From: Bacillota bacterium
GTDB taxonomy: Bacteria > Bacillota > Clostridia > Oscillospirales > Oscillospiraceae
Reading direction: 5' to 3'
Assembly: GCA_021770445.1 (NCBI GenBank)
Contig: JAETQY010000002.1
Location: forward strand, 62,001-126,000
DNA length: 64,000 nt
Below are positions 1 to 64,000 of this stretch, piece by piece; position 1 is the first letter of the stretch, and each line of letters begins with the position of its first letter. The position numbers and the translations under genes were made by a program. The notes under the pieces were generated by a model. It saw only the letters and a list, made by a program, of their open reading frames with translations, was not told the DNA's origin and made no database searches.

Positions 1-1
1 G

Positions 2-181
2 TACGCGGACCGCTTCGACGTGAAAATGAGGCTGAACGCCGACTTCAACTACAATATCCGGCTGATGCAGGCCGTCCGGGAGCAGATGGAGGAGAAGTAC
101 GGTCCGGAGACCGCCGGGACCATCGATCTGACCCGGGAAAAGCATGAGGCAGCTTACTCGCCAGCGAAGCCGGAGGGCTGA
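2..181 (+). CDS. ftsQ: Cell division protein FtsQ/DivIB, C-terminal fragment
   Basis: This is the end of a gene that enters from the left edge; only the last 59 codons are visible and the frame closes with TGA just before the ftsZ promoter. The peptide carries the signature seen at the C-terminus of Gram-positive FtsQ/DivIB proteins: an RLNADFNYNIRLM-type strand followed by GTIDLT. FtsQ/DivIB is a bitopic membrane protein with an extracellular POTRA domain that recruits FtsL/FtsB to the divisome. Its position directly upstream of ftsZ on the same strand fits the usual division cluster. The call rests on a short segment and on context, so it is likely rather than certain. Confidence 0.72.
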   Translation, partial: YADRFDVKMRLNADFNYNIRLMQAVREQMEEKYGPETAGTIDLTREKHEAAYSPAKPEG

Positions 182-227
182 TCGGTATGAAAAATGTGGA
201 AACTTTGGTCGGATGTGCGATTTCCTC

Positions 228-256
228 TTGACCAATAGAAAAAACTGCGGTACAAT
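228..256 (+). promoter_or_regulatory. Sigma-A promoter for ftsZ
   Basis: TTGACC and TACAAT are separated by exactly 17 bp. They lie between the ftsQ-like stop codon and ftsZ, leaving a 5' UTR of roughly 70 nt. Confidence 0.75.
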
Positions 257-334
257 GTAACAAAATCTTGATGAAAGCCGGGAGAGGGCCACAAGACCTT
301 GAGGCGGCTCCCGATGTACATAGGAGGAAAGGCA

Positions 335-1498
335 ATGGCGTTTGGATTGGATATGGGCCCTGACAGCGTGGTCAACATCAAGGTGATCGGCGTGGGCGGC
401 GGCGGCAACAACGTAGTCAACCGCATGGTCCGCACGGGGACCAAGGGCGTGGAGTTTATCGCCGTCAACACGGATAAGCAGGCGCTGGAGGCCTCCAGCG
501 CTACCAATAAAATTCAGATCGGTGAGAAGCTGACCAACGGACAGGGTGCTGGCGCCGACCCGGAGGTGGGCCGCAAGTCCGCCGAGGAGAGCCGCAAGCA
601 GGTGGCGGAGGCCCTGGAGAACACCGACATGGTGTTCATCACCGCCGGCATGGGCGGCGGCACCGGCACGGGGGCGGCCCCCATTGTGGCCGACATCGCC
701 AAGGAGCAGGGTATCCTCACGGTAGGCGTGGTGACCAAGCCCTTCCGGTTTGAGGGCCCCCGTCGGATGCGCCAGGCCGAGGCGGGTATCGCCGAGCTGC
801 GCTCCAAGGTGGACTCCCTTGTGATTATCCCCAACGAGCGGCTCAAGCTGGCCAGCGACCAGAAGATCACTATGCTCAACGCCTTTGAGATCGCCGACGA
901 CGTGCTCCAGCAGGCCGTCCAGTCCATCTCCGACTTGATTAAGAACACCGGCTTCATCAACCAGGACTTCGCCGACGTGTCTGCCGTCATGAAGGACGCC
1001 GGCCGGGCCCACATGGGCGTGGGCCGGGCCGCCGGCAAGAACAAGGCGGAGGAGGCGGCCAGAATGGCCATCTCCAGCCCCCTGCTGGAGACCTCCATCA
1101 ACGGCGCCCGGGGGGTGCTCATCAACGTCACCGGCTCCATGGACATCGGTCTGGAGGAGGTGGAGACCGCCGCCAATCTGGTCCAGGAGGCCGCCTACCC
1201 CGACGCCAACATCATCTTCGGCGCCGCCTTCGACGAGACCCTGGAGGACGAGATCCGGGTCACCGTGATCGCCACCGGCTTTGAGGAGGACCAGTCCGTC
1301 CCCTTCCCCTATATGCAGGAGCAGCCCGTCTACCAGCAGCCTGTGGCCGCGCCGGCCGAGGCGGAGACGCCCGCCCCGGAACCGGAGCCCGAGCCTGAGC
1401 CGGAACCCGAGCCGGAGCCTGTCCCCGAGCCTCCCAAGCCCGCCGTGGCCGACGACGACTGGGATATGCTGGAGCGCATTTTCAACCGGAAGAGATAG
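335..1498 (+). CDS. ftsZ: Cell division GTPase FtsZ
   Basis: FtsZ is the tubulin-like GTPase that polymerises into the cytokinetic ring. The protein has the N-terminal GGGGNN loop, the tubulin signature GGGTGTG at residues 107-113, and the NxDxxD-type T7 loop near residue 200. I start at the ATG at 335, preceded by AGGAGGAAAGGC; the track start at 299 would add 12 residues and lacks a good ribosome-binding site. After the globular core comes an acidic Pro-Glu-Pro repeat linker (about residues 345-370). The protein ends in a short conserved-looking tail, [12 protein letters not shown], which takes the place of the usual FtsA/SepF-binding peptide but diverges from the DIPxFLR consensus. Length is 387 residues, normal for the family. 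A strong terminator follows immediately. Confidence 0.98.
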
Positions 1499-1500
1499 AC

Positions 1501-1538
1501 AGTTCCCCGCCTGCCGGCGGGGAACTGTTTTGTTTTTT
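1501..1538 (+). terminator. Rho-independent terminator after ftsZ
   Basis: A perfect 11-bp stem (AGTTCCCCGCC/GGCGGGGAACT) with a TGCC loop is followed by a T-rich run. It separates ftsZ from the convergent lrgB gene. Confidence 0.9.
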
Positions 1539-1573
1539 GACTGGACCGTCCTGCTGATGGCAGGGCGGCCGTT

Positions 1574-2248
1574 TCATAGAAAGAGCACTAGGATGGAGGT
1601 CAAAATGCCGCAGACGCAGATGGCGATGGAGCTCATGGCCCCCTGGACCGGGCCGATCTCCATGGCCCGGGTGGTGCCCAGGGCGTGGGAGCAGGCCCCG
1701 ATGGCCAGCCCCTCCGCCACAGGGTCGGTGATGCGGAACAGCTTGGCGAAGAGAGGGGCGAACACCGCCCCGGTGAGGCCGGCCACCATCACCGCCGCCG
1801 CGGCGATGCCGCCGATCCCGCCCCGGCTCTCAGCGATGCCGATGGCGATGGCGGTGGTGACGCTCTTGGGCAGGAGGGAGGCGGCCAGGGCGTCATCCAC
1901 ATGAAACACCCTGCACAGCACCAGAACACTGCCCACGCTGGTGAGGCTGCCGGCCAGACAGCCGGCCAGGACGGGGAGGAAGTGCTCCTTCAAAATGGCG
2001 CGCTGGTTGTATATGTTCAGGGCCAGCACGGCGGTAACGGGACCCAGCATCAGCTTGATAAAGTCGCCACCGGCGGCGTAGCTGGCATAGGGGATATGAA
2101 AGAGGGACAGCGCCGCGATAACCAGGGCGGCAGCGGTGAGCAGAGGGGGCAGCGGCCCGATTTTTTTCTGCACCTGGCACCCCGCCCACCAGGCGGCGGC
2201 GGAGAGGGTCAGCCCGAACAGGGGGGAGGAGAGCATGGCGTCAAGCAT
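1574..2248 (-). CDS. lrgB: LrgB family membrane protein
   Basis: This 224-residue, highly hydrophobic protein matches the LrgB/CidB/YohK family, partner of the holin-like LrgA. Characteristic stretches include the LLPKSVTTAIAI segment (about residues 126-137) and the C-terminal GACSHALGTTRA motif. In other Firmicutes LrgAB modulates murein hydrolase activity and autolysis, and has been linked to pyruvate or glycolate transport; which of these applies here cannot be read from sequence. The start overlaps the lrgA stop by 8 bp, so both are translated from one mRNA. The operon begins with an XRE regulator instead of the LytSR two-component genes usually found beside lrgAB. Confidence 0.93.
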   Translation of the reverse strand: MLDAMLSSPLFGLTLSAAAWWAGCQVQKKIGPLPPLLTAAALVIAALSLFHIPYASYAAGGDFIKLMLGPVTAVLALNIYNQRAILKEHFLPVLAGCLAGSLTSVGSVLVLCRVFHVDDALAASLLPKSVTTAIAIGIAESRGGIGGIAAAAVMVAGLTGAVFAPLFAKLFRITDPVAEGLAIGACSHALGTTRAMEIGPVQGAMSSIAICVCGILTSILVLFL

Positions 2249-2600
2249 GGGAGCGGCCCCCTTTCCCCATCAGGCGGATGAGAAGCTGGACCACCCAGGC
2301 GGTGACGCAGTAGATCAGCGGCACGGTGAGGAAGCTGACCAGCAGGAAGGGGGCCAGCTGGCCCAGAATGGCCGGGGCGTGCTCCATCACCTCCACGCAG
2401 GAGGGGAGGAAGAAGAAGGCCATGTTGGCCACCAAAAAGCCGCTGGCGCGCTGGATGTGCTCCGGCTTGAGGGCCCCAGAGAAAAGCAGCAGGGCCAGGA
2501 GGAGCAGCGCGATGACGCTGGCCGGGAAGGCCACAGGGATGAGGGCGGAGATACCCTCGGAGATCAGGCACAGACCAAAGATGATGGTCAGCTCCGACAT
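2241..2600 (-). CDS. lrgA: LrgA/CidA family holin-like protein
   Basis: This small four-helix membrane protein of the CidA/LrgA family carries the typical GLCLISEGISALIPV...FPASVIALLLL N-terminus. It is thought to form oligomers in the membrane with LrgB. I start at the ATG at 2600 because the family alignment begins there. The track start at 2618 would be a GTG overlapping the stop codon of the upstream XRE gene, which remains possible. Gene order XRE-lrgA-lrgB with overlaps or minimal spacing indicates one operon. Confidence 0.9.
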   Translation of the reverse strand: MSELTIIFGLCLISEGISALIPVAFPASVIALLLLALLLFSGALKPEHIQRASGFLVANMAFFFLPSCVEVMEHAPAILGQLAPFLLVSFLTVPLIYCVTAWVVQLLIRLMGKGGRSHA

Positions 2601-2614
2601 AATGTTCAATGGAT

Positions 2615-2824
2615 TCACCTCTCGTCGCTGCGGCCCACCAGATAGTCCAGCGTAACGTTGTAAAAGTCCGCCATCTGCACCAGCACAGAGGCGGTGGGCT
2701 CGCGTTCGCCGGACTCATAGCGGCGGTAAGAGCGATATGTGATGCCTTGGCCCTCAGCAGCTTGCTCTTGAGTGAGCCTCTTTTCATTTCGTAAGAGCAA
2801 AAGAATTTCAGGAAGTTTTGTCAT
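2615..2824 (-). CDS. XRE-family transcriptional regulator (HTH_3)
   Basis: This 69-residue single-domain helix-turn-helix protein begins MTKLPEILLLLR, with the HTH around LTQEQAAEGQGITYRSYRRYESG (residues 17-40) and a C-terminal FYNVTLDYLVGRSDER typical of Clostridia Xre-like proteins. The ORF-track version (167 aa) is a false N-terminal extension running antisense to the divergent gene. The ATG at 2824 has the ribosome-binding site AGAGGAGA. It is the first gene of the operon with lrgAB and stands divergent from the small gene at 2912. The intervening region carries a repeated operator-like motif, so auto-regulation and control of both directions is likely. The regulated stimulus is unknown. 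Confidence 0.9.
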   Translation of the reverse strand: MTKLPEILLLLRNEKRLTQEQAAEGQGITYRSYRRYESGEREPTASVLVQMADFYNVTLDYLVGRSDER

Positions 2825-2839
2825 TTTATAATTCTCCTC

Positions 2840-2868
2840 TTGACAGGACCAAACGGGACAGTTATAAT
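2840..2868 (+). promoter_or_regulatory. Consensus sigma-A promoter for the 2912 gene
   Basis: TTGACA and TATAAT, both perfect matches to consensus, are spaced by 17 bp. The first copy of a repeated CCAAAYGGGACAG motif sits inside the spacer. Confidence 0.85.
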
Positions 2869-2896
2869 ATATAAAGAACTGGCCCAAATGGGACAG
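2849..2896. promoter_or_regulatory. Direct-repeat operator candidate between XRE gene and 2912 gene
   Basis: CCAAACGGGACAG (2849-2861) and CCAAATGGGACAG (2884-2896) differ at one base and lie 35 bp apart, start to start. The second copy is also a small palindrome, CCCA-AA-TGGG. One copy is in the promoter spacer and the other just downstream of the -10. This is where a repressor encoded by the divergent XRE gene would be expected to bind; binding itself is inference. Confidence 0.6.
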
Positions 2897-2911
2897 AACG
2901 GAGGTGTCACA

Positions 2912-3175
2912 ATGGATGACCTGACCCAATGCCTGTACGAATTTTTGCTGGACCGCCGCATGGGGAGCCTGTGGGAGAACGCGGAGTATAAAGCGTGTCT
3001 GTCCGCCGTGGTATCGTTGGAGGAACAGCTCAAATCCCACCTGAGCGAGGACCAGCAGGACCAGCTCGACCGCCTGATGGACAACATCCAGGAGCAGGGG
3101 TGCATCGAAAGGGAGCACCAGTTTCAGGCGGCGCTGGCGCTAATTCAAGAGCTGAACGCCCTCGTGCGGGCGTAA
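2912..3175 (+). CDS. Small helical protein divergent from XRE regulator, unknown function
   Basis: This 87-residue, charged, largely helical protein (LYEFLLDRR...LWENAEYKACLS...LDRLMDNI) has no membrane segment. I start at the ATG at 2912 behind GGAGGTG; the track start adds 24 residues encoded across the promoter. It resembles the DUF6809/DUF6664 type of small proteins that are frequent and uncharacterised in Oscillospiraceae, but that assignment is from memory and tentative. A similar layout (xEFxxD, EY, LMD/LME and a C-terminal H-x-F-like helix) is seen in the protein at 14063, also divergent from an XRE gene. It has its own strong promoter and ends exactly at a palindromic repeat element. 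Confidence 0.75.
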   Translation: MDDLTQCLYEFLLDRRMGSLWENAEYKACLSAVVSLEEQLKSHLSEDQQDQLDRLMDNIQEQGCIEREHQFQAALALIQELNALVRA

Positions 3176-3316
3176 AGCCTTCCCCTTTAGGGGAAGGTGC
3201 CCCAGTGCGCACACTGGGGCGGATGAGGCCCTTACCGGAATTTCCCGCGGAACGCCTCATCCGTCATTTGCTCCGCGAGCTCCGCAAATGCCACCTTCCC
3301 CTAAAGGGGAAGGCTT
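3175..3316. repeat. Palindromic MITE-like repeat, copy 1
   Basis: This 142-bp element is bounded by perfect 25-bp inverted repeats (AAGCCTTCCCCTTTAGGGGAAGGTG and its complement), each itself nearly palindromic. Inside are a GCCCCAGTG/CACTGGGGC hairpin, a GGATGAGG/CCTCATCC pair, and a CATTTGC/GCAAATG hairpin. A second copy with the same architecture lies at 45893-46025. It has no coding capacity. The dyads would fold into a branched RNA hairpin and may also serve as the terminator for the 2912 gene. Confidence 0.85.
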
Positions 3317-3337
3317 GGTCCTGCGGGGGACAGGGGG

Positions 3338-4597
3338 TTAGTCCCAAATCGCCGTGGCGAAGTAGTCCTCCGGGGTCTCGGCCCGGCGGATGAGGCGGGT
3401 AGAGCCGTCCTGACAGAGGAGCACCTCGGCGGAGCGCAGCCGGCCGTTGTACTGGTAGCCCATGGCGTGGCCGTGGGCCCCGGTGTCGTGGATGACCAGC
3501 AGGTCGCCGATCTGAATTTCGGGCAGCATCCGGTCCACGGCGAACTTGTCCGAGTTCTCGCACAGGGAGCCGGTGACGTCGTACTTGTGGTCCCGGGGAG
3601 CGTCCTCTTTGCCCATGACGGTGATGTGGTGGTAGGCCCCGTAGATGGCCGGGCGCATAAGATTGGCAGCGCAGGCGTCCACCCCCACGTACTCCTTGTG
3701 GATGTGCTTCTGGTGAAGTACCCGGGTCACCAGATGGCCGTAGGGGGCCAGCATGAACCGGCCCAGCTCGGTGCAGATGGACACGTCCCCCATCCCGGCG
3801 GGGACTAGAATCTCCTCATAGGCCTTCCGCACCCCCTCGCCGATGACCGCGATGTCGTTGGCGGGCTGATCCGGGCGGTAGGGCACCCCCACGCCCCCGG
3901 ACAGGTTGATAAAGGTGATGTGGGCTCCCGTCTCCTCTTTCAGCTCCACCGCGGTGCGGAAGAGGATAGCGGCCAGGGCGGGGTAGTAGTCGTTGGACAG
4001 GGTGTTGGAGGCCAGGAAGGCGTGGATGCCGAACTCCTCGGCCCCCAGCTCCTTCAGGCGGCGGAAGGCTTCCGTCATCTGGGGCCGGGTGAGGCCGTAC
4101 TTGGCGTCGCCCGGGTTGTCCATCACCTGGAAGCCCTCCTCGCTCTCCCCCAGGGTGAAGGTTCCCCCCGGGTTGAAGCGGCAGGAGATCTTTTTGGGGA
4201 TATGGCCGATGGTCCTCTGCAAAAAGTCGATGTGGGTGATGTCGTCCAGGTTGATGGTGGCCCCCAGCTTGTCCGCCAGGACAAACTCCTCCGCCGGGGT
4301 GTCGTTGGAGGAGAACATGATCTCCCCGCCGGCAAAGCCGCAGCGGTGGGACATCATCAGCTCGGTGAGGGAGGAGCAGTCCACCCCGCAGCCCTCCTCC
4401 CGGAGGAGCTTCAAAATCTGGGGGTTGGGGGTGGCCTTCACAGCGAAATGCTCCTTGAAGCCCGGGTTCCAGGAGAAGGCTTTATACAGCGCCCGGGCGT
4501 TTTCCCGGATGCCCCGCTCGTCGTAGAGGTGGAAGGGGGTGGGGTAGTCCTTCACGATCTCCTGGAGCTGCTCCAGGGTGACAAAAGGCTTTTTCAT
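3338..4597 (-). CDS. lysA: Diaminopimelate decarboxylase
   Basis: LysA removes CO2 from meso-diaminopimelate to give L-lysine, using pyridoxal phosphate. The 419-residue protein has the fold-type III decarboxylase layout. The PLP lysine lies in HFAVKA (Lys54); the glycine-rich LSGGVGVPY loop and the CENSDKF segment that contributes the active-site cysteine are also visible. Length is normal. The start at 4597 follows AAAGGAG. It is transcribed divergently from glnA from a compact shared regulatory region. dapF, the enzyme that supplies its substrate, lies nearby on the opposite strand, so lysine and peptidoglycan precursor genes cluster here. Confidence 0.96.
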   Translation of the reverse strand: MKKPFVTLEQLQEIVKDYPTPFHLYDERGIRENARALYKAFSWNPGFKEHFAVKATPNPQILKLLREEGCGVDCSSLTELMMSHRCGFAGGEIMFSSNDTPAEEFVLADKLGATINLDDITHIDFLQRTIGHIPKKISCRFNPGGTFTLGESEEGFQVMDNPGDAKYGLTRPQMTEAFRRLKELGAEEFGIHAFLASNTLSNDYYPALAAILFRTAVELKEETGAHITFINLSGGVGVPYRPDQPANDIAVIGEGVRKAYEEILVPAGMGDVSICTELGRFMLAPYGHLVTRVLHQKHIHKEYVGVDACAANLMRPAIYGAYHHITVMGKEDAPRDHKYDVTGSLCENSDKFAVDRMLPEIQIGDLLVIHDTGAHGHAMGYQYNGRLRSAEVLLCQDGSTRLIRRAETPEDYFATAIWD

Positions 4598-4636
4598 AGG
4601 GCTGGTCGCTCCTTTTCTGTATATAAGGCAACAGAC

Positions 4637-4665
4637 AGTCTATCTAATTTGCGTCGATTTGTCAA
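4637..4665 (-). promoter_or_regulatory. lysA promoter
   Basis: On the minus strand, TTGACA (4660-4665) and TAGACT (4637-4642) are spaced by 17 bp upstream of lysA. Confidence 0.65.
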
Positions 4666-4674
4666 TAAAATTCC

Positions 4675-4704
4675 TTGACAATACCGCCCTGTCAATGCGA
4701 TACT
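4675..4704 (+). promoter_or_regulatory. glnA promoter
   Basis: TTGACA and GATACT are separated by 18 bp upstream of glnA. The -35 is one of three TTGACA/TGTCAA half-sites spaced every 15 bp (4660, 4675, 4690). Confidence 0.6.
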
Positions 4705-4740
4705 AAAGACCGATATTGAAAAAAGTGAGGGATTTCGCTT

Positions 4741-6072
4741 ATGGCCTACACCAAAGAGGACATTATCCGCATCGTCCGGGAGGAGAAGATCGAGTTTATC
4801 CGGATGCAGTTCACCGATATTTTCGGCCAGATGAAAAACGTGGCCATCACTGCCTCCCAGGTGGAGAAAGCGGTCAGCAACCAGATCATGTTTGACGGCT
4901 CCTCCATTGAGGGCTTCACCCGCATCCACGAGTCCGACCAGTGCCTCTATCCCGACCTGAACAGCTTCGCCATTCTGCCCCCCGAGGCCGCCGGCGGCCG
5001 AGTGGCCCGGATGTTCTGCGACGTGTACAACACCGACGGCACCCCCTTTGTGGGCGACCCCCGGGGGGTGCTGCGCCGGGTGCTCCGCCGGGCCAAGTCC
5101 ATGGGCTTCGACGTGTTCAACGTGGGGCCTGAGCTGGAATTTTTCCTCTTTGAGTTGGACGAGGACGGCCACGCCACCACCAATACCAAGGACGAGGCCG
5201 CCTATTTCGACCTGGGCCCTCTGGACCACGGGGAGGCCACCCGGCGGGAGATCTGCCTCAACCTGGAAAAGCTGGGCTTTGAGATCGAGGCCAGCCACCA
5301 CGAGTGCGCCGTGGGCCAGCACGAGATCGACTTCAAGTACAACGACGCCCTGGATGGGGCGGATAAGATCATGACCTTCCGCCTGATGGCCAAGAGCGTG
5401 GCCCAGAAGAACGGCCTCCACGCCACCTTTATGCCCAAACCCATCTACGACATCGCGGGCAGCGGTATGCACCTGAACATGTCCCTGTTCAAGGACGGGA
5501 AGAACGTGTTTTACGATCCCAACGGCGCGCGGGGGCTGTCTAAGACGGCCTACGCCTTCATTGCGGGCCTACTGGACCATGTCCAGGGCTTTACCGCCAT
5601 CACAAATCCGCTGGTCAACTCCTACAAGCGCCTGGGCGCCGGCCATGAGGCCCCCCGCTACCGGGCCTGGTCCGCCTCCAACCGGTCCGCCCTCATCCGC
5701 ATCCCCGCCGCCCGGGGGCAGGCCACCCGGGTGGAGCTGCGCTCCCCCGACCCCTCCTGCAACCCCTATCTGGCGGTGGCCGTCTGCCTGGCCGCCGGCC
5801 TGGACGGCATCGCCCGAGGGCTCACGCCCCCGCCGGAGATCACCGGCGACATCTACGCCATGGACGAGGCCACCCGGGAGGCCAACGGGGTCTACACCCT
5901 GCCCGATACCCTGAAGGACGCCCTGGAGGAGCTGGAGAAGGACGCCCTCATCCTGGACGTACTGGGCCAGCATGTGGCCGAGCACTTCATCAAGGGCAAG
6001 ATGAAGGAGTGGAATGAGTACCAGACCCGTGTATCCAGCTGGGAGCTGGAGAAGTACCTGGTCATCTATTGA
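4741..6072 (+). CDS. glnA: Glutamine synthetase, type I
   Basis: GlnA condenses ammonia and glutamate to glutamine with ATP and is the main entry for ammonium. The 443-residue protein shows the GSI landmarks: MFDGSSIEGF (about residue 50), GPELEFFLF, the ammonium/glutamate-binding NPLVNSYKRL, the Arg-rich RIPAARG segment and the C-terminal WELEKYLVIY. Length and the absence of an adenylylation-type insertion suggest the GSI-alpha, feedback-regulated form of Gram-positives. The start follows GTGAGGG at good spacing. It is flanked by a divergent lysA and followed by a hairpin, so it is probably monocistronic. No GlnR box of standard TGTNAN7TNACA spacing was found. Confidence 0.97.
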   Translation: MAYTKEDIIRIVREEKIEFIRMQFTDIFGQMKNVAITASQVEKAVSNQIMFDGSSIEGFTRIHESDQCLYPDLNSFAILPPEAAGGRVARMFCDVYNTDGTPFVGDPRGVLRRVLRRAKSMGFDVFNVGPELEFFLFELDEDGHATTNTKDEAAYFDLGPLDHGEATRREICLNLEKLGFEIEASHHECAVGQHEIDFKYNDALDGADKIMTFRLMAKSVAQKNGLHATFMPKPIYDIAGSGMHLNMSLFKDGKNVFYDPNGARGLSKTAYAFIAGLLDHVQGFTAITNPLVNSYKRLGAGHEAPRYRAWSASNRSALIRIPAARGQATRVELRSPDPSCNPYLAVAVCLAAGLDGIARGLTPPPEITGDIYAMDEATREANGVYTLPDTLKDALEELEKDALILDVLGQHVAEHFIKGKMKEWNEYQTRVSSWELEKYLVIY

Positions 6073-6078
6073 TCCCCA

Positions 6079-6112
6079 ACCGGGGACGGCTCTGTCCGTC
6101 CCCGGTCTTTCT
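6079..6112 (+). terminator. Hairpin terminator after glnA
   Basis: An 11-bp perfect stem, ACCGGGGACGG/CCGTCCCCGGT, has a 6-nt loop and is followed by a short CTTTCT run. Confidence 0.65.
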
Positions 6113-6155
6113 ATGGGGAGAGGCGCATAGGCTGGAAGCGGAAAGGGGCGATGAT

Positions 6156-6941
6156 ATGCGCTTTACAAAAATGGAGGGCCTGGGCAACGACTATATCTAT
6201 CTCAACTGTCTGGAAGGGGTCCCGGAGGACCTGCCCGGGCTGGCCGTCCGGCTGTCCGACCGCCACTTCGGCGTGGGGGCGGACGGGCTGATCTGTATCA
6301 GGCCGGGACAGGGGGGCGACTTCACCATGGAGATGTACAACGCCGACGGCTCCCGGGGGACCATGTGCGGCAACGGCATCCGCTGCGTGGGCAAGTACGT
6401 CTACGACAAGGGGCTGACCCGTAAGACCTGCCTCACCATCGACACCGGGGCCGGTCCCCGGCAGCTGGAGCTCCACGTCCTGGGGGGCAAGGTAGACGCG
6501 GTGACGGTGGATATGGGCCCGGCCCGGGTGGACACTCCTGTCCGGGCCGAGGCGGCGGGGGAGACCTTTGCCGTTGTCCCCGTGGATGTGGGCAACCCCC
6601 ACGGGGTGATCTTCTGTCCCGACCCGGCGACCGTGGAGCTGGAGCGGCTGGGCCCTCTCTTGGAGCACCATCCCGCCCTGGGGGAGCGGCGGAACATCGA
6701 GTTTGTCTCCTGTCCCGACCGGGAGCACATCCTCCTGCGGGTGTGGGAGCGAGGAAGCGGCATCACCCTGGCCTGCGGCACCGGGGCCTGTGCCTCCTTC
6801 GCCGCCGCACTGGGGGAAAATCGCTGTGGCACAAGGGTGGAGGTCACCCTCCCCGGCGGGACCCTCACCCAGGAAAAACGGGGGGAGCATATCTTCATGA
6901 CCGGCCCGGCCCGGAGGGTGTTTGAGGGGGAACTCCCATAA
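6156..6941 (+). CDS. dapF: Diaminopimelate epimerase
   Basis: DapF interconverts LL- and meso-diaminopimelate, the form used for peptidoglycan and by LysA. The 261-residue protein begins MRFTKMEGLGNDYIY. It carries both catalytic cysteines, in MCGNGIRC (Cys71) and ACGTGACAS (Cys207), consistent with cofactor-free two-base racemisation. The ATG at 6156, after GAAAGGGG, fits the family start; the track start adds 29 spurious residues that overlap the glnA end. The gene runs into the promoter of the following methyltransferase. Confidence 0.96.
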   Translation: MRFTKMEGLGNDYIYLNCLEGVPEDLPGLAVRLSDRHFGVGADGLICIRPGQGGDFTMEMYNADGSRGTMCGNGIRCVGKYVYDKGLTRKTCLTIDTGAGPRQLELHVLGGKVDAVTVDMGPARVDTPVRAEAAGETFAVVPVDVGNPHGVIFCPDPATVELERLGPLLEHHPALGERRNIEFVSCPDREHILLRVWERGSGITLACGTGACASFAAALGENRCGTRVEVTLPGGTLTQEKRGEHIFMTGPARRVFEGELP

Positions 6942-6958
6942 TCGACAAAAAACTTTCC

Positions 6959-6987
6959 TTGACAACCGGGGGGGATACCTTTATTAT
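6959..6987 (+). promoter_or_regulatory. Promoter for the SpoU methyltransferase
   Basis: TTGACA and TATTAT are spaced by 17 bp just after the dapF stop. The predicted transcript begins near 6994, which rules out the track start at 6922. Confidence 0.75.
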
Positions 6988-7020
6988 ATAAGAATCGTGT
7001 CCAAAAGGAGGCGAACTCCC

Positions 7021-7782
7021 CTGGAAATTATCACCAGCCGGCAGAATCCTCTGGCGGCTCAGATCAGAAAGCTGAACAGCTCCCGGTCCGCCCGCCGGGA
7101 GGCGGGGCTGTTCCCCGCCGAGGGCCCCAAGCTGCTGGACGAGGCCCTGAGGGCCGGCGTCCATATCCGGACCGTGATTGCCGCCAGGGGGACGGAGGTT
7201 CCCTGTCCGGAGGGAGCCCGTCAGGTGGAGGTCCCGCCTGACCTGCTGAAAAGCCTCTGCGACACCCAGACCCCCCAGGGGGTGCTGTTCCTGGCCCAAA
7301 TGCCGGACACCGCCCCCCCGGAGCGGCTGGAGGGGGACCGCTGGCTGGTGCTGGACGGCCTCCAGGACCCGGGCAACGTGGGCACCATTTGGCGCGCCGC
7401 CGACGCCCTGGGGGCGGACGGCCTGATTTTGGTAAACTCCTGCGCCGACCCCTTCTCCCCCAAGACCGTGCGGGCCACCATGGGGGCCTGCTTCCGCCTG
7501 CCCGTCTACGAGGTTGAGGCGGATGCCCTGCCGGGGCTGCTGGAGCGGTCCGGCCTGCCCCTGTACGCCACCGCCCTGCGGGAGGACACCGTGGACATAA
7601 AAAGGGCGCAGCTTGACCGCTGCGCCGTGGTGATCGGGAGCGAGGGGCGGGGGGTATCCCCGGAGCTGCTCCGCCTGAGTGAAAGGACCGTTAAGATCCC
7701 CATGCGGGAGCGGTGCGAGTCGCTGAACGCAGCCGTGGCCGCCGCCATTGTGCTGTGGGAGATGGGGCGGGGGAGGCTTTAG
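7021..7782 (+). CDS. SpoU/TrmH-type RNA 2'-O-methyltransferase (probable CTG start)
   Basis: This is a knotted SPOUT methyltransferase that transfers methyl from S-adenosylmethionine to a ribose 2'-OH of rRNA or tRNA. Visible features are the N-terminal substrate-binding domain beginning EIITSRQNPLAAQIRKL, then motif 1 DGLQDPGNVGTIWRAA, motif 2 VVIGSEGRGVS and motif 3 IPMRERCESLNAAVAAAIVLWE. The substrate position cannot be assigned. There is no ATG, GTG or TTG at the family start. AAAAGGAGG ends 9 nt before CTG at 7021, exactly where homologues begin MEIITSRQNP, so I choose CTG. A GTG at 6997 would be almost leaderless. It overlaps the convergent MFS gene by 4 bp. Confidence 0.88.
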   Translation: MEIITSRQNPLAAQIRKLNSSRSARREAGLFPAEGPKLLDEALRAGVHIRTVIAARGTEVPCPEGARQVEVPPDLLKSLCDTQTPQGVLFLAQMPDTAPPERLEGDRWLVLDGLQDPGNVGTIWRAADALGADGLILVNSCADPFSPKTVRATMGACFRLPVYEVEADALPGLLERSGLPLYATALREDTVDIKRAQLDRCAVVIGSEGRGVSPELLRLSERTVKIPMRERCESLNAAVAAAIVLWEMGRGRL

Positions 7783-8984
7783 CGCCTCCTCCGGTAGAGC
7801 CCCTGCACGATCAGGAAGGCGGCAAGCATAAGTACAAGAAAGGCCGCGTAGGCGGGGACATAGCCCCCCAGCCAGCCGGCCAGCAGGCCGGGCAGCGGGC
7901 CAAAGACCAGCATCCCGGCGGTGAAGGCCAGGGTGATGGTGCGCACCGCGCTCTCGTAGTCGGCGCACAGGTCGGCGGCCCACCGGGCCGGGGAGATGGC
8001 GGTAATGGACATTCCCAGCCCGAAGGCCGTGATGGCCAGGATGGGAAGGAGGACGCCTCCCACCGGGGCCAGGCAGCACAGGGCCAGGGAGAGCAGCAAT
8101 GTCCCGAAGGCAAAGCGGTTGCCGCCCCGGCCGCCCAGCCGGTCGTAGACCTGGCCGCAGAGGATTTTTCCAAGGCTTATCATAGCCCCCAGGTAGGACA
8201 GCAGCCCGGCCACAAAGAGGCTGTCGTAGCCGGAGGATGTATAGAGCATGGTCAGGTGGGAGAAGCCAGGGCCGCCGGTGGCACCCACCAGTAGGGCGGC
8301 CAGCAGCAGGAGAGCCCACTGCCCTGAGGACAGGCCACGGTCGCTCTTTTGAAGGGCGGCCCGCTCCGGCTGCTGAGCGCCGGACAGGCTGTAGGAGGTC
8401 AGGCCCATGTCACCGGGAGTGTCCCGCACCAGCAGCCACACCAGAAGGGCGCACAGGAAGACGACGGCCCCCTCACACAGGAAGGAGGTCCGCATCCCCC
8501 AGTGGGCCATGGTCCGGGTGAGGAGCACCGGAGCGATCACCGTGGACACCCCGCTGCCCGCTGAGGCCAGTCCCAAGGCCAGCCCCCGCCGGTCCTGAAA
8601 CCACCGGGCGATGGCCAGGGAGATGGGCACCATCCCTGCCCAGCAGTAGCCCACCCCGGTGAGGGCGGCGGCGGCGCAGTACATGGGAAAGCTGCCGGCG
8701 TAGGCGAAGCAGAGGCAGGACAGCCCCACCAGCAGGACTCCGGCGGTCATGATCCGGCGCAGGCCGAACCGGGCGCACAGCTGGTTGACGCACAGCAGGG
8801 CCCCAAGGATGAACAGGCTGCGGGTGGTGGTAATCCAGGAGCCCTGGGCGTCGGTGAAGCCATTGAGGCGGATAATCTCCGGCTGGTAGACCGAGAAGAC
8901 GTTGACCCCCAGGCCCATCACCGCGAACAGGGCCAGCGCACCGCCCAGGCAGACCAGCCAGGCGTAGTGAGGACGGTTGGACAT
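7779..8984 (-). CDS. MFS transporter, OFA-like
   Basis: This 401-residue, twelve-helix major facilitator protein resembles the oxalate/formate antiporter-like (OFA) subfamily: an N-terminal segment ending VYQPEIIRLNGF, and a TM2-3 loop of the type GLRRIMTAG. A central hydrophilic loop (about residues 195-215) separates the two six-helix halves, followed by GKILCGQVYDRLGGRGG. OFA members typically exchange monocarboxylates, but the substrate is not readable here. I start at the ATG at 8984, 8 nt after AGGAAG; a GTG at 8993 would add three residues. It ends in a 4-bp convergent overlap with the methyltransferase gene and stands divergent from dprA. Confidence 0.88.
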   Translation of the reverse strand: MSNRPHYAWLVCLGGALALFAVMGLGVNVFSVYQPEIIRLNGFTDAQGSWITTTRSLFILGALLCVNQLCARFGLRRIMTAGVLLVGLSCLCFAYAGSFPMYCAAAALTGVGYCWAGMVPISLAIARWFQDRRGLALGLASAGSGVSTVIAPVLLTRTMAHWGMRTSFLCEGAVVFLCALLVWLLVRDTPGDMGLTSYSLSGAQQPERAALQKSDRGLSSGQWALLLLAALLVGATGGPGFSHLTMLYTSSGYDSLFVAGLLSYLGAMISLGKILCGQVYDRLGGRGGNRFAFGTLLLSLALCCLAPVGGVLLPILAITAFGLGMSITAISPARWAADLCADYESAVRTITLAFTAGMLVFGPLPGLLAGWLGGYVPAYAAFLVLMLAAFLIVQGLYRRRR

Positions 8985-9066
8985 AAAAATCACTTCCTAA
9001 TGGAATAACCATACCTTGGAATGGGGAATTTGTAAAGAGCATTTTGCGGAGAGGGGGAGACGACCA

Positions 9067-10290
9067 ATGGCAGAGCTGGAATACTGGCTGTGGCTGACCA
9101 CCCGGAAGGGCCTTGGTCCGGCGGGCGCGCTGACGGTGATTGATCATTTTATTACCCCGGAGCGGGCCTACTATGGGGAGCGGGAGGACTACGACGCCCT
9201 GCCTCTGCCTCCCCCTGTCCGGCAGTCGCTGCTGGACAAGAGCATGGACGAGGCCAACAGGATTTTGGGAGACTGCGACCGGCTGGGAGTGCGCATCATG
9301 ACCTTCCAGGACGCCGGCTACCCCCAGCGCCTGCGGCAGATCGAGGTGCCGCCGGTGGTGCTGTATATCCGGGGAAGGACCTTCCGCTTTGACGAGGAGC
9401 CGGCCATCGCCGTGGTGGGGATGCGCAAGTGCTCTCAGGTGAGCCAGGTCCGGGCGGAGCGGTTTGGCATGGAGCTGGCCGCCAACGGGGCGCTGGTGGT
9501 GTCCGGCATCGCCGAGGGCATCGACTGCAGCGCCGTCCGGGGCGCCCTCAAGGGGGGCGGGCCGGTGGTCTCCCTGCTGGCCGGGGGCGTGGACGTACCC
9601 TTCCCCTGGGAGAACCGCTTCCTGTTTGAGGATGTGGCCGCCGCCGGGGCGCTCATCTCGGAGTACCCGCCGGGCACCCCCCACAAGGGCAGCCACTTCA
9701 ATCCCCGCAACCGCATTTTGAGCGGCCTGTGCCTGGGGGTGCTGGCCGTGGAGTGCAAGCCCAGCGGCGGCACCATGCTCACCGTCAACCACGCCCTGGA
9801 TCAGGGGCGGGAGGTGTACGCCATCCCCGTGGGCCTGGACGAGGAGTGCGCCCGGGGGACCAACTGGCTGATCAAGGAGGGCAGAGCCAAGCTGGTAGAG
9901 AAGGCAGAGGACATTCTGGAGGACTTTGTGGAGCTGTTCCCGGCCAAGCTGGCTGGGCTGGCCCCGCTGTCCCGGTCGGTGGCCGAGGCGCGGCTGTCCA
10001 CACCGGTGGAGGACAAGCCCGCCCCGGAGGTCCGGGAAAAGGCGGAGCCCGCCCCGCCTACTCGGGAGATCATCCCCCGGGAGCAGCAGAAGTCCCGCTT
10101 CACCGACGACGAGCTGGCCATCTTAGCCGCCGCCGAAAAGACCGCCCTCACCGCCGATGAGCTGGTGGAGAAGACTCAGATTCCCGCCAAGCGGGTGCTG
10201 TCCGCCCTCACCATGCTCCAGGTCCAGGGGGCGGTGGAGGAGCGGCCGGGCCGTAGATTCTATGCTCTGGTGGAGCTTCTAAATTCGTAA
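9067..10290 (+). CDS. dprA: DNA processing protein DprA/Smf
   Basis: DprA binds incoming single-stranded DNA during transformation and loads RecA. The protein (407 residues) has an N-terminal helical region, then the Rossmann-like DprA core with AVVGMRKCS, VVSGIAEGID and HFNPRNRILSGL, and a C-terminal winged-helix domain (about residues 340-400). Between them is a Pro/Glu/Lys-rich linker. The ATG at 9067 follows a GAGAGGGGGA ribosome-binding site; the track start adds 17 residues. It is followed after 24 bp by topA, the usual dprA-topA-trmFO order of Firmicutes, and is probably cotranscribed with them. Confidence 0.95.
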   Translation: MAELEYWLWLTTRKGLGPAGALTVIDHFITPERAYYGEREDYDALPLPPPVRQSLLDKSMDEANRILGDCDRLGVRIMTFQDAGYPQRLRQIEVPPVVLYIRGRTFRFDEEPAIAVVGMRKCSQVSQVRAERFGMELAANGALVVSGIAEGIDCSAVRGALKGGGPVVSLLAGGVDVPFPWENRFLFEDVAAAGALISEYPPGTPHKGSHFNPRNRILSGLCLGVLAVECKPSGGTMLTVNHALDQGREVYAIPVGLDEECARGTNWLIKEGRAKLVEKAEDILEDFVELFPAKLAGLAPLSRSVAEARLSTPVEDKPAPEVREKAEPAPPTREIIPREQQKSRFTDDELAILAAAEKTALTADELVEKTQIPAKRVLSALTMLQVQGAVEERPGRRFYALVELLNS

Positions 10291-10314
10291 TCAATCTCTG
10301 GAGGTATATCCAAA

Positions 10315-12633
10315 GTGGCAAATAAAACTGACTTAGTGATCGTGGAGTCCCCGTCCAAGGCTAAGACCATCGGCAAGTACCTGGGGCCGGGCTATGAGGT
10401 AAAGGCATCCATGGGCCATGTCCGGGACCTGCCTAAGAGCAAGCTGAGCGTGGACATCGAGCACGGCTTTATCCCCGACTATCAGCCCATCAAGGGCAAG
10501 GAGGACGTGATCAGCGACCTGAAGAAGGCGGCCAAGCGCAGCGATAAGGTCTATCTGGCCACCGACCCTGACCGGGAAGGGGAGGCCATCTCCTGGCACC
10601 TGAAGGAGCTTCTCAATATCCCCGACGACAAGACCTACCGGGTGACCTTCAACGAGATCACCAAGAACGTGGTCAACCAGTCCATCGCCGCCCCCCGGGC
10701 CATCGACCAGAACCTGGTGGACGCCCAGCAGGCCAGGCGCATCCTGGACCGGATCGTGGGCTACCAGCTCTCCCCCCTGCTGTGGAAGAAGATCCGCCAG
10801 GGGCTGTCCGCCGGCCGGGTGCAGTCGGTAGCCACCCGGCTTGTGGTGGAGCGGGAGGAGGAGATCCGGGCCTTCGTTCCCCAGGAGTACTGGTCTATCG
10901 AGGCCGACTTGGAGCGGGTGAGCCCCCATATTGGCTCCTTTAAAGCCCAGTTCCACGGGAAGGACAAGAAGATGGAGCTGAGCAGCCGGGAAGAGGCGGA
11001 GGAGGTAATCGCCGCGGTGTCCAAGGGGGCCTGGTCTGTCTCCAAGGTGAAGCGGCAGGAGAAGAACCGTCAGCCCGCGCCCCCCTTTACCACCTCCACC
11101 TTGCAGCAGGAGGCCAGCCGCAAGCTGAACATGTCCCCCGCCCGCACCATGGCGGTGGCTCAGCAGCTCTACGAGGGGGTAGAAATCGCCGGCCAGGGGG
11201 CTGTGGGCCTCATCACCTATATGCGTACCGACTCCCTGCGCCTGTCCGACGAGGCGGTGACCGCCGCCCGAGGCTTTATCAGCCAGCGGTACGGCGGGAG
11301 CTACTGTCCCGCCCAGCCCCGGCACTACAAGACGAAGGGCAACGCCCAGGACGCCCACGAGGCTATCCGCCCCTCCGACGTCACCCTGGTCCCCGAGGAC
11401 ATCAAAAAGGACCTGACCGCCGAGCAGTTCCGGCTGTACAAGCTGATCTGGTCCCGGTTCCTGGCCTGTCAGATGGACAACGCCATCTACGACAGCCTGT
11501 CTATCGACGTGGCCAACTCCGGCTATATCTTCCGGGCCAGCCACTCCTCCCTGAAATTCTCCGGCTTCACCGCCGTGTATGAGGAGGGAAAGGACGACGA
11601 GGAGGAGGAAAAGACCTCCCCCCTGCCCGACCTGAAGGAGGGGGAGGCCCTCACCCACAAGAAGCTCAGTAAGGACCAGCACTTCACCCAGCCCCCCGCC
11701 CGGTACTCCGAGGCCACCCTCATCCGGGCCCTGGAGGAGCAGGGCATCGGCCGGCCCTCCACCTACGCCCCCACCATCTCCACCATCCTGAACCGGGAGT
11801 ATGTGGTGAAGGAGGGGAGCAAGGCTCTGCGGCCCACCCCCCTGGGTGAGGTGGTCACCGGCCTGATGAAGGACAAATTCCACGACATCGTGGACTACGA
11901 CTTCACCGCCCAGATGGAGCAGCGGCTGGACAAGGTGGAGGAGGGAGCGGCCGACTGGAAGGCCCTTCTGGACGATTTCTATAAGAACTTCGACGCCGAG
12001 CTGAAGCAGGCGGAGCACGACCTGGACGGGGAGCGCATCAAGGTGCCTGACGAGGTGTCGGAGGAGGTCTGTCCCCAGTGCGGGCGGAATCTGGTCATCA
12101 AATCGGGGCGGTTTGGCCGCTTCCTGGCCTGCCCCGGCTGGCCGGAGTGCGACTTCACCATGCCCCTGGTGGTGGAGATGCCCGGCAAGTGCCCCCTGTG
12201 CGGCGGCCGGCTGTTCAAGCGCACCGGCAAGTCCAAAAAGACGGGCAAGCAGTACACCTACTACTGCTGTGAGCACCGGAGCAGCAAGGACGAGGCCCAT
12301 CGGTGCGAGTTTGTCACCTTCGACGTGCCTGTGAAGGACAACTGCCCCGTCTGCGGCCAGACCATGTTCAAAAAGTCGGGCCGGGGGGCCAAGAAGCCCT
12401 TCTGCATCAATGAGAAGTGCTCCAACTTTACCCCCGAGGACAAGCGGGGTGGCTGGCAGAAGAAGCCCGCCGCCTCCACTGAGGGAGGAGCCGCCCCCGC
12501 CGAAACGGAGGAGAAAAAATCCGCCGCCGCGAAAAAGGCCACAGCAAAGAAGACCACGTCAAAAAAGCCGGCCGCGAAAAAGCCGGCCGCAAAGAAAACG
12601 ACTACTAAGAAAGCCGCGGCGAAAGAGAAATAA
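10315..12633 (+). CDS. topA: DNA topoisomerase I
   Basis: This type IA topoisomerase relaxes negative supercoils by transient single-strand cleavage. The 772-residue protein begins at a GTG after GGAGGT. It has the N-terminal Toprim domain (VIVESPSKAKTIGKYLG, acidic DPDREGE), the catalytic tyrosine in LITYMRTDS (Tyr302), and three C-terminal Cys4-type zinc-ribbon repeats (CPQCGR, CPLCGG, CPVCGQ). The last 40 or so residues form a Lys/Ala/Thr-rich tail (KKPAAKKPAAKK), a basic extension likely to contact DNA and not part of the minimal enzyme. It belongs to the dprA-topA-trmFO run. Confidence 0.97.
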   Translation: MANKTDLVIVESPSKAKTIGKYLGPGYEVKASMGHVRDLPKSKLSVDIEHGFIPDYQPIKGKEDVISDLKKAAKRSDKVYLATDPDREGEAISWHLKELLNIPDDKTYRVTFNEITKNVVNQSIAAPRAIDQNLVDAQQARRILDRIVGYQLSPLLWKKIRQGLSAGRVQSVATRLVVEREEEIRAFVPQEYWSIEADLERVSPHIGSFKAQFHGKDKKMELSSREEAEEVIAAVSKGAWSVSKVKRQEKNRQPAPPFTTSTLQQEASRKLNMSPARTMAVAQQLYEGVEIAGQGAVGLITYMRTDSLRLSDEAVTAARGFISQRYGGSYCPAQPRHYKTKGNAQDAHEAIRPSDVTLVPEDIKKDLTAEQFRLYKLIWSRFLACQMDNAIYDSLSIDVANSGYIFRASHSSLKFSGFTAVYEEGKDDEEEEKTSPLPDLKEGEALTHKKLSKDQHFTQPPARYSEATLIRALEEQGIGRPSTYAPTISTILNREYVVKEGSKALRPTPLGEVVTGLMKDKFHDIVDYDFTAQMEQRLDKVEEGAADWKALLDDFYKNFDAELKQAEHDLDGERIKVPDEVSEEVCPQCGRNLVIKSGRFGRFLACPGWPECDFTMPLVVEMPGKCPLCGGRLFKRTGKSKKTGKQYTYYCCEHRSSKDEAHRCEFVTFDVPVKDNCPVCGQTMFKKSGRGAKKPFCINEKCSNFTPEDKRGGWQKKPAASTEGGAAPAETEEKKSAAAKKATAKKTTSKKPAAKKPAAKKTTTKKAAAKEK

Positions 12634-12640
12634 TGTAGGA

Positions 12641-12699
12641 GGCGGCGCCTTCGCCGCCCCGTAAGCAATTAAGAAACGGGCCGCCGAGGGCGGCGGCCC
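12641..12699. repeat. Paired GC-rich hairpins between topA and trmFO
   Basis: GGCGGCG/CGCCGCC with a CCTT loop is followed by GGGCCGCC/GGCGGCCC. The second hairpin lies just ahead of the trmFO ribosome-binding site. The composition resembles dispersed GC-rich palindromes of Oscillospiraceae, but only one copy is present here, so repeat status is uncertain. Confidence 0.45.
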
Positions 12700-12715
12700 C
12701 TACAAGGAGAACGAC

Positions 12716-14020
12716 ATGGAACCTGTCATCGTCATCGGTGCTGGCCTGGCGGGGAGCGAGGCGGCCTGGCAGCTGGCCTGGCGGGGCATTCCCGTGGAGC
12801 TGCGGGAGATGAAGCCCGAAAAGATGTCCCCCGCCCACCACACGGAGTATTTCGGGGAGCTGGTGTGTTCCAATTCCCTGCGCTCCGACCAGCTGGAGAA
12901 CGCGGTGGGGCTGCTCAAGGAGGAGCTGCGCCGGTGCAATTCCCTCATCATGGCCTGTGCCGACGAGCACCGGGTGGAGGCGGGGGGCGCTCTGGCGGTG
13001 GACCGCCATGCCTTTGCTGCCGCTATCACGGAGAAAATAAAAAACCACCCCAACATCACTGTAGTGGAGGGGGAGGTCACTGAGATTCCCACCGAGGGGC
13101 ATGTGATTATCGCCACCGGGCCGCTGACCAGCGAGGCCCTGTCGGAGAAAATCGGGGCGCTGTTCCCCGACAGCAAGTATCTCAACTTCTTTGACGCCGC
13201 CGCCCCTCTGGTGACCTTCGACAGCATCGACATGGACAGTGCCTGGTTTGCCTCCCGGTACGACCGGGGGACGCCCGACTATATCAACTGCCCCCTGACC
13301 CAGGCGGAGTACGACGCCTTCTGGACCGAGCTGACCACCGCCCAGGAGGCGGAGGTCCACGGGTTCGAGGACGCGGGGGTGTTCGAGGGCTGTATGCCGG
13401 TGGAGGTGATGGCCCGCCGGGGGCGGGACACCCTGTGCTACGGGCCGCTGAAACCTGTCGGCTTGAAAGACCCCAAGACAGGGAAGGAGCCCTTCGCCGT
13501 GGTCCAGCTGCGGAAGGACAACGCCCAGGGGTCCATCTATAACATGGTGGGCTTTCAGACCCACCTGCGCTTCCCGGAACAGAAGCGGGTGTTCTCCATG
13601 ATTCCCGCCCTGAAAAACGCGGAGTACGTCCGGTACGGCGTCATGCACCGAAACACCTTCCTGGACTCCCCCCGGCTGCTGGACCGGTACTACCGGGTGC
13701 GGGGGAAGGAGCGGCTCATGTTTGCCGGACAGATCACCGGGGTGGAGGGCTACGTGGAGTCCACCGCCTCCGGGTGCCTGGCCGCCCTGGAGCTGGCCCG
13801 GCGGCTGGAGGGCAAACCGCCTGCCAATTTCCCCCAGGAGACCGCCATGGGCGCACTGGCTCTTTACATCAGTGACCAAAGTGTGGTAAACTTTCAACCG
13901 ATGAATATCAACTTCGGCCTGATCCCTCAGCTGGGCTACCGGGTGAAGGGCAAGCGGAACAAAAACGCCGCTATCTCCCAGCGGGCCCTGGAGGCCCTGG
14001 ACAAGCTGGATCTGATGTGA
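12716..14020 (+). CDS. trmFO: Folate-dependent tRNA U54 methyltransferase TrmFO
   Basis: TrmFO uses methylenetetrahydrofolate and FADH2 to make 5-methyluridine-54 in the tRNA T-loop, replacing SAM-dependent TrmA in Gram-positives. The 434-residue protein starts VIVIGAGLAGSEAAW, the FAD-binding dinucleotide motif. It carries the family hallmarks SPAHHTEYFGELVCSNSLRSD and FAGQITGVEGYVESTASG. The ATG follows AAGGAGAAC. It lies at the usual place after topA and is separated from it by paired hairpins. Several palindromic repeats lie directly downstream. Confidence 0.96.
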   Translation: MEPVIVIGAGLAGSEAAWQLAWRGIPVELREMKPEKMSPAHHTEYFGELVCSNSLRSDQLENAVGLLKEELRRCNSLIMACADEHRVEAGGALAVDRHAFAAAITEKIKNHPNITVVEGEVTEIPTEGHVIIATGPLTSEALSEKIGALFPDSKYLNFFDAAAPLVTFDSIDMDSAWFASRYDRGTPDYINCPLTQAEYDAFWTELTTAQEAEVHGFEDAGVFEGCMPVEVMARRGRDTLCYGPLKPVGLKDPKTGKEPFAVVQLRKDNAQGSIYNMVGFQTHLRFPEQKRVFSMIPALKNAEYVRYGVMHRNTFLDSPRLLDRYYRVRGKERLMFAGQITGVEGYVESTASGCLAALELARRLEGKPPANFPQETAMGALALYISDQSVVNFQPMNINFGLIPQLGYRVKGKRNKNAAISQRALEALDKLDLM

Positions 14021-14035
14021 ACTCCCCCCGCCCCT

Positions 14036-14114
14036 TCGGGGCACCCCCCTCTGAGAGGGGGGCTAATAGGCTCCCTCTTTGAGGGAGCTGTCAGCCGAAG
14101 GCTGACTGAGGGAG
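14036..14114. repeat. Dispersed palindromic repeat (GAGGGAGC type)
   Basis: This is a run of small hairpins: GCCCC-TTC-GGGGC, CCCCCCTC-TGA-GAGGGGGG, GCTCCCTC-TTT-GAGGGAGC and GTCAGCC-GAA-GGCTGAC, then TGAGGGAG. The last two with the flanking GAGGGAG are a pattern I recognise from many Clostridia intergenic repeats. Translated on the minus strand it gives SLSQPSADSSLKEG, which forms the C-terminus of the neighbouring small ORF. Confidence 0.7.
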
Positions 14115-14332
14115 TTTGCCCACCGCTTTAGCCTCAGCCCCAATTTCAGCCCGTGGGCGAAGGAGATGAAGTTGGCGGTCTCCATTAGATCGAAAATCGG
14201 GTCGGGAAGGTCACCGCCGGGGAAGAGGGCGACGCTCCGGCCGAGCAGATCGACATACTCCGGGAAACTTTCAAAGTTCAGCCGGCCCCGATCCTGTTCG
14301 TCGTAGAAAAATTCCTGTAGCTGTTTGTCCAT
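14063..14332 (-). CDS. Small protein divergent from XRE regulator; C-terminus made by repeat
   Basis: This 89-residue acidic protein (MDKQLQEFFYDEQD...) is of unknown function. Residues 1-72 look like a genuine small helical domain and share a sparse pattern with the protein at 2912: xEFxxD, an EY pair, LMD/LME, and a helix with a conserved His near the end. The last 15-17 residues are encoded by the palindromic repeat, which supplies the stop codon; the ancestral C-terminus was probably replaced. It is divergent from an XRE gene with a palindrome between them, repeating the arrangement at 2.6-3.2 kb. Confidence 0.65.
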   Translation of the reverse strand: MDKQLQEFFYDEQDRGRLNFESFPEYVDLLGRSVALFPGGDLPDPIFDLMETANFISFAHGLKLGLRLKRWANSLSQPSADSSLKEGAY

Positions 14333-14344
14333 TTATCATCACCA

Positions 14345-14381
14345 CACTAAAAGGATATATTTAATATACATCCTTTTAGTG
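14345..14381. promoter_or_regulatory. Inverted repeat between divergent genes, operator candidate
   Basis: CACTAAAAGGAT and ATCCTTTTAGTG are perfect 12-bp arms around an AT-only 13-bp centre. It lies exactly between the divergent small gene and the XRE gene, overlapping where both promoters must be. Autoregulation by the XRE protein is the simplest reading. Confidence 0.7.
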
Positions 14382-14402
14382 GTGTTGTTAAGGGGGTTAG
14401 CT

Positions 14403-14645
14403 ATGTTTCATAAAGATTTATATGGTCTCCGGCTGAAAAAGCTGCGCAATCAGGCGGGGGAGAAACAGGCCGACCTTGCGGAACTGCTGGGAGTAAAGCC
14501 GAATCAGATTGTTGAGATGGAAAATGGGCGTAAAACCACAACCTTTGAAAAGTTGACGATCATCTGCCAGCACTACAACGTATCTGCCGACTATCTGCTA
14601 GGTCTCATCGACGAGCCGAGGCCGCTGAAGAAAGAGGGAATTTGA
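14403..14645 (+). CDS. XRE-family transcriptional regulator
   Basis: This 80-residue protein starts MFHKDLYGLRLKKLRNQAGEKQADLAELLGVKPNQIVEMENG, a complete helix-turn-helix of the HTH_3/Cro type, and ends with the HYNVSADYLLGL helix frequent in Clostridia regulators. The ATG at 14403 follows AAGGGGG; the track extension of 26 residues is encoded by the upstream palindrome and promoter and is not credible. Its stop codon overlaps the plsX start (TGATG), so plsX is read from the same mRNA and may be co-regulated. Confidence 0.88.
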   Translation: MFHKDLYGLRLKKLRNQAGEKQADLAELLGVKPNQIVEMENGRKTTTFEKLTIICQHYNVSADYLLGLIDEPRPLKKEGI

Positions 14646-15688
14646 TGAAGATCATCGTAGACGCCATGGGCGGGGACAACGCGCCCCAGGCCCCGGTGAT
14701 GGGGGCCATCCAGGCCAACAGGGAGTACGGGGTGAACATCGTCCTGGTGGGCAGGGGGGAGGATATCCTCAAGGTACTGGCCGACAATGGCATCAGCGAC
14801 CTGCCCTCCGGGGTGGCGGTGAGTCACGCCAGCGAGGTGGTGGAGATGTGCGACGACCCGGCCACCGCCTTCCGGAAGAAGAAGGACTCCTCCCTCACGG
14901 TGGGGCTGAATCTGCTCAAGGAGGGAGCGGGGGACGCCTTCGTGTCCGCCGGCTCCACCGGGGCCCTGCTGTCCGGGGCCACCCTGGTGACCAAGCGGAT
15001 CAAGGGCATTCGCCGAGCCGCCCTGGCCCCTGTGGTGCCCACAGGCGGCGGTGGGGCAGTGCTCATCGACTGCGGGGCCAACGCCGAGTGTCCCCCGGAG
15101 TATCTGCTCCAGTTCGCCTATATGGGCTCCTACTACGCCGAAAAGGTGCTGGGCAGGGAAAATCCCAAGGTGGGGCTGCTGAACATCGGCGCCGAGCCCT
15201 CCAAGGGAACCAGCCTGCAAACTACCGTCTACCCTATGCTGGAGGCGGCGGGGGAGGCCGGCCGCATCAACTTTGCGGGCAACGTGGAGGCCCGGGAGGC
15301 GGTGGAGGGCGCGGTGGACGTCATCGTGGCCGACGGCTACTCAGGAAACATCTTCCTGAAAACCATGGAGGGCACCGGGCTCTTCCTGGCCCGGGAGATT
15401 AAGAAGATGTTCAAAAAGAGCGCCGTCACCAAGCTGGCCGCTGTGATGGTGTCCGGCGGCCTGAAGGACTTCAAGAAGCTGATGGACTCCAGCGAGGTGG
15501 GGGGCACCGCCCTGGTGGGTATCTCTAAGCCCGTCATCAAGGCCCACGGCTCCTCCGACGCCTACGCCATCCAGAATGCTATCCGCCAGGCCCGGGACTT
15601 CGCCAACTCGGGCATCATCGAGAGCATCACTGAGAATATCGACCTCATGCGGCTGGACACCCCGGCGGCCTCCGCGGAGAAAGAATAA
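14645..15688 (+). CDS. plsX: Phosphate acyltransferase PlsX
   Basis: PlsX converts acyl-ACP to acyl-phosphate, the donor for PlsY in phospholipid synthesis. The 347-residue protein begins MKIIVDAMGGDNAPQAPVMG and contains the family segments FVSAGSTGALLSGAT, IGAEPSKGTS and IVADGYSGNIFLKTMEG. I use the ATG at 14645, which overlaps the XRE stop by one base, not the TTG at 14642. No fapR, fabH or acpP follows, unlike many Firmicutes; it is instead placed behind a small XRE regulator and closed by a strong terminator. Confidence 0.96.
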   Translation: MKIIVDAMGGDNAPQAPVMGAIQANREYGVNIVLVGRGEDILKVLADNGISDLPSGVAVSHASEVVEMCDDPATAFRKKKDSSLTVGLNLLKEGAGDAFVSAGSTGALLSGATLVTKRIKGIRRAALAPVVPTGGGGAVLIDCGANAECPPEYLLQFAYMGSYYAEKVLGRENPKVGLLNIGAEPSKGTSLQTTVYPMLEAAGEAGRINFAGNVEAREAVEGAVDVIVADGYSGNIFLKTMEGTGLFLAREIKKMFKKSAVTKLAAVMVSGGLKDFKKLMDSSEVGGTALVGISKPVIKAHGSSDAYAIQNAIRQARDFANSGIIESITENIDLMRLDTPAASAEKE

Positions 15689-15692
15689 AGCT

Positions 15693-15725
15693 GACCGCCG
15701 CCCGGCTGGGCGGCGGTCTTTTCGT
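15693..15725 (+). terminator. Terminator between plsX and the P-type ATPase
   Basis: An 11-bp perfect stem, GACCGCCGCCC/GGGCGGCGGTC, has a GGCT loop and is followed by TTTTCGTT. The two genes are convergent, so it may serve both. Confidence 0.85.
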
Positions 15726-17569
15726 TATTTCACGTTGAGCATCCGGCTGGCATTGAGAATAGCCAGCACGGACACCCCCACGTCGGCAAAGACGGCGGCC
15801 CACATGTTGGCATATCCAAAGGCGGACAAGATCAGCACCAGCAGCTTGACCCCCAGGGCGAAGACCACATTCTGCCGCACGATGGACAAGGTTTTTCGGG
15901 CGATGCGCACCGCCGCCGGGAGCTTGAGCAGGTCGTCGTCCATAAGGACGATGTCCGCCGCCTCGATGGCCGCGTCGGAGCCCAGGGCCCCCATGGCCAC
16001 CCCGATGTCCGCCCGGGACAGGACGGGGGCGTCGTTGATGCCGTCTCCCACAAAGACCAGCTTCTCCCGGGGGGCCTTCTCCTCCAGCAGTTTTTCCACC
16101 CGTTCCACCTTGTCCGACGGGAGGAGCTGGGCGTAGAACTGGTCCAGCCCCAAAGTGGACGCCACCGCCTGGGCGGCCCCCTGGGCGTCGCCAGTGAGCA
16201 TGACGGTCTGCCGTACTCCCGCCGCCTTCAGCTCTTTCAGTGCCTGGGCGGAGGTCGCTTTCGGCTGGTCGGCGATAACCAGGTGGCCGGCATATTTGCC
16301 GTCCACCGCCACATGGATGACGGTGCCCGGGTGGTCGTGGCCGGTGTTGACCGGGATGTTTTCCCGGTCCATCAACTGGCCGTTGCCCGCCAGGACAGTC
16401 CGGCCGTCAATGGCCGCTCGCACGCCGTGGCCAGCCACCTCCTCCACCTGAGAGACCCGCTCCTGGTCGGGGACACCCCCCCAGGCGGCCACAATGGACC
16501 TTGAGATGGGGTGGGTGGAGAACTGCTCGGCCAGGGCGGCCAGCTCCAGCAGCTCCCCCTCAGACATGCCCTTGGGGTGGATGGCGGTAACAGAGAACTG
16601 CCCCTGAGTGAGAGTGCCCGTCTTGTCAAAGACCACCACCCCTGCCTGGGCCAGGGCCTCCAGGTAATTGCTGCCCTTCACCAGAATGCCCTGCTTGGAG
16701 GCCCCGCCGATGCCGCCGAAGAAGCTGAGGGGGATGGAGATCACCAGGGCGCAGGGGCAGGACACCACCAGAAAGTTTAGTGCCCGGGGCACCCAGGTGC
16801 CCCACTGGCCATCTACTAGGGAGGGAATCACCGCCAGGGCCAGGGCGGCAAAGACCACGATAGGTGTGTAGTACCGGGCGAATTTGGTGATAAAGTGCTC
16901 CGCCTGGGCCTTTTTCTCGCTGGAATTCTCCACCAGATCCAGAATCCGGGCCACGGTGGACTGTCCAAAGGGCTTGCTGACTTTCACATGAAGCAGGCCG
17001 GACAGGTTGACGCAGCCGGAGATCACCTCGTCCCCCACGGCCACGTCCCGGGGGAGGGACTCGCCGGTGAGGGCGGCGGTATCCAGGGCGGAGGTCCCCT
17101 CCAGGACTACCCCGTCCAGGGGCACCCGCTCCCCGGCCTTGATGACAATCACATCCCCCACCGCCACCTCCTCCGGGTCCACCTGGAGGAGGTGGCCGTC
17201 CCGCTCTACGTTGGCGTAGTCGGGGCGGATGTCCATCAAAGCAGAGATAGACTGCCGGGACCGGGAGACGGCCACGTTCTGGAACAACTCACCCACCTGG
17301 TAGAAGAGCATCACCGCCACCGCCTCGGGGTACTCGCCGATGATGAGGGCCCCGACGGTGGCCACACACATGAGGAAGTTCTCGTCAAAGACCTGGCCGT
17401 TGAGGATGTTCCGGACTGCCTTCCAGAGCACGTCCCAGCCAATGACGGCATAGGGGACCAAAAAGACAGCCAGCCGGAACAGGCCTTCCACAGGCAGAAG
17501 GAGGGAGATCACAAACAATATGAAGGCAATGAGGATGCGCCAGAGCATCTTTTTTTGTTTCCGGGTCAT
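15725..17569 (-). CDS. cadA: Heavy-metal P1B-type ATPase (Cd/Zn/Pb class)
   Basis: This is a heavy-metal exporting ATPase of 614 residues. The TM6 metal site is SCPCAL (Cys271 and Cys273), the phosphorylated Asp is in DKTGTLT (Asp315), and TGES, the HP locus in FSTHPISRS and the GDGINDAPVL hinge are all present. The CPC motif with the CadC-like regulator points to Cd, Zn or Pb. The protein starts directly with membrane helices and lacks the N-terminal HMA domain; an HMA domain is encoded as the separate gene just upstream. The order is arsR-HMA-ATPase in one minus-strand operon. The start follows AAGGAG. Confidence 0.95.
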   Translation of the reverse strand: MTRKQKKMLWRILIAFILFVISLLLPVEGLFRLAVFLVPYAVIGWDVLWKAVRNILNGQVFDENFLMCVATVGALIIGEYPEAVAVMLFYQVGELFQNVAVSRSRQSISALMDIRPDYANVERDGHLLQVDPEEVAVGDVIVIKAGERVPLDGVVLEGTSALDTAALTGESLPRDVAVGDEVISGCVNLSGLLHVKVSKPFGQSTVARILDLVENSSEKKAQAEHFITKFARYYTPIVVFAALALAVIPSLVDGQWGTWVPRALNFLVVSCPCALVISIPLSFFGGIGGASKQGILVKGSNYLEALAQAGVVVFDKTGTLTQGQFSVTAIHPKGMSEGELLELAALAEQFSTHPISRSIVAAWGGVPDQERVSQVEEVAGHGVRAAIDGRTVLAGNGQLMDRENIPVNTGHDHPGTVIHVAVDGKYAGHLVIADQPKATSAQALKELKAAGVRQTVMLTGDAQGAAQAVASTLGLDQFYAQLLPSDKVERVEKLLEEKAPREKLVFVGDGINDAPVLSRADIGVAMGALGSDAAIEAADIVLMDDDLLKLPAAVRIARKTLSIVRQNVVFALGVKLLVLILSAFGYANMWAAVFADVGVSVLAILNASRMLNVK

Positions 17570-17581
17570 GGAGATCGCTCC

Positions 17582-17803
17582 TTACTTCAAGACAATTTGG
17601 CAGTCGGGCTCCACCTTTTTACAGGCTTTCACGATCTGCTTCATAATATCCTCGAACCGGGCGTCATCCGCCTCTACAGTCATCTTCTGGGCCATGAAAG
17701 ACACCGAGGCGTCCGAAACCCCATCGATCTTTTTAATAGCGGTCTCCATCTTGGCGGCGCAGTTGGCGCAGTCCAGGTCGATGAGCTTAAAGGTCTTTTT
17801 CAT
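17582..17803 (-). CDS. Stand-alone heavy-metal-associated (HMA) domain protein
   Basis: This 73-residue ferredoxin-like HMA domain has the metal-binding pair CANC (Cys12, Cys15) in LIDLDCANCAAKMETAI. It is a metallochaperone or a detached N-terminal domain of the ATPase encoded 12 bp downstream, which itself lacks one. Two extra cysteines near the C-terminus (CKKVEPDC) are unusual for CopZ-like proteins. The ORF-track start is too far upstream and antisense to the ArsR gene; the ATG at 17803 is correct. Confidence 0.9.
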   Translation of the reverse strand: MKKTFKLIDLDCANCAAKMETAIKKIDGVSDASVSFMAQKMTVEADDARFEDIMKQIVKACKKVEPDCQIVLK

Positions 17804-17823
17804 AGTGATACATCCTTTCTCCG

Positions 17824-18183
17824 TTACTCTAAAATATGTTCCATCCCCTGGGCCAGAATGTGGATCACGTGGTCGTCGGCCAGGGAGTAGTACACCGTCT
17901 TGCCCTCCCGGCGGAATTTGACCAGCTTGCTGTTTTTCAGAACCCGCAGCTGGTGGGACACGGCAGACTGGGTGACCTCCATCAGCTTGGCGATGTCGCA
18001 CACGCACAGCTCCGCCTCCAGCAGGGCATAGAGAATCTTGACCCGGGTGCTGTCCCCGAAGATTTTGAACAGCTCAGCCAGGTCGTAGAGCTGTTCGTCG
18101 GGGGGGAGCTGCCCCCGTACATGGTCCACCGCCTCGCTGTGGACCAGAGCCTCCTGGCAGCAGGGAACCGTTTTCAGTTTCAT
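17824..18183 (-). CDS. ArsR/SmtB-family metal-sensing repressor, CadC-like
   Basis: This 119-residue winged-helix repressor dissociates from DNA on metal binding in characterised relatives. The alpha-3 metal motif ELCVCD (Cys60, Cys62) and an N-terminal Cys pair (Cys8, Cys9) match the CadC-type alpha-3N site for Cd, Pb or Zn. The recognition helix is TQSAVSHQLRVLKNSKLV. The ATG at 18183 follows AAGGAGG. The gene heads the HMA/P-type ATPase operon, and a palindrome of SmtB type lies immediately upstream. Confidence 0.94.
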   Translation of the reverse strand: MKLKTVPCCQEALVHSEAVDHVRGQLPPDEQLYDLAELFKIFGDSTRVKILYALLEAELCVCDIAKLMEVTQSAVSHQLRVLKNSKLVKFRREGKTVYYSLADDHVIHILAQGMEHILE

Positions 18184-18201
18184 AGGAGCCTCCTTTACTA
18201 T

Positions 18202-18221
18202 ATATGAGCACTTGTTCATGT
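18202..18221 (-). promoter_or_regulatory. SmtB/ArsR-type operator upstream of the metal operon
   Basis: On the minus strand ATGAACA-AG-TGCTCAT is a 7-2-7 palindrome with one mismatch, close to the TGAACA-N2-TGTTCA type core of SmtB/CzrA/CadC operators. It lies 20-35 bp upstream of the repressor start, overlapping the likely promoter. Confidence 0.65.
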
Positions 18222-18357
18222 GTTGACTTTATGATACTACGCCAAAGCTCTGCTGTCAAGAGGGAAGTAAAAAAATTTTGGGATTATACCCCAAAATATG
18301 CGCCTGCCCCCTCCCAAAACAGGGCTAATTTAATTGAAACACTATGCAGCCAGTTAA

Positions 18358-18386
18358 TTGTATTGCAGTTCTGATTGTGCTACGAT
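18358..18386 (+). promoter_or_regulatory. Promoter candidate for the 18433 lipoprotein
   Basis: TTGTAT and TACGAT have 17-bp spacing and a TGC extended -10. The preceding stretch 18222-18357 has no gene; it holds only a TTTTGGG/CCCAAAA dyad near 18276-18296. Confidence 0.5.
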
Positions 18387-18432
18387 AAACGAGGATATAG
18401 ATACTTCCACTACATATTAAGGAGGCAAAAAA

Positions 18433-19593
18433 ATGAAAAAACTTCTCGCATTTATGCTTGCGGCCGCCATGACCCTGTCTCTGGCGGCTTGCGGCGGAGA
18501 CAACGGGCCGGCGGCCGGCGGCAGCAGCTCCAGCAGCTCCGGCGGTTCCAGTAACCCTGGCAGCTCTGGCAGCTCCGCGGGTTCGTCCCAGGATTCCTCA
18601 CAGGAGCCCAGCCAGGAGCCGGAAAAAGAATTTACCACTGCCACAGTCGGTGAAACGGTTACGCTCGCAGGCGTCGACATTGAGTTGACAACCAGTGAGT
18701 TCCAGTCCGACGCCGAAAAATTAGGCGGCAACATCTCGGTATCTACCCATAGCGACAGCAACAAGTATTTCTGGCTTTTGGGAACCATGACCAATGTCGG
18801 AAAGGAGACCATCTCCTCCTGGAGCGTGGACTGCATGGTAAATATCATCTTTGATGATGATTATACCTATGAGGGCAGTTTGAATATCCGGGACGACATG
18901 GGCCCGTTTGCGGAAAGTGAAGTTCTGTTCTGGGCCGACGTACCCCCCGCTATGCTGGACCGCTATCAAACCGTAAAAGTCCAATTCGCCTATAACGACG
19001 GCTTCGCGGACTATAACTGGGAGGCGGCCAATTACGAAAAGAATATGGATGGCTACGACCATAAATATGAGTTTGTCCAGGGCTCCGGCGGAGGCGAGGC
19101 GGCCCAGGCAGGGGGAGGGTCGGAAGCAGCTCCCGGCATCTGGTCGGTCAACTACTATGTGGACGACTTCCAGCAGCCCACAGACGAATGGTACATTACC
19201 GCGAACACCAGCTTCTCCGGTACCTTCAGCAACAGCGCCACAACCAATTCCAAGCTGGCTGTCCAGGTCGCTGTGGACGCGGAAGATGTCGCGTTCTTCC
19301 TGTATGAGTACGGGCGCTCCCAGGTGAAAAATCCCTCCAGCAATTATGTGGATGAGTACGACATCACCATGCGGACGGCAGATGGGACCGACCACTCGCT
19401 GTCGGGCACCGTCTACTGCGGCGGCGACCGGCTTATGATCGAGGGTAAGGATATGGATACGGTGTTGGCCGCTATGAAGGACGGGGGCACGATCAGCTTC
19501 CACATCGTAGAGTCCGACCGGACCACCACCTCTTATCTGTTCTCCCTGGAGGCTTCTAATTTCTCCCAGGTCTATGAGGAAATGGCCGGCTAA
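18433..19593 (+). CDS. Secreted lipoprotein with DUF4352-like domain
   Basis: A type II signal peptide (MKKLLAFMLAAAMTLSLAAC, lipid Cys20) is followed by a Ser/Gly-rich linker and then a beta-rich domain (about residues 70-200) resembling DUF4352-type immunoglobulin-like domains. A second domain from about residue 235 (WSVNYYVDDFQQPT... to the end) is a type I have seen in many gut Clostridia and Bacteroidetes secreted proteins without known function. A second Gly/Ala-rich linker separates the two. The ribosome-binding site AAGGAGG is optimal, the gene has its own promoter and terminator, and it is not part of an operon. Its role at the cell surface is unknown. Confidence 0.85.
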   Translation: MKKLLAFMLAAAMTLSLAACGGDNGPAAGGSSSSSSGGSSNPGSSGSSAGSSQDSSQEPSQEPEKEFTTATVGETVTLAGVDIELTTSEFQSDAEKLGGNISVSTHSDSNKYFWLLGTMTNVGKETISSWSVDCMVNIIFDDDYTYEGSLNIRDDMGPFAESEVLFWADVPPAMLDRYQTVKVQFAYNDGFADYNWEAANYEKNMDGYDHKYEFVQGSGGGEAAQAGGGSEAAPGIWSVNYYVDDFQQPTDEWYITANTSFSGTFSNSATTNSKLAVQVAVDAEDVAFFLYEYGRSQVKNPSSNYVDEYDITMRTADGTDHSLSGTVYCGGDRLMIEGKDMDTVLAAMKDGGTISFHIVESDRTTTSYLFSLEASNFSQVYEEMAG

Positions 19594-19600
19594 TAGGCAA

Positions 19601-19637
19601 AAAGAGGGAAACGGGGAGACCCGTTTCCCTCTTTTTT
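19601..19637. terminator. Bidirectional terminator between lipoprotein and rubredoxin genes
   Basis: AAAGAGGGAAACGG and CCGTTTCCCTCTTT form a 14-bp stem, followed by T-rich sequence on the plus strand. It serves the lipoprotein gene and, from the other side, the perR-rbr-rubredoxin operon. Confidence 0.88.
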
Positions 19638-19654
19638 CAGGTTTTCGCAGGCAG

Positions 19655-19810
19655 TTATGCCTTCTCAAAGACGTCCTTGCCCATACCGCAGATGGGGCAC
19701 TCCCAGCTCTCGGGAACCTCTTCCCAGGGGGTGCCGGGGGCGACGCCGTGGTCGGGGTCGCCTACCGCGGGGTCATACTCATAGCCGCAAGGGCACACAT
19801 ATTTGTCCAT
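19655..19810 (-). CDS. Rubredoxin with shortened first Cys knuckle
   Basis: This 51-residue protein is too short for the ORF track. It has the classical core [34 protein letters not shown]. Rubredoxins carry a single Fe(Cys)4 centre and pass electrons, here most likely to the rubrerythrin encoded just upstream. The second knuckle is normal (CPICG), but the first reads VCPCGY, with one residue between the cysteines instead of two. The start at 19810 lies 24 bp after the rubrerythrin stop, so it belongs to the perR operon. Confidence 0.9.
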
Positions 19811-19834
19811 CGGTCAGACCTCCGAAGTTGAAAA

Positions 19835-20377
19835 TTACTTGAAGTACCGCTCCAGCAGGCCCTGGAACGCCTTGCCGTGGCGGGCCTCGTCCCGGGCCAT
19901 CTCGTGGACGGTGTCATGGATGGCGTCCAGGTTCTGCTCCTTGGCCATCTTGGCCAGGGCGACCTTGCCGGCGGTGGCGCCGTTCTCGGCCTCGACCCGC
20001 ATCTCCAGGTTCTTCTTGGTGGAATCGGTGACCACCTCGCCCAGCAGCTCAGCGAACTTGGCGGCGTGCTCGGCCTCCTCCCAGGCGGCCTTCTCCCAGT
20101 ACAGGCCGATCTCGGGGTAGCCCTCACGGTGGGCCACACGGGCCATAGCCAGGTACATACCGACCTCAGTGCACTCGCCCTGGAAGTTGGCGCGCAGGCC
20201 CTCGATGATCTGAGGATCGACGCCCTGAGCGACGCCCACGATGTGCTCGGCGGCCCAGGACATCTCGCCCTTCTGCTCTACGAACTTCTCGGCGGGGGCG
20301 TGGCAGATGGGGCACTCGGCGGGGGCGGCGTCGCCCTCGTGGACATAACCGCAGACGGAACAGACAAACTTTTTCAT
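19835..20377 (-). CDS. rbr: Reverse rubrerythrin
   Basis: Rubrerythrin reduces hydrogen peroxide in anaerobes using a diiron site in a four-helix bundle and a rubredoxin-type iron centre. Here the rubredoxin-like domain is N-terminal ([18 protein letters not shown], residues 6-27) and the ferritin-like bundle follows with repeated E-x2-H-type ligands ([24 protein letters not shown]), the arrangement called reverse rubrerythrin. The protein is 180 residues. The correct start at 20377 overlaps the end of perR by 4 bp; the track extension is spurious. Confidence 0.95.
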
Positions 20378-20793
20378 GATAGTGTTTCCTCCTTCAAATT
20401 TTGTTGGTCTGTACAGTTGGGGCACAGACCGTAGAAAGTGAGCTCGCAGCGTTCCACCGCGAACCCGTATTGCGTGCTGACAGTCCGTTCCAGACCACCC
20501 TCCGGACAGATATCCGGAAGGTCCAGGACCGTGCCGCAGCAGTTGCAAACAAAGTGGCTGTGGGGAGTGGTGATGGCGTCGAATCGCTCCTGGCCCTGGA
20601 CCACTCCCACGCTTTGGACCAGGCCGCGCTCCCGAAAGAAGGTCAGATTGCGGTAGACCGTCCCCAGGCTCAGGTCCGGGTGGAGCGGCCGCAGCTGCTG
20701 GTATACCCATTCAGCGGAGGGATGACAGCTTGTCCCCTGGATGGTGGCCAGGATAGCCTCACGCTTCTTACTGTAGCGAACAGTGCGCTCCAT
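20374..20793 (-). CDS. perR: Fur-family peroxide repressor PerR-like
   Basis: This 139-residue Fur-family regulator has an N-terminal winged helix ([25 protein letters not shown]) and a dimerisation domain with the structural zinc cysteines CNCC and CPNC. The regulatory-site ligands are consistent with the PerR branch ([16 protein letters not shown]). It heads an operon with rubrerythrin and rubredoxin, the classical peroxide-defence set of anaerobes. A Per/Fur-box-like palindrome lies between its promoter and its ribosome-binding site, so it is probably autoregulated. Confidence 0.9.
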
Positions 20794-20806
20794 GGGCCGC
20801 CCTCCT

Positions 20807-20827
20807 TAACAATACTTATTCTTGTTA
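20807..20827 (-). promoter_or_regulatory. PerR/Fur-box-like palindrome
   Basis: TAACAA-N9-TTGTTA is an AT-rich 21-bp inverted repeat placed at about +1 to +21 of the perR transcript, positioned for repression by roadblock. It is shorter in symmetry than a full PerR box. Confidence 0.55.
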
Positions 20828-20834
20828 TGCCGGT

Positions 20835-20863
20835 ATCATATCACAACCGGGGGGATTTGTAAA
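20835..20863 (-). promoter_or_regulatory. Promoter of the perR-rbr-rubredoxin operon
   Basis: On the minus strand TTTACA and TATGAT are separated by 17 bp. The predicted transcription start falls at the edge of the palindrome at 20807-20827. Confidence 0.7.
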
Positions 20864-20908
20864 GAGAAAAACAGCAAAAATTGGAACCGGGTCCTAAATT
20901 TTCTGCGC

Positions 20909-21607
20909 CTATTCAGTGTTGCCATGTTTCTGCCCTTTCAAACGGCTGAGGACGGATTCCTCTACCTTGTCGCCGTATTTCATCCCCAGCAGGAACAGAG
21001 CCAGCCCGGCCAGGCCGATGGGGACCATTGCCCAGGGGGACAGGCCCAATGTGGACCCGCCCAGGGCGCTGGCAAAGAGCAGGCCCCAGGGCCGGGTGAG
21101 CAGGACGATGACGGCAAAGCGGCGGAAGGACAGCTTAGTCAGCCCGGCCAGGATGCACAGCATGTCGTCGGGGAAGAAGGGGAACAGGAAGGCCAGCACC
21201 AGAAAGACCGGGGCCTTGGTCCGCAGGACGTCCTGATACTTCTCCGATAGCTTCCGGCTGACCAGCCGGTCGGCGAAGTCCCGGCCCAGTGCCCGAGCCA
21301 GCCAGAACACCAGCAGCGACCCGGCCACCACCGCCCCGAAGGTGAGCAGGAAGGCGGGCCAGGTGCCGAACAGGACGCCCCCGGCGGCGGCGGTGATGTT
21401 GCTGGGGATGGGGGCCAGGACGACGGACAGGAGCTGTACCAGGAAAAAGGCCAGGTGAGAGTAGGGCGCGAAGTGGGCAATATAGGCCCGCAGCCCGTCC
21501 AGAGACCGGGCCGCCTGGAAAAAACCGCTGCTGTATAAAAACCATCCGCCCCCCGCCAGCAGCAGGAGGACGGCGGCCAGGATCAGGAGCTTCTGTCTGT
21601 TTTTCAT
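20909..21607 (-). CDS. TVP38/TMEM64 (VTT domain) family membrane protein
   Basis: This 232-residue polytopic protein has an N-terminal helix (residues 7-25) and the VTT/SNARE-associated core: LAPIPSNITAAAGGVLFGTWPAF, FLARALGRDF-like glycines and FLFPFFPDDMLCILAGLTKLSFRRF. DedA/VTT proteins are membrane scramblases or transporters in several bacteria; the substrate here is not known. I start at the ATG at 21607 behind GGAGG, which removes 19 residues of the track ORF. It is a single gene between the perR operon and a gene-poor stretch. Confidence 0.88.
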   Translation of the reverse strand: MKNRQKLLILAAVLLLLAGGGWFLYSSGFFQAARSLDGLRAYIAHFAPYSHLAFFLVQLLSVVLAPIPSNITAAAGGVLFGTWPAFLLTFGAVVAGSLLVFWLARALGRDFADRLVSRKLSEKYQDVLRTKAPVFLVLAFLFPFFPDDMLCILAGLTKLSFRRFAVIVLLTRPWGLLFASALGGSTLGLSPWAMVPIGLAGLALFLLGMKYGDKVEESVLSRLKGQKHGNTE

Positions 21608-21793
21608 AAAACTGCCTCCGTTCTCAGGAGGTATTGTAGCACAGCGGCGGCGGGAATACGACAAAAAACTCCTTAAAATTTCGTGAAGAAGCTGTGAACA
21701 AAGGTGCTCCCCTGGAACATTTACTTTAAGGCCGTTGAATAACTGTCCTCCAACTTGATAACAATAGACGTTTCTGGCATGGTTCTTATCTCC

Positions 21794-21822
21794 TTGACTT
21801 ATTCTTAAGTAGATGATATACT
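21794..21822 (+). promoter_or_regulatory. Strong promoter for the 33-aa ORF
   Basis: TTGACT and TATACT are separated by 17 bp, 36 bp upstream of the small ORF at 21858. The 190 bp before it hold nothing else I can identify. Confidence 0.7.
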
Positions 21823-21857
21823 CTGTTCATATCTCTATTTATTTGGAGGTAATTCAG

Positions 21858-21959
21858 ATGTTTTATTACCTTTTTCGGAGGCTCCTTTCTGACGATCCTA
21901 CACAGCGGTTTTTAGGACAGGCGTTTTTAGTTATGGGAGATATCGCTTTGTTTCTCTGA
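21858..21959 (+). CDS. Small ORF, 33 residues, unknown
   Basis: This ORF is below the track cutoff. It starts with ATG after TTGGAGGTAATTCAG and encodes MFYYLFRRLLSDDPTQRFLG followed by a hydrophobic C-terminal half, ending TGA. The promoter-RBS-ORF spacing is that of a real gene. The peptide is amphipathic, with hydrophobic ends and a charged centre, and might be membrane-associated. The GC content of this stretch is clearly lower than that of its neighbours. I recognise no family. It could also be a leader peptide or part of a regulatory RNA. Confidence 0.5.
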   Translation: MFYYLFRRLLSDDPTQRFLGQAFLVMGDIALFL

Positions 21960-22097
21960 ATATTATTTGTTGTTTTGTCGCCCTTTTAGGGAGGCTTGTT
22001 TATATCCGCTCCAGCCCTTTGCCTCTCCCCTTGGACAGGTGCCCCCGTGGGAGCGGAGAGGGCGATGGATTCTCCCGGCATAGGCTTCACCTCGCTG
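21960..22097. other. Intergenic stretch with a long-range stem
   Basis: No ORF with a credible start was seen. TCCGCTCC (22005-22012) and GGAGCGGA (22050-22057) could pair around a pyrimidine-rich loop, so the 3' part of the 21.8-kb transcript may be structured. No T-run follows. Function not assignable. Confidence 0.35.
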
Positions 22098-22126
22098 TTG
22101 ACCTAATGGGAAAATTCGCATATAAT
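22098..22126 (+). promoter_or_regulatory. Promoter for the 22149 gene
   Basis: TTGACC and a perfect TATAAT are spaced by 17 bp, just upstream of the AGGGGGG ribosome-binding site. Confidence 0.75.
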
Positions 22127-22148
22127 AAGACAAAAAGGGGGGATATCC

Positions 22149-22583
22149 ATGCTGCCTCACGAATATCTGGACAGTCTGTACCACCTGCGCAATCAGGAGC
22201 AGGCGGAGATTTTAGAGTCCATTGGACGGGCTGCCCAGAGAGAAACCATCCTGACTGCCAATCGTGTTTCAGATCATATTTCTCAACTACGGGCGGAACG
22301 CCGGCCCTTGCTGGAGGCCATTGATTCGGAGATTGAGCGGATGACCGGCTATTGTTCCTCCTGGTACTATAAACTATGGCTGGAAAGCTATAACAACCGA
22401 GGTTTTATCTGGATGGCAACCATCGGGGCGGCGTTCTGCTTTTTTTCCTGGGCTCCGATTAGTGCCCGCGGAAACGGCGGAGCCCTGTCTGGCTCAGACA
22501 TATTTATCGGGATCGTGGCCGCTCTCTCCTTCGTCTGGTCCATTTGGTCCAGCATCATACCGGACTATCAAACCAAGGCCTGA
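22149..22583 (+). CDS. Two-TM membrane protein with N-terminal coiled helix, unknown
   Basis: This 144-residue protein has an N-terminal soluble part (residues 1-75) that is highly helical with heptad-like charge (EQAEILESIGRAAQ..., RRPLLEAIDSEIERM), then two membrane helices around residues 86-106 and 117-136. I recognise no family. It has its own consensus promoter and a terminator, so it is a monocistronic gene. GC content is lower than that of flanking genes, suggesting acquired or fast-evolving sequence. Confidence 0.7.
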   Translation: MLPHEYLDSLYHLRNQEQAEILESIGRAAQRETILTANRVSDHISQLRAERRPLLEAIDSEIERMTGYCSSWYYKLWLESYNNRGFIWMATIGAAFCFFSWAPISARGNGGALSGSDIFIGIVAALSFVWSIWSSIIPDYQTKA

Positions 22584-22609
22584 CCGCCCACCCCTGGAGG
22601 GCGGTTTTT
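22583..22609 (+). terminator. Terminator after the 22149 gene
   Basis: ACCGCCC/GGGCGGT stem, 9-nt loop, then TTTTG. Confidence 0.75.
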
Positions 22610-22611
22610 GT

Positions 22612-22656
22612 AAAAGAAAAGCAGGAGCGGTAAGGCGAAAAGCCTTGCCGCTCCTG
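22612..22656 (-). terminator. Terminator after metF
   Basis: On the minus strand CAGGAGCGGCAAGGC and GCCTTACCGCTCCTG form a 15-bp stem with one mismatch, followed by CTTTTCTTTT. Confidence 0.8.
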
Positions 22657-22671
22657 GTGATTTTATGGACG

Positions 22672-23538
22672 TTATACCTTCCGAATCGAGGAAATGCTCC
22701 CGGCGATCTGCTTGGCCACGTCGGGGTTGTTCATGGTGTACAGGTGGATGCCCTCCACCCCGCCGGCAATGAGGTCGGCGATCTGGTCGATGGCGTAGGC
22801 GATGCCCGCCTCCCGCAGGGCGTCGGGGTGGTCGCCGTACTTGGCCAGAATGCGGGTGAGCTTGCCGGGCATGGATGCCCCGCACATGGACACCATCCGC
22901 TGGATGGACTTGGCGCTGAGCACCGGCATAATGCCCGCCTCTATCGGCACGTTGATCCCGGCGATGCGGGCCCGCTCCAGGAAGCGGAAGAAGTCCTCGT
23001 TGTCGAAGAACAGCTGGCTGACCAGGTGCTGGGCCCCGGCGTCCACCTTTTCCTTCAGGTGGCGGATGTCGCTGACCAGGTCGGGGCTCTCCAGGTGGCC
23101 CTCCGGGTAGCAGGCGGCGGACACGCCGAAGTCCCCCCGGGCCCGGATATAGCTCACCAGCTCGCTGGCATACTTGAAGTCAGTCTTGGGGGGGTAGTCC
23201 GGGTTGACGTCCCCCCGCAGGGCCAGCACATTCTCCACCCCATCGGCCTTCAAATCGGCCAGCAGGCGGTCCACGTCCTCCTTCCCGGCGGCCACGCAGG
23301 TGAGGTGGGCCATGGCGGGGATGTGGTATTGATTATGGATCAGGGCCGCAATATCCCGGGTGGTTCGGTTCACCTGGGAGCCCCCCGCCCCGAAGGTGAC
23401 GCTGATAAAGTCGGGCCGGATATCCTTCAGACCGTCCAGCGTCTGGTAGATGCTGTCGATGGGGTCGTTTTTCTTGGGGGGGAAGACCTCGCAGGAAAAG
23501 ACCGTTTTTCCCTTGCCGAACAGTTCGCACAGTTTCAT
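22672..23538 (-). CDS. metF: 5,10-Methylenetetrahydrofolate reductase
   Basis: MetF reduces methylene-THF to methyl-THF with a flavin cofactor, feeding methionine synthesis or, in acetogens, the methyl branch. The 288-residue TIM-barrel protein carries the family stretches CEVFPPK, ISVTFGAGGS, HLTCVAAG and VLALRGD, plus the QLFFDNEDFFRF segment. It is a plain, short MetF without an extra zinc-rich N-terminus. Neighbouring genes give no pathway clue; it is followed by its own terminator. Confidence 0.95.
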   Translation of the reverse strand: MKLCELFGKGKTVFSCEVFPPKKNDPIDSIYQTLDGLKDIRPDFISVTFGAGGSQVNRTTRDIAALIHNQYHIPAMAHLTCVAAGKEDVDRLLADLKADGVENVLALRGDVNPDYPPKTDFKYASELVSYIRARGDFGVSAACYPEGHLESPDLVSDIRHLKEKVDAGAQHLVSQLFFDNEDFFRFLERARIAGINVPIEAGIMPVLSAKSIQRMVSMCGASMPGKLTRILAKYGDHPDALREAGIAYAIDQIADLIAGGVEGIHLYTMNNPDVAKQIAGSISSIRKV

Positions 23539-23556
23539 GATAATCGCTTCTTTCTG

Positions 23557-23595
23557 TTAAATATCCAGCTCCAACAGGACAGGACAGTGATCGCT
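23557..23595 (-). pseudogene. Remnant of an exoA-like 3' end
   Basis: The minus strand reads SDHCPVLLELDI followed by TAA. This repeats exactly the last 12 residues of the intact exoA gene located 150 bp away, with several synonymous differences. Upstream of it the frame continues as unrelated sequence (RRR). It is therefore a diverged duplicate of the gene end, not a functional ORF. Confidence 0.7.
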
Positions 23596-23669
23596 TCGTC
23601 GTCGCAAAGTCCGCTCCATTCGGAACACCCTGTCGGGTATTCCTCATTTCGCTCCCTTGCTCCTCCTCT

Positions 23670-23710
23670 CCACACACGACCCGCTTCGCTGGGCTCGTGT
23701 GTGGTTTTTT
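23670..23710 (+). terminator. Hairpin with T-run between metF and exoA
   Basis: CCACACACGA and TCGTGTGTGG flank a 15-nt inner segment that itself can pair (CCC...GGG); six T residues follow on the plus strand. Adjacent genes are on the minus strand, so it faces the wrong way for them and seems to belong to the inserted segment. Confidence 0.55.
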
Positions 23711-24467
23711 ATATATCCAGCTCCAGCAGCACTGGGCAGTGGTCGCTTCCTTCAATGTTGGACAGTATTTCAGCCCGAAGGATCTTGTCCTTCAAGCGGT
23801 CGGAGACGATGAAGTAGTCGATGCGCCACCCCGCGTTGTTCTTCCGGGCGTTGAAGCGGTAGGACCACCAGGAGTAGGCCCCCTCCTTGTCCGGGTAGAG
23901 ATACCGGAAGGTGTCAGTGAAGCCGGAGGCGAGCAGGGCGGTCAGCTTCTCCCGCTCCTGGTCGGAGAACCCGGCGTTTCCCCGGTTGGTCTTGGGGTTT
24001 TTCAGGTCGATCTCCTCATGGGCCACGTTCAGGTCACCGCAGTAGATCACCGGCTTTGTTTTGTCCAGGGACATGAGGTAGTCCCGCAGGTCGTCCTCCC
24101 ACTCCATCCGGTAGTCGATCCGCTTCAAGCCATCCTGGGCGTTGGGGGTGTAGCAGCACACCAGGTAAAACTTCTCGTACTCCAGGGTGATGAGCCGGCC
24201 CTCGTGGTCGTGGACGTCCATGTCCATACCGTAAGCGGCGTCAATAGGGGCGTGGGGGGTAAAGACGGCCGTTCCCGAGTAGCCCTTTTTCTCCGCTGAG
24301 TTCCAAAACTCGTGGATTCCCTCCCCTAGAGGGACGTCGGCCTGGCCTCGCTCCATCTTGGTCTCCTGGAGGCAGAGAAAGTCGGGGGCCGTGCCCTGAT
24401 AGAAGTCGATGAACCCCTTTTTCATGCAGGCCCGCAGGCCGTTGACGTTCCAGGAAATGAAAACCAT
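23709..24467 (-). CDS. exoA: Exodeoxyribonuclease III / AP endonuclease
   Basis: This xth-family enzyme cleaves 5' to abasic sites and acts as a 3' exonuclease in base-excision repair. The 252-residue protein shows the EEP-fold motifs: ISWNVNGLRA, the metal-binding LQETKM, GDLNVAHEEID, TDTFRYLYPD-YSWWSYR and the terminal GSDHCPVLLELDI. I start at the ATG at 24467 after GGAAGGAG, removing 39 residues of the track ORF. A diverged copy of its last 12 codons lies downstream. Confidence 0.95.
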   Translation of the reverse strand: MVFISWNVNGLRACMKKGFIDFYQGTAPDFLCLQETKMERGQADVPLGEGIHEFWNSAEKKGYSGTAVFTPHAPIDAAYGMDMDVHDHEGRLITLEYEKFYLVCCYTPNAQDGLKRIDYRMEWEDDLRDYLMSLDKTKPVIYCGDLNVAHEEIDLKNPKTNRGNAGFSDQEREKLTALLASGFTDTFRYLYPDKEGAYSWWSYRFNARKNNAGWRIDYFIVSDRLKDKILRAEILSNIEGSDHCPVLLELDI

Positions 24468-24543
24468 AGCGCGCTCCTTCCGGCGGTGGTCATCCCGCTG
24501 AGTTTCCCCCATTATACGCCGAAAAGGTCGGTTTTGCAAGAGG

Positions 24544-24569
24544 AAAGCCCTCCCCTGGGGGAGGGCTTT
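24544..24569 (-). terminator. Terminator after the aldose epimerase gene
   Basis: AAAGCCCTCCCC and GGGGAGGGCTTT form a 12-bp stem with a very short loop, followed by TCCTCTT on the minus strand. Confidence 0.7.
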
Positions 24570-24573
24570 CAAC

Positions 24574-25440
24574 TCACTGGACATATAAGGTGTAGGTTAG
24601 GCGCTTCTCGCTCCCCGGCTGGAGGACGGTGCAGAAGGGCTTGTCCTCAAATTTTCCGCTCTCGTTGTCCCAGGCGGCGCAGCCCTGCCAGGGCTCCAGA
24701 CACAGGAAGGGCGCCCCCGGCTTGGTCCAGAAGGCCACCATGGGGAACTCGTGGAAGTCCAACCGCACCCCCCGGCCAGTACCCCGGTGGAGCAGGGATA
24801 CGTTCCCGGAGCGGAGCATACTGAAAATGATGGTATCCATCTGAGCGAAGTCATCATAATTCAGGGCGATTCGGTTTCCGTCCAGCATGGGCTTTCGGCC
24901 GTCGTGGCGGATGATACCCTGGGCGTTGAGCAGATGGCTGTCGGCCTGCTCCAGCATATCGAAGACCAGGTCGTAGTCCTCAAACCGCTCCCCCTCCGGA
25001 ATGCGGATGGCGGTGTGGCCGCCCACGCAGAAGGGCATGGGAGCGGAGCCGGTGTTGGTCACGGCAAAGGTGGTGGCAAAGCCGTCCTCCAGCAGCCGGT
25101 GGGTCACCTTCAGAGAGAAGGGGAAGGGGTAGCATTTTAAGGTCTCCTCATTTTCCCGCAGCTCCAGAGTGACAAAGTCCTCCCCCTGATCCACGGGGGT
25201 AAACTCCATCCCCCGGGCAAAGCCGTGGCGGCCCATCTCGTAGATCTTGCCGCCGATGTCCACCTTTCCGTCCTTCAGGGAGCCCACGATGGGAAACAGG
25301 ATAGGGTTCTGTCCCGCCCAGAAGGCCGGGTCCCCCTCCCAGACATACTCCTGACCCTTCTCGTCCTTCAGGGAGACCAGCTCCCCGCCCAGGCTCCGGG
25401 CCACGGCCCGCAGATTTCCCTTTTTCAGCTCAATTATCAT
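24574..25440 (-). CDS. Aldose 1-epimerase family protein
   Basis: This 288-residue beta-sandwich protein is of the galactose mutarotase superfamily, closest in look to LacX/YphB-like members. GRHGFARGMEF contains the conserved Arg/His pair, and FCVGGHTAIRIP and the C-terminal CLEPWQGCAAWD, with its Glu, supply the usual catalytic positions. It likely interconverts anomers of a hexose or a sugar phosphate; the substrate is not specified by sequence. It sits next to an NSS transporter gene on the same strand with 15 bp between them. Confidence 0.9.
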   Translation of the reverse strand: MIIELKKGNLRAVARSLGGELVSLKDEKGQEYVWEGDPAFWAGQNPILFPIVGSLKDGKVDIGGKIYEMGRHGFARGMEFTPVDQGEDFVTLELRENEETLKCYPFPFSLKVTHRLLEDGFATTFAVTNTGSAPMPFCVGGHTAIRIPEGERFEDYDLVFDMLEQADSHLLNAQGIIRHDGRKPMLDGNRIALNYDDFAQMDTIIFSMLRSGNVSLLHRGTGRGVRLDFHEFPMVAFWTKPGAPFLCLEPWQGCAAWDNESGKFEDKPFCTVLQPGSEKRLTYTLYVQ

Positions 25441-25455
25441 AGCTTGCCTCCTATC

Positions 25456-26787
25456 TTAGAACGCTACTTTCAGGAACAGAGCTACACAGCACAGAATGAT
25501 GGCACAGGGGACATAGAAGTACCGGCCCACGCTGTACCAGAGCTGCCCGGCGGGCTTTCTGGCCCCCCGGCTGATTTCCTCCATCAGCTCCTCCCGCCTC
25601 ATGATCCAGAACCAGGACACAGCCCCCAGGGTGGCTCCGATAGGGATGATATAGATGGACACGATGTCCATCCAGGGGCCCCACTTGAAGATGGGCTCCA
25701 TGTTCAGGCCGATGCCTAAGCAGATGACGCACAGGATGGCCAGCATGGCCTTCCGGTTCAGCCTGGGGAAGCGGTGGAGGAGGGACTCGCCCACCGCCTC
25801 AAACATGTTCTGGAGGGAGCTCACCCCGGCAAACACCATGGCGGTGTACAGGATGACGGCGAACAGCCGGCCCAGGGGGATGTCCTGTAGGATACGGGGC
25901 AGGGTGACGAAGAGGAGGGAGGGCCCGGCCCCCACGTCCAGCCCGTAGGCGAAGCAGGCGGGGATGATCACCAGGGCGGCCACCAGGGCGGCGATGGTGT
26001 CAAAGAGGGCGGTCTGGCGTGCCAGGGAGACCACGTCCTCCTCTGGGGACAGGTAGGCCCCGTAGACGATCATGCCGCTGCCCGTGATGGACAGGGAGAA
26101 GAAGGCCTGGCCCATAGCCCAGATCCACACCATGGGATTCAGAAGGTCTTTCCACCGGGGGGTAAACATATACTTATAGCCCTCGGCGGCTCCGGGCAGG
26201 AAGGCCACCCGAACAGCCAGGATGAGGAAGATGATGAAGAACAGGGGCATCATCACCTTGTTGGTCCGCTCAATGCTCCTGGCCCCCAGCAGGAGGGTGA
26301 GCAGGGTACCCACGACCACGATTACGTGGAAGGGGACCACTGAGTAATTGTTCAGGGAGAAGCCCTCAAACCAGGGCTGGGGGTCCACTGTCATCAGCGA
26401 GCCGCCCACCGAGGCGGAAAAGGCCTTGAGCACATAGGCGATGATAACGGCGTAGCCCAGGGCGATGCACATGGACCCGGCCAGGGGCAGCCAGCCCAGC
26501 AGACCGCCCGTCTTGCCCAGGCCCTTCTTCCGGCTGGCCCAGGCCATCTCGTAGGAGCCCAGGGTGCCGGTGTGGGCCCGGCGGCCCACAGCGTACTCCG
26601 CCGACAGGCCAACCGTGCCGAACAGGGCGATGAAAAACAGATAGGCCAGTAAAAAGGCACCGCCCCCGTTGCTCCCCATCTTGGCGGGAAAACCCCACAC
26701 GTTGGCCATGCCCACGGCGGAGCCCACCGCGGAGAGGACGAAGCCCCAGCCGCTGGAAAACCGGTGTTTTTTGTTGTCTGTACTCAT
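25456..26787 (-). CDS. Neurotransmitter:sodium symporter (NSS/SNF) family transporter
   Basis: This 443-residue, 11-12 helix protein has the LeuT-fold NSS signature: FVLSAVGSAVGMANVWGFPAKMGSNGGGAFLLAY in TM1 and AMGQAFFSLSITGSGMIVYGAY in TM6. It is a sodium-coupled importer, probably of an amino acid; a Gly/Ala/Leu-like substrate cannot be specified. The ATG at 26787 is preceded by AAGGAGAG; the track start adds 31 residues that overlap the promoter. It is expressed divergently from nagB. Confidence 0.93.
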   Translation of the reverse strand: MSTDNKKHRFSSGWGFVLSAVGSAVGMANVWGFPAKMGSNGGGAFLLAYLFFIALFGTVGLSAEYAVGRRAHTGTLGSYEMAWASRKKGLGKTGGLLGWLPLAGSMCIALGYAVIIAYVLKAFSASVGGSLMTVDPQPWFEGFSLNNYSVVPFHVIVVVGTLLTLLLGARSIERTNKVMMPLFFIIFLILAVRVAFLPGAAEGYKYMFTPRWKDLLNPMVWIWAMGQAFFSLSITGSGMIVYGAYLSPEEDVVSLARQTALFDTIAALVAALVIIPACFAYGLDVGAGPSLLFVTLPRILQDIPLGRLFAVILYTAMVFAGVSSLQNMFEAVGESLLHRFPRLNRKAMLAILCVICLGIGLNMEPIFKWGPWMDIVSIYIIPIGATLGAVSWFWIMRREELMEEISRGARKPAGQLWYSVGRYFYVPCAIILCCVALFLKVAF

Positions 26788-26851
26788 ATTCTCTCTCCTT
26801 GATTTTGTCCGGCGCGTTTCCTCCGGACACAGTGCGCTTTCAGCACGAATG

Positions 26852-26880
26852 ATTATACTATAAAGTGGACAAAAACACAA
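26852..26880 (-). promoter_or_regulatory. Promoter of the NSS transporter gene
   Basis: On the minus strand TTGTGT and a perfect TATAAT are separated by 17 bp. Confidence 0.65.
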
Positions 26881-26911
26881 TGAAAATCTCCGATTTTTTT
26901 GCAGATTTAAC

Positions 26912-26940
26912 TGGACTTGTTTTCTCCGGCGTGGTATGAT
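26912..26940 (+). promoter_or_regulatory. Promoter of nagBA
   Basis: TGGACT and TATGAT are separated by 17 bp upstream of nagB. Confidence 0.55.
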
Positions 26941-27020
26941 GATACCAAAGGCGCAAGGTCGTTAATCCATTATTTTTTGAAACGCAGTTGACCCAATATT
27001 TTTGGAAGGAGTAATGTGTC

Positions 27021-27767
27021 ATGAGAATCTATCGTGAAAAAGACTACGAGGCTATGAGCTGCCGAGCCGCTCAGATCATCGCCGCGGAGATCACCCACAA
27101 CCCCGCCTGCCTGCTGGGCCTGGCCACCGGCTCCACCCCCGAGGGGGCCTACCGCTATCTGGTGGACTGGTATAAAAAGGGCTGCCTCAGCTTTAAGGAC
27201 GTGCGCTCTGTCAACCTGGACGAGTATGTGGGCCTGGCCCCCGACCACGATCAGAGCTACCGCTACTTCATGCAGAGCAATCTGTTCGACCATGTGGACA
27301 TCGCCCCTGAGCACACCCGGGTGCCCGACGGCCTGACCAAGGACGCCAAGGCCTTCTGCGACGAGTACGACGCCTATATCCGCGCCCAGGGCTATGTGGA
27401 CCTACAGCTGCTGGGCATCGGCCGTAACGGCCACATCGGCTTCAATGAGCCGGGGGACTGCTTCGTGAAGGAGACCCACGTGGTGGACCTGGCCGAGAGC
27501 ACTATCGACGCCAACGCCCGCTTCTTCGCCAGCCGGGACGACGTGCCCAAGCAGGCCATCAGCATGGGCATGGGCGCCATCATGGGGGCCAAGAAGGTGC
27601 TGCTGTGCGCCAGCGGTGAGGAGAAGGCGGACGCCATCTGCGGCTCCGTCCTGGGGGCCATCTCCCCCAAGTGCCCCGGCTCCATCCTCCAGCTCCACCC
27701 CAACGTGGTCGTCGTGGTTGACGAGGCCGCCTTCAGCAAGCTGGCCGCCGCCGGGTTCCAGGCATGA
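27021..27767 (+). CDS. nagB: Glucosamine-6-phosphate deaminase
   Basis: NagB converts glucosamine-6-phosphate to fructose-6-phosphate and ammonia. The 248-residue protein carries GLATGSTPEGAY, the catalytic Asp in VNLDEYVGL, and GIGRNGHIGFNEPG. The gene starts after GGAAGGAG and overlaps nagA by 4 bp (ATGA), so the two steps of N-acetylglucosamine-6-phosphate breakdown are translationally coupled. The order B-A is reversed relative to many genomes. A putative multitask sugar ABC ATPase follows. Confidence 0.97.
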   Translation: MRIYREKDYEAMSCRAAQIIAAEITHNPACLLGLATGSTPEGAYRYLVDWYKKGCLSFKDVRSVNLDEYVGLAPDHDQSYRYFMQSNLFDHVDIAPEHTRVPDGLTKDAKAFCDEYDAYIRAQGYVDLQLLGIGRNGHIGFNEPGDCFVKETHVVDLAESTIDANARFFASRDDVPKQAISMGMGAIMGAKKVLLCASGEEKADAICGSVLGAISPKCPGSILQLHPNVVVVVDEAAFSKLAAAGFQA

Positions 27768-28891
27768 GGATTACAAACGGTCAGGTCTTTGACCTGAAAG
27801 AGGGCTTCATCCGCCGGGACCTGTGTACCGACGGCGCCCTGATCGCCAAAACCAGCGGGGACGGGGACGTCCTGGACGCCGCGGGCTGCTACGTCATCCC
27901 CGGCCTGGTGGACGTCCACTTCCACGGCTGCGTGGGGGAGGACTTTTCCGACGCCACCCCCGATGGCCTGCAAAAGATCGCCGACTTTGAGCTGTCCCAG
28001 GGTGTCACCTACATCTGCCCCGCCGGCATGACCCTCCCCGAGGACCAGCTCACCGCCATCTGCAAGAACACCGCCGCCCACCGGAAGCACAACGCCGGCG
28101 GCGCCGAGGTGGTGGGAGCCCACCTGGAGGGACCCTTCCTGTGCATGGCCAAGAAGGGCGCCCAGAACGGGGACTACCTCCACGACCCGGACGGGGCCAT
28201 GCTGGAACGCCTCCAAAAGGCGGCGGAGGGCTGCGTTAAGCTGGTCACTCTGGCCCCGGAGCAGCCCAACTCGGTGGAATTTATCAAAGCGGCGGCGAAG
28301 ATGGGCATCCACGTCTCGGTGGGTCACACGGTGGCCGATTACGAGACGGCCAAGGCCGCCTTTGAGGCGGGGGCGGACCACGCCACCCACCTGTACAACG
28401 CTATGCCCCCCCTGGCCCACCGGGACCCCGGGGTCATCGGCGCGGCCTGGGAGGATCCCTCCGTCATGCCCGAGCTGATCTGCGACGGCATCCACATCCA
28501 CCCGGCCGTGGTGCGCCTCACCTTCGGCCTATTCGGCAAGGAGCGGATGATTATCATTTCCGACTCCCTCCGGGCCACCGGTATGCCCGACGGGGAGTAC
28601 CCCTTCGGCGGCCAGATGATCGAGGTCCACGGCAACCGGGCCACCATCCTGGGCCACCCGGAGACCCTGGCCGGCTCCGTCACCAGCCTGATGGGCTGCC
28701 TGCGCCAGGCGGTGTCCTTCGGCATCCCCGTGGCCGACGCCGTGCGGGCCTGCACCTACAACCCCGCCAGGTCCATCGGCATTGACGACCGCACCGGCAC
28801 CCTGGACGAGGGCAAGGAGGCCAGCATCGTGCTGCTGGACGAGAAGGACCTGTCCATCAAGGCCATCGTCTTTAAGGGACAGGTGGTATAG
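27764..28891 (+). CDS. nagA: N-acetylglucosamine-6-phosphate deacetylase
   Basis: NagA removes acetate from GlcNAc-6-P, giving the substrate of NagB. The 375-residue amidohydrolase has the metal and substrate motifs HFHG (about residue 46), HLEGPF, HVSVGHTVADYETA, HATHLYNAM and the catalytic region IISDSLRATGMPDGEY. It is cotranscribed with nagB. The hydrolase domain is complete and of usual length. Together they recycle amino sugars from peptidoglycan, mucin or chitin into glycolysis. Confidence 0.96.
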   Translation: MRITNGQVFDLKEGFIRRDLCTDGALIAKTSGDGDVLDAAGCYVIPGLVDVHFHGCVGEDFSDATPDGLQKIADFELSQGVTYICPAGMTLPEDQLTAICKNTAAHRKHNAGGAEVVGAHLEGPFLCMAKKGAQNGDYLHDPDGAMLERLQKAAEGCVKLVTLAPEQPNSVEFIKAAAKMGIHVSVGHTVADYETAKAAFEAGADHATHLYNAMPPLAHRDPGVIGAAWEDPSVMPELICDGIHIHPAVVRLTFGLFGKERMIIISDSLRATGMPDGEYPFGGQMIEVHGNRATILGHPETLAGSVTSLMGCLRQAVSFGIPVADAVRACTYNPARSIGIDDRTGTLDEGKEASIVLLDEKDLSIKAIVFKGQVV

Positions 28892-28922
28892 CCCCCACGG
28901 TAAACAGGGGAAGTTCTTTTTC

Positions 28923-28950
28923 GGTTCCTTTTTCTTTCAAGAAAAAGGAA
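28923..28950. repeat. Perfect 13-bp AT-rich inverted repeat after nagA
   Basis: GTTCCTTTTTCTT and AAGAAAAAGGAAC with a 2-nt centre form a strong hairpin without a T-run on the plus strand. A second stem, GGCGGG/CCCGCC, lies at 28970-28983, followed by TTTCC, and together they may end nagBA. The AT arm resembles a repeat frequent in Clostridia, but only one copy is here. Confidence 0.5.
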
Positions 28951-28983
28951 CAAAACCCCCGTTGGAGTGGGCGGGTCCGCCCG

Positions 28984-29175
28984 CCTTTCCAAATATAATC
29001 CACGGGTCGGGCTGCTACTCCATCACTATAGCGCCCGGCACCAAACAAAAAGGAGGAAAAACCCGCTGCGGCTTGCGGTACGGCAGTGTGGAGACCTGTC
29101 GTAAAGCCCCTGGGGACTACGCTGCTCCAGGGCGAGGTGGAATGGCGGAGGCCGTTTCATCAAAGCCGAACGCAA
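28984..29175 (+). promoter_or_regulatory. Long structured leader before the sugar ABC ATPase
   Basis: A TATAAT lies at 28993-28998, followed by about 170 nt with several dyads: CCGC-UGC/GCA-GUGG near 29058-29090, and a GCCCCUGG/CCAGGGC stem near 29107-29133. The ATG at 29176 has no Shine-Dalgarno site at normal spacing; GGAGG ends 24 nt upstream, and an unused AAGGAGG lies at 29050. The stretch ACTATAGCGCCCGG recalls the cleavage site of glmS ribozymes, but the rest of that core is missing. The class of leader is unassigned. Confidence 0.45.
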
Positions 29176-30366
<1,191 letters not shown>

Positions 30367-30392
30367 GCGCATTCTTCCTCCCACGGAACATA

Positions 30393-30432
30393 CCGGCCCC
30401 GCCTGTGATGGACAGGCGGGGCCGGCTTTTTG
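30393..30432 (+). terminator. Terminator after msmK
   Basis: CCGGCCCCGCCTGT and ACAGGCGGGGCCGG form a perfect 14-bp stem, 5-nt loop, then CTTTTTG. The convergent potCD gene ends 24 bp away. Confidence 0.9.
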
Positions 30433-30455
30433 TCAAAGGCACAGGGAAAGGAGCA

Positions 30456-32468
30456 TCAATCCACTCCCAGCTGGGTCCAGAGCTTCTTATACAGGCTGAG
30501 GGTCTCGCCGGGCAGATTCTGATAGGCCTCGCACCGCTCCAGCGTCTCGGGAGGGGCGGCCATGATCTCGTAAATTTCGGGGTCCAGCTCCTCGCCGTAG
30601 CGCTTCTCGTAGTAGGCGGGGTAGCGTTCCAGGGCCTCCCGGTTGGGAGAGGCGTACCAGATATAGTCCATATTGGCCAGGTTCGCCTCCGTGGAGGCGA
30701 TGAAGTTGATCCACTTGTGGGCCTCCTCCTGATGGGGGGCGTCCTTCAGCATACACATGGCGTCCACGAACCAGTTGGAGCCCTCCTCCGGGATGACGAA
30801 GGCCAGGTCTACCCCGTCGGCCTGGTTGTCCACCATGGACAGGTAGTCCCCGGCGTAGTAGGTGGCGATGGCGGCGTTGCCCCCCTCCATCTTCTGGAAC
30901 ACCTCGTCCATCACCCGGCCCTGGAATACCCCCCGGCGGTTGGCGTCGGCCACCAGCTCGTAGGCCTGCCTGATCTCCGCCTCGTCGGTGGTGTTCACCG
31001 AGTAGCCCAGGTAGAGCAGCGCCTCCCCGATGGCGTCTCGGGAGTTGTTGATGAGCAGCACGTTGCCGGCGTACTTGTCGTCGTACAGGGCGCTCCAGCT
31101 TGTGATCTCCTCGTCCACCACAGCCCTGTTGTAAATAATGCCCAAGGTGCCCCAGGTGTAGGGGACGGTATACTCGTTGTCCGGATCGTAGGACAGGCCC
31201 TTAAAGCGGTCATCAATGAGGGAGAAATTGGGAATCTTGCTGTAATCCAGGGGCTCCAGCATGTCCTCGGCGATGAGGCGGCCGATCATATAGTCGGAGG
31301 GGACCACCACGTCGTAGTCCGCCCCGCCGCTCTTTAACAGGGAGTACAGGGCCTCGTTGCTCTCGGCGGTCTGGTAGTTCACCCGGATGCCGGTCTGTTC
31401 CTCAAACTGGGTGATAAGGTCCTCGTCGATATACTCCCCCCAGGAGCACACGTTGACCACCGGCCGGGAGCTGGTGGCGTAACTGAGGAAGCCCACCGAG
31501 GCCACAAAGGCGCAGGCCAGCACCCCGGCCGCCCACCGGCGGAGCCACAGGTAACGGGGTTCGGCAAATTTCTGACGGGCCCGGTCCAGGGCGGAAGATT
31601 TCCGGGTCGTCCCCAGCCGCTCCCGAGCCTCCTGCCGTACCTCCTTCAAATTGGACAGCACCAGCAGCACCAGCACCGAAAGAAACAGCAGGGTGGACAC
31701 CGCGTTTACCTCCGGGGTGACCCGCTTCTTGGTCATGCCGTAGATGGTCATGGCCAGAGTGGAGCTGGCGGAGCCGGCGGTGAAGTAGGAGATGATGAAG
31801 TCATCGATGGACATGGTGAAGGCGATGAGCGCCCCAGAGACGATGCCCGGCTTGATCTCCGGGAGCATCACCTTCCCGAAGGCCTGCATCCAGGTGCAGC
31901 CCAGGTCCTGGGCGGCGTCCATAAGATTCCGGTCCATCTGCCGCAGCTTGGGGGCCACATTCAGGATCACATAGGGGATGTCAAAGGCGATGTGGGCCAG
32001 CAGCAGGGTGGTAAAGCCCAGCACCAGCCGGTCGGGCAGCTCCACCGCGCTCTGGATGGAGTTGAACCACCGGGCGAAGGTCCCCCAGCCCTGGAAGAAG
32101 GCTACAAAAAACAGACACAGGGATACGCCGGTGACGATATCGGCGTTCATCATGGGGATGTTGTTCACCGTGAGCAGGGCCTCCCGGCGGCGCCGGCCCA
32201 GGCTGTACAGCCCAATGGCGGCGAAGGTGCCGGCCACTGTGGCGATCACCGTGGCCAGCAGAGAGACCAGCAGGGTGGTGTAGACGCTCTCCATAATCAG
32301 CCGGTTCTGAAACAGCTTACCGTACCAGTGGAGGGAGAAGCCCTTCCAAACGGCGCTGGAGTCCCCGGCGTTGAAGGAGAAGATGATCAGCAGGATAATG
32401 GGGGCGTACAGGAAGAGGAACATCAGGCCGATGACCAGGCGGCTTCCCAGACGATTCTGCTTTTTCAC
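30456..32468 (-). CDS. potCD: Polyamine ABC transporter permease PotC fused to binding protein PotD
   Basis: One 670-residue protein carries two parts of a spermidine/putrescine importer. Residues 1-275 form a PotC-type permease with the EAA loop DAAQDLGCTWMQAFGKVMLPEIKPGI. A linker and one extra membrane helix (about 311-328) follow. Residues from about 336 form a PotD-type solute-binding protein (VNVCSWGEYIDEDLITQFEEQTGI). The binding protein is thus tethered to its permease and needs no lipid anchor. The fusion is known in several Firmicutes. The start overlaps potB by 4 bp; it is the last gene of the potA-potB-potCD operon. Confidence 0.94.
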   Translation of the reverse strand: MKKQNRLGSRLVIGLMFLFLYAPIILLIIFSFNAGDSSAVWKGFSLHWYGKLFQNRLIMESVYTTLLVSLLATVIATVAGTFAAIGLYSLGRRRREALLTVNNIPMMNADIVTGVSLCLFFVAFFQGWGTFARWFNSIQSAVELPDRLVLGFTTLLLAHIAFDIPYVILNVAPKLRQMDRNLMDAAQDLGCTWMQAFGKVMLPEIKPGIVSGALIAFTMSIDDFIISYFTAGSASSTLAMTIYGMTKKRVTPEVNAVSTLLFLSVLVLLVLSNLKEVRQEARERLGTTRKSSALDRARQKFAEPRYLWLRRWAAGVLACAFVASVGFLSYATSSRPVVNVCSWGEYIDEDLITQFEEQTGIRVNYQTAESNEALYSLLKSGGADYDVVVPSDYMIGRLIAEDMLEPLDYSKIPNFSLIDDRFKGLSYDPDNEYTVPYTWGTLGIIYNRAVVDEEITSWSALYDDKYAGNVLLINNSRDAIGEALLYLGYSVNTTDEAEIRQAYELVADANRRGVFQGRVMDEVFQKMEGGNAAIATYYAGDYLSMVDNQADGVDLAFVIPEEGSNWFVDAMCMLKDAPHQEEAHKWINFIASTEANLANMDYIWYASPNREALERYPAYYEKRYGEELDPEIYEIMAAPPETLERCEAYQNLPGETLSLYKKLWTQLGVD

Positions 32469-33301
32469 AACATCACCGCCTGTTCCTCACCCTCACCGAA
32501 GTGATTCATCACCACCATGCACAGCACCACAATGACCATCATCACCATGGAGATGGCCGCTCCCAGGTGGGGGTCATAGGCCCCGCCCAAAAACTGTTGC
32601 TCAATGAGGTCGCCCAGCATGATCTGGGTGCCCCCGCCCAGCAGGCGGGAGATGGCAAAGGTGGACACCGAGGGGACAAACACCATGGTCACCCCGGACA
32701 GCACCCCGGGCAGGGACAGGGGCAGAATCACCTTCCGGAACACCCGGCGGCTGTCCGCCCCCAGGTCCCGGGCGGCCTCCAGCAGACTGCCGTCCAGCTT
32801 GACAATGACCGAGTAGATGGGCAGGATCATAAAGGGTAGGTAGTTGTACACCATGCCCAGCACCACCGCTCCGGGGGTGCCGATCATGGGGATGTACTCC
32901 ACCCCCAGGGCATCCAGCAGGCCGATGGTCTTGAAAAACTGGTTGAGCAGGCCGTTGTTCTCCAGAATGGACATCCAGGAGTAGGTCCGCAGCAGGAAGT
33001 TCATCCACATGGGCAGCATGATCAGGGCCATGGCCAGGCGCTGAAAGCCCGGGCCCTCGTGGGCCATCCAGTAGGACACCGGGTAGCCGATGAGCAGGCA
33101 GACCAGGGTAGCGATGATGGCCAGCCGGAAGGAGCGGAGAAATACCGAGGCGTAGGTGCCCATCTCGGCGAAATTCTCCAGAGTGCCCTGAAATTCCGCG
33201 GTGGTAAAGGCGTAGACCACCATGATGAGAATGGGGATGACCACCATCAGTGCCATCCAGCCCACATAGGGGACGGCGAACCAGGACAGCTTATTCTTCA
33301 T
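32465..33301 (-). CDS. potB: Polyamine ABC transporter permease PotB
   Basis: This six-helix binding-protein-dependent permease of 278 residues has the PotB features [18 protein letters not shown] and the EAA loop [29 protein letters not shown], which docks to PotA. I start at the ATG at 33301, within the 3' end of potA (11-bp overlap); the track start at 33328 is a GTG deeper inside potA. It pairs with the PotC half of the downstream fusion protein to form the membrane channel. Confidence 0.93.
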
Positions 33302-34460
33302 CCCCGCTGTCCTCCTCCTCCGGGTCATAGCTGGCGTCGCTGATCTCCTCGTACTCCTCGGAGTAGGAGGAATAGTCGCCGAACATGCCGGAGTACTCGC
33401 TCTTCTTCATCACATGGATGCCGTCAGGGTCGATCTTGATGCCGATGCGGCTGCCCACGGGGGACAGATCGGTGGTCTGGATGAGCCACTTGAAGCCGTA
33501 GAAGTCCACGATGATGTCGTACTGCATCCCCTTGAAAGTGACGGAGGTGACGGTGCCCTTGAGCTGGCCCTGATCCTCGGGGACGATGTCCACGTCCTCG
33601 GGGCGGATGACCACGTCCACCGCCTCGTCCTGCTCAAACCCGCCGTCCAGACACTGGAAGCGGCGATTGAAGATCTCCACCACCCCGTCGGAGCGCATGA
33701 TGCCGTCAATGATATTGGACTCGCCGATAAAGTCGGCCACAAAGGCGTTTTTTGGCTCGTTGTAGATGTCCTCGGGGGAGCCGATCTGCTGAATGCGGCC
33801 GCTGTCCATCACCACCACCGTGTCGGACATGGCCAGGGCCTCCTCCTGGTCGTGGGTGACGTAGACGAAGGTAATCTCCATGGCCTTCTGGATGCGCTTG
33901 AGCTCGTTCTGCATGTCCTTGCGCAGCTTCAGGTCCAGGGCGCCCAGGGGCTCGTCCAGCAGCAGCACCTTGGGCCGGTTCACCAGCGCCCGGGCGATGG
34001 CCACCCGCTGCTGCTGTCCGCCGGACAGCTGGGTGGTCCGGCGCTTCTCAAAGCCCCGCAGGTTGACCACCTCCAGCATCTCCGTCACCCGCCGGTCGAT
34101 CTCCTCCTCGGGCAGCTTCACCTTGACTCCCTTGGCTTCCACCTTGGGGATACGCAGGCCAAAGGCGATATTCTCGTACACGTTTAGGTGGGGAAACAGG
34201 GCGTACTTCTGAAACACCGTGTTGATAGTCCTCTTATGTGGTGGAACAGAATTGATCCTCACCCCGTCGAACAAAACATCTCCAGAGGTGGGCGTCTGGA
34301 AACCACCGATGATTCTAAGCGTGGTGGTCTTGCCGCACCCGCTGGGTCCGAGCAGTGTGAGGAATTCTTTATCCTTGATGCTTAAATTGATCTTGTCGAG
34401 TACAACCTCGTCGTCGAACGCCATGGTGCAGTCGGCCAGGCGGATCAACTCCTTGGACAT
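33291..34460 (-). CDS. potA: Polyamine ABC transporter ATPase PotA
   Basis: PotA is the ATPase that drives spermidine/putrescine uptake. It has 389 residues with Walker [10 protein letters not shown] (38-46), signature [16 protein letters not shown], Walker [13 protein letters not shown], the His loop THDQEEAL, and a C-terminal TOBE_2 domain ([14 protein letters not shown]...). The last 40 residues are strongly acidic ([22 protein letters not shown]), an extension beyond the usual PotA end. It is the first gene of the operon; its promoter contains a small palindrome in the spacer. Confidence 0.95.
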
Positions 34461-34580
34461 GTATCCTCCCCCATTTCTCTTTGTTTTACCTTGTCAGCTC
34501 CCTCGATTTATTCACCGGGCGGCCAGACCGTCCTGGGGGGACGGCGGTGCGGTGACCGGCTTTCACGGATAGCGAGATAC

Positions 34581-34609
34581 ATGATAGCGGGTTATACCCT
34601 AATTGTCAA
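34581..34609 (-). promoter_or_regulatory. pot operon promoter with spacer palindrome
   Basis: On the minus strand TTGACA and TATCAT are separated by 17 bp. The spacer holds GGGT-ATA-ACCC, a perfect 4-3-4 palindrome at 34589-34599 that could be an operator. Confidence 0.7.
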
Positions 34610-34684
34610 TGATTTTTCCCGAAAATTTTGACGGATTTCCTGCCCGGAGACGGCGCGGCGGCAAAAGGTCCGCCGCACCCGGTT

Positions 34685-36001
34685 TTACTCCGTCCGGGAC
34701 CGGCTCTTCCAGGCGTACCGCAGCAGGTACAGTCCCAGCAGCACCAGCCAGGAAAATGCCTCGGCGTAGGCGATGACCATTCTGCCGAACACCCCGGCGA
34801 AGGCGTAAGAGGACACGATGCGCACCGCCAGGGCGGCGATGCCCGCCGCTCCGGAGAAGGTCATGTCCCCCAGACCCTCCAGGTAGCCCCGTACCGCCAT
34901 GGCCAGGCCGTAGACCACATAGAAGGTAGCCAGGCGGATAAAGAACTGCCTGCCGATTTCCACCGACTCCGGGGTCAGTCCGAACATGGCGATGAGGGGC
35001 CCGCCGGCCAGCAGGATCAGCAGGGTCAGCAGCAGGGACACCCCCGCGATCATGGCCGCCCCGGTTTTCAGCGCCTTCTTCGCCCGTTCCGGGTGGCCCG
35101 CCCCGATGTTCTGGGCCACCATGGTGGCCACGCCGGAGCCGAAGTTGACGATGGGCAGCAGAAGGACCGTGTCCACCCGATAGGCGGTAGTGATGGCGGC
35201 CACGGTCTGGTCGCCGAAGCCGTTCATAAACCGCTGGAGGAGGATATTCCCAAAGGAGGTGGTCCCGGACTGGATGGCCGGCGGGACACCGAAGCGGGTC
35301 CCCTCGCCGGCGGTGCTCCGGCGGAACATGCCCCGCCGGGGCCGGAGAAAGGGGTACTTTTCCCCGGCGTACCACAGGATATAAACTGTCATGGCGATCT
35401 GAGACAGGACGGTGGCGATGGCCGCCCCCGCCGTACCCATGCGCAGACCGGCGATAAAGATCAGGTCCAGAAGCACGTTGATGACACAGCATACCATAAC
35501 GGAGGCAAAGGGGGCTTTGCTGTCCCCCAGCCCCCGGAGGACGGCGCAGCAGGTGTTGTACAGGGCCAGGAAGGGGATGCCGATAAACATGATGCGCAGG
35601 TAGTTCTCCGCATTTTGAAAGATGTTCTCCGGGGTGTCCAGTAAAACCAGGATCTGCTCCACAAATACTGCGCCCAGGGAGCAGACCACCAGGAAGAGCC
35701 CGCCCAGCACCAGACTAAAGGAGGACAGGATATATTTAATCTCCTCCGTTCGTCCCATGCCGAACCGCTGGGCGGCCAGCACGGACAGTCCGGAGGTGAA
35801 GCCCACGATGACCATGACGAACATGGAGTAGGTGGAGGTGACCGCGCCGATGCCTCCCAGGGCCAGCTCCCCCTCCACGTTGCCCACGATAAAGGCGTCC
35901 ACCCAGTTGAACAGCTGCTGGAACACCCCGCTGAGGATCAGAGGCACGGTAAAGGCGGTCAGCGCCCCGGCGATGCTCCCCTGGGTCATGTCGTTTTTCA
36001 T
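34685..36001 (-). CDS. MATE family efflux transporter
   Basis: This 438-residue protein has twelve helices in two pseudo-repeats. The N-terminal part reads [36 protein letters not shown], and there is a repeat at about residue 230 ([27 protein letters not shown]), both typical of the DinF/NorM-like MATE group. These export drugs, organic cations or metabolites using sodium or proton gradients; the substrate is unknown. It overlaps the uridine phosphorylase gene by 4 bp, so the two are cotranscribed, perhaps reflecting export of a nucleoside-related compound. A weak stem, GCGGCGG/CCGCCGC, follows at 34655-34676. Confidence 0.93.
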
Positions 36002-36774
36002 GACTGCTTCCGGTCCTGCTCGATCAGCAGCTTCATGGCCTCTACACCCACCGACACGGCAATCTCAGTGTTGAGGCTCTCCTCTTGGTCTAGGCCGGCC
36101 TTCTCCCGTTCCTGGTTCCAGATGACGTGGAACACGGCGCCGCACCGCACCCGTCGGCTGGCGGCTACAGTAAAGAGAGCGGCGGACTCCATCTCGGAGG
36201 CCAGGACACCCAGCCGCTTCCAGGCCTCCCACTTCTGCTCCAGCTGGTAGGACACGGGCATCCGGGCGGGGGAGTGCTGGCCGTAGAAGGAGTCCTTGCT
36301 CTGGACTACTCCGGCGTGCCAGGAGCAGCCCAGGCGTTTACAGGCATCTACCAAGGCGGTGGAGACGGCGAAGTCCGGGACGGCGGGCCACTCGATGGGG
36401 GCGTACTCCCGGCTGGTGCCCTCCATACGGACGGCTCCGGTGGCTACCACTACGTCGCCACTCTGGATGTCCAGGTCGATCCCCCCGCAGGTGCCCACCC
36501 GGATAAAGGTGTGGGCGCCCAGATTGGCCAGCTCCTCCATGGCGATGGCGGCGGAGGGCCCCCCGATGCCAGTGGATACCACGCTCACCTTCTCTCCCAG
36601 CAGCGTCCCGGTGTAGGTGACATACTCCCGGTTGGTCTGCACATGGACAGGGTCGTCAAAGTGCCGGGCGATGGCCTGGCACCGGCCCGGATCGCCGGGC
36701 AGGATGCAGTAGCCACCTACCTCCCCGGCCGCACACTGGATATGGAACTGCCTCTCCCGTGTCTGTTCATTCAT
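35998..36774 (-). CDS. udp: Uridine phosphorylase
   Basis: This nucleoside phosphorylase of the NP-I family has 258 residues. It shows [15 protein letters not shown], the phosphate-binding [32 protein letters not shown], and [11 protein letters not shown] with the E-x-E pair [10 protein letters not shown]. The overall pattern fits Udp better than PNP or MTA nucleosidase. It splits uridine to uracil and ribose-1-phosphate. The ATG at 36774 is 8 nt after GGAGG; the track start is a TTG. First gene of a two-gene operon with the MATE transporter. Confidence 0.9.
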
Positions 36775-36807
36775 GAGGATGACCTCCAATACTGAAATTT
36801 ATGTGCT

Positions 36808-36836
36808 ATTTTACCATAAAGGCGGCCCTCTTTCAA
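36808..36836 (-). promoter_or_regulatory. Promoter of the udp-MATE operon
   Basis: On the minus strand TTGAAA and TAAAAT are spaced by 17 bp. Confidence 0.65.
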
Positions 36837-36855
36837 GGTTCCTTTTGTTTATGAC

Positions 36856-36884
36856 TTGACCTTTTGCCTGTTATGCCCTATAAT
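36856..36884 (+). promoter_or_regulatory. Promoter of the 36941 gene
   Basis: TTGACC and a perfect TATAAT are separated by 17 bp; divergent from the udp promoter with 19 bp between the two -35 elements. Confidence 0.75.
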
Positions 36885-36940
36885 ATCAACGAAACAAAGG
36901 TTGCCTCATGTCCGTTCCTGCTCTGAAGGAGGCCTTGAAC

Positions 36941-37654
36941 TTGAAACGATTTCTTTATTTTCCCTGTGTGCTGTGCCTGGTGATCGGGCTGCTGGTGGGG
37001 GTTCTTCTGCCAATCAATTTTCAGGAGGAAGACAAGCCCGCCGCCAATCTCACCGGCAGCAACGGCTTTACGCCGCCCCCCGGCGCCTCCCAGCCCGAGG
37101 GCAGCGGCACATCCTCCTCAGCGGCCGCCCCGGTCACCCTGGACCCGGCGGAAAATTTCCCCCTGCTGGGCTCTGCCTGTCTGGTCAACCGCTGCCTCCA
37201 GCGTCAGGACTGGACCACGCTGGCCGCCTATGTTCACCCGGAGCGGGGGGTCACCTTCACCCCATACTCCACCGTGGAGCCGGAGACCGACCTCACCTTT
37301 ACCGCCGACCAGATCAAAAACCTGGCCCAGGACCAGAACATCTATACCTGGGGCTTTGAGGACGGCCGGGGCGACCCCATTCAGATGACCCTCACCCAGT
37401 ATTTTGAGCGGTACGTCTACGACCGGGACTACACCCAGGCCACAGAGATCGGCATAGACCGGATCATTACCGGCGGGAATGCCCTGGAAAATCTGTCTGA
37501 GGCGTATCTAGGCTGCCGGTTTGTGGACTTCTGCTTCCCCAGCGCCGACCCGGTGAACGACGGGCTGGACTGGTCCTCCCTCAAGCTGGTGTTCCAGCCG
37601 GAGGCGGAGCACTGGTATCTGGTGGGCATTGTCCACGGAGAGTGGACGATATAA
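36941..37654 (+). CDS. Membrane-anchored extracytoplasmic protein, unknown domain
   Basis: This 237-residue protein has an N-terminal membrane helix (RFLYFPCVLCLVIGLLVGVLLPINF), a Pro/Ser/Gly linker, and a C-terminal domain of about 150 residues (LAAYVHPERGVTFTPYSTVEPETDLTFTA... to HWYLVGIVHGEWTI). I know this domain from many Bacilli and Clostridia secreted proteins without an assigned function. I choose the TTG at 36941, which lies 8 nt after AAGGAGG; the upstream ATG at 36908 has no ribosome-binding site. It is followed by a hairpin and trkAH. Confidence 0.78.
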   Translation: MKRFLYFPCVLCLVIGLLVGVLLPINFQEEDKPAANLTGSNGFTPPPGASQPEGSGTSSSAAAPVTLDPAENFPLLGSACLVNRCLQRQDWTTLAAYVHPERGVTFTPYSTVEPETDLTFTADQIKNLAQDQNIYTWGFEDGRGDPIQMTLTQYFERYVYDRDYTQATEIGIDRIITGGNALENLSEAYLGCRFVDFCFPSADPVNDGLDWSSLKLVFQPEAEHWYLVGIVHGEWTI

Positions 37655-37656
37655 TA

Positions 37657-37681
37657 AAACAGGCGGCTGTGCCGCCTGTTT
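37657..37681 (+). terminator. Hairpin between the 36941 gene and trkA
   Basis: AAACAGGCGGC/GCCGCCTGTTT is an 11-bp stem with a 3-nt loop and only a weak T-run, so read-through into trkA is possible. Confidence 0.6.
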
Positions 37682-37705
37682 CAATTAGAAAGGACCTTTC
37701 AAGCT

Positions 37706-39097
37706 ATGAATATTGTGATCGTAGGCAGCGGGAAAGTGGGCTTTACCCTGGCCGAGCAGCTGGTGAAGGAGGAGCACGACGTCACCATTGTGGACAGCGA
37801 CGAGGAGGCCCTGCGCCGGGCTGGAGATCAGCTGGATATCATGACGGTGCGGGGCAACGGCGTGTCCACCGCCACCCTGCGGGAGGCGGGCGCAGAGGGG
37901 GCCGACCTGCTGGTGGCCGCCACCAACTCCGACGAGGTGAATATGGTGTGCTCCCTCACCGCCAAGGGCCTGGGGACCAAGTACACCATCGCCCGCATCC
38001 GCAATCAGGAGTACACCGCCAGCGTGGCCGAGCTGCGCCGGGACCTGAAGATCGACATGGTCATCAACCCGGAGAACACCACCGCCATCGAAATTTCCCG
38101 GCTGCTCCGTTTCCCCTCCGCCGCCGACATCGAGACCTTCTGCCGTGGGCGCGTGGAGCTCATGGGCTTCCGCCTTCAGGAGGGGGACTTCCTGGTGGGC
38201 AAGCCTCTGTACAATCTGCCCGGGCAAATCAAGCGGCTGTCGCTGCTGTTTTGCGCCGTGGACCGGAACGGAGAGGTGTCCATCCCCAACGGCTCCTTCG
38301 TGCCCCGGGCGGGGGACAAGCTGTATATGATCGGCCGGCCGGACAGCCTGGACCAGTTCTTCCGCCAGCTGGGCCGCTACGCCCCCAAGGTAAAGCAGGT
38401 GTTCCTGCTGGGAGGCGGAAAGGTGTCCATGTACCTGGCCAATATCCTGGACCATATGGGTATCCGGCTGAAAATCGTGGAGCGCAGCGAGGAGCGCTGC
38501 CGCCTCATCAGCGAGCGCTTCCCCCGGGTCACCGTCATCTGCGGCGACGGCACCGACTCAGAGCTCTTGGAGTCGGAGAATCTCACTGCCAGCGACGCCT
38601 TTGTGGCCCTCACCGACCGGGACGAGGACAACCTTATTATTTCACTATACGCCATGCAGCAGGGCCTGCCCAAGGTCATCACCAAGTGCAACCGGCAGAA
38701 TTACGCCGGCATTGTCCGCTCCTTAGGTCTGGACAGCGTCATCTCCCCCAAGTTTGTCACCGCCTCTCACATCCTTCATGTGGTGCGGGGGATGCAGAAT
38801 ACCCACGGCAATGTGATGAACTCCCTTCACCGCATTGCCGGCGGCGAGGCGGAGGCCATGGAGTTTACCGTGGGGCCGGGCACCAAGCACCTGGGCATCC
38901 CTCTGAAGGACTTAAAGCTGCGTCCAGGCGTGCTACTGGCTGTCATTGTTCGGGGAAAGGATATTATCATCCCGGAGGGCTCCTCCTGTCTACAGGAGGG
39001 GGACCAGGTCATCATCATTGCCCGGGAGAGCGGCATCCTGGACCTGAACGCCATCTACGCCGCCGAGCCCGCCGCCCCGGGGGGGAGTGGGACATGA
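37706..39097 (+). CDS. trkA: Trk potassium uptake regulator TrkA
   Basis: TrkA is the cytoplasmic NAD(H)/nucleotide-binding gating subunit of the Trk/Ktr potassium channel. The 463-residue protein has two RCK_N-RCK_C repeats, each beginning with a Rossmann motif (MNIVIVGSGKVGFTLAEQL and FLLGGGKVSMYLANIL, near residue 233), and two TrkA_C domains. It is the long, duplicated form. Its stop overlaps the trkH start by 4 bp (ATGA), showing translational coupling of the two subunits. Confidence 0.95.
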   Translation: MNIVIVGSGKVGFTLAEQLVKEEHDVTIVDSDEEALRRAGDQLDIMTVRGNGVSTATLREAGAEGADLLVAATNSDEVNMVCSLTAKGLGTKYTIARIRNQEYTASVAELRRDLKIDMVINPENTTAIEISRLLRFPSAADIETFCRGRVELMGFRLQEGDFLVGKPLYNLPGQIKRLSLLFCAVDRNGEVSIPNGSFVPRAGDKLYMIGRPDSLDQFFRQLGRYAPKVKQVFLLGGGKVSMYLANILDHMGIRLKIVERSEERCRLISERFPRVTVICGDGTDSELLESENLTASDAFVALTDRDEDNLIISLYAMQQGLPKVITKCNRQNYAGIVRSLGLDSVISPKFVTASHILHVVRGMQNTHGNVMNSLHRIAGGEAEAMEFTVGPGTKHLGIPLKDLKLRPGVLLAVIVRGKDIIIPEGSSCLQEGDQVIIIARESGILDLNAIYAAEPAAPGGSGT

Positions 39098-40530
39098 ACA
39101 TCAAGCTGGTCCTGAAACTGGTGGGGCGTGTGCTGATGATTGAGGCGGCCGCACTGGTCGTCCCTCTGGCGGCAGCCTTGATCTACCGGGAGAGCCCCCT
39201 CCCCTTTCTGCTCACCATGGCCATTATGGGGGCCTGCGGCCTGGCCCTGTCCGCCCTGCCCGCGAGGCAGCAGTTCTTCGCCCGGGAGGGCTTTGTGGCC
39301 GTAGGCCTGATCTGGATCTTTACCGGGCTGGCGGGGGCGCTGCCCTTTATCTTCTCGGGCTACTTCGCCACCCCCATGGACGCCATCTTCGAGTCCTGCT
39401 CCGGCTTTACCACCACCGGCTCCACCATCCTCACCGACATCGAGGCCCTGCCCAAGGGCATTCTGTTCTGGCGGTCCTTCACCCACTGGCTGGGGGGCAT
39501 GGGAGTGCTGGTGCTGGCCACCGCCATCGTGCCCAAGCTGGGCATCCGCTCCCACTACCTGACCCAGGCGGAGACCCCGGGGCCGGTGTTCTCCAAGCTG
39601 GTGCCCAAGCAGTCCCAGACCTCCAAGATTCTGTACACCATGTACTTCGCTCTCACCGCTCTGGAGGCCGTCTGCCTGAAAATCGCCGGGATGCCCCTCT
39701 ACGACGCCTTGATCCACTCCTTCTCCACCGCGGGCACCGGAGGCTTCTCCAACCGGAACGCCAGCGTGGGGGCCTACGACAGCGTAGCCGTCGACATCAT
39801 CATTACGGTATTTATGCTGCTGTTCTCCATCAACTTCGCCGTCTACTTCCTGCTGCTCACCAAAAAGTGGCGGGAGGCCCTGCAAAGCGACGAGCTGCGC
39901 TTCTTCCTGTCGGTGGTGTTCGGCGCTACGGCGATCCTCACCATAGCCAATCTGGGGGTATACTCCGGTGTGTGGGAGAGCCTGCGCTACACCGTCTTTC
40001 AGGTGGCCTCCATCATCTCCACCACCGGCTTCGGCACCGCCGACTTTGTACTGTGGCCCCAGTTCTCCCAGCTCATTATCGTTTTGATTATGTTCTGCGG
40101 GGCCAGCGCCGGCTCCACCGGCGGCGGAATGAAGTGCTCCCGCATTCTGCTGCTTCTCCGGGCCGTCCGCCGGGAGATCCACCGAATCACCCACCCCCGC
40201 AGTGTAGAGGTGGTCAAGTTGGACGGCAAGCTGGTGAGCGAGGCCACCCTCCACTCCCTGCTGGTGTTCCTGGGGGCCTATGTGATGACTGTCTTTGGGG
40301 CCGCCCTCATTATCTCGCTGGACGGGCAGTCCTTCGCCGTCTCCTTCAGTGCTGCCCTCACCTGCGTCAGCAACGTGGGCCCCGGCCTGGAGGCCATCGG
40401 CCCCAGCGGCAACTTTGCCGCCTTCTCCGGGCTGTCCAAGGGGGTCATGTCCCTGTGCATGATTATTGGCCGGCTGGAGATCTACCCCATTTTGGTTCTG
40501 TTCTCTCCCTCCACCTGGCATAGAACATGA
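39094..40530 (+). CDS. trkH: Trk potassium uptake protein TrkH
   Basis: TrkH is the ion-conducting subunit of the Trk system. The 478-residue protein has four MPM repeats with filter loops: [37 protein letters not shown] and [14 protein letters not shown]. The intramembrane-loop region [16 protein letters not shown] is also present. The true start at 39094 lies at the end of trkA; the track ORF beginning at 37642 is an artefact of an open overlapping frame. The C-terminus ends in the usual FSPSTW segment. It is followed by a strong terminator. Confidence 0.95.
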
Positions 40531-40533
40531 GAA

Positions 40534-40563
40534 AACGGCCGCCCGAAAAATCGGGCGGCCGTT
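40534..40563. terminator. Bidirectional terminator between trkH and the HPr-like gene
   Basis: AACGGCCGCCCGA and TCGGGCGGCCGTT form a 13-bp stem around AAAA. The flanking genes are convergent. Confidence 0.85.
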
Positions 40564-40565
40564 AT

Positions 40566-40787
40566 TCAGGCCATTTTGGCGACCAGACGGTCCAGGGAGC
40601 GGGGCGGGACATCGTCCTCCACCACCACACGGGCCCTTTGGCCCACCAGGGCGAACAGGCCTAGCAGAGACCGGGCGTCCAGCATCATGTTGTCGGTGAA
40701 AAGCCAGACCTCATAGGGAGCGTCACAGGCCAGACGGTTGATTTTTTCCACCTGGGCCTCGCTCTTGATATCAATTTCTCTTGTCAT
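40566..40787 (-). CDS. HPr-like protein lacking the active-site histidine
   Basis: This 73-residue protein matches the HPr fold from about residue 18 onward. The segment MMLDARSLLGLFAL aligns with the NLKSIMGVMSL helix of HPr, including the regulatory serine. The N-terminal IHARPA loop with the phosphorylated His15 is absent (replaced by DIKSEAQVEKIN), so it cannot act as a normal PTS phosphocarrier. Whether it is a Crh-like regulator or a divergent paralogue cannot be settled from sequence. The ribosome-binding site AAGGAGGT is ideal and it has its own promoter 75 bp upstream. Confidence 0.75.
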   Translation of the reverse strand: MTREIDIKSEAQVEKINRLACDAPYEVWLFTDNMMLDARSLLGLFALVGQRARVVVEDDVPPRSLDRLVAKMA

Positions 40788-40867
40788 TGCAAAGACCTCC
40801 TTGCACAGGATCGGATACCGGCTGCGGGACAGGCCGCCGCCGCGCCGCCTCTCTGGCGGGTGTCCGT

Positions 40868-40896
40868 ATTGTAGCAGGGCGGAGGGGCTGCGTCAA
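40868..40896 (-). promoter_or_regulatory. Promoter of the HPr-like gene
   Basis: On the minus strand TTGACG and TACAAT are separated by 17 bp. Confidence 0.7.
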
Positions 40897-41098
40897 GGAA
40901 TGAATTGTGGATTTGGAACAAAAATCGGAAAATGAATTTGTGCAATAAGTGCAGAAACAAGCTGGAGCAAAGAAGGCAAGAAAGACATATGACCGCGTGC
41001 AACGGACGGACACGGCACATCCTGCGGGATATATTTGGGAAAACCTACATAGGAGGGGTCAAATTGAAGGGGAAATTTTAGAAAATTGCAAAATCCAC
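40897..41098. other. Gene-poor AT-richer stretch
   Basis: This lies between the HPr promoter and the small transcription unit at 41.1 kb. I see no ORF with a convincing start; a 30-codon frame beginning at the ATG at 40989 lacks a ribosome-binding site. An AGGAGGGG at 41051-41058 precedes only a five-codon frame. It may be the degraded remains of a gene or an untranslated region. Confidence 0.35.
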
Positions 41099-41127
41099 TT
41101 GACAAATGCCTGCTGCCGGTTTACAAT
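41099..41127 (+). promoter_or_regulatory. Strong promoter of the small transcription unit
   Basis: TTGACA and TACAAT are separated by 17 bp. The unit runs to the terminator at 41549. Confidence 0.75.
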
Positions 41128-41201
41128 AACAGAAACCGAAACGGAGGTGGCGTTTAGCTTCTCCGGTCGGCAGAGATTTTTCAGGAAAGAGGTGGGTAAA
41201 G

Positions 41202-41267
41202 ATGCAACAGCGTTATGTTACCCAGGGGGGACTCTTTGCCTGCAAGCGACTGGAGCATATTGTGTGA
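41202..41267 (+). CDS. Very small ORF, 21 residues, possible leader peptide
   Basis: MQQRYVTQGGLFACKRLEHIV begins at an ATG 6-8 nt after AAAGAGGTG and is the first ORF of the transcript that starts near 41134. It is too short to judge by sequence alone. Position suggests either a small protein or a leader for the 42-aa ORF 110 bp downstream. Confidence 0.35.
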   Translation: MQQRYVTQGGLFACKRLEHIV

Positions 41268-41377
41268 GGCTGTTCAAATTGACAGGCCGGGTCACGGATT
41301 TTTCTCCATCGTTTGCGGCGCAGACGGTGGTATTTTTATACCCATTTTTCAGCGACTACAGAAAGGAGATGGCAGCG

Positions 41378-41506
41378 ATGACGATGCCGAAACGGGAAGT
41401 GAACAGTATCTGGTCCAAGGTCCGGGAGGACCGGGACATTGATGATCTGATCTTCAATTACGACGCCTGTCACACCAGTGAGGACGACGCAGACAGCGAC
41501 CGGTGA
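41378..41506 (+). CDS. Small acidic protein, 42 residues, unknown
   Basis: MTMPKREVNSIWSKVREDRD leads into an acidic tail (DIDDLIFNYDACHTSEDDADSDR). The ATG at 41378 is 8 nt after AAAGGAG; the in-frame ATG at 41369 is too close to that site. The track ORF extending to 40949 crosses the promoter and is not credible. The protein has a single Cys and no membrane segment. It is transcribed alone and closed by a strong terminator. I recognise no family. Confidence 0.55.
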   Translation: MTMPKREVNSIWSKVREDRDIDDLIFNYDACHTSEDDADSDR

Positions 41507-41548
41507 AGGCCGTCTGTGACCGGCGGAAGGCCGGTAAAAGAGAATGAG

Positions 41549-41580
41549 ACGCCGCGGCTTTGTGCCGCGGTGTTTTTTTT
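41549..41580 (+). terminator. Terminator of the small transcription unit
   Basis: ACGCCGCGGC and GCCGCGGTGT form a stem around TTTGT, followed by a run of T residues. Confidence 0.85.
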
Positions 41581-41652
41581 GAAAGCCTATTCTATTTTGC
41601 CCAAAAGTTTGCTATAATCAGATGATAAAGACTTCACCGCTTTGGAGGGCCT

Positions 41653-42576
41653 ATGGAACGACTGGAAAAACTGCTGAGAGAGCGCTGCCCGGAGCTGGAG
41701 CTGCGGAGAGACGAGCCTATGTCCAGGCACACCTCCTTCCGGATTGGCGGGCCGGTACCCCTGATGGCCCTGCCCCGCAGTGAGGAGGAGGTACAGGAGA
41801 TCCTGTCCGCGGCGGCTTTGGAGGCGGGCGTCACCCCCTTTTTTATGGGGAACGGCACAAATCTTCTGGTGGCCGACGAGGGGGCAGACCTGTTTGTGGT
41901 CAAGGCGTTCCACGGATTGAACCGTCTGGAGCTGGCGAAGGAGGGTGAGTGGCCCGGCCGCCGCACAATCGTGGCCGGCAGCGGGGTGCTGCTGTCCCAG
42001 CTGGCCAATTTTGCCATGGAGCACGGCCTGACGGGGCTGGAGTTCGCCCAGGGCATCCCGGGCACGGTGGGCGGGGCGATCACCATGAACGCTGGCGCTT
42101 ACGGCGGGGAGATTGCCCAGGTGCTCAGCAGTGTGACCTCTGTGTCCCTCCCGTCGGAGGAACTGATCCGGGAGCGGGATTTTCAATTCTCCTACCGGCA
42201 CAGTATCTATCAGGAGCGGCAGGAGTTTATCCTTCGAGCGAGCTTTACTCTGGAGCAGGGGGACCCAGCCGTCATCAAGGCCCGCATGGAGGAACTGGCC
42301 GCCAAGCGGAAGGAAAAGCAGCCCCTGGAGTACCCCAGCGCCGGGTCCATGTTCAAGCGCCCGGAGGGACACTTTGCCGCCGCCCTCATCGACCAGTGCG
42401 GGCTGAAGGGCTTCACCGTGGGCGGGGCCCAGGTGTCGGCCAAGCACGCCGGCTTCGTGGTCAACCGGGGCGGGGCCACCTGCGCGGATGTGCTGGAGCT
42501 GGTGGACCGGGTGAAGGAGAAAGTCCTCCGGCAGACCGGCGTGGAGCTGGAGATGGAAGTCAAGGTTTTACGATAG
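41653..42576 (+). CDS. murB: UDP-N-acetylenolpyruvoylglucosamine reductase
   Basis: MurB reduces UDP-GlcNAc-enolpyruvate to UDP-MurNAc with FAD and NADPH. The 307-residue protein has the FAD-binding motifs HTSFRIGGP, MGNGTNLLV and GIPGTVGGAITMNAGAYGGE, the SYRHSIY segment, and the catalytic region YPSAGSMFKRP (Ser as acid) with a C-terminal Glu. It is the type II form, lacking the extra domain of E. coli MurB. A TGCTATAAT extended -10 lies at 41610-41618. It leads the murB-rapZ-yvcK-whiA cluster typical of Firmicutes. Confidence 0.97.
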   Translation: MERLEKLLRERCPELELRRDEPMSRHTSFRIGGPVPLMALPRSEEEVQEILSAAALEAGVTPFFMGNGTNLLVADEGADLFVVKAFHGLNRLELAKEGEWPGRRTIVAGSGVLLSQLANFAMEHGLTGLEFAQGIPGTVGGAITMNAGAYGGEIAQVLSSVTSVSLPSEELIRERDFQFSYRHSIYQERQEFILRASFTLEQGDPAVIKARMEELAAKRKEKQPLEYPSAGSMFKRPEGHFAAALIDQCGLKGFTVGGAQVSAKHAGFVVNRGGATCADVLELVDRVKEKVLRQTGVELEMEVKVLR

Positions 42577-42590
42577 AGAGAGTGATTTCG

Positions 42591-43454
42591 ATGGAATTCG
42601 TGATAATCTCCGGCCTGTCCGGAGCGGGGAAGAGCAAGGCGGCCTCCTTCATGGAGGACATGGACTACTTCTGCGTGGACAATCTGCCCGCGCCGCTGAT
42701 TCCCAAGTTCGCGGAGCTGGGCATGGCGGGCTCCGGGGAGTACGACCGGGTGGCCCTGGTCACCGACGTGCGGGCGGGCACCAACTTCGACGGGCTGTTC
42801 CACGCCCTGGAGGACCTGGGGCGAATGAAGTGCTCCTACCGCATCCTGTTCATGGACGCCGCCGACGAGACCATCATCAAGCGGTACAAGGAGACCCGCC
42901 GCTCCCACCCTCTGGGGGAGGAGACCGACAGCCTGGAGGGGGCCATCGCCCTGGAGCGGCGGATGCTGGCCCCCCTGCGGGAGCGGGCGGACAAGATCGT
43001 GGACACCACCAACCTGTCCACCGCCAAGCTGAAGGGGGTCTTGCGGCAGATGTTCGGCCGAGCGGGCACCAACCAGGGGCGGATGGAGGTGCGGGTCACC
43101 TCCTTCGGCTTCAAGCACGGGGTGCCCATGGAGGCCGACCTGGTCTTTGACGCCCGCTTCCTGCCCAACCCCTTCTATGTCACCGAGTTGCGCCCCCTCA
43201 CCGGGCTGGACGATGGAGTACGGGACTATGTGTTTCAGAACGGTCAGGCGGAGGAGTTTTTAAACCGCCTGTGGGACTTGGTGGGCTGGCTGCTGCCCCG
43301 GTATGAGGAGGAGGGCAAGACCTCCCTGGTCATCGCCGTGGGCTGCACTGGCGGCCACCACCGCTCGGTGGCCATTGCCCACGCCCTGGGGGAGAAGATC
43401 AGGGCCCAGGGCTGGCCGGTGGCGGAGAGCCACCGGGACCTGGGACGAAATTAG
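42591..43454 (+). CDS. rapZ: RNase adapter/nucleotide-binding protein RapZ (YvcJ)
   Basis: This 287-residue P-loop protein has Walker A GLSGAGKSKAA (residues 8-18) and the family markers CVDNLPAPLIP, DVRAGTNFDG, RRSHPLG and the C-terminal domain with IAVGCTGGHHRSVAIAH. In E. coli RapZ binds small RNAs and senses GlcN6P; in Bacillus the homologue YvcJ binds nucleotides and affects competence. The ATG at 42591 follows GAGAGAGTG. It lies in the conserved place between murB and yvcK, linking cell-wall precursor supply and central carbon control. Confidence 0.96.
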   Translation: MEFVIISGLSGAGKSKAASFMEDMDYFCVDNLPAPLIPKFAELGMAGSGEYDRVALVTDVRAGTNFDGLFHALEDLGRMKCSYRILFMDAADETIIKRYKETRRSHPLGEETDSLEGAIALERRMLAPLRERADKIVDTTNLSTAKLKGVLRQMFGRAGTNQGRMEVRVTSFGFKHGVPMEADLVFDARFLPNPFYVTELRPLTGLDDGVRDYVFQNGQAEEFLNRLWDLVGWLLPRYEEEGKTSLVIAVGCTGGHHRSVAIAHALGEKIRAQGWPVAESHRDLGRN

Positions 43455-43465
43455 GAGGGATCGCT

Positions 43466-44503
43466 ATGGCGGAATACCCCACCCTTCAGCAGTGGGAGCG
43501 GGGGCCCAAGATCGTGGCCATCGGCGGCGGAACGGGCCTGTCCACCATGCTGCGAGGACTGAAAAAATACACCCAAAACCTTACCGCCATCGTCACGGTG
43601 GCGGACGACGGAGGGGGCTCCGGGATGTTGCGCCAGGACCTGGGGATGCCCCCGCCGGGGGACATCCGCCACTGCATGGAGGCCCTGGCCAACACCGAGC
43701 CTATCATGGAAAAGCTGCTCACCTACCGCTTTACCGAGGGCAGCCTGACAGGGCAGTCCTTCGGCAACCTGATCCTGGCTGCCCTCAACGGGGTGACCGG
43801 CTCCTTTGAGGAGGCGGTCACCGAGATGAGCCACGTGCTGGCCATCACTGGAAGAGTGATCCCGGTGACCAGTGCCGATGTGCAGCTGGAGGCCGTCTTT
43901 GAGAACGGCGCCCGGGTGACGGGGGAGTCCCAGATCGCCGCCTTCAAGAAGGAGCAGGACTGCCGCATCCACCACGTGAACCTGATCCCCGACCACCCCA
44001 AAGCCACTCCGGCGGCGATTGATGCCATCGGGGAGGCCGACCTGATCCTGATGGGGCCAGGGAGCCTGTACACCAGCGTCATCCCCAACCTGCTGGTAGA
44101 GGGGGTGGCCCAGGCGGTGGCCCAGGCGGACGCCCCTAAAATTTACGTCTGCAACATCATGACCCAGGACGGTGAGACCGAGGGCTATACCGCCGCCGAC
44201 CACCTGGAGGCCCTGCTGGTCCACGGCGCGCCCGGGCTGCTGGACCTGTGCCTGGCCAACACCGCCCCGGTACACCCCGGGCTGCTGGAGAAGTACCGGG
44301 AGGAGGACGCCGTCCCCCTGACGGTGGACCGGGAGCGGATCGCCCGGCTGGGGCTGGAGCTGGTGGAGCGGCCGGTGGCGTCCACAGCGGGCAGCTATGC
44401 CCGCCACGACCCGGACCTGCTGGCTCAGGCGGTGCTGGACATCTACCGAAGCCGCGCGGTGCGCATCTTCCGGGGCGAGCGGCGGTATATTTTGGAGGAA
44501 TAA
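43466..44503 (+). CDS. yvcK: Gluconeogenesis/morphogenesis factor YvcK
   Basis: This 345-residue CofD-like protein of the YvcK/GlmR/CuvA group shows KIVAIGGGTGLSTMLRGLK, VADDGGGSGMLR, PPPGDIRHCMEAL, LMGPGSLYTSVIPNLL and ICNIMTQDGET-like segments. In Bacillus it binds UDP-GlcNAc and directs carbon to cell-wall precursors. It starts behind TAGGAGGG and is followed within 3 bp by whiA. All motifs appear intact. Confidence 0.96.
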   Translation: MAEYPTLQQWERGPKIVAIGGGTGLSTMLRGLKKYTQNLTAIVTVADDGGGSGMLRQDLGMPPPGDIRHCMEALANTEPIMEKLLTYRFTEGSLTGQSFGNLILAALNGVTGSFEEAVTEMSHVLAITGRVIPVTSADVQLEAVFENGARVTGESQIAAFKKEQDCRIHHVNLIPDHPKATPAAIDAIGEADLILMGPGSLYTSVIPNLLVEGVAQAVAQADAPKIYVCNIMTQDGETEGYTAADHLEALLVHGAPGLLDLCLANTAPVHPGLLEKYREEDAVPLTVDRERIARLGLELVERPVASTAGSYARHDPDLLAQAVLDIYRSRAVRIFRGERRYILEE

Positions 44504-44505
44504 CT

Positions 44506-45393
44506 ATGTCCTTTGCGGGAGACGTGAAAACCGAGCTGTGCCGCGCCCCCCTGAGCCGGAAGTGCTGCGCTCAGGCGGAGGCCTACGGCGTGCTGCTCTA
44601 CTGCAACACCTTCACCGGGGCTGAGGCCCGTATCGTCACCGAGAACGCCTCCTTTGCCCAGCGGCTGCCCGCCCTGTTCAAGAAGGCCTTCCGACTCACC
44701 TTCGACCGCCTGCCCCAGGGAGAGGGAAAGCAGGTCTTCGCGGTAGATGACCCGGAGAAGCTGGCGGCCATCCGCCAGACCTTCGGGGCCGACCCCAGGG
44801 CCCTGGCCCTCCACCTCAACTTCGCCGTGGTGGAGGAGGCCTGCTGCCGCGCCGCCTTCCTCCGGGGGGTGTTCTTAGCCGGAGGGTCGGTCACCGACCC
44901 CCGGAAGGGCTACCACCTGGAGCTGGCCACCTCCCACCACAGCGTCAGCCGGGAGGTGCTGGCCCTCATGCGGGAGCTGGACCAGGAGCCCCGGTCCGCC
45001 CAGCGCAAGGGCAATACGGTGCTCTACTTCAAGCAGAGCGACCAGATCGAGGACTTCCTCACCTGCATCGGTGCGCCCATCGCCGCCATGGAGGTGATGA
45101 ACGCCAAGCTGGAGCGGGACCTGCGGGGGAAGGTGAACCGCCGGGTGAACTGCGACGCCGCCAACCTGGACAAGGCGGTGGAGGCCGCCATGTCCCAGGT
45201 GGAGGCCATCCGGAGGCTGGAGAAGGCGGGCACCCTCATCACATTGCCGGACAAGCTCCGGGAGGCCGCCGCCCTGCGCCTGGCCCACCCCGAGGACACC
45301 CTGGCCCAGCTGGCCCAGCGCTGCGACCCGCCCATCACAAAATCTGCCCTCAACCACCGGCTGCGCAAGCTGGTGGAGCTGGGAAAGGAGTAA
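44506..45393 (+). CDS. whiA: DNA-binding protein WhiA
   Basis: WhiA combines an N-terminal LAGLIDADG-homing-endonuclease-like fold with a C-terminal helix-turn-helix and affects cell division and chromosome segregation in Firmicutes. The 295-residue protein starts MSFAGDVKTELCRA. It has AAFLRGVFLAGGSVTDP and the HTH in HPEDTLAQLAQRCDPPITKSALNHRLRKL. I use the ATG at 44506, directly after the yvcK stop with TTGGAGGAA as binding site; the track ORF begins falsely inside yvcK. Confidence 0.96.
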   Translation: MSFAGDVKTELCRAPLSRKCCAQAEAYGVLLYCNTFTGAEARIVTENASFAQRLPALFKKAFRLTFDRLPQGEGKQVFAVDDPEKLAAIRQTFGADPRALALHLNFAVVEEACCRAAFLRGVFLAGGSVTDPRKGYHLELATSHHSVSREVLALMRELDQEPRSAQRKGNTVLYFKQSDQIEDFLTCIGAPIAAMEVMNAKLERDLRGKVNRRVNCDAANLDKAVEAAMSQVEAIRRLEKAGTLITLPDKLREAAALRLAHPEDTLAQLAQRCDPPITKSALNHRLRKLVELGKE

Positions 45394-45397
45394 TATT

Positions 45398-45883
45398 ATG
45401 TCAACCTGCACCTTCCGTCCCGCCGTCCCCGGCGACGAGGAATTGATATTGACCTTTATCCGCGCCCTAGCGGACTACGAGCACATGTCCGACCAGGTGG
45501 TGGCCACCCCGGAGATTTTGCGGGAGTGGCTCTTTGAGAAAAAGACGGCGGAGGTCATCTTTGCCGAGGCCGGGGAGAAAGCTGTGGGCTACGCCCTGTT
45601 TTTCCACAACTTCTCCACCTTCCTGGGCCGGGCGGGGGTCTATCTGGAGGACCTGTTCGTCCTGCCCGAGGAGCGGGGAAAGGGCTACGGAAAGGCGCTG
45701 CTCAAGGAGCTGGCCCGCATCGCCGTGGAGCGGGGCTGCGGCCGGCTGGAGTGGGCGTGTCTCGACTGGAACAAGCCCTCCATCGACTTCTACACCAAGA
45801 AGATGCACGCCGTCCCCATGGATGAGTGGACGGTGTACCGTCTCACCGGGGAGACCCTGGAAGAGGCGGCGAAGCCCGAGTAG
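45398..45883 (+). CDS. GNAT family N-acetyltransferase
   Basis: This 161-residue protein has the GNAT fold: FRPAVPGDEELILTFIRALADYEHMSDQV, the V/IAEAGEKAVGYALFFHNFSTFLG strand pair, acetyl-CoA loop EERGKGYGKALLKEL (about residues 92-106) and WACLDWNKPSIDFY. The pattern resembles the diamine/spermidine N1-acetyltransferase-like group, which would fit with a polyamine importer elsewhere in the window, but the substrate is inferred. It follows whiA by 4 bp and is followed by a palindromic repeat. Confidence 0.88.
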   Translation: MSTCTFRPAVPGDEELILTFIRALADYEHMSDQVVATPEILREWLFEKKTAEVIFAEAGEKAVGYALFFHNFSTFLGRAGVYLEDLFVLPEERGKGYGKALLKELARIAVERGCGRLEWACLDWNKPSIDFYTKKMHAVPMDEWTVYRLTGETLEEAAKPE

Positions 45884-45892
45884 ACGCACCAA

Positions 45893-46025
45893 AAGCCTTC
45901 CCCTTTAGGGAAAGGTGCCCCAGTTCGCAAACTGGGGCGGATGAGGTCGTTTGGCGGAGTGTACCGGTTGTCGGCCTCATCCGTCACGGCTTCGCCGTGC
46001 CACCTTCCCCTGAAGGGGAAGGCTT
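45893..46025. repeat. Palindromic MITE-like repeat, copy 2
   Basis: This 133-bp element has terminal inverted repeats of 25 bp (right arm CACCTTCCCCTGAAGGGGAAGGCTT; left arm with two mismatches to it). The inner layout is the same as the copy at 3175-3316: GCCCCAGTT/AACTGGGGC hairpin, GGATGAGG/CCTCATCC pair and a final hairpin CACGGC-TTC-GCCGTG. It lies between the GNAT and dnaE genes, ending about 30 bp before the dnaE ribosome-binding site. Confidence 0.85.
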
Positions 46026-46068
46026 GCCGCCTGCGGGCGGGACGAGAGAGAAAGAGGAGGAACCGACC

Positions 46069-49000
46069 ATGTCCTTTGTCCACTTACACCTGCATACGGA
46101 ATTTTCTCTGCTGGACGGCGCCTGCCGCATCAAGAAGCTGGTGGAGCGGGTGAAGGAGATGGGCCAGGAGGCGGTGGCCATCACCGACCACGGCTGCATG
46201 TACGGGGTGATCGACTTCTACCGGGCCTGCAAGGCGGCGGGAGTGAAGCCCGTCATCGGCTGTGAGGTCTACGTGGCCCCCCGGGGGCGGACCCGGTTCC
46301 AGAAGGTCCACGAGTTCGACTCCCGCTATAACCACCTGGTCCTGCTGTGCCGGAACGAGGAGGGCTACCGCAACCTCAGCTACATGGTGTCCAAGGGCTA
46401 TCTGGAGGGCTTTTACATCAAGCCCCGGATCGACCTGGACCTGCTCCGGGAGCACACCGGGGGGCTGATCGCCTGTTCCGCCTGTATGTCCGGGGAGATC
46501 TCCCGGCTGTTGCTGGCGGGGGACTACGACCAGGCCAAGGCGGTGGCCCTGGAGATGCGGGAGCTGTTCGGGGAGGACGGCTACTACCTGGAGCTCCAGG
46601 ACCACGGCATCCCCGCCCAGAAGCAGGTGAACGCCCAGATCGTTCGCCTGAGCCAGGAAACGGGCATCCCCCTCATCGCCACCAACGACGCCCACTACCT
46701 CCGCCGGGAGGACGCCGAGACCCAGGATATCCTCATGTGCATCCAGACGGGCAAGACCCTGGACGAGCCCGGCCGGATGCGCTTTGAGACGAGGGAATTT
46801 TTTGTCAAGTCGGAGGCGGAGATGGCCGCCCTGTTTCCGGAGCACCCAGAGGCCATCGAAAACACGGCCAAGATTGCCCAGCTGTGCAATGTGGAATTTG
46901 AGTTCGGTAAGTATCACCTGCCCCTGTTCCAGCTTCCCGAGGGCTGGACCGACGGGGAGGCATACTTCCGTAAGCTGTGTCTGGACGGCTTCGCCTGGCG
47001 CTACCCGGACCAGCCCCCGGAGTACCTGAAACAGCTCAACTACGAGATGGACATGATCCGCAAGATGGGCTTTGTGGACTACTTTTTGATCGTCTCCGAC
47101 TTCATCGGCTACGCCAAGGGCCAGGGTATCCCGGTGGGGCCGGGCCGGGGCTCGGCGGCGGGGTCCATGGTGGCCTACTGCCTGAACATCACCGACGTGG
47201 ACCCCATGGAGTACGGGCTGTACTTCGAGCGCTTCCTCAACCCGGAGCGGGTATCCATGCCTGATATCGACATCGACTTCTGCCCCCGTCGCCGGCAGGA
47301 GGTCATCGACTACGTCAAGCGCAAGTATGGCGAGGACCACGTGGCCCAGATCGTCACCTTCGGCACCATGGCCGCCCGGGGCTCCGTCCGGGACGTGGGG
47401 CGGGTGATGGGGGTGCCCTACGGGGAGGTGGACGCCCTGGCCAAGCTGATTCCCAGCGGCCCAGGGGCGCTGCACATTACCCTGGAGGAGTCCCTCAAGC
47501 TGTCCAAGCAGCTGAAGGATGCCTACGACGAGAACCCCGCCACCAAAAAGCTGATCGACACCGCTATGGCCATCGAGGGGATGCCCCGGAACACCTCCAC
47601 CCACGCCGCCGGGGTAGTGATTACCCGCCGGCCGGTGGTGGACTACGTCCCCCTGGCCGCCAACGACGGCCAGCCGGTGACCCAGTACGTCATGACCACC
47701 CTGGAGGAGCTGGGGCTTCTCAAGATGGACTTTCTGGGCCTGCGCAACCTCACCGTCCTGGACGACGCGGCTAAGATGGTGCAGAAGAAGGAGCCCGGCT
47801 TTACCATCGATGCCATCCCGGAAAACGACCCGGCCACCATGGCCATGCTGGCCGAGGGCAAGACCTCCGGCGTGTTCCAACTGGAGTCTGCCGGTATGAC
47901 CGGTGTGTGCGTGGGGCTGAAGCCCAAGAATATTGAGGATATCTGCGCGGTGATCGCCCTGTACCGGCCCGGACCCATGGACTCCATCCCTAAATTCCTG
48001 GCCTGCGCCCAGGACCCGGCCAAGGTGACCTACAAGGACCCCTCCCTGGTGCCCATCCTGTCCGGGACCTACGGGTGTATCGTCTATCAGGAGCAAGTGA
48101 TCCGCATCTTCCAGGACCTGGCGGGCTACTCCCTGGGTCAGGCGGACATGGTGCGCCGGGCCATGAGCAAGAAGAAGGTCAAGGAGATCGAGAAGGAGCG
48201 GGAGGCCTTCCTCCACGGCGACCCCGCCCGGAACATCCCCGGCTGCGTGGCCAACGGGGTGCCCGAGGAGGCGGCTCAGGCCATCTACGACGAGATGTAC
48301 GACTTCGCCGAGTACGCCTTCAACAAGTCCCACTCCCTGGTCTACGCCATCGTGTGCTACCAGACGGCCTGGTTCAAGTGCCACCACCCCAGGGAGTACA
48401 TGGCTGCCCTGCTCACCTCGGTGCTGGACTCCACCGAGAAGGTGGCCGAGTACATCGCCGAGTGTCGGGAGATGGGCATCAAACTGCTGCCCCCCGATGT
48501 GAACCAGTCCGGGGCGGACTTCACCGTGGTGGAGGAGGGCATCCGCTTCGGCCTGGTGGCCCTGAAGGGGGTGGGGCGGTCCTTCATCGCCAACCTGCTG
48601 TCCGAGCGGGAGAAAAACGGCCCCTTCGCCGATTTTATGGACTTCTGCGACCGGCTCTTCGACCAGGACATGAACCGGCGGATGGTGGAGAGCCTCATCA
48701 AGAGTGGGGCCTTCGACACCATGGGCTGCCGCCGGTCCCAGCTGATGCAGGTCTACGGCCAGGTGCTGGACGGCATCGCCGCCGCCCGGAAGCGGAACGT
48801 GGAGGGACAGCTGGACCTGTTCGGCTTTGGGGGCGGGGAGGAGGAGAACGCGCCTCTGCCCAACCTGGTCCTGCCCGACCTGCCCGAATACACCCCCCAG
48901 GAGCTGATGACCATGGAGAAGGAGACGACCGGCCTCTACCTGTCCGGCCACCCCATGGACCAGTACCGAGAGCTGGCAAAGCAGCTCGGGGCGGTGACCA

Positions 49001-49539
49001 TCGGCTCTATTTTAAATGACTTCCAGCGGGAGGACGGCCCCCGGGAGTACCGGGACGAGCAGCGGGTGTCTATCGCCGGGGTAATCTCCACCTACCGCAC
49101 CCGCACCACCCGAAATAACACCCTGATGGCCTATGTGATGCTGGAGGATGACACGGCCTCCATGGAGCTGATCTGCTTCTCCCGGACGCTGAATGAGAGC
49201 GGCAGCTTCATCCGGGAGAACGCCGCCATCCTGGCCGCGGGCAAGATCTCCGCCCGGGACGACAAGGAGCCCCAGCTGATGGTGGACACAATCCAACCTC
49301 TTAACGGCCTGGAGGTGTCCGCCGGAAGCGGAGAAACTCTGTACCTCCGTATGCCCTCCCGGGAGGACCCCCGCCTGCGGAAGGTACGGCTGGCCCTGTC
49401 CTTCTTCCCCGGGGAGGATCAGGTGGTGCTCTACTTTGAGGACTGCAAAAAGCGGGTGGGCTCCCGGTGCGAAATTCACCCGGCCCTGGTAGACGACCTG
49501 AAGGAGCGGCTGGGGGAGGAAAACGTGGTGGTGAAGTGA
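46069..49539 (+). CDS. dnaE: DNA polymerase III subunit alpha (DnaE)
   Basis: This C-family replicative polymerase has 1156 residues. The N-terminal PHP domain starts HLHLHTEFSLLDGA; the palm carries PDIDIDF with Asp399, Asp401 and Asp403 and GPGRGSAAGSMVAY. A helix-hairpin-helix region and a C-terminal OB-fold (VSIAGVISTYRTRTTRNN...) follow. In low-GC Firmicutes, DnaE extends primers and PolC does processive synthesis; polC is also in this window. The ATG at 46069 follows AGGAGG; the track start lies inside the upstream repeat. Confidence 0.97.
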   Translation: MSFVHLHLHTEFSLLDGACRIKKLVERVKEMGQEAVAITDHGCMYGVIDFYRACKAAGVKPVIGCEVYVAPRGRTRFQKVHEFDSRYNHLVLLCRNEEGYRNLSYMVSKGYLEGFYIKPRIDLDLLREHTGGLIACSACMSGEISRLLLAGDYDQAKAVALEMRELFGEDGYYLELQDHGIPAQKQVNAQIVRLSQETGIPLIATNDAHYLRREDAETQDILMCIQTGKTLDEPGRMRFETREFFVKSEAEMAALFPEHPEAIENTAKIAQLCNVEFEFGKYHLPLFQLPEGWTDGEAYFRKLCLDGFAWRYPDQPPEYLKQLNYEMDMIRKMGFVDYFLIVSDFIGYAKGQGIPVGPGRGSAAGSMVAYCLNITDVDPMEYGLYFERFLNPERVSMPDIDIDFCPRRRQEVIDYVKRKYGEDHVAQIVTFGTMAARGSVRDVGRVMGVPYGEVDALAKLIPSGPGALHITLEESLKLSKQLKDAYDENPATKKLIDTAMAIEGMPRNTSTHAAGVVITRRPVVDYVPLAANDGQPVTQYVMTTLEELGLLKMDFLGLRNLTVLDDAAKMVQKKEPGFTIDAIPENDPATMAMLAEGKTSGVFQLESAGMTGVCVGLKPKNIEDICAVIALYRPGPMDSIPKFLACAQDPAKVTYKDPSLVPILSGTYGCIVYQEQVIRIFQDLAGYSLGQADMVRRAMSKKKVKEIEKEREAFLHGDPARNIPGCVANGVPEEAAQAIYDEMYDFAEYAFNKSHSLVYAIVCYQTAWFKCHHPREYMAALLTSVLDSTEKVAEYIAECREMGIKLLPPDVNQSGADFTVVEEGIRFGLVALKGVGRSFIANLLSEREKNGPFADFMDFCDRLFDQDMNRRMVESLIKSGAFDTMGCRRSQLMQVYGQVLDGIAAARKRNVEGQLDLFGFGGGEEENAPLPNLVLPDLPEYTPQELMTMEKETTGLYLSGHPMDQYRELAKQLGAVTIGSILNDFQREDGPREYRDEQRVSIAGVISTYRTRTTRNNTLMAYVMLEDDTASMELICFSRTLNESGSFIRENAAILAAGKISARDDKEPQLMVDTIQPLNGLEVSAGSGETLYLRMPSREDPRLRKVRLALSFFPGEDQVVLYFEDCKKRVGSRCEIHPALVDDLKERLGEENVVVK

Positions 49540-50264
49540 TGGAACTGCTGGACTATCTGCGGGAATTTAATATTCTGTCCGTGTTCCTGCGACTGACGCT
49601 GGCGGTACTGTGCGGGGGCCTGATCGGGATCAACCGGGAGCACAAGAGACGGCCGGCGGGCTTCCGCACCTATATGATGGTTTGCCTGGGGGCGGCGCTG
49701 ACCATGGTGCTGGGCCAGTACCAGTACCGGATGTTTGACACGGTGTGGAGGAGCGCCCAGCTGGAGGTGGGCATGACCACCGACGTCACCCGGTTCGGCG
49801 CCCAGGTCATCAACGGCATCGGCTTCCTGGGCACGGGCACCATCCTGATTACCGAGCAGCGGGAGGTGAAGGGCCTGACCACGGCGGCGGGACTGTGGGC
49901 CTCGGCCTGCATGGGGCTGGCCATCGGGGCGGGCTTCTATGAGGGGATGCTGCTTGGCTTTTTGACGATCTTCCTCAGCATCAAGGTGCTGCCCTACGTG
50001 GAGGGCTTCCTGCTGGCCCGCTCTCGTAACATGAACCTCTATGTGGAGCTGACCGCGTTGGAGCGGATGAAGGACTTTATCCAGCTGATGCGGGATCGGG
50101 GCATCCAGATTTACGACGTGGAGATCGACCGCCGGGGGAGCGGGCGGGATCAGAGCGGTCCCAGTGTGGTATTTTACCTCCATCTGCCCAAATACCAGTC
50201 CCACACCCGGCTGCTGACAGACCTGTCCTACAGCCCAGACGTGCGGGCTATCGACGAGATATAG
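49539..50264 (+). CDS. MgtC/SapB family membrane protein, copy 1
   Basis: This 241-residue protein has an N-terminal MgtC domain (about residues 10-140): LCGGLIGINREHKRRPAGFRTYMMVCLGAA, the conserved GAQVINGIGFLGTGTI and GLTTAAGLWASACMGLAIGAGFY, and then a soluble C-terminal domain. Pathogen MgtC influences F1F0-ATPase and magnesium homeostasis, but the function of commensal homologues is unsettled. The ATG overlaps the dnaE stop (TGATGG), so it is translationally coupled to dnaE. A paralogue follows 12 bp later. Confidence 0.9.
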   Translation: MELLDYLREFNILSVFLRLTLAVLCGGLIGINREHKRRPAGFRTYMMVCLGAALTMVLGQYQYRMFDTVWRSAQLEVGMTTDVTRFGAQVINGIGFLGTGTILITEQREVKGLTTAAGLWASACMGLAIGAGFYEGMLLGFLTIFLSIKVLPYVEGFLLARSRNMNLYVELTALERMKDFIQLMRDRGIQIYDVEIDRRGSGRDQSGPSVVFYLHLPKYQSHTRLLTDLSYSPDVRAIDEI

Positions 50265-50276
50265 GAGGCGGAAACG

Positions 50277-50966
50277 GTGTTCAGCTCTTTGAATTTTCTG
50301 CGGCAGCCCGATATGCTGGGCATGACCGTGCGGGTGCTGCTGGCGCTGGTGTGCGGTGGGGCCATCGGGTGGGAGCGGACGGAGAAACGCCGCCCCGCCG
50401 GCTTCCGAACCCATATCCTGATCTGCCTGGGGGCGGCTATGACTACCGCCACCAGCCAGTATCTGTACATCGTCATGCACTATCCCATCAGCGTCAGCCG
50501 TATGGGGGCCCAGGTGATCGCCGGTGTCAGCTTCATCGGTGCGGGGGCCATTATGATGACCAAGTGGCGGCGGGTGCGGGGGCTGACCACCGCCGCCGGG
50601 CTGTGGGTGGTGGCCATCGTGGGCCTGTGCTGCGGCACCGCCTTTTACGAGGGGGCGGTCTATGCCACGATTTTGGTGCTGGTGGCGGAGGTCTTTTTCT
50701 CCAAGCTGGAGTACCGCCTGCTCCGGGAGACCAAGGAGGTGGCGGTCTATACGGAGTACGCCAGGTCCTCCTGCCTGGAGGACATCATTGCCCGGTGCCA
50801 CACCCTGGGCGTCAAGATCGTGGATGTGGAGATCACGAAAAAGGACGATGAGAGCGGCCGCTCCTGCGCCCTGCTGGCCCTCCTCTCCCGCCAGGGAGCG
50901 GGGAAGGAGGATATCCTCCGGGAGCTGGCCGGGATCGACGGTGTGGAGAACGTGGTGGAGGCGTAA
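50277..50966 (+). CDS. MgtC/SapB family membrane protein, copy 2
   Basis: This 229-residue paralogue of the preceding gene has the same core: LVCGGAIGWERTEKRRPAGFRTHILICLGAA, MGAQVIAGVSFIGAGAI and GLTTAAGLWVVAIVGLCCGTAFYEG, followed by a C-terminal ACT-like domain. It begins at a GTG behind AGGAGG. The tandem copies are clearly diverged, implying an old duplication and perhaps a heteromeric complex. It ends the dnaE-mgtC-mgtC group with a strong terminator. Confidence 0.9.
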   Translation: MFSSLNFLRQPDMLGMTVRVLLALVCGGAIGWERTEKRRPAGFRTHILICLGAAMTTATSQYLYIVMHYPISVSRMGAQVIAGVSFIGAGAIMMTKWRRVRGLTTAAGLWVVAIVGLCCGTAFYEGAVYATILVLVAEVFFSKLEYRLLRETKEVAVYTEYARSSCLEDIIARCHTLGVKIVDVEITKKDDESGRSCALLALLSRQGAGKEDILRELAGIDGVENVVEA

Positions 50967-50967
50967 A

Positions 50968-51003
50968 AAAAGCGGGGCAGGTAGCGATACCTGTCCCGCT
51001 TTT
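50968..51003. terminator. Terminator between mgtC copy 2 and ribU
   Basis: AAAAGCGGGGCAGGTA and TACCTGTCCCGCTTTT pair around a GCGA loop, with one G-U pair. Genes on both sides converge. Confidence 0.85.
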
Positions 51004-51029
51004 GGTATAGGGAGGACTGCAATTCTCCC

Positions 51030-51734
51030 TCAAATCACCCCGGCCAGTACCAGGGCAAAGGTGACGAAGGTGGCCAGCAGAGCCAGAGAGAACAGCAGGA
51101 AGCCCAGATTGAACTTCTTGCCCTCGGTGCTCTGGGAGGGGGGCACCAGCCCGGAGGCCCGCAGAGCGGTGACCACCGGCTTGTACAGCAGCAGAGTGGC
51201 TGCCATATTCATGCCGCCCTTGGCCAGGTTGAAGGGGAGAAACAGGGTCGGCAGCATAGCGGCTACGGTGGCCCGGGAGACCAACTCCCCGGAGGCGCCG
51301 GTCATGTACAGGGGGGTAATGAGGTAGTTCCACAGCAGCATGACGACCACCATGAAGACCAGACCCAGGCTCAGGCCGATGACAGCGCCCTTTTTGGTGT
51401 GGTTCCGCTTGTAGACCCAGGAGGCGGTGCAGCAGAAGGAGCAGGTGGCCAGGGCGTTCATCAAAAAGCCCCAGGGGCCGGTGTGGCTGAAGGTGATCAT
51501 CTCAATGAAGGAGGAGATGATGCCGATAATGGCGGCGGCCATGGGGCCGAAGGTAAAGCCGCCGACGCAGACGGCCACATGCTTAAAGTCGAAGTCCAGG
51601 AACATGACGGGGGGCATCAGCTTGGACATCCAAGCGATAATCACCGAGACGCCGGTGAGCATGGCGATGCTGGTAATGGTCTTGGTATCCATCTTGGGAC
51701 GGGCGGGGGTCGCGGTTACGGTGGGTGTGGACAT
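51030..51734 (-). CDS. ribU: Riboflavin ECF transporter substrate-binding protein RibU
   Basis: This 234-residue, six-helix ECF S-component captures riboflavin or FMN and is driven by the shared ECF module encoded elsewhere. After a short variable N-terminus come VMFLDFDFKHVAVCVGGFTFGPMAAAIIGIISSFIEMIT and a GPWGFLMNALATCSF segment characteristic of RibU. The ATG at 51734 lies after AAAAGGAGTG; the 42-residue track extension is encoded by the FMN riboswitch leader. Control by an FMN riboswitch supports the substrate call. Confidence 0.93.
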   Translation of the reverse strand: MSTPTVTATPARPKMDTKTITSIAMLTGVSVIIAWMSKLMPPVMFLDFDFKHVAVCVGGFTFGPMAAAIIGIISSFIEMITFSHTGPWGFLMNALATCSFCCTASWVYKRNHTKKGAVIGLSLGLVFMVVVMLLWNYLITPLYMTGASGELVSRATVAAMLPTLFLPFNLAKGGMNMAATLLLYKPVVTALRASGLVPPSQSTEGKKFNLGFLLFSLALLATFVTFALVLAGVI

Positions 51735-51847
51735 AAAAAACACTCCTTTTTTGAATTTGACCGCTGAAAGACCATGTCTTCCAGGTGTCAAAACAAACAA
51801 GGAGGTGCGCCCTAAGCGCGCCGAAACGGCGCGTGTTGTTTTACACA

Positions 51848-51968
51848 CATCTTCTTCCATCCGGACTGTAACCGTTGGTCCCGGAGTTTCACCGGGTCAG
51901 CGGACGCTTGCGCGCCCGGTCGCGGACTTTACCGCCAGTGGGGAATTTCACCCCGCCCTGAAGACATC
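51848..51968 (-). ncRNA. FMN riboswitch (RFN element) upstream of ribU
   Basis: On the minus strand all RFN landmarks are present in order: TCTTCAGGGCGGGGTGAAAT, CCCCACTGGCGGTAAAG, CCGCGA, CCCGGTGAAACTCCGGGACC and AGTCCGGATGGAAGAAGA. Between it and ribU the leader holds a CGCGCCG/CGGCGCG hairpin (51817-51833) and a GCACCTCCTTG segment that could pair with the ribU ribosome-binding site AAAAGGAGTG, suggesting translational control. No T-run follows the hairpin, so a terminator platform is less likely. Confidence 0.95.
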
Positions 51969-51988
51969 GTATCCAGTTGTCTGGAAGC

Positions 51989-52017
51989 ATTATACGACAC
52001 AGCCGGGAAAAATGCAA
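51989..52017 (-). promoter_or_regulatory. Promoter of the ribU transcript
   Basis: On the minus strand TTGCAT and a perfect TATAAT are spaced by 17 bp, just before the FMN riboswitch. Confidence 0.75.
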
Positions 52018-52136
52018 CCCCCAATTTCAGGCGCTGGGCAAATTGTGGACAAATTGAAAAACTTTGGCTTACCCTCTATGCAAACGGTAAAAAATATATT
52101 AAAATAGGATCAAGAAAAAGAATGGGAGTGGTTCCA

Positions 52137-52850
52137 TTGGAGAAGCCAAAGTATAAGCGGGTACTGTTAAAGATCAGCGGCGAGGCCCTGGCTGGGGACG
52201 CGTCCAGAGGGCTGGACTTCCACGTCATCGGCCAGGTGTGCGACGTGGTCAAGCGCTGCGTGGACATGGGGGTCCAGGTGGGCGTGGTGGTAGGCGGTGG
52301 CAACTTCTGGCGGGGCGTCAAGGACGGCGGCGACGCTATGGAGCGGGTCCGGGCCGACCACATGGGTATGCTGGCCACCTGCATCAACGCCCTAGCCGTG
52401 GCCGACGTGCTGGAGCAGAAGGGGGTGGAGGTCCGGGTGCAGACGGCCATCGCCATGCAGGCCATGGCCGAGCCCTACATCCGCTCCAAGGCCATCCGCC
52501 ACCTGGAGAAGGGCCGGGTTGTGATTTTCGGCTGCGGTACGGGCAACCCCTTCTTCTCCACCGACACCGCCGCGGTCCTCCGGGCCGCCGAGATTGACGC
52601 GGACGTGATCCTGCTGGCCAAGAACATCGACGGCGTCTACTCCGCCGATCCCAAGGTGGACCCCACCGCCGTCAAGTACGACGCCATCACCTACGACGAC
52701 GTGCTGGCCCAGCACCTGAAGGTGATGGACACCACTGCCACCTCCCTGTCCATGGACAACAAGATCCCCGTCCTCCTCTTCGCCCTCAAGGACCCGGAAA
52801 ATATCTTCCGGGCCGTGATGGGGGAGAAGATCGGGACCATTGTAGAATAA
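52137..52850 (+). CDS. pyrH: UMP kinase
   Basis: PyrH phosphorylates UMP to UDP and is of the amino-acid-kinase fold. The 237-residue protein shows [40 protein letters not shown] and [16 protein letters not shown] prefer the TTG at 52137, which lies 5-6 nt after GGGAGTGG and matches the family N-terminus ([12 protein letters not shown]); the ATG at 52122 adds five residues and has a weak binding site. It starts a long operon running through frr, uppS, cdsA, dxr, rseP, ispG and polC. Confidence 0.94.
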
Positions 52851-52869
52851 CAGAAAGGAAGTCATGACC

Positions 52870-53424
52870 ATGAGCCCTGAGATCGTAAGCTATGATGAGA
52901 AAATGCAGAAAACCATTGAGGTGGTCAAGGCCAATTTCGCCGCTGTCCGGGCGGGCCGGGCCAACGCCGGCGTGCTGGACCGCATCACGGTGGAGTACTA
53001 CGGCGCCCCCACCCCTCTGAACCAGGTGGCCAACATCGGCTCCCCCGATCCCCGGACCCTGACCGTTCAGCCCTACGATATGTCCCTGCTCAAGGCCATT
53101 GAGAAGGCCATCCAGACCTCCGACTTAGGGATTAACCCCCAGAACGACGGCCGGGTGATCCGTCTGGCCTTCCCCCAGCTTACCGAGGAGCGCCGTAAGG
53201 ACCTGACCAAGCAGGTGCGCAAGTACGGTGAAGAGGGCAAGGTGGCCCTGCGGAACATCCGCCGGGACGCCATGGACGACATCAAGAAGAAGACCAAGAA
53301 GTCCGAGCTCACCGAGGACGACCAGAAGAAGCTGGAGAAGGAGCTCCAGGACATGACCGACAAGCGGTGCAAGGACATCGACGATTTGACTGCCAAAAAG
53401 GAAAAGGAGCTCATGGCGGTTTGA
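52870..53424 (+). CDS. frr: Ribosome recycling factor
   Basis: Frr splits post-termination ribosomes together with EF-G. The 184-residue protein has the three-helix-bundle motifs VRAGRANAGVLDRITVEYYG, LTVQPYDMSLLKAIEKAI, GINPQNDGRVIRLAFPQLTEERRKDL and a C-terminal lysine-rich helix. I choose the ATG at 52870, 8 nt after GGAAG, over the in-frame ATG at 52864. It follows pyrH by about 20 bp, the standard order. Confidence 0.95.
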   Translation: MSPEIVSYDEKMQKTIEVVKANFAAVRAGRANAGVLDRITVEYYGAPTPLNQVANIGSPDPRTLTVQPYDMSLLKAIEKAIQTSDLGINPQNDGRVIRLAFPQLTEERRKDLTKQVRKYGEEGKVALRNIRRDAMDDIKKKTKKSELTEDDQKKLEKELQDMTDKRCKDIDDLTAKKEKELMAV

Positions 53425-53452
53425 ATTTGCTCCGGACAGGAGGTAGAAGGGA

Positions 53453-53626
53453 ATGAATGAGATTATGACTGAAAAAGAGCAGGCAACTGCTTTGATCGAA
53501 GAATATACCAAGCTGCAAAGGATCAAGGCGGCTCCAAATCGGGATGAAGAAATTGACTATCAGATCAAAACGGCAAAGGCCAAACTGGAAGCTCTGGGAA
53601 TCGTAACAGAAAACCTGGATAAATAA
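53453..53626 (+). CDS. Small helical protein between frr and uppS, unknown
   Basis: This 57-residue ORF is too short for the track. ATG follows AGGAGGTAGAAGG at good spacing. The product (MNEIMTEKEQATALIEEYTK..., LEALGIVTENLDK) is highly charged and predicted to be two helices. Codon use is far less GC-rich than in the flanking operon genes, which suggests later insertion or relaxed selection. It is closed by a hairpin (53630-53657). I know no family; function not assignable. Confidence 0.65.
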   Translation: MNEIMTEKEQATALIEEYTKLQRIKAAPNRDEEIDYQIKTAKAKLEALGIVTENLDK

Positions 53627-53629
53627 AAG

Positions 53630-53657
53630 AAAGGCCCCCTTTTCCAAGGGGGCCTTT
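53630..53657 (+). terminator. Hairpin between the 57-aa ORF and uppS
   Basis: AAAGGCCCCCTT and AAGGGGGCCTTT form a perfect 12-bp stem with a TTCC loop. No T-run follows, so it is more likely an attenuator or processing site inside the operon than a full terminator. Confidence 0.5.
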
Positions 53658-53692
53658 GAATGGAAGAAAAAACACACAAAGGAGCGACCGCG

Positions 53693-54430
53693 ATGGCCCT
53701 CTTTCCGAAAAAGACCGAGACGGCGGACCTGTCCCGTCTGCCTGAACATATCGCCATCATCATGGACGGCAACGGCCGCTGGGCCAGAAAGCGCGGCCTG
53801 CCCCGGACGGCGGGCCACGCCGCCGGGGCGGAGACCTTCCGCACCATCGCCACCTACTGCAAGGACATCGGGCTTCAATACCTCACCGTCTACGCCTTCT
53901 CCTCCGAGAACTGGAAGCGGCCGGAGGAGGAGGTGGGGGCCATTATGGGGCTTTTGAAAAAGTACCTGCTGGAGGCCATCAGCCGGATGGAGCGGGACAG
54001 GGTGAAGATGGAGTTTTTCGGCGACCTGTCCCCCCTGACGCCGGAGCTGAGAGAGCTGTGCGAGCGGACCCGGGAAATTTCCCGGCACTATGAGGGCTGT
54101 CAGGTGAACATCTGCCTAAACTACGGCGGCCGGGACGACATTGTCCAGGCAGCACGCGCCTTCGCCCTGGACTGCGTGGAGGGCAGGGCCGACCCCAACC
54201 ACCTGAGCGCGGACCAGTTTGGTGGCTACCTCTACTCCAAAGGAGTGCCCGACCCCGATTTGATTATCCGCACCAGTGGGGAGCTACGGCTGTCCAATTT
54301 CCTGCTGTGGCAGGCGGCCTACTCCGAATTCTATATTACTGACGTGCTGTGGCCCGATTTCTCCAAGGAGGAGCTCCACCGGGCCATCGCGGCCTATCAG
54401 AGCCGGGACCGCCGGTTTGGAGGTGTGTGA
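53693..54430 (+). CDS. uppS: Undecaprenyl diphosphate synthase
   Basis: UppS is a cis-prenyltransferase that builds the C55 lipid carrier for peptidoglycan. The 245-residue protein has HIAIIMDGNGRWARKRGLPRTAGHAAG, YAFSSENWKRP, CLNYGGRDDI and the C-terminal LIIRTSGELRLSNFLLWQAAYSEFYI. The ATG at 53693 is 8 nt after AAAGGAG; the track start lacks a binding site. It stands in the conserved order frr-uppS-cdsA-dxr-rseP-ispG. Confidence 0.96.
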   Translation: MALFPKKTETADLSRLPEHIAIIMDGNGRWARKRGLPRTAGHAAGAETFRTIATYCKDIGLQYLTVYAFSSENWKRPEEEVGAIMGLLKKYLLEAISRMERDRVKMEFFGDLSPLTPELRELCERTREISRHYEGCQVNICLNYGGRDDIVQAARAFALDCVEGRADPNHLSADQFGGYLYSKGVPDPDLIIRTSGELRLSNFLLWQAAYSEFYITDVLWPDFSKEELHRAIAAYQSRDRRFGGV

Positions 54431-54431
54431 T

Positions 54432-55250
54432 TTGGCAACTCGTATTATCGTAGGTCTGGCCCTGGGGCCGGCCTTCCTGGCTGCCCTGTTCCTCCTGCCG
54501 CCCATGGGCCTGGCCGTGGTGGCGGCCTTCATCGCGGGGGTGGCCTCCTTCGAGCTGCTGCGGGCCGCCAGGGTGGCCCACGGCAGCGGTATGTACATCT
54601 TTACCGCCATTGCCGCCGCCGCCATCCCCCTGGGTCACGGCCTGGGCTATGGAAGCTGGACCACCCGGGCGGTGGCCATCCTGCTGATGGCCGCCCTGTT
54701 TCTCCCGGCCCTGCGGCTGTACGGCACCAGTGGAGAGATCAAATTTGAGCATATTTTAGCCTGCCTCTTCGGCGGTGTGGGCATCCCCCTGTTTCTGTCC
54801 GCCCTGGTGCAGCTCAAAGGGTTGGACAACGGGCAGTTTTTTGTCCTGCTCCCCGTGATCTGCGCCTTCACCACCGACATCGGCGCCTACTTCTTTGGAG
54901 TTTTCCTGGGAAAACATCGGGGGATCACCCAGGTCAGCCCCAACAAGTCGCTGGAAGGCTACATCGGCGGCATTGTGACCGGCTGCCTGTGTATGCTGCT
55001 CTACGGCTGGCTGGTGGAGTATTTCGGCGGTATCCAGGTCAAGCTGCCCGTTATGGCCCTCTACGGCTTGCTGGGCAGCACCGTCACCGAGCTGGGCGAC
55101 CTGTCCTTCTCCCTCATCAAACGGCAGTACGGGGTGAAGGACTACGGCACCCTTCTGCCCGGCCACGGTGGGATGCTGGACCGGTTCGACTCCACCACCT
55201 TCGCCGCCCCCATGCTGCTGCTGCTGGTGGAGATTCTGCCAGCCTTTTAA
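54432..55250 (+). CDS. cdsA: Phosphatidate cytidylyltransferase
   Basis: CdsA makes CDP-diacylglycerol for phospholipid synthesis. The 272-residue protein has about eight membrane helices and the family signature near the C-terminus, KDYGTLLPGHGGMLDRFDS. It also has GAYFFGVFLGKHRGITQVSPNKSLEGYIGG. The start is a TTG at 54432, 8 nt after GGAGG, just after the uppS stop. The track ORF start inside uppS is false. Confidence 0.94.
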   Translation: MATRIIVGLALGPAFLAALFLLPPMGLAVVAAFIAGVASFELLRAARVAHGSGMYIFTAIAAAAIPLGHGLGYGSWTTRAVAILLMAALFLPALRLYGTSGEIKFEHILACLFGGVGIPLFLSALVQLKGLDNGQFFVLLPVICAFTTDIGAYFFGVFLGKHRGITQVSPNKSLEGYIGGIVTGCLCMLLYGWLVEYFGGIQVKLPVMALYGLLGSTVTELGDLSFSLIKRQYGVKDYGTLLPGHGGMLDRFDSTTFAAPMLLLLVEILPAF

Positions 55251-55261
55251 GGAGAACGAAT

Positions 55262-56398
55262 ATGAGCAGAAAAGTTGCAGTTTTAGGTTCTACCGGCTCT
55301 ATCGGGCGGCAGTCATTGGATGTGATTGCCGCCTGTGGCATGGAGGCGGTAGCTCTGGCGGCCAACTCCAGCGCCAAGCGGATGGAGGAGCAGGCCCGTC
55401 AGTTCCGGCCGTCCATCGCCGCCCTGGCCGACGAGAAGGCCGCGGCCGACCTGCGTGTCCGGCTGGCGGACACCAACGTCCGGGTCCTCAGCGGACTGGA
55501 GGGTGTGCTGGAGGCGGCCACATTTTCCGGAGCAGACACGGCCATCGCCGCCCTGGTGGGGATGGCAGGGCTGCGGCCCACCCTGGCCGCCATCCGGGAG
55601 GGCAAGCGGGTGTGTCTGGCCAACAAGGAGACCCTGGTATGTGCCGGGCCGCTGGTGCTGGAGGAGGCCAAGGACTACGGGGCCAAGCTGTACCCCGTGG
55701 ACTCGGAGCACTCCGCCCTGTTCCAGTGCCTGGAGGCCAACCGGGACAGGGGAGAAGTAAAGCGGCTCATCCTCACCTGCTCTGGCGGGCCCTTCTACGG
55801 CAAAAAGCGGGAGGAACTGGTTGACATAACAGTTGAGGACGCCTTGAAGCATCCCAACTGGTCTATGGGGGCCAAGATTACTGTGGACTCGGCTACCCTG
55901 ATGAATAAGGGCCTGGAAGTGATCGAGGCCATGCACCTGTACCACATGCCCGTGGAAAAAATTTCCGTGGTCATCCACCGGGAGAGTATAGTCCATTCCC
56001 TGGTGGAATACTGTGATAATGCCATGCTGGCCCAGCTGGGGGCGCCGGACATGCGCCTGCCCATCCAGTACGCCCTGACCTACCCCAAGCGGGTCCCGGG
56101 ACCGTCCACCCCCCTGGACCTGTGGAGCTGCGGGCCCCTTACCTTCGGCACGCCGGATATGGATGCGTTCCCCTGTCTGGCCCTGGCCCTGGAGGCGGCC
56201 AAAACCGGCGGCACCGCCGGGGCCATCCTCAACGGGGCCAACGAGGGGGCGGTGGCCCAGTTCTTGGCGGGGAAGATCGGCTTCCTAGATATCCCCGCCA
56301 AGGTGGAGAAGGCCCTGTCCCAGATCAAGGTGGTGCAGAACCCCACCATGCAGGACATCCTGGACGCCGACAGGGCGGCCCGGGAAGCTGTTATGTAA
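55262..56398 (+). CDS. dxr: 1-Deoxy-D-xylulose-5-phosphate reductoisomerase
   Basis: Dxr (IspC) converts DXP to MEP with NADPH, the committed step of the MEP isoprenoid route. The 378-residue protein has AVLGSTGSIGRQSLDVI, LANKETLVCAG, the metal-binding YPVDSEHSALFQCL, LTCSGGPF, and HPNWSMGAKITVDSATLMNKGLEVIEA. The ATG at 55262 follows AAGGAG. With ispG downstream and uppS upstream it makes this operon an isoprenoid-lipid and wall-precursor unit. Confidence 0.97.
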   Translation: MSRKVAVLGSTGSIGRQSLDVIAACGMEAVALAANSSAKRMEEQARQFRPSIAALADEKAAADLRVRLADTNVRVLSGLEGVLEAATFSGADTAIAALVGMAGLRPTLAAIREGKRVCLANKETLVCAGPLVLEEAKDYGAKLYPVDSEHSALFQCLEANRDRGEVKRLILTCSGGPFYGKKREELVDITVEDALKHPNWSMGAKITVDSATLMNKGLEVIEAMHLYHMPVEKISVVIHRESIVHSLVEYCDNAMLAQLGAPDMRLPIQYALTYPKRVPGPSTPLDLWSCGPLTFGTPDMDAFPCLALALEAAKTGGTAGAILNGANEGAVAQFLAGKIGFLDIPAKVEKALSQIKVVQNPTMQDILDADRAAREAVM

Positions 56399-56420
56399 AC
56401 TATTTGGAGGTCCCTATTTT

Positions 56421-57485
56421 ATGCTCTATATCATCATTGCGATCCTGATTTTCGGTATTCTGGTGGCCACCCACGAGCTGGGCCACTTCGCCACCGCCAA
56501 GCTGCTGGGGGTGAAGGTGAACGAATTTGCCGTGGGCATGGGTCCGGCTCTGCTCAAGTGGGGGAAGGGAGAGACCCTCTACAGCCTGCGGGCTCTGCCC
56601 ATCGGCGGCTTCTGCGCCATGGAGGGAGAGGACGACGACTCCGCCGACCCCCGGTCCTTCGGCCGGGCGGCCTGGTGGAAGAAGATCATCATCCTGTGTG
56701 CTGGGGCTGCTATGAACTTCCTCACCGGCGTCATTATTATGGCGATCCTCTACGCCCCGGCCACCGGCTTCCGGGCGGAGGTCTACGGCGGACCGCTGGA
56801 GGGCTACGGCACCGAGGACTGCGGCCTGCTGGCGGGGGACCGGTTCCTGTCGGTGGACGGCCACAAGGTGCTGGTCTACGGCAACGCCCGTTTTTACCTG
56901 GACCGGGCGGGGGAGACCATCGACTTTGTGGTGGAGCGGGACGGACAGCGGGTGGAGCTGAAGGGCGTCCACCTGCCCTACCAGGAGCGCACCGATGAAG
57001 AGGGCAACTACACCCGCCTGCGGGGGCTGACCATGACGGCTACGGCGGACCCCACCACGTTCTTCGGTAAGCTGGGCTATGCCTGGAACACCTGCATCGA
57101 CTTTGTGCGGGTGGTGTGGGTCAGCCTGGGCGATCTAATCACCGGGGCGGTGGGTCTGCGGGACCTGTCCGGGCCGGTGGGCATCGTAAACATGATGGGC
57201 GAGGTGGGCAGCCAGTCCCCCACCCTCTTCGACGCCGCCTGGAACCTGGGCTATCTTGCCGCCCTCATCGCCGTCAACCTGGCGGTGATGAACCTGCTCC
57301 CCCTGCCCGCCCTGGACGGGGGCCGGGTGTTCTTCCTGGCGCTGAATGGGGTGGTCTACCTCCTGTTCCGGAGGAAGATCGACGCCAGATACGAGGGCTA
57401 CGTCCACCTGGCCGGGCTGGCCGCCCTGATGTGCCTGATGCTGGCGGTCACTCTCAGTGATGTGGGCAAGCTGTTTGGAAAATAA
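56421..57485 (+). CDS. rseP: Site-2 intramembrane metalloprotease RseP
   Basis: This 354-residue zinc metalloprotease cleaves membrane-spanning regulators such as anti-sigma factors in related bacteria. The zinc motif HELGH is at residues 18-22 in TM1, and the third ligand is in LPALDGGRVFF near the C-terminus. A PDZ domain (about residues 120-190) lies between. It is embedded between dxr and ispG, as in many Firmicutes. The substrate in this organism is not known. Confidence 0.95.
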   Translation: MLYIIIAILIFGILVATHELGHFATAKLLGVKVNEFAVGMGPALLKWGKGETLYSLRALPIGGFCAMEGEDDDSADPRSFGRAAWWKKIIILCAGAAMNFLTGVIIMAILYAPATGFRAEVYGGPLEGYGTEDCGLLAGDRFLSVDGHKVLVYGNARFYLDRAGETIDFVVERDGQRVELKGVHLPYQERTDEEGNYTRLRGLTMTATADPTTFFGKLGYAWNTCIDFVRVVWVSLGDLITGAVGLRDLSGPVGIVNMMGEVGSQSPTLFDAAWNLGYLAALIAVNLAVMNLLPLPALDGGRVFFLALNGVVYLLFRRKIDARYEGYVHLAGLAALMCLMLAVTLSDVGKLFGK

Positions 57486-57491
57486 AGTTGA

Positions 57492-57516
57492 TTTTCTCCC
57501 CCAGAGGGGGAGAAAA
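57492..57516 (+). other. Hairpin between rseP and ispG
   Basis: TTTTCTCCCCC and GGGGGAGAAAA form a perfect 11-bp stem with an AGA loop. No T-run on this strand; it might stabilise or process the operon mRNA. Confidence 0.5.
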
Positions 57517-57537
57517 CCGTTAAAAGGAACGATCAAA

Positions 57538-58575
57538 ATGACAAAACAGATCAACGTGGGCGGAGTCCTCATGGGCGGGGGCGCCCCCGTCACCATACAG
57601 TCCATGACCAACACCCCCACCCAGGACGCGGAGGCCACGGCGGCGCAGATTCGGAAGCTGGCCGCCGCCGGGTGCGAAATCGTCCGGGTGGCGGTGCCCG
57701 ATATGGAGGCCGCCCGAGCGGTGGGGAAGATCAAGGAAAACAGCCCCATCCCCGTGGTGGTGGATATTCACTTCGACTACAAGCTGGCGTTGGAGGCCAT
57801 TGCCGCCGGGGCGGACAAGGTGCGTATCAACCCGGGGAACATCGGTGGGGAGGACAAGGTCAAGGCGGTGGCGGAGGCCTGCCGCAACCATAACATCCCC
57901 ATCCGCATCGGGGTGAACGGCGGCTCCCTGGAGAAGCCCATCCTGGCCAAATACGGCGGGGTGACGCCCGAGGCCATGGTGGAGTCCGCCTTCGGGCACA
58001 TCAAACTGCTGAATAAATTTGACTTTGACGATATCTGCGTCTCCCTCAAGTCCTCCAGCGTACCGGTCACCATGAAAGCCTATCAGCTCATGAGCCAGGA
58101 AAGCAATTACCCCTTACATATCGGCGTCACCGAGGCGGGGACGGTGCGCATGGGTACCCTCAAGTCCGCCGTGGGGATCGGGGGCCTGCTGGCCCTGGGG
58201 ATCGGCGACACCATGCGGGTGTCCCTGTCCGCCCACCCGGTGGAGGAGGTCTACGCCGCCCGGGAAATCCTCAGGGCCGCCGGGGTGCGCAGAGAGGGCC
58301 CGGAGCTGGTGAGCTGTCCCACCTGCGGCCGGACAAGGATCGACCTGATCGCCCTGGCCAATGAGGTGGAGGAGCGGCTGAAAACCGTGGACAAGCCCAT
58401 CACCGTGGCCGTCATGGGCTGCGCCGTCAACGGCCCGGGGGAGGCCCGAACCGCCGACTGCGGCATTGCCGGAGGAATAGGCGAGGGCCTGCTGTTCCAA
58501 AAAGGGGAGATCGTGAAAAAGGTCCCTCAGGACCGGCTGGTGGACGAGCTGTTCGCCCTGATTGAGAGGCTGTAA
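57538..58575 (+). CDS. ispG: (E)-4-Hydroxy-3-methylbut-2-enyl-diphosphate synthase
   Basis: IspG is the penultimate MEP-pathway enzyme and uses a [4Fe-4S] cluster. The 345-residue protein has VTIQSMTNTPTQDAEAT, VVDIHFDYKLAL, DKVRINPGNIG, and the cluster cysteines in SCPTCGRTR and MGCAVNGPGEA. The GNGGSLE-like loop is present as VNGGSLE. The ATG at 57538 follows AAAAGGAAC; the track start is inside rseP. Confidence 0.97.
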   Translation: MTKQINVGGVLMGGGAPVTIQSMTNTPTQDAEATAAQIRKLAAAGCEIVRVAVPDMEAARAVGKIKENSPIPVVVDIHFDYKLALEAIAAGADKVRINPGNIGGEDKVKAVAEACRNHNIPIRIGVNGGSLEKPILAKYGGVTPEAMVESAFGHIKLLNKFDFDDICVSLKSSSVPVTMKAYQLMSQESNYPLHIGVTEAGTVRMGTLKSAVGIGGLLALGIGDTMRVSLSAHPVEEVYAAREILRAAGVRREGPELVSCPTCGRTRIDLIALANEVEERLKTVDKPITVAVMGCAVNGPGEARTADCGIAGGIGEGLLFQKGEIVKKVPQDRLVDELFALIERL

Positions 58576-58589
58576 AGGAGACCGACTAA

Positions 58590-61500
58590 ATGTCCCAAAA
58601 GATACCGTTTTTACAGATGTTTGCCGCCCTGCGCCAGTGGACCGAGCTGTCCAACGGAGTGGAGAGCTGGCTGATCCTGTCCGCCGCCATCGACAAACAA
58701 AGCCGCTCTGCCAAGATCGCAGTGGAGGGGGCCACCGGAGCCGGCCCCAACCTGATCGCCCAGGCGGAGGAGGCGCTATGCCGGGCTTACGGCCTGAACA
58801 GCGTGAAGATTGAGGCGGCAAAACCGGCCCCCGCAGTGGAGGGTCAGAATGTAGACCAAGAAAAAAATATAGTTGACAAACAGAAAACAGAAGGGCCGGA
58901 GCCCTTGGAAGACAAGGGGTCACAGAATGTAGACCCAAAAATAAATAAAGTTGACAATGCTTTTGCGCGCACCGAAGCCATCCGCCGGGCAGCCCTGCAA
59001 AAGAGCGCCCGCCCCGCCGCCCCCGTCAAGGGGGACAAAAAGCCCAAAGGCAAGGCCATTTTCGGCAAGCCCGTCACCAAAGCCCCCACCCCTATGGGTG
59101 AGCTGGAGCTGGACATGGGTATGGTGGTGGTGGAGGGGGATGTCTTCGCCATCGACAACCGGGAGCTGAAAAAGCGGGGGGCCTGGGTGGTGGCCTTCGA
59201 CATGACCGACTACACCGGTTCCATCCGGGTGAACAAGTTTTTCCCTGGGGACGAGGGCAAGCCCCTGGTGGACGGCATCAAAAAGGGGATGCACATCAAG
59301 GTCCAGGGCCGTCTCAATATGGACCGGTTCTACGGCGACATGGTGCTGGAGCCGGTGGCCGTCACTACGGCAGAGAAGAAGATGAAGGAGGACACCGCCG
59401 AGGAAAAGCGGGTGGAGCTCCACCTCCACACCACCATGTCCACCATGGACGCCCTCACCAGCGTGGGGCCCAAGCTGGGCCCGGACAGAAACGTAGTCAA
59501 GCGGGCGGAGGCCTGGGGCCACCCGGCCATCGCCATCACTGACCACGGGGTGGCCCAGTCCTTCCCCGACGCCTGGCACTCGGCCAAGAAAATTAAAATT
59601 CTCTACGGTGTGGAGGCCTACTTCATCAACGACGTGGACGACCGGGTGGCTGTCCATGGGGTGGCGGAGGGACCCTTTGACCAGGAGATCGTCTGCTTCG
59701 ACATCGAGACCACCGGCCTGAACCGGAAGTACGAGGTCATCATCGAGATCGGGGCGGTGGTGCTGAAAAACGGGGAGATCACCGATACCTTCAACACCTT
59801 CGTGTCCCCAGGGCGGATCTTATCCCCGGAGATCATCCGCCTCACCGGTATCACCGACGAGATGCTGGAGGGGGCTCCCTCCCAGGAGGAGGCCCTGCGC
59901 TCCTTCCTGGCCTTCACGGGGGACCGGCCCCTGGCCGCCCACAACGCCGACTTCGATATGGGCTTTATCGCCGCCGGCTGCCGGAAATATAAAATTCCCT
60001 TCCATAACCCCTCGGTGGACAGCCTGATTCTGGCTCAGAACCTGCTCCCTGAGCTGGGCAAGTACAAGCTGGATGTCGTGGCGGAGCACCTCCATCTGCC
60101 CGCCTTCAACCACCACCGGGCCAGCGACGACGCGGCCACGGTGGCCTACATGCTGCCCCACTTCTTCAAGAAGCTGGAGGGAGTTGGTTTACATAACCTA
60201 TCTGAGATCAACTCCTATATGACCACCCTCCGTGGGAAGGGCAAGGCCAAGCGCCAGCCCAAGCACCTGATCGTCCTGGCCAAGAACCAGACCGGCCTGC
60301 GCAACCTGTACAAGCTGGTTTCCCTGTCCCACCTGGAGCACTTCAAGCGCTACCCCATCATGCCCAAGTCCCTCATCAATGAAAACCGGGAGGGCCTCAT
60401 CATCGGCTCCGCCTGCGAGGCGGGGGAGCTGTTCCGGGCCCTGGCCGACGGCAAGGACTGGGAGGAGCTGAAACGCATCGCCTCCTGGTACGACTATTTG
60501 GAAATTCAGCCCATCTGCAACAACATGTTCATGCTCCGCAAGGGGATGGTCCGCTCTGAGGAGGAGCTGAGGGACTTCAACCGGGACATTGTCCGGCTGG
60601 GGGAGGAGCTGGGCAAGCCGGTGTGCGCCACCGGAGACGTCCACTTTCTGGACCCGGAGGACGAAATTTACCGCCACATCCTCCTGGCCTCCAAGGGCTT
60701 TGAGGACGCGGACGAGGACCTGCCCATCTACTTCAAGACCACCGACGAGATGCTCCGGGAGTTCGCCTACTTAGGCAAGGAGAAGGCAAAAGAGGTGGTA
60801 GTGACCAATACCAACCTCATCGCCAACTGGTGCGACCCCATCGAGCCCCTGCCCCAGGGCCTCTTCGCCCCCAAGCTGGAGGACTCCGACGGGGAGCTGA
60901 AGCGGCTTGTCTGGGGCAAGGCCCACGAGCTGTACGGGGAGAACCCGCCTCAGATCGTGGTGGACCGCATCGAGGCCGAGCTGGGGGACATTATCCGGTG
61001 TAAGTACGACGTGATCTACATGTCAGCCCAAAAATTAGTGCAGAACTCCCTGGAGCACGGCTATCTGGTGGGCTCCCGGGGGTCGGTAGGGTCGTCCCTG
61101 GTGGCCTTCATGTCGGGGATCACCGAGGTGAACTCCCTCCCTGCCCACTACCGCTGCCCCAAGTGCAAGCACACCGACTTCGACTACGCCCAGGACCCGG
61201 ACCACCCCTACGGCTGCGGGGCGGACATGCCCGACGCGGTGTGCACGGTGTGCGGGACCAAGTATGTGAAGGACGGCTTCAACATCCCCTTTGAGACCTT
61301 CCTGGGCTTCGGGGGCGACAAGGTGCCCGATATCGACCTGAACTTCTCCGGCGAGTACCAGGCCAGCGCTCACCGGTACACCTTCGAGCTGTTCGGACAG
61401 ACCCACGTGTTCCGGGCGGGGACCATCGGCACAGTGGCGGAAAAGACCGCCTTCGGCTATGTGAAGAAGTACCTGGAGGAGAAGGGCGTCACAGCCTCCA

Positions 61501-62768
61501 AGGCGGAGGAGAACCGCTTAGCCATCGGCTGTACCGGCGTGAAGCGCACTACCGGCCAGCACCCCGGCGGCATGGTGGTTATCCCCCAGGACAAGGAAAT
61601 CTACGACTTCTGCCCCGTCCAGCACCCCGCCGACGACCCGGACAGCGACATCATCACCACCCACTTTGAATACCACTCCATGGAGTCCAACCTGCTGAAG
61701 CTGGACATGCTGGGCCACGATGACCCCACCATGATCCGGATGCTGGAGGACCTGACCGGGGTGAACGCCCGGGAGATTCCCCTGGACGACAGGGACACCA
61801 TGTCCCTGTTCTCCTCCTCCAAGGCGCTGGGCTACGAGGACGACAAAATTCTGGGCCCCACCGGGGGCACCGCCATCCCGGAGTTCGGCACCTCCTTTGT
61901 CCGGGGGATGCTGGAGGAGACCCAGCCCAACCAGTTTGACATTCTGGTGCGGCTGTCCGGTTTCTCCCACGGCACCGACGTGTGGCTGGGCAACGCCCGG
62001 GACCTGATTATCCAGCAGGGAATTCCCGTGGGCCAGGCCATCGGCTGCCGGGACGATATTATGCTGTTCCTGATCTCCAAGGGGATGCCCCCCAAGCGGT
62101 CGTTCAAGATCATGGAGGCCGTCCGGAAGGGCAGGGGCCTGCCCGACGGGGCGGAGGAGGAGATGAAGGCCGCCGGGGTCCCCGACTGGTACATCGGCTC
62201 CTGCAAGAAGATCGCCTACCTGTTCCCCAAGGCCCACGCCGTGGCCTATGTGATGATGGCCTTCCGCATCGCCTGGTTCAAGGTCCACCGGCCCCTGGCC
62301 TTCTACGCCGCCTACTTCTCCATCCGGGCCAAGGCCTTTGACGAGGCCTTCATGTGCCGGGGGATGGACGTGTGCCAGAAGAAAATGCGGGAGATCATCG
62401 CCAAGGACAAGGAGGCCACCGCGGTGGAGCAGGACATGCTCACCACCCTGGAGGTGTGCTACGAGTTCTACCTCCGGGGCTTCCAGTTCGACCGGATGGA
62501 CCTGTACCAGTCCCAGGCCATCCACTTCACCGTGGACGAGGAGAAGGGCACCCTGCGGCCCCCCTTCGTGTCGGTGGCAGGACTGGGGGAGACGGCCGCC
62601 ATTTCCCTGGCCGAGCAGCGGGAGGGGAAGCAATTTATCTCCATTGAGGAGGTGTCCGCCGCCTGTCCCAAGGTGTCCAAGACCCACATCCAGCTTTTGA
62701 AGGAGGCAGGGGCCTTCGGCGACCTACCCGAGACCAGTCAGATGGACCTGTTCTCTATGTTTGGATAA
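58590..62768 (+). CDS. polC: DNA polymerase III PolC-type
   Basis: This is the main replicase of low-GC Gram-positives, 1392 residues. An N-terminal domain is followed by a linker with a repeated QNVDxKxNxVD motif (about residues 88-127), an OB-fold, and the PHP motif VELHLHTTMSTMDA (His278). Next come an inserted DEDDh 3'-5' exonuclease FDIETTGLN (Asp371, Glu373) and the palm with VPDIDLNFSGEYQ (Asp914, Asp916). The C-terminal fingers and beta-clamp-binding tail QMDLFSMF complete it. It starts after AAAGGAG at the end of the pyrH-ispG operon. No key residue appears lost. Confidence 0.97.
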   Translation: MSQKIPFLQMFAALRQWTELSNGVESWLILSAAIDKQSRSAKIAVEGATGAGPNLIAQAEEALCRAYGLNSVKIEAAKPAPAVEGQNVDQEKNIVDKQKTEGPEPLEDKGSQNVDPKINKVDNAFARTEAIRRAALQKSARPAAPVKGDKKPKGKAIFGKPVTKAPTPMGELELDMGMVVVEGDVFAIDNRELKKRGAWVVAFDMTDYTGSIRVNKFFPGDEGKPLVDGIKKGMHIKVQGRLNMDRFYGDMVLEPVAVTTAEKKMKEDTAEEKRVELHLHTTMSTMDALTSVGPKLGPDRNVVKRAEAWGHPAIAITDHGVAQSFPDAWHSAKKIKILYGVEAYFINDVDDRVAVHGVAEGPFDQEIVCFDIETTGLNRKYEVIIEIGAVVLKNGEITDTFNTFVSPGRILSPEIIRLTGITDEMLEGAPSQEEALRSFLAFTGDRPLAAHNADFDMGFIAAGCRKYKIPFHNPSVDSLILAQNLLPELGKYKLDVVAEHLHLPAFNHHRASDDAATVAYMLPHFFKKLEGVGLHNLSEINSYMTTLRGKGKAKRQPKHLIVLAKNQTGLRNLYKLVSLSHLEHFKRYPIMPKSLINENREGLIIGSACEAGELFRALADGKDWEELKRIASWYDYLEIQPICNNMFMLRKGMVRSEEELRDFNRDIVRLGEELGKPVCATGDVHFLDPEDEIYRHILLASKGFEDADEDLPIYFKTTDEMLREFAYLGKEKAKEVVVTNTNLIANWCDPIEPLPQGLFAPKLEDSDGELKRLVWGKAHELYGENPPQIVVDRIEAELGDIIRCKYDVIYMSAQKLVQNSLEHGYLVGSRGSVGSSLVAFMSGITEVNSLPAHYRCPKCKHTDFDYAQDPDHPYGCGADMPDAVCTVCGTKYVKDGFNIPFETFLGFGGDKVPDIDLNFSGEYQASAHRYTFELFGQTHVFRAGTIGTVAEKTAFGYVKKYLEEKGVTASKAEENRLAIGCTGVKRTTGQHPGGMVVIPQDKEIYDFCPVQHPADDPDSDIITTHFEYHSMESNLLKLDMLGHDDPTMIRMLEDLTGVNAREIPLDDRDTMSLFSSSKALGYEDDKILGPTGGTAIPEFGTSFVRGMLEETQPNQFDILVRLSGFSHGTDVWLGNARDLIIQQGIPVGQAIGCRDDIMLFLISKGMPPKRSFKIMEAVRKGRGLPDGAEEEMKAAGVPDWYIGSCKKIAYLFPKAHAVAYVMMAFRIAWFKVHRPLAFYAAYFSIRAKAFDEAFMCRGMDVCQKKMREIIAKDKEATAVEQDMLTTLEVCYEFYLRGFQFDRMDLYQSQAIHFTVDEEKGTLRPPFVSVAGLGETAAISLAEQREGKQFISIEEVSAACPKVSKTHIQLLKEAGAFGDLPETSQMDLFSMFG

Positions 62769-62786
62769 GCTCCGAATACGATGAAA

Positions 62787-62816
62787 AGGGCAGATGCCTG
62801 CATAAGCATCTGCCCT
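62787..62816. terminator. Terminator between polC and hicA
   Basis: AGGGCAGATGC and GCATCTGCCCT form an 11-bp stem. The T-rich side (TTTTC) is on the minus strand, favouring the hicBA transcript, but it may act for both. Confidence 0.75.
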
Positions 62817-62825
62817 CTCAATGTT

Positions 62826-63023
62826 TCAGCGAAAGCGGTGTGCCACACCGCTCTGTTTCATGATCGCGTTTGCAGTGTGGCGGGACTTGATTCTGCTGTC
62901 AACCGTAAAATGGCGCTTGGTAATGGGACTGTACCAGATATCATGGTCTCCCTTGCCTCGCCTGACGAAGGTGCACCCGTTCAAGGTCAGGATGTTCCGC
63001 ACCTGTTTTTCATACTCTGCCAT
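62826..63023 (-). CDS. hicA: HicA-type toxin (mRNA interferase)
   Basis: This 65-residue double-stranded-RNA-binding-fold protein is of the HicA/YcfA type. The catalytic His lies in VRRGKGDHDIWYSP, followed by HFTVDSRIKSRHTANAIMKQSGV. In characterised members it cleaves mRNA and is neutralised by HicB. The start shares one base with the end of the upstream antitoxin gene. The toxin lies second in the operon. Confidence 0.88.
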   Translation of the reverse strand: MAEYEKQVRNILTLNGCTFVRRGKGDHDIWYSPITKRHFTVDSRIKSRHTANAIMKQSGVAHRFR

Positions 63024-63241
63024 CAGATCGCCACCTGCTCATGACGGGAGGAAACAAAATTCAGATACAAGGGAGAGCGCGGCCTGCTGTTGAGCTCCAG
63101 CAGTTCCGGTACGGCAAAGCGCAGCCGTTCGATCAATGCGTCGAAGGAGCCGGATTCCATTGTCAACCCCGGCACATCGTCGCTTTCAGCAATCCAGACC
63201 AGAGCTTCAGGGTCCCAGGTCATTTTAATTAAAAGTTCCAT
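63023..63241 (-). CDS. hicB: HicB-like antitoxin, DUF1902 type
   Basis: This 72-residue protein begins with the HicB/DUF1902 partial RNase H-like sheet (MELLIKMTWDPEALVWIAESDDVPGLTMES) followed by the FDALIERLRFAVPELLELN helix. It likely binds HicA and represses the operon. It lacks an obvious C-terminal DNA-binding domain, so regulation may depend on the complex. The gene precedes hicA. Confidence 0.86.
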   Translation of the reverse strand: MELLIKMTWDPEALVWIAESDDVPGLTMESGSFDALIERLRFAVPELLELNSRPRSPLYLNFVSSRHEQVAI

Positions 63242-63288
63242 TGTGGCCTCCGTTTCCGGTTTATTGATTGGATTTGTTCTATAGCTCC

Positions 63289-63317
63289 ATGGTAAATAGT
63301 TTCCGCGCGGTTGTCAA
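63289..63317 (-). promoter_or_regulatory. Promoter of hicBA
   Basis: On the minus strand TTGACA and TACCAT are separated by 17 bp. Confidence 0.7.
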
Positions 63318-63364
63318 GTAAAACATAGGTCCCAAGAATTTATGAAAAATTAAAGAAATATCCC

Positions 63365-63393
63365 TTGACTGTCTGGGGGCAAGTGAGTAAAGT
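63365..63393 (+). promoter_or_regulatory. Promoter of the 63436 gene
   Basis: TTGACT and TAAAGT are separated by 17 bp. Confidence 0.6.
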
Positions 63394-63435
63394 AGGAAAA
63401 GTAAAAATGGGGTCTTTGATGGGAGGCTGATTCCA

Positions 63436-64000
63436 ATGGCTTATAACGGCAGAAGGATGAGCGGACGTTCTCGCCGAAACGGGGACGCTGTGCTGGCTCA
63501 GACTATGGCCCGGGTGCTGCTGTTTCCGGCGCTGCTGCTCTATCTGGAGCTGGTGCTCCATATCTATATGAAAATGTCCCTGGCCTATGTGCCGGTGTAC
63601 CTGGTGTTCAGCCTGGCGGGAGGCCTTTTTCTGTCCGCCCTGGCCTTGCCCTGGCGCAGACTGCCCAACAGCCTGGTAGGCAAGATTTTGGCGGTGCTCC
63701 TCTCTGTCATCTATGTGGTGGAAATGATCGCCAGGACCATCCTCCAGACCTATTACGGCCTCAGCTCCCTGAAAACGGCGGCGGGCAACAAGCTCACCGA
63801 CTACGCCGACGTAATCATCTCCACCGTCCTGTCCAGGCTGCCCATCATCCTGGTGTTCCTCCTGCCCTCCATCCTGCTGTGCATCTTCGGCACCCGGCTG
63901 CTGGGCTTCGAGCGGCTGGACGTTCGCTTTGCCGGGCTGGTGGTAATCGCCTGTGTGGTGTTCCATATTGTGGGCCTGGGGGTGATCCACCTGCCCTGGA
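63436..64000 (+). CDS. LTA synthase-like membrane protein, N-terminal part
   Basis: The ORF starts at the ATG at 63436, 9 nt after GGGAGG, and runs off the window edge. The visible 188 residues have a basic N-terminus (MAYNGRRMSGRSRRN) followed by about five membrane helices with a loop reading ARTILQTYYGLSSLKTAAGNKLTDYADVI. The layout resembles the membrane part of lipoteichoic-acid synthase/phosphoglycerol transferase proteins, whose extracellular sulfatase-fold domain would follow. The catalytic domain lies outside the window, so the call is tentative. Confidence 0.6.
   Translation, partial: MAYNGRRMSGRSRRNGDAVLAQTMARVLLFPALLLYLELVLHIYMKMSLAYVPVYLVFSLAGGLFLSALALPWRRLPNSLVGKILAVLLSVIYVVEMIARTILQTYYGLSSLKTAAGNKLTDYADVIISTVLSRLPIILVFLLPSILLCIFGTRLLGFERLDVRFAGLVVIACVVFHIVGLGVIHLPW

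Follow-up and report, generated by a model that had tools for sequence, protein, structure and literature searches.

A micro-protein gene of a widespread Oscillospiraceae family under a probable translation-sensing transcription attenuator

We describe a compact 450-base unit within the window (the whole stretch of DNA analysed, 64 kb, from a gut bacterium) which is, in our judgement, likely to be a single-gene transcription unit that produces a 42-aa regulatory micro-protein under the control of a translation-sensing transcription attenuator. Sequence and comparison with relatives define its anatomy, comprising a promoter, a conserved upstream ORF (uORF), a terminator, an antiterminator, the gene for the 42-aa protein and that gene's own terminator; the direction of control and its signal are what we infer from this anatomy. 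The RNA switch probably turns the 42-aa gene on when ribosomes slow on the uORF. By its sequence, the product belongs to a widespread family of stand-alone tiny proteins that appears to be undescribed in the resources searched.

Results

Layout of the unit

All features of the unit lie on the forward strand. A promoter scan placed a sigma-A-type promoter, TTGACA-17-TACAAT, at 41099-41127, with the -35 box TTGACA at 41099-41104, the -10 box TACAAT at 41122-41127 and a spacer of 17 nt. This site, already named in the initial annotation, matches the consensus at 11 of 12 positions, and 3-kb shuffles yielded 0.5 promoter-like sites of whatever quality. An alignment of the relatives' upstream regions gives TTGACAaa...GGTTTACAATAA. 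The 21-codon and 42-codon ORFs, each described from the outset as having a Shine-Dalgarno sequence, were found at 41202-41267 and 41378-41506. The first encodes MQQRYVTQGGLFACKRLEHIV and follows the Shine-Dalgarno region AGAGGTGGG (41188-41201), and the second follows GAAAGGAG (41361-41368). The strong terminator expected at the end of the unit lies at 41549-41580 and folds at -20.3 kcal/mol (z -5.5 against shuffles).

A second intrinsic terminator, which had been missed, was found between the two ORFs by scan and by folding. It spans 41306-41336, consists of an 11-bp stem followed by TATTTTT, and folds at -15.6 kcal/mol (z -4.5, with no shuffle equally good). A small hairpin is possible over its T-run in the near-invariant GGTATTTTTATACC (41329-41342), which is present in 24/28 leaders. 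Given the two terminators and a transcription start placed near 41134 from the -10 box, RNAs of ~200 nt and ~445 nt are predicted. The single transcript of ~440 nt originally proposed is thus retained as the predicted read-through form, and the shorter RNA has to be added to it.

The unit holds small ORFs only, as first stated: a longer, GTG-initiated frame of 185 aa (40949-41506) is open mechanically, and relatives do not keep its length. In the window the gene that follows is murB, with a -10 box (TATAAT, 41609-41619) of its own, while a homolog of pyruvate carboxylase subunit B is the next gene at 28/40 relatives' loci. We therefore rejected an operon with murB and regard the 42-aa gene as a single-gene unit.

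A 73-aa ORF at 40566-40787 (-) is divergent from the unit and has a promoter, TTGACG-17-TACAAT, at 40896-40868. Its product, which we take to be HPr-like, found no match in Pfam or NCBIfam. Elsewhere in the window are a malK-I RNA motif (Rfam RF03069, E 6.7e-25; 28999-29181, +) and an FMN riboswitch (Rfam RF00050, E 1.1e-25; 51845-51969, -).

Conservation of the 42-aa protein

The 42-aa product is MTMPKREVNSIWSKVREDRDIDDLIFNYDACHTSEDDADSDR, and the first description of it as acidic with one cysteine is accurate (12 D/E, 6 K/R, one Cys). Absence from sister species, which the initial annotation had named as grounds for abandoning its reading, was looked for and did not occur. The protein is present in 51/64 genus genomes, the named members of the group being Flintibacter muris, Lawsonibacter MAGs, Pseudoflavonifractor isolates, Flavonifractor sp. 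An100 and Colidextribacter sp. OB.20, and relatives conserve the promoter, the leader ORF, the internal terminator and the Shine-Dalgarno sequence upstream of the 42-aa gene. A comparison of substitutions in relatives, one of the checks suggested earlier, indicates that the gene is under purifying selection: pooled differences gave pS 0.62 and pN 0.21 (pN 0.15 if only codons 1-26 are counted), values that are descriptive as species pairs are not independent. The single cysteine is not fixed, and where relatives have one it is mostly near the C-terminus. AlphaFold2 modelled one helix, at residues 21-31, with low confidence (pLDDT 61). A type I toxin was rejected for this acidic sequence, which is without a hydrophobic stretch, and so was DUF1127 membership, as no Pfam family matched at E up to 1.

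The leader ORF

The leader peptide has the consensus M-x-x-R-Y-V-T-Q-G-[GA]-x4-C-K-R-x-E-[HQ]-[TS]-V. Its ATG is invariant in 30/30 aligned leaders, its Shine-Dalgarno sequence is kept too, and length differences between the ATG and TQG come in threes. The best conserved part is R-Y-V-T-Q-G, and the RYVTQGG stretch shows a purifying pattern (pN 0.19 vs pS 0.49, pN/pS ~0.4). Amino-acid conservation over the uORF is moderate and is explained in part by RNA pairing, the second half being pairing-constrained. An early start codon with a ribosome-binding site and in-frame length changes are what would be expected of the short ORF in a uORF attenuator. Exceptions occur: a TAG after RYVT ends the uORF of L049 ahead of the antiterminator arm described below, and the uORF of L036 is frameshifted. 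In 19/28 leaders, though not in the window copy, GCACAG immediately 5' of the uORF is able to form pairs with CTGTGC close to the uORF end.

Mutually exclusive hairpins

Codons 14-18 of the uORF contain a sequence of the form GCAAGCGA-x-TGGAG, present in the window as GCAAGCGA-C-TGGAG at 41242-41255, which is complementary to CTCCATCGTTTGC at 41304-41316 (13 pairs). The latter strand serves as the 3' arm of the antiterminator and, from 41306, as the internal terminator's 5' arm. Since both hairpins need this strand, they are mutually exclusive. The sequence therefore holds an intrinsic terminator before the presumed controlled gene and an antiterminator that shares its strand and overlaps the uORF, as expected of an attenuator. 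In the window, folding of the antiterminator region (41239-41318) gave -33.4 kcal/mol, compared with the value of -15.6 kcal/mol for the terminator alone. The median energy of the antiterminator duplex was -16.9 kcal/mol, and 19/36 leaders were at <=1 in 200 shuffles.

A covariance check of the leader RNA, also suggested in the initial annotation, showed that both pairings are kept with compensatory changes. Across 30 leaders (species), 91.5% of the antiterminator cells were standard pairs, and 4 pairs (7 cells) had changed on both sides. When the partner was slid by 1-3 columns as a control, pairing fell to 36-57%. In the internal terminator 99.4% of cells were paired, with changes on both sides in 3 pairs. 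The antiterminator covariation score for the 30 leaders exceeded that of all 500 shuffles, though related sequences may beat shuffles without any structure; single cases, however, are telling. Such cases were seen in the divergent leaders L051, L052 and L058, which retain the antiterminator with altered sequence. The arm of L052 reads GCGGACGGATGGAG against CTCCATCGTCCGT with every pair retained, and L051 and L058, whose uORFs are otherwise different, yet have the arm CAGACGAATGGA in a comparable position.

A covariance model of the leader matched strongly only before the small-protein gene, about once per genome, and the secondary matches were weak and mostly terminator-like fragments. A recognisable leader was absent from 8/48 genus homologs. 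These data bear on the possibility that the first ~200 nt form an independent small RNA that ends at its own terminator, with no more than leaky read-through into the 42-aa gene. A full promoter-to-terminator unit of ~200 nt does exist, and it includes invariant parts (TATTTTTATACCC), but we consider this account improbable. Both the conserved complement of the terminator 5' arm, which is situated in an ORF, and the conserved gene that follows immediately with its Shine-Dalgarno sequence fit an attenuator. In addition, the strong matches are confined to leaders of the 42-aa gene, and Rfam offers no match. An identity with 6S RNA was ruled out, since 6S RNA is located elsewhere in the genome. 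The suggestion that the untranslated remainder could act as an RNA is borne out insofar as RNA outside the 42-aa ORF has a role, which is best read together with the 21-codon ORF as one attenuator and not as an independent RNA.

We also considered whether the leader RNA structure senses a specific ligand or charged tRNA, as a riboswitch or T-box would, with the uORF incidental. The strongly conserved leader nucleotides and the alternative hairpins would suit such a sensor. However, no riboswitch, T-box or other RNA of Rfam matched at the unit at either curated or permissive thresholds, RNAalifold gave no conserved aptamer-like fold, and the start codon, Shine-Dalgarno sequence and frame of the uORF are all kept, which makes this the least probable of the readings that we weighed.

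The proposed switch

Attenuation through the uORF, which we favour, raises the question of what keeps the antiterminator arm unpaired. No conserved upstream pairing with the arm was detected that could form an anti-antiterminator (median shuffle fraction 0.64, with 1/28 leaders <=0.05). A good match in the window copy, TCTCCGGTCGGCAG, was the sole one among 28 leaders and was rejected as such an element. The ribosome is therefore the likeliest agent. According to the model, ribosomes on uORF codons ~10-21, moving in step with RNA polymerase, would cover the antiterminator arm, the internal terminator would form and the ~200-nt RNA would be released. Ribosomes that are late, absent or stalled within the first ~10 codons would allow the antiterminator to form, resulting in read-through and in the ~445-nt mRNA that carries the 42-aa gene. 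A point against the model is that in most relatives the uORF stop lies past the arm, so that a ribosome resting at the stop would leave the arm uncovered and only moving or coupled ribosomes would cover it.

The signal may be narrower than a general slowing of translation, if RYVTQGG in the uORF product is a conditional arrest peptide that responds to one specific drug or metabolite. The best conserved residues precede the antiterminator arm, and stalling there would free it; such a peptide would also be compatible with our main model. On the other hand, no known arrest motif was recognised, and the peptide is altered in L027 and L052 as well as being cut before TQG in L049. We therefore regard a dedicated arrest peptide as a genuine possibility, albeit the weaker one.

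A family of micro-proteins with a DxDDLIF core

The earlier statement that no family is recognised holds for described families. Searches of Pfam, NCBIfam, PHROGs and PDB sequences gave nothing convincing, the PDB match being a plant WRKY protein at E 0.03; phages gave no family match; and a family with the DxDDLIF motif was not found described in open-access full text or indexed papers. The protein is, however, no orphan, as our profiles place it in a large order-wide family. Its members, 17-52 aa long, carry the core D-[IVL]-D-[DE]-[LM]-I-[FY], which a variable linker separates from the C-terminus S-x-[RK]. The window protein has the core D-I-D-D-L-I-F (41435-41455), the S-x-[RK] end and an ORF of corresponding length. 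Among 90 distinct members, S is third-last in 89 and the final residue is R/K in 87, counts that are partly circular because the collecting pattern required S-x-[RKN]; the same end is seen in the first members, which were found by a profile without that requirement.

With the widened profile (E <= 0.01), matches were obtained in 226/371 Oscillospiraceae genomes and 74/106 genera. An earlier version of the profile (E <= 0.05) had matched 64/394 genomes across the order, many of them from a second family, whose gene content points to Ruminococcaceae. A class-wide sample of 391 genomes gave 10 matches only, of which 4 belong to the order and 6 to one other family, and this near-absence argues that the Oscillospiraceae matches are not due to chance. 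In other genera the matches proved to be genuine tiny ORFs, and almost every one has a Shine-Dalgarno sequence. We rejected a fusion to a larger protein, as the long frames seen at some of the matches are open upstream frames only and the start with a Shine-Dalgarno sequence is near the motif.

Genomes often have two paralogs, including the source genome, in which the codon pattern of the core occurs exactly twice, both times in tiny ORFs (the 42-aa gene and G000:C66:348-368). The second paralog of the genus (L181 / G000:C66:1-400; L184-L187, L222, L230), for example MNSSKAVPLGPPDLPVPGGPDLDDLIFQDESWLASDR, is mostly preceded by a promoter of the GCATATACTG type, and we saw no attenuator with it. 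A second paralog group in Oscillospiraceae, which often combines this neighbourhood with sigma-E-like GCATAnnnTG promoters, adjoins prfB on the same strand at 9 loci; prfB is downstream of the second paralog in L184 and L185, from the same genus as the window, and in L187, from another genus. The sequence GCATAnnnTG was found upstream of 26/90 members, against 0.34 expected from shuffles, and several have CATATT ~14 nt before it. The combination resembles the B. subtilis sigma-E consensus. A sigma-E homolog is encoded in 10/10 genomes tested (8 above the curated cut-off), and the motif does not occur within the 64-kb window. In L127, L129, L228, L234 and L241, GCATAnnnTG often forms an inverted repeat with the bases that follow, such as GCATATACTGGTCTATATGC, which is possibly an operator over the -10 box.

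Copies of the second, Ruminococcaceae-like family are found near infC at 10 loci. Second-family members such as MRHLRIPQQPDRPDIDDLIFGDEHETHSDK (L162-L180, L197) lie ~1 kb from an infC gene of opposite orientation. At several of these loci a small protein, presumably DUF1292-like and without an NCBIfam match, is encoded between the tiny ORF and infC.

The positions of many tiny ORFs just upstream of a terminator, and of one group upstream of prfB, could suggest that they are leader peptides of the next gene and not proteins in their own right. This is doubtful on several counts. The neighbouring genes change from lineage to lineage and often have the opposite orientation; a terminator-like hairpin is present <=90 nt past the stop in 57/90 members; and those downstream genes that were examined by eye (murB, the pycB-like gene and prfB in L126) bear promoter-like boxes of their own. 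Moreover, conservation is seen in a motif at the protein level, with the C-terminus fixed and the N-terminus variable. We hold such a leader function to be about as improbable as an independent small RNA.

Discussion

The RNA part of the unit provides a new example of a mechanism that is already known. The closest published case is the vmlR leader of Bacillus subtilis, ~200 nt in length, in which a uORF is combined with a mutually exclusive antiterminator and intrinsic terminator, and stalling on the uORF allows transcription to continue (PMC9226507). The window leader has the same kind of logic. It differs in that the vmlR leader has an anti-antiterminator hairpin around the uORF, for which no conserved equivalent is found here, and in that the gene controlled there is an ABC-F resistance factor (PMC9226507), whereas here it would be that of a 42-aa protein. 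A functional parallel, in that a small-protein gene is under uORF control, is provided by duf1127-1 of Sinorhizobium meliloti, where a translated 29-aa uORF keeps the gene off and tetracycline or chloramphenicol induces it within minutes (PMC12218461). Unlike the present unit, that system lacks an intrinsic terminator and probably relies on Rho (PMC12218461); in addition, DUF1127 is arginine-rich whereas the window protein is acidic, and the phyla are unrelated. The presumed target of the attenuator described here is a micro-protein of a widespread family, and not an enzyme or resistance gene.

As our best guess, the 42-aa protein acts as a short linear motif, made up of an amphipathic DxDDLIF helix and the fixed S-x-[RK] tail, through which it would bind some partner in the cell. 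A more speculative extension, which we consider rather unlikely to hold as a whole, is that the DxDDLIF micro-proteins are order-wide peptide regulators. The copy with the attenuator would be released on impaired translation and the second, often by prfB, would be under a sporulation sigma-E-type promoter. Each would use the shared helical motif to dock on a single conserved target, which might belong to the machinery of translation or transcription.

Microbiome small-protein catalogues, such as GMSC (PMC11364881) and sORFdb (PMC11796252), may list members of the family without a name. Most Oscillospiraceae, which are a dominant lineage of the gut, have the family, and the main family libraries hold no name for it. 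Its sharp signature, the presence of mostly one or two copies per genome, the contrasting promoters of the paralogs and the recurring neighbours prfB and infC make its function directly approachable, and for the window copy the leader supplies a ready hypothesis for when the protein is produced.
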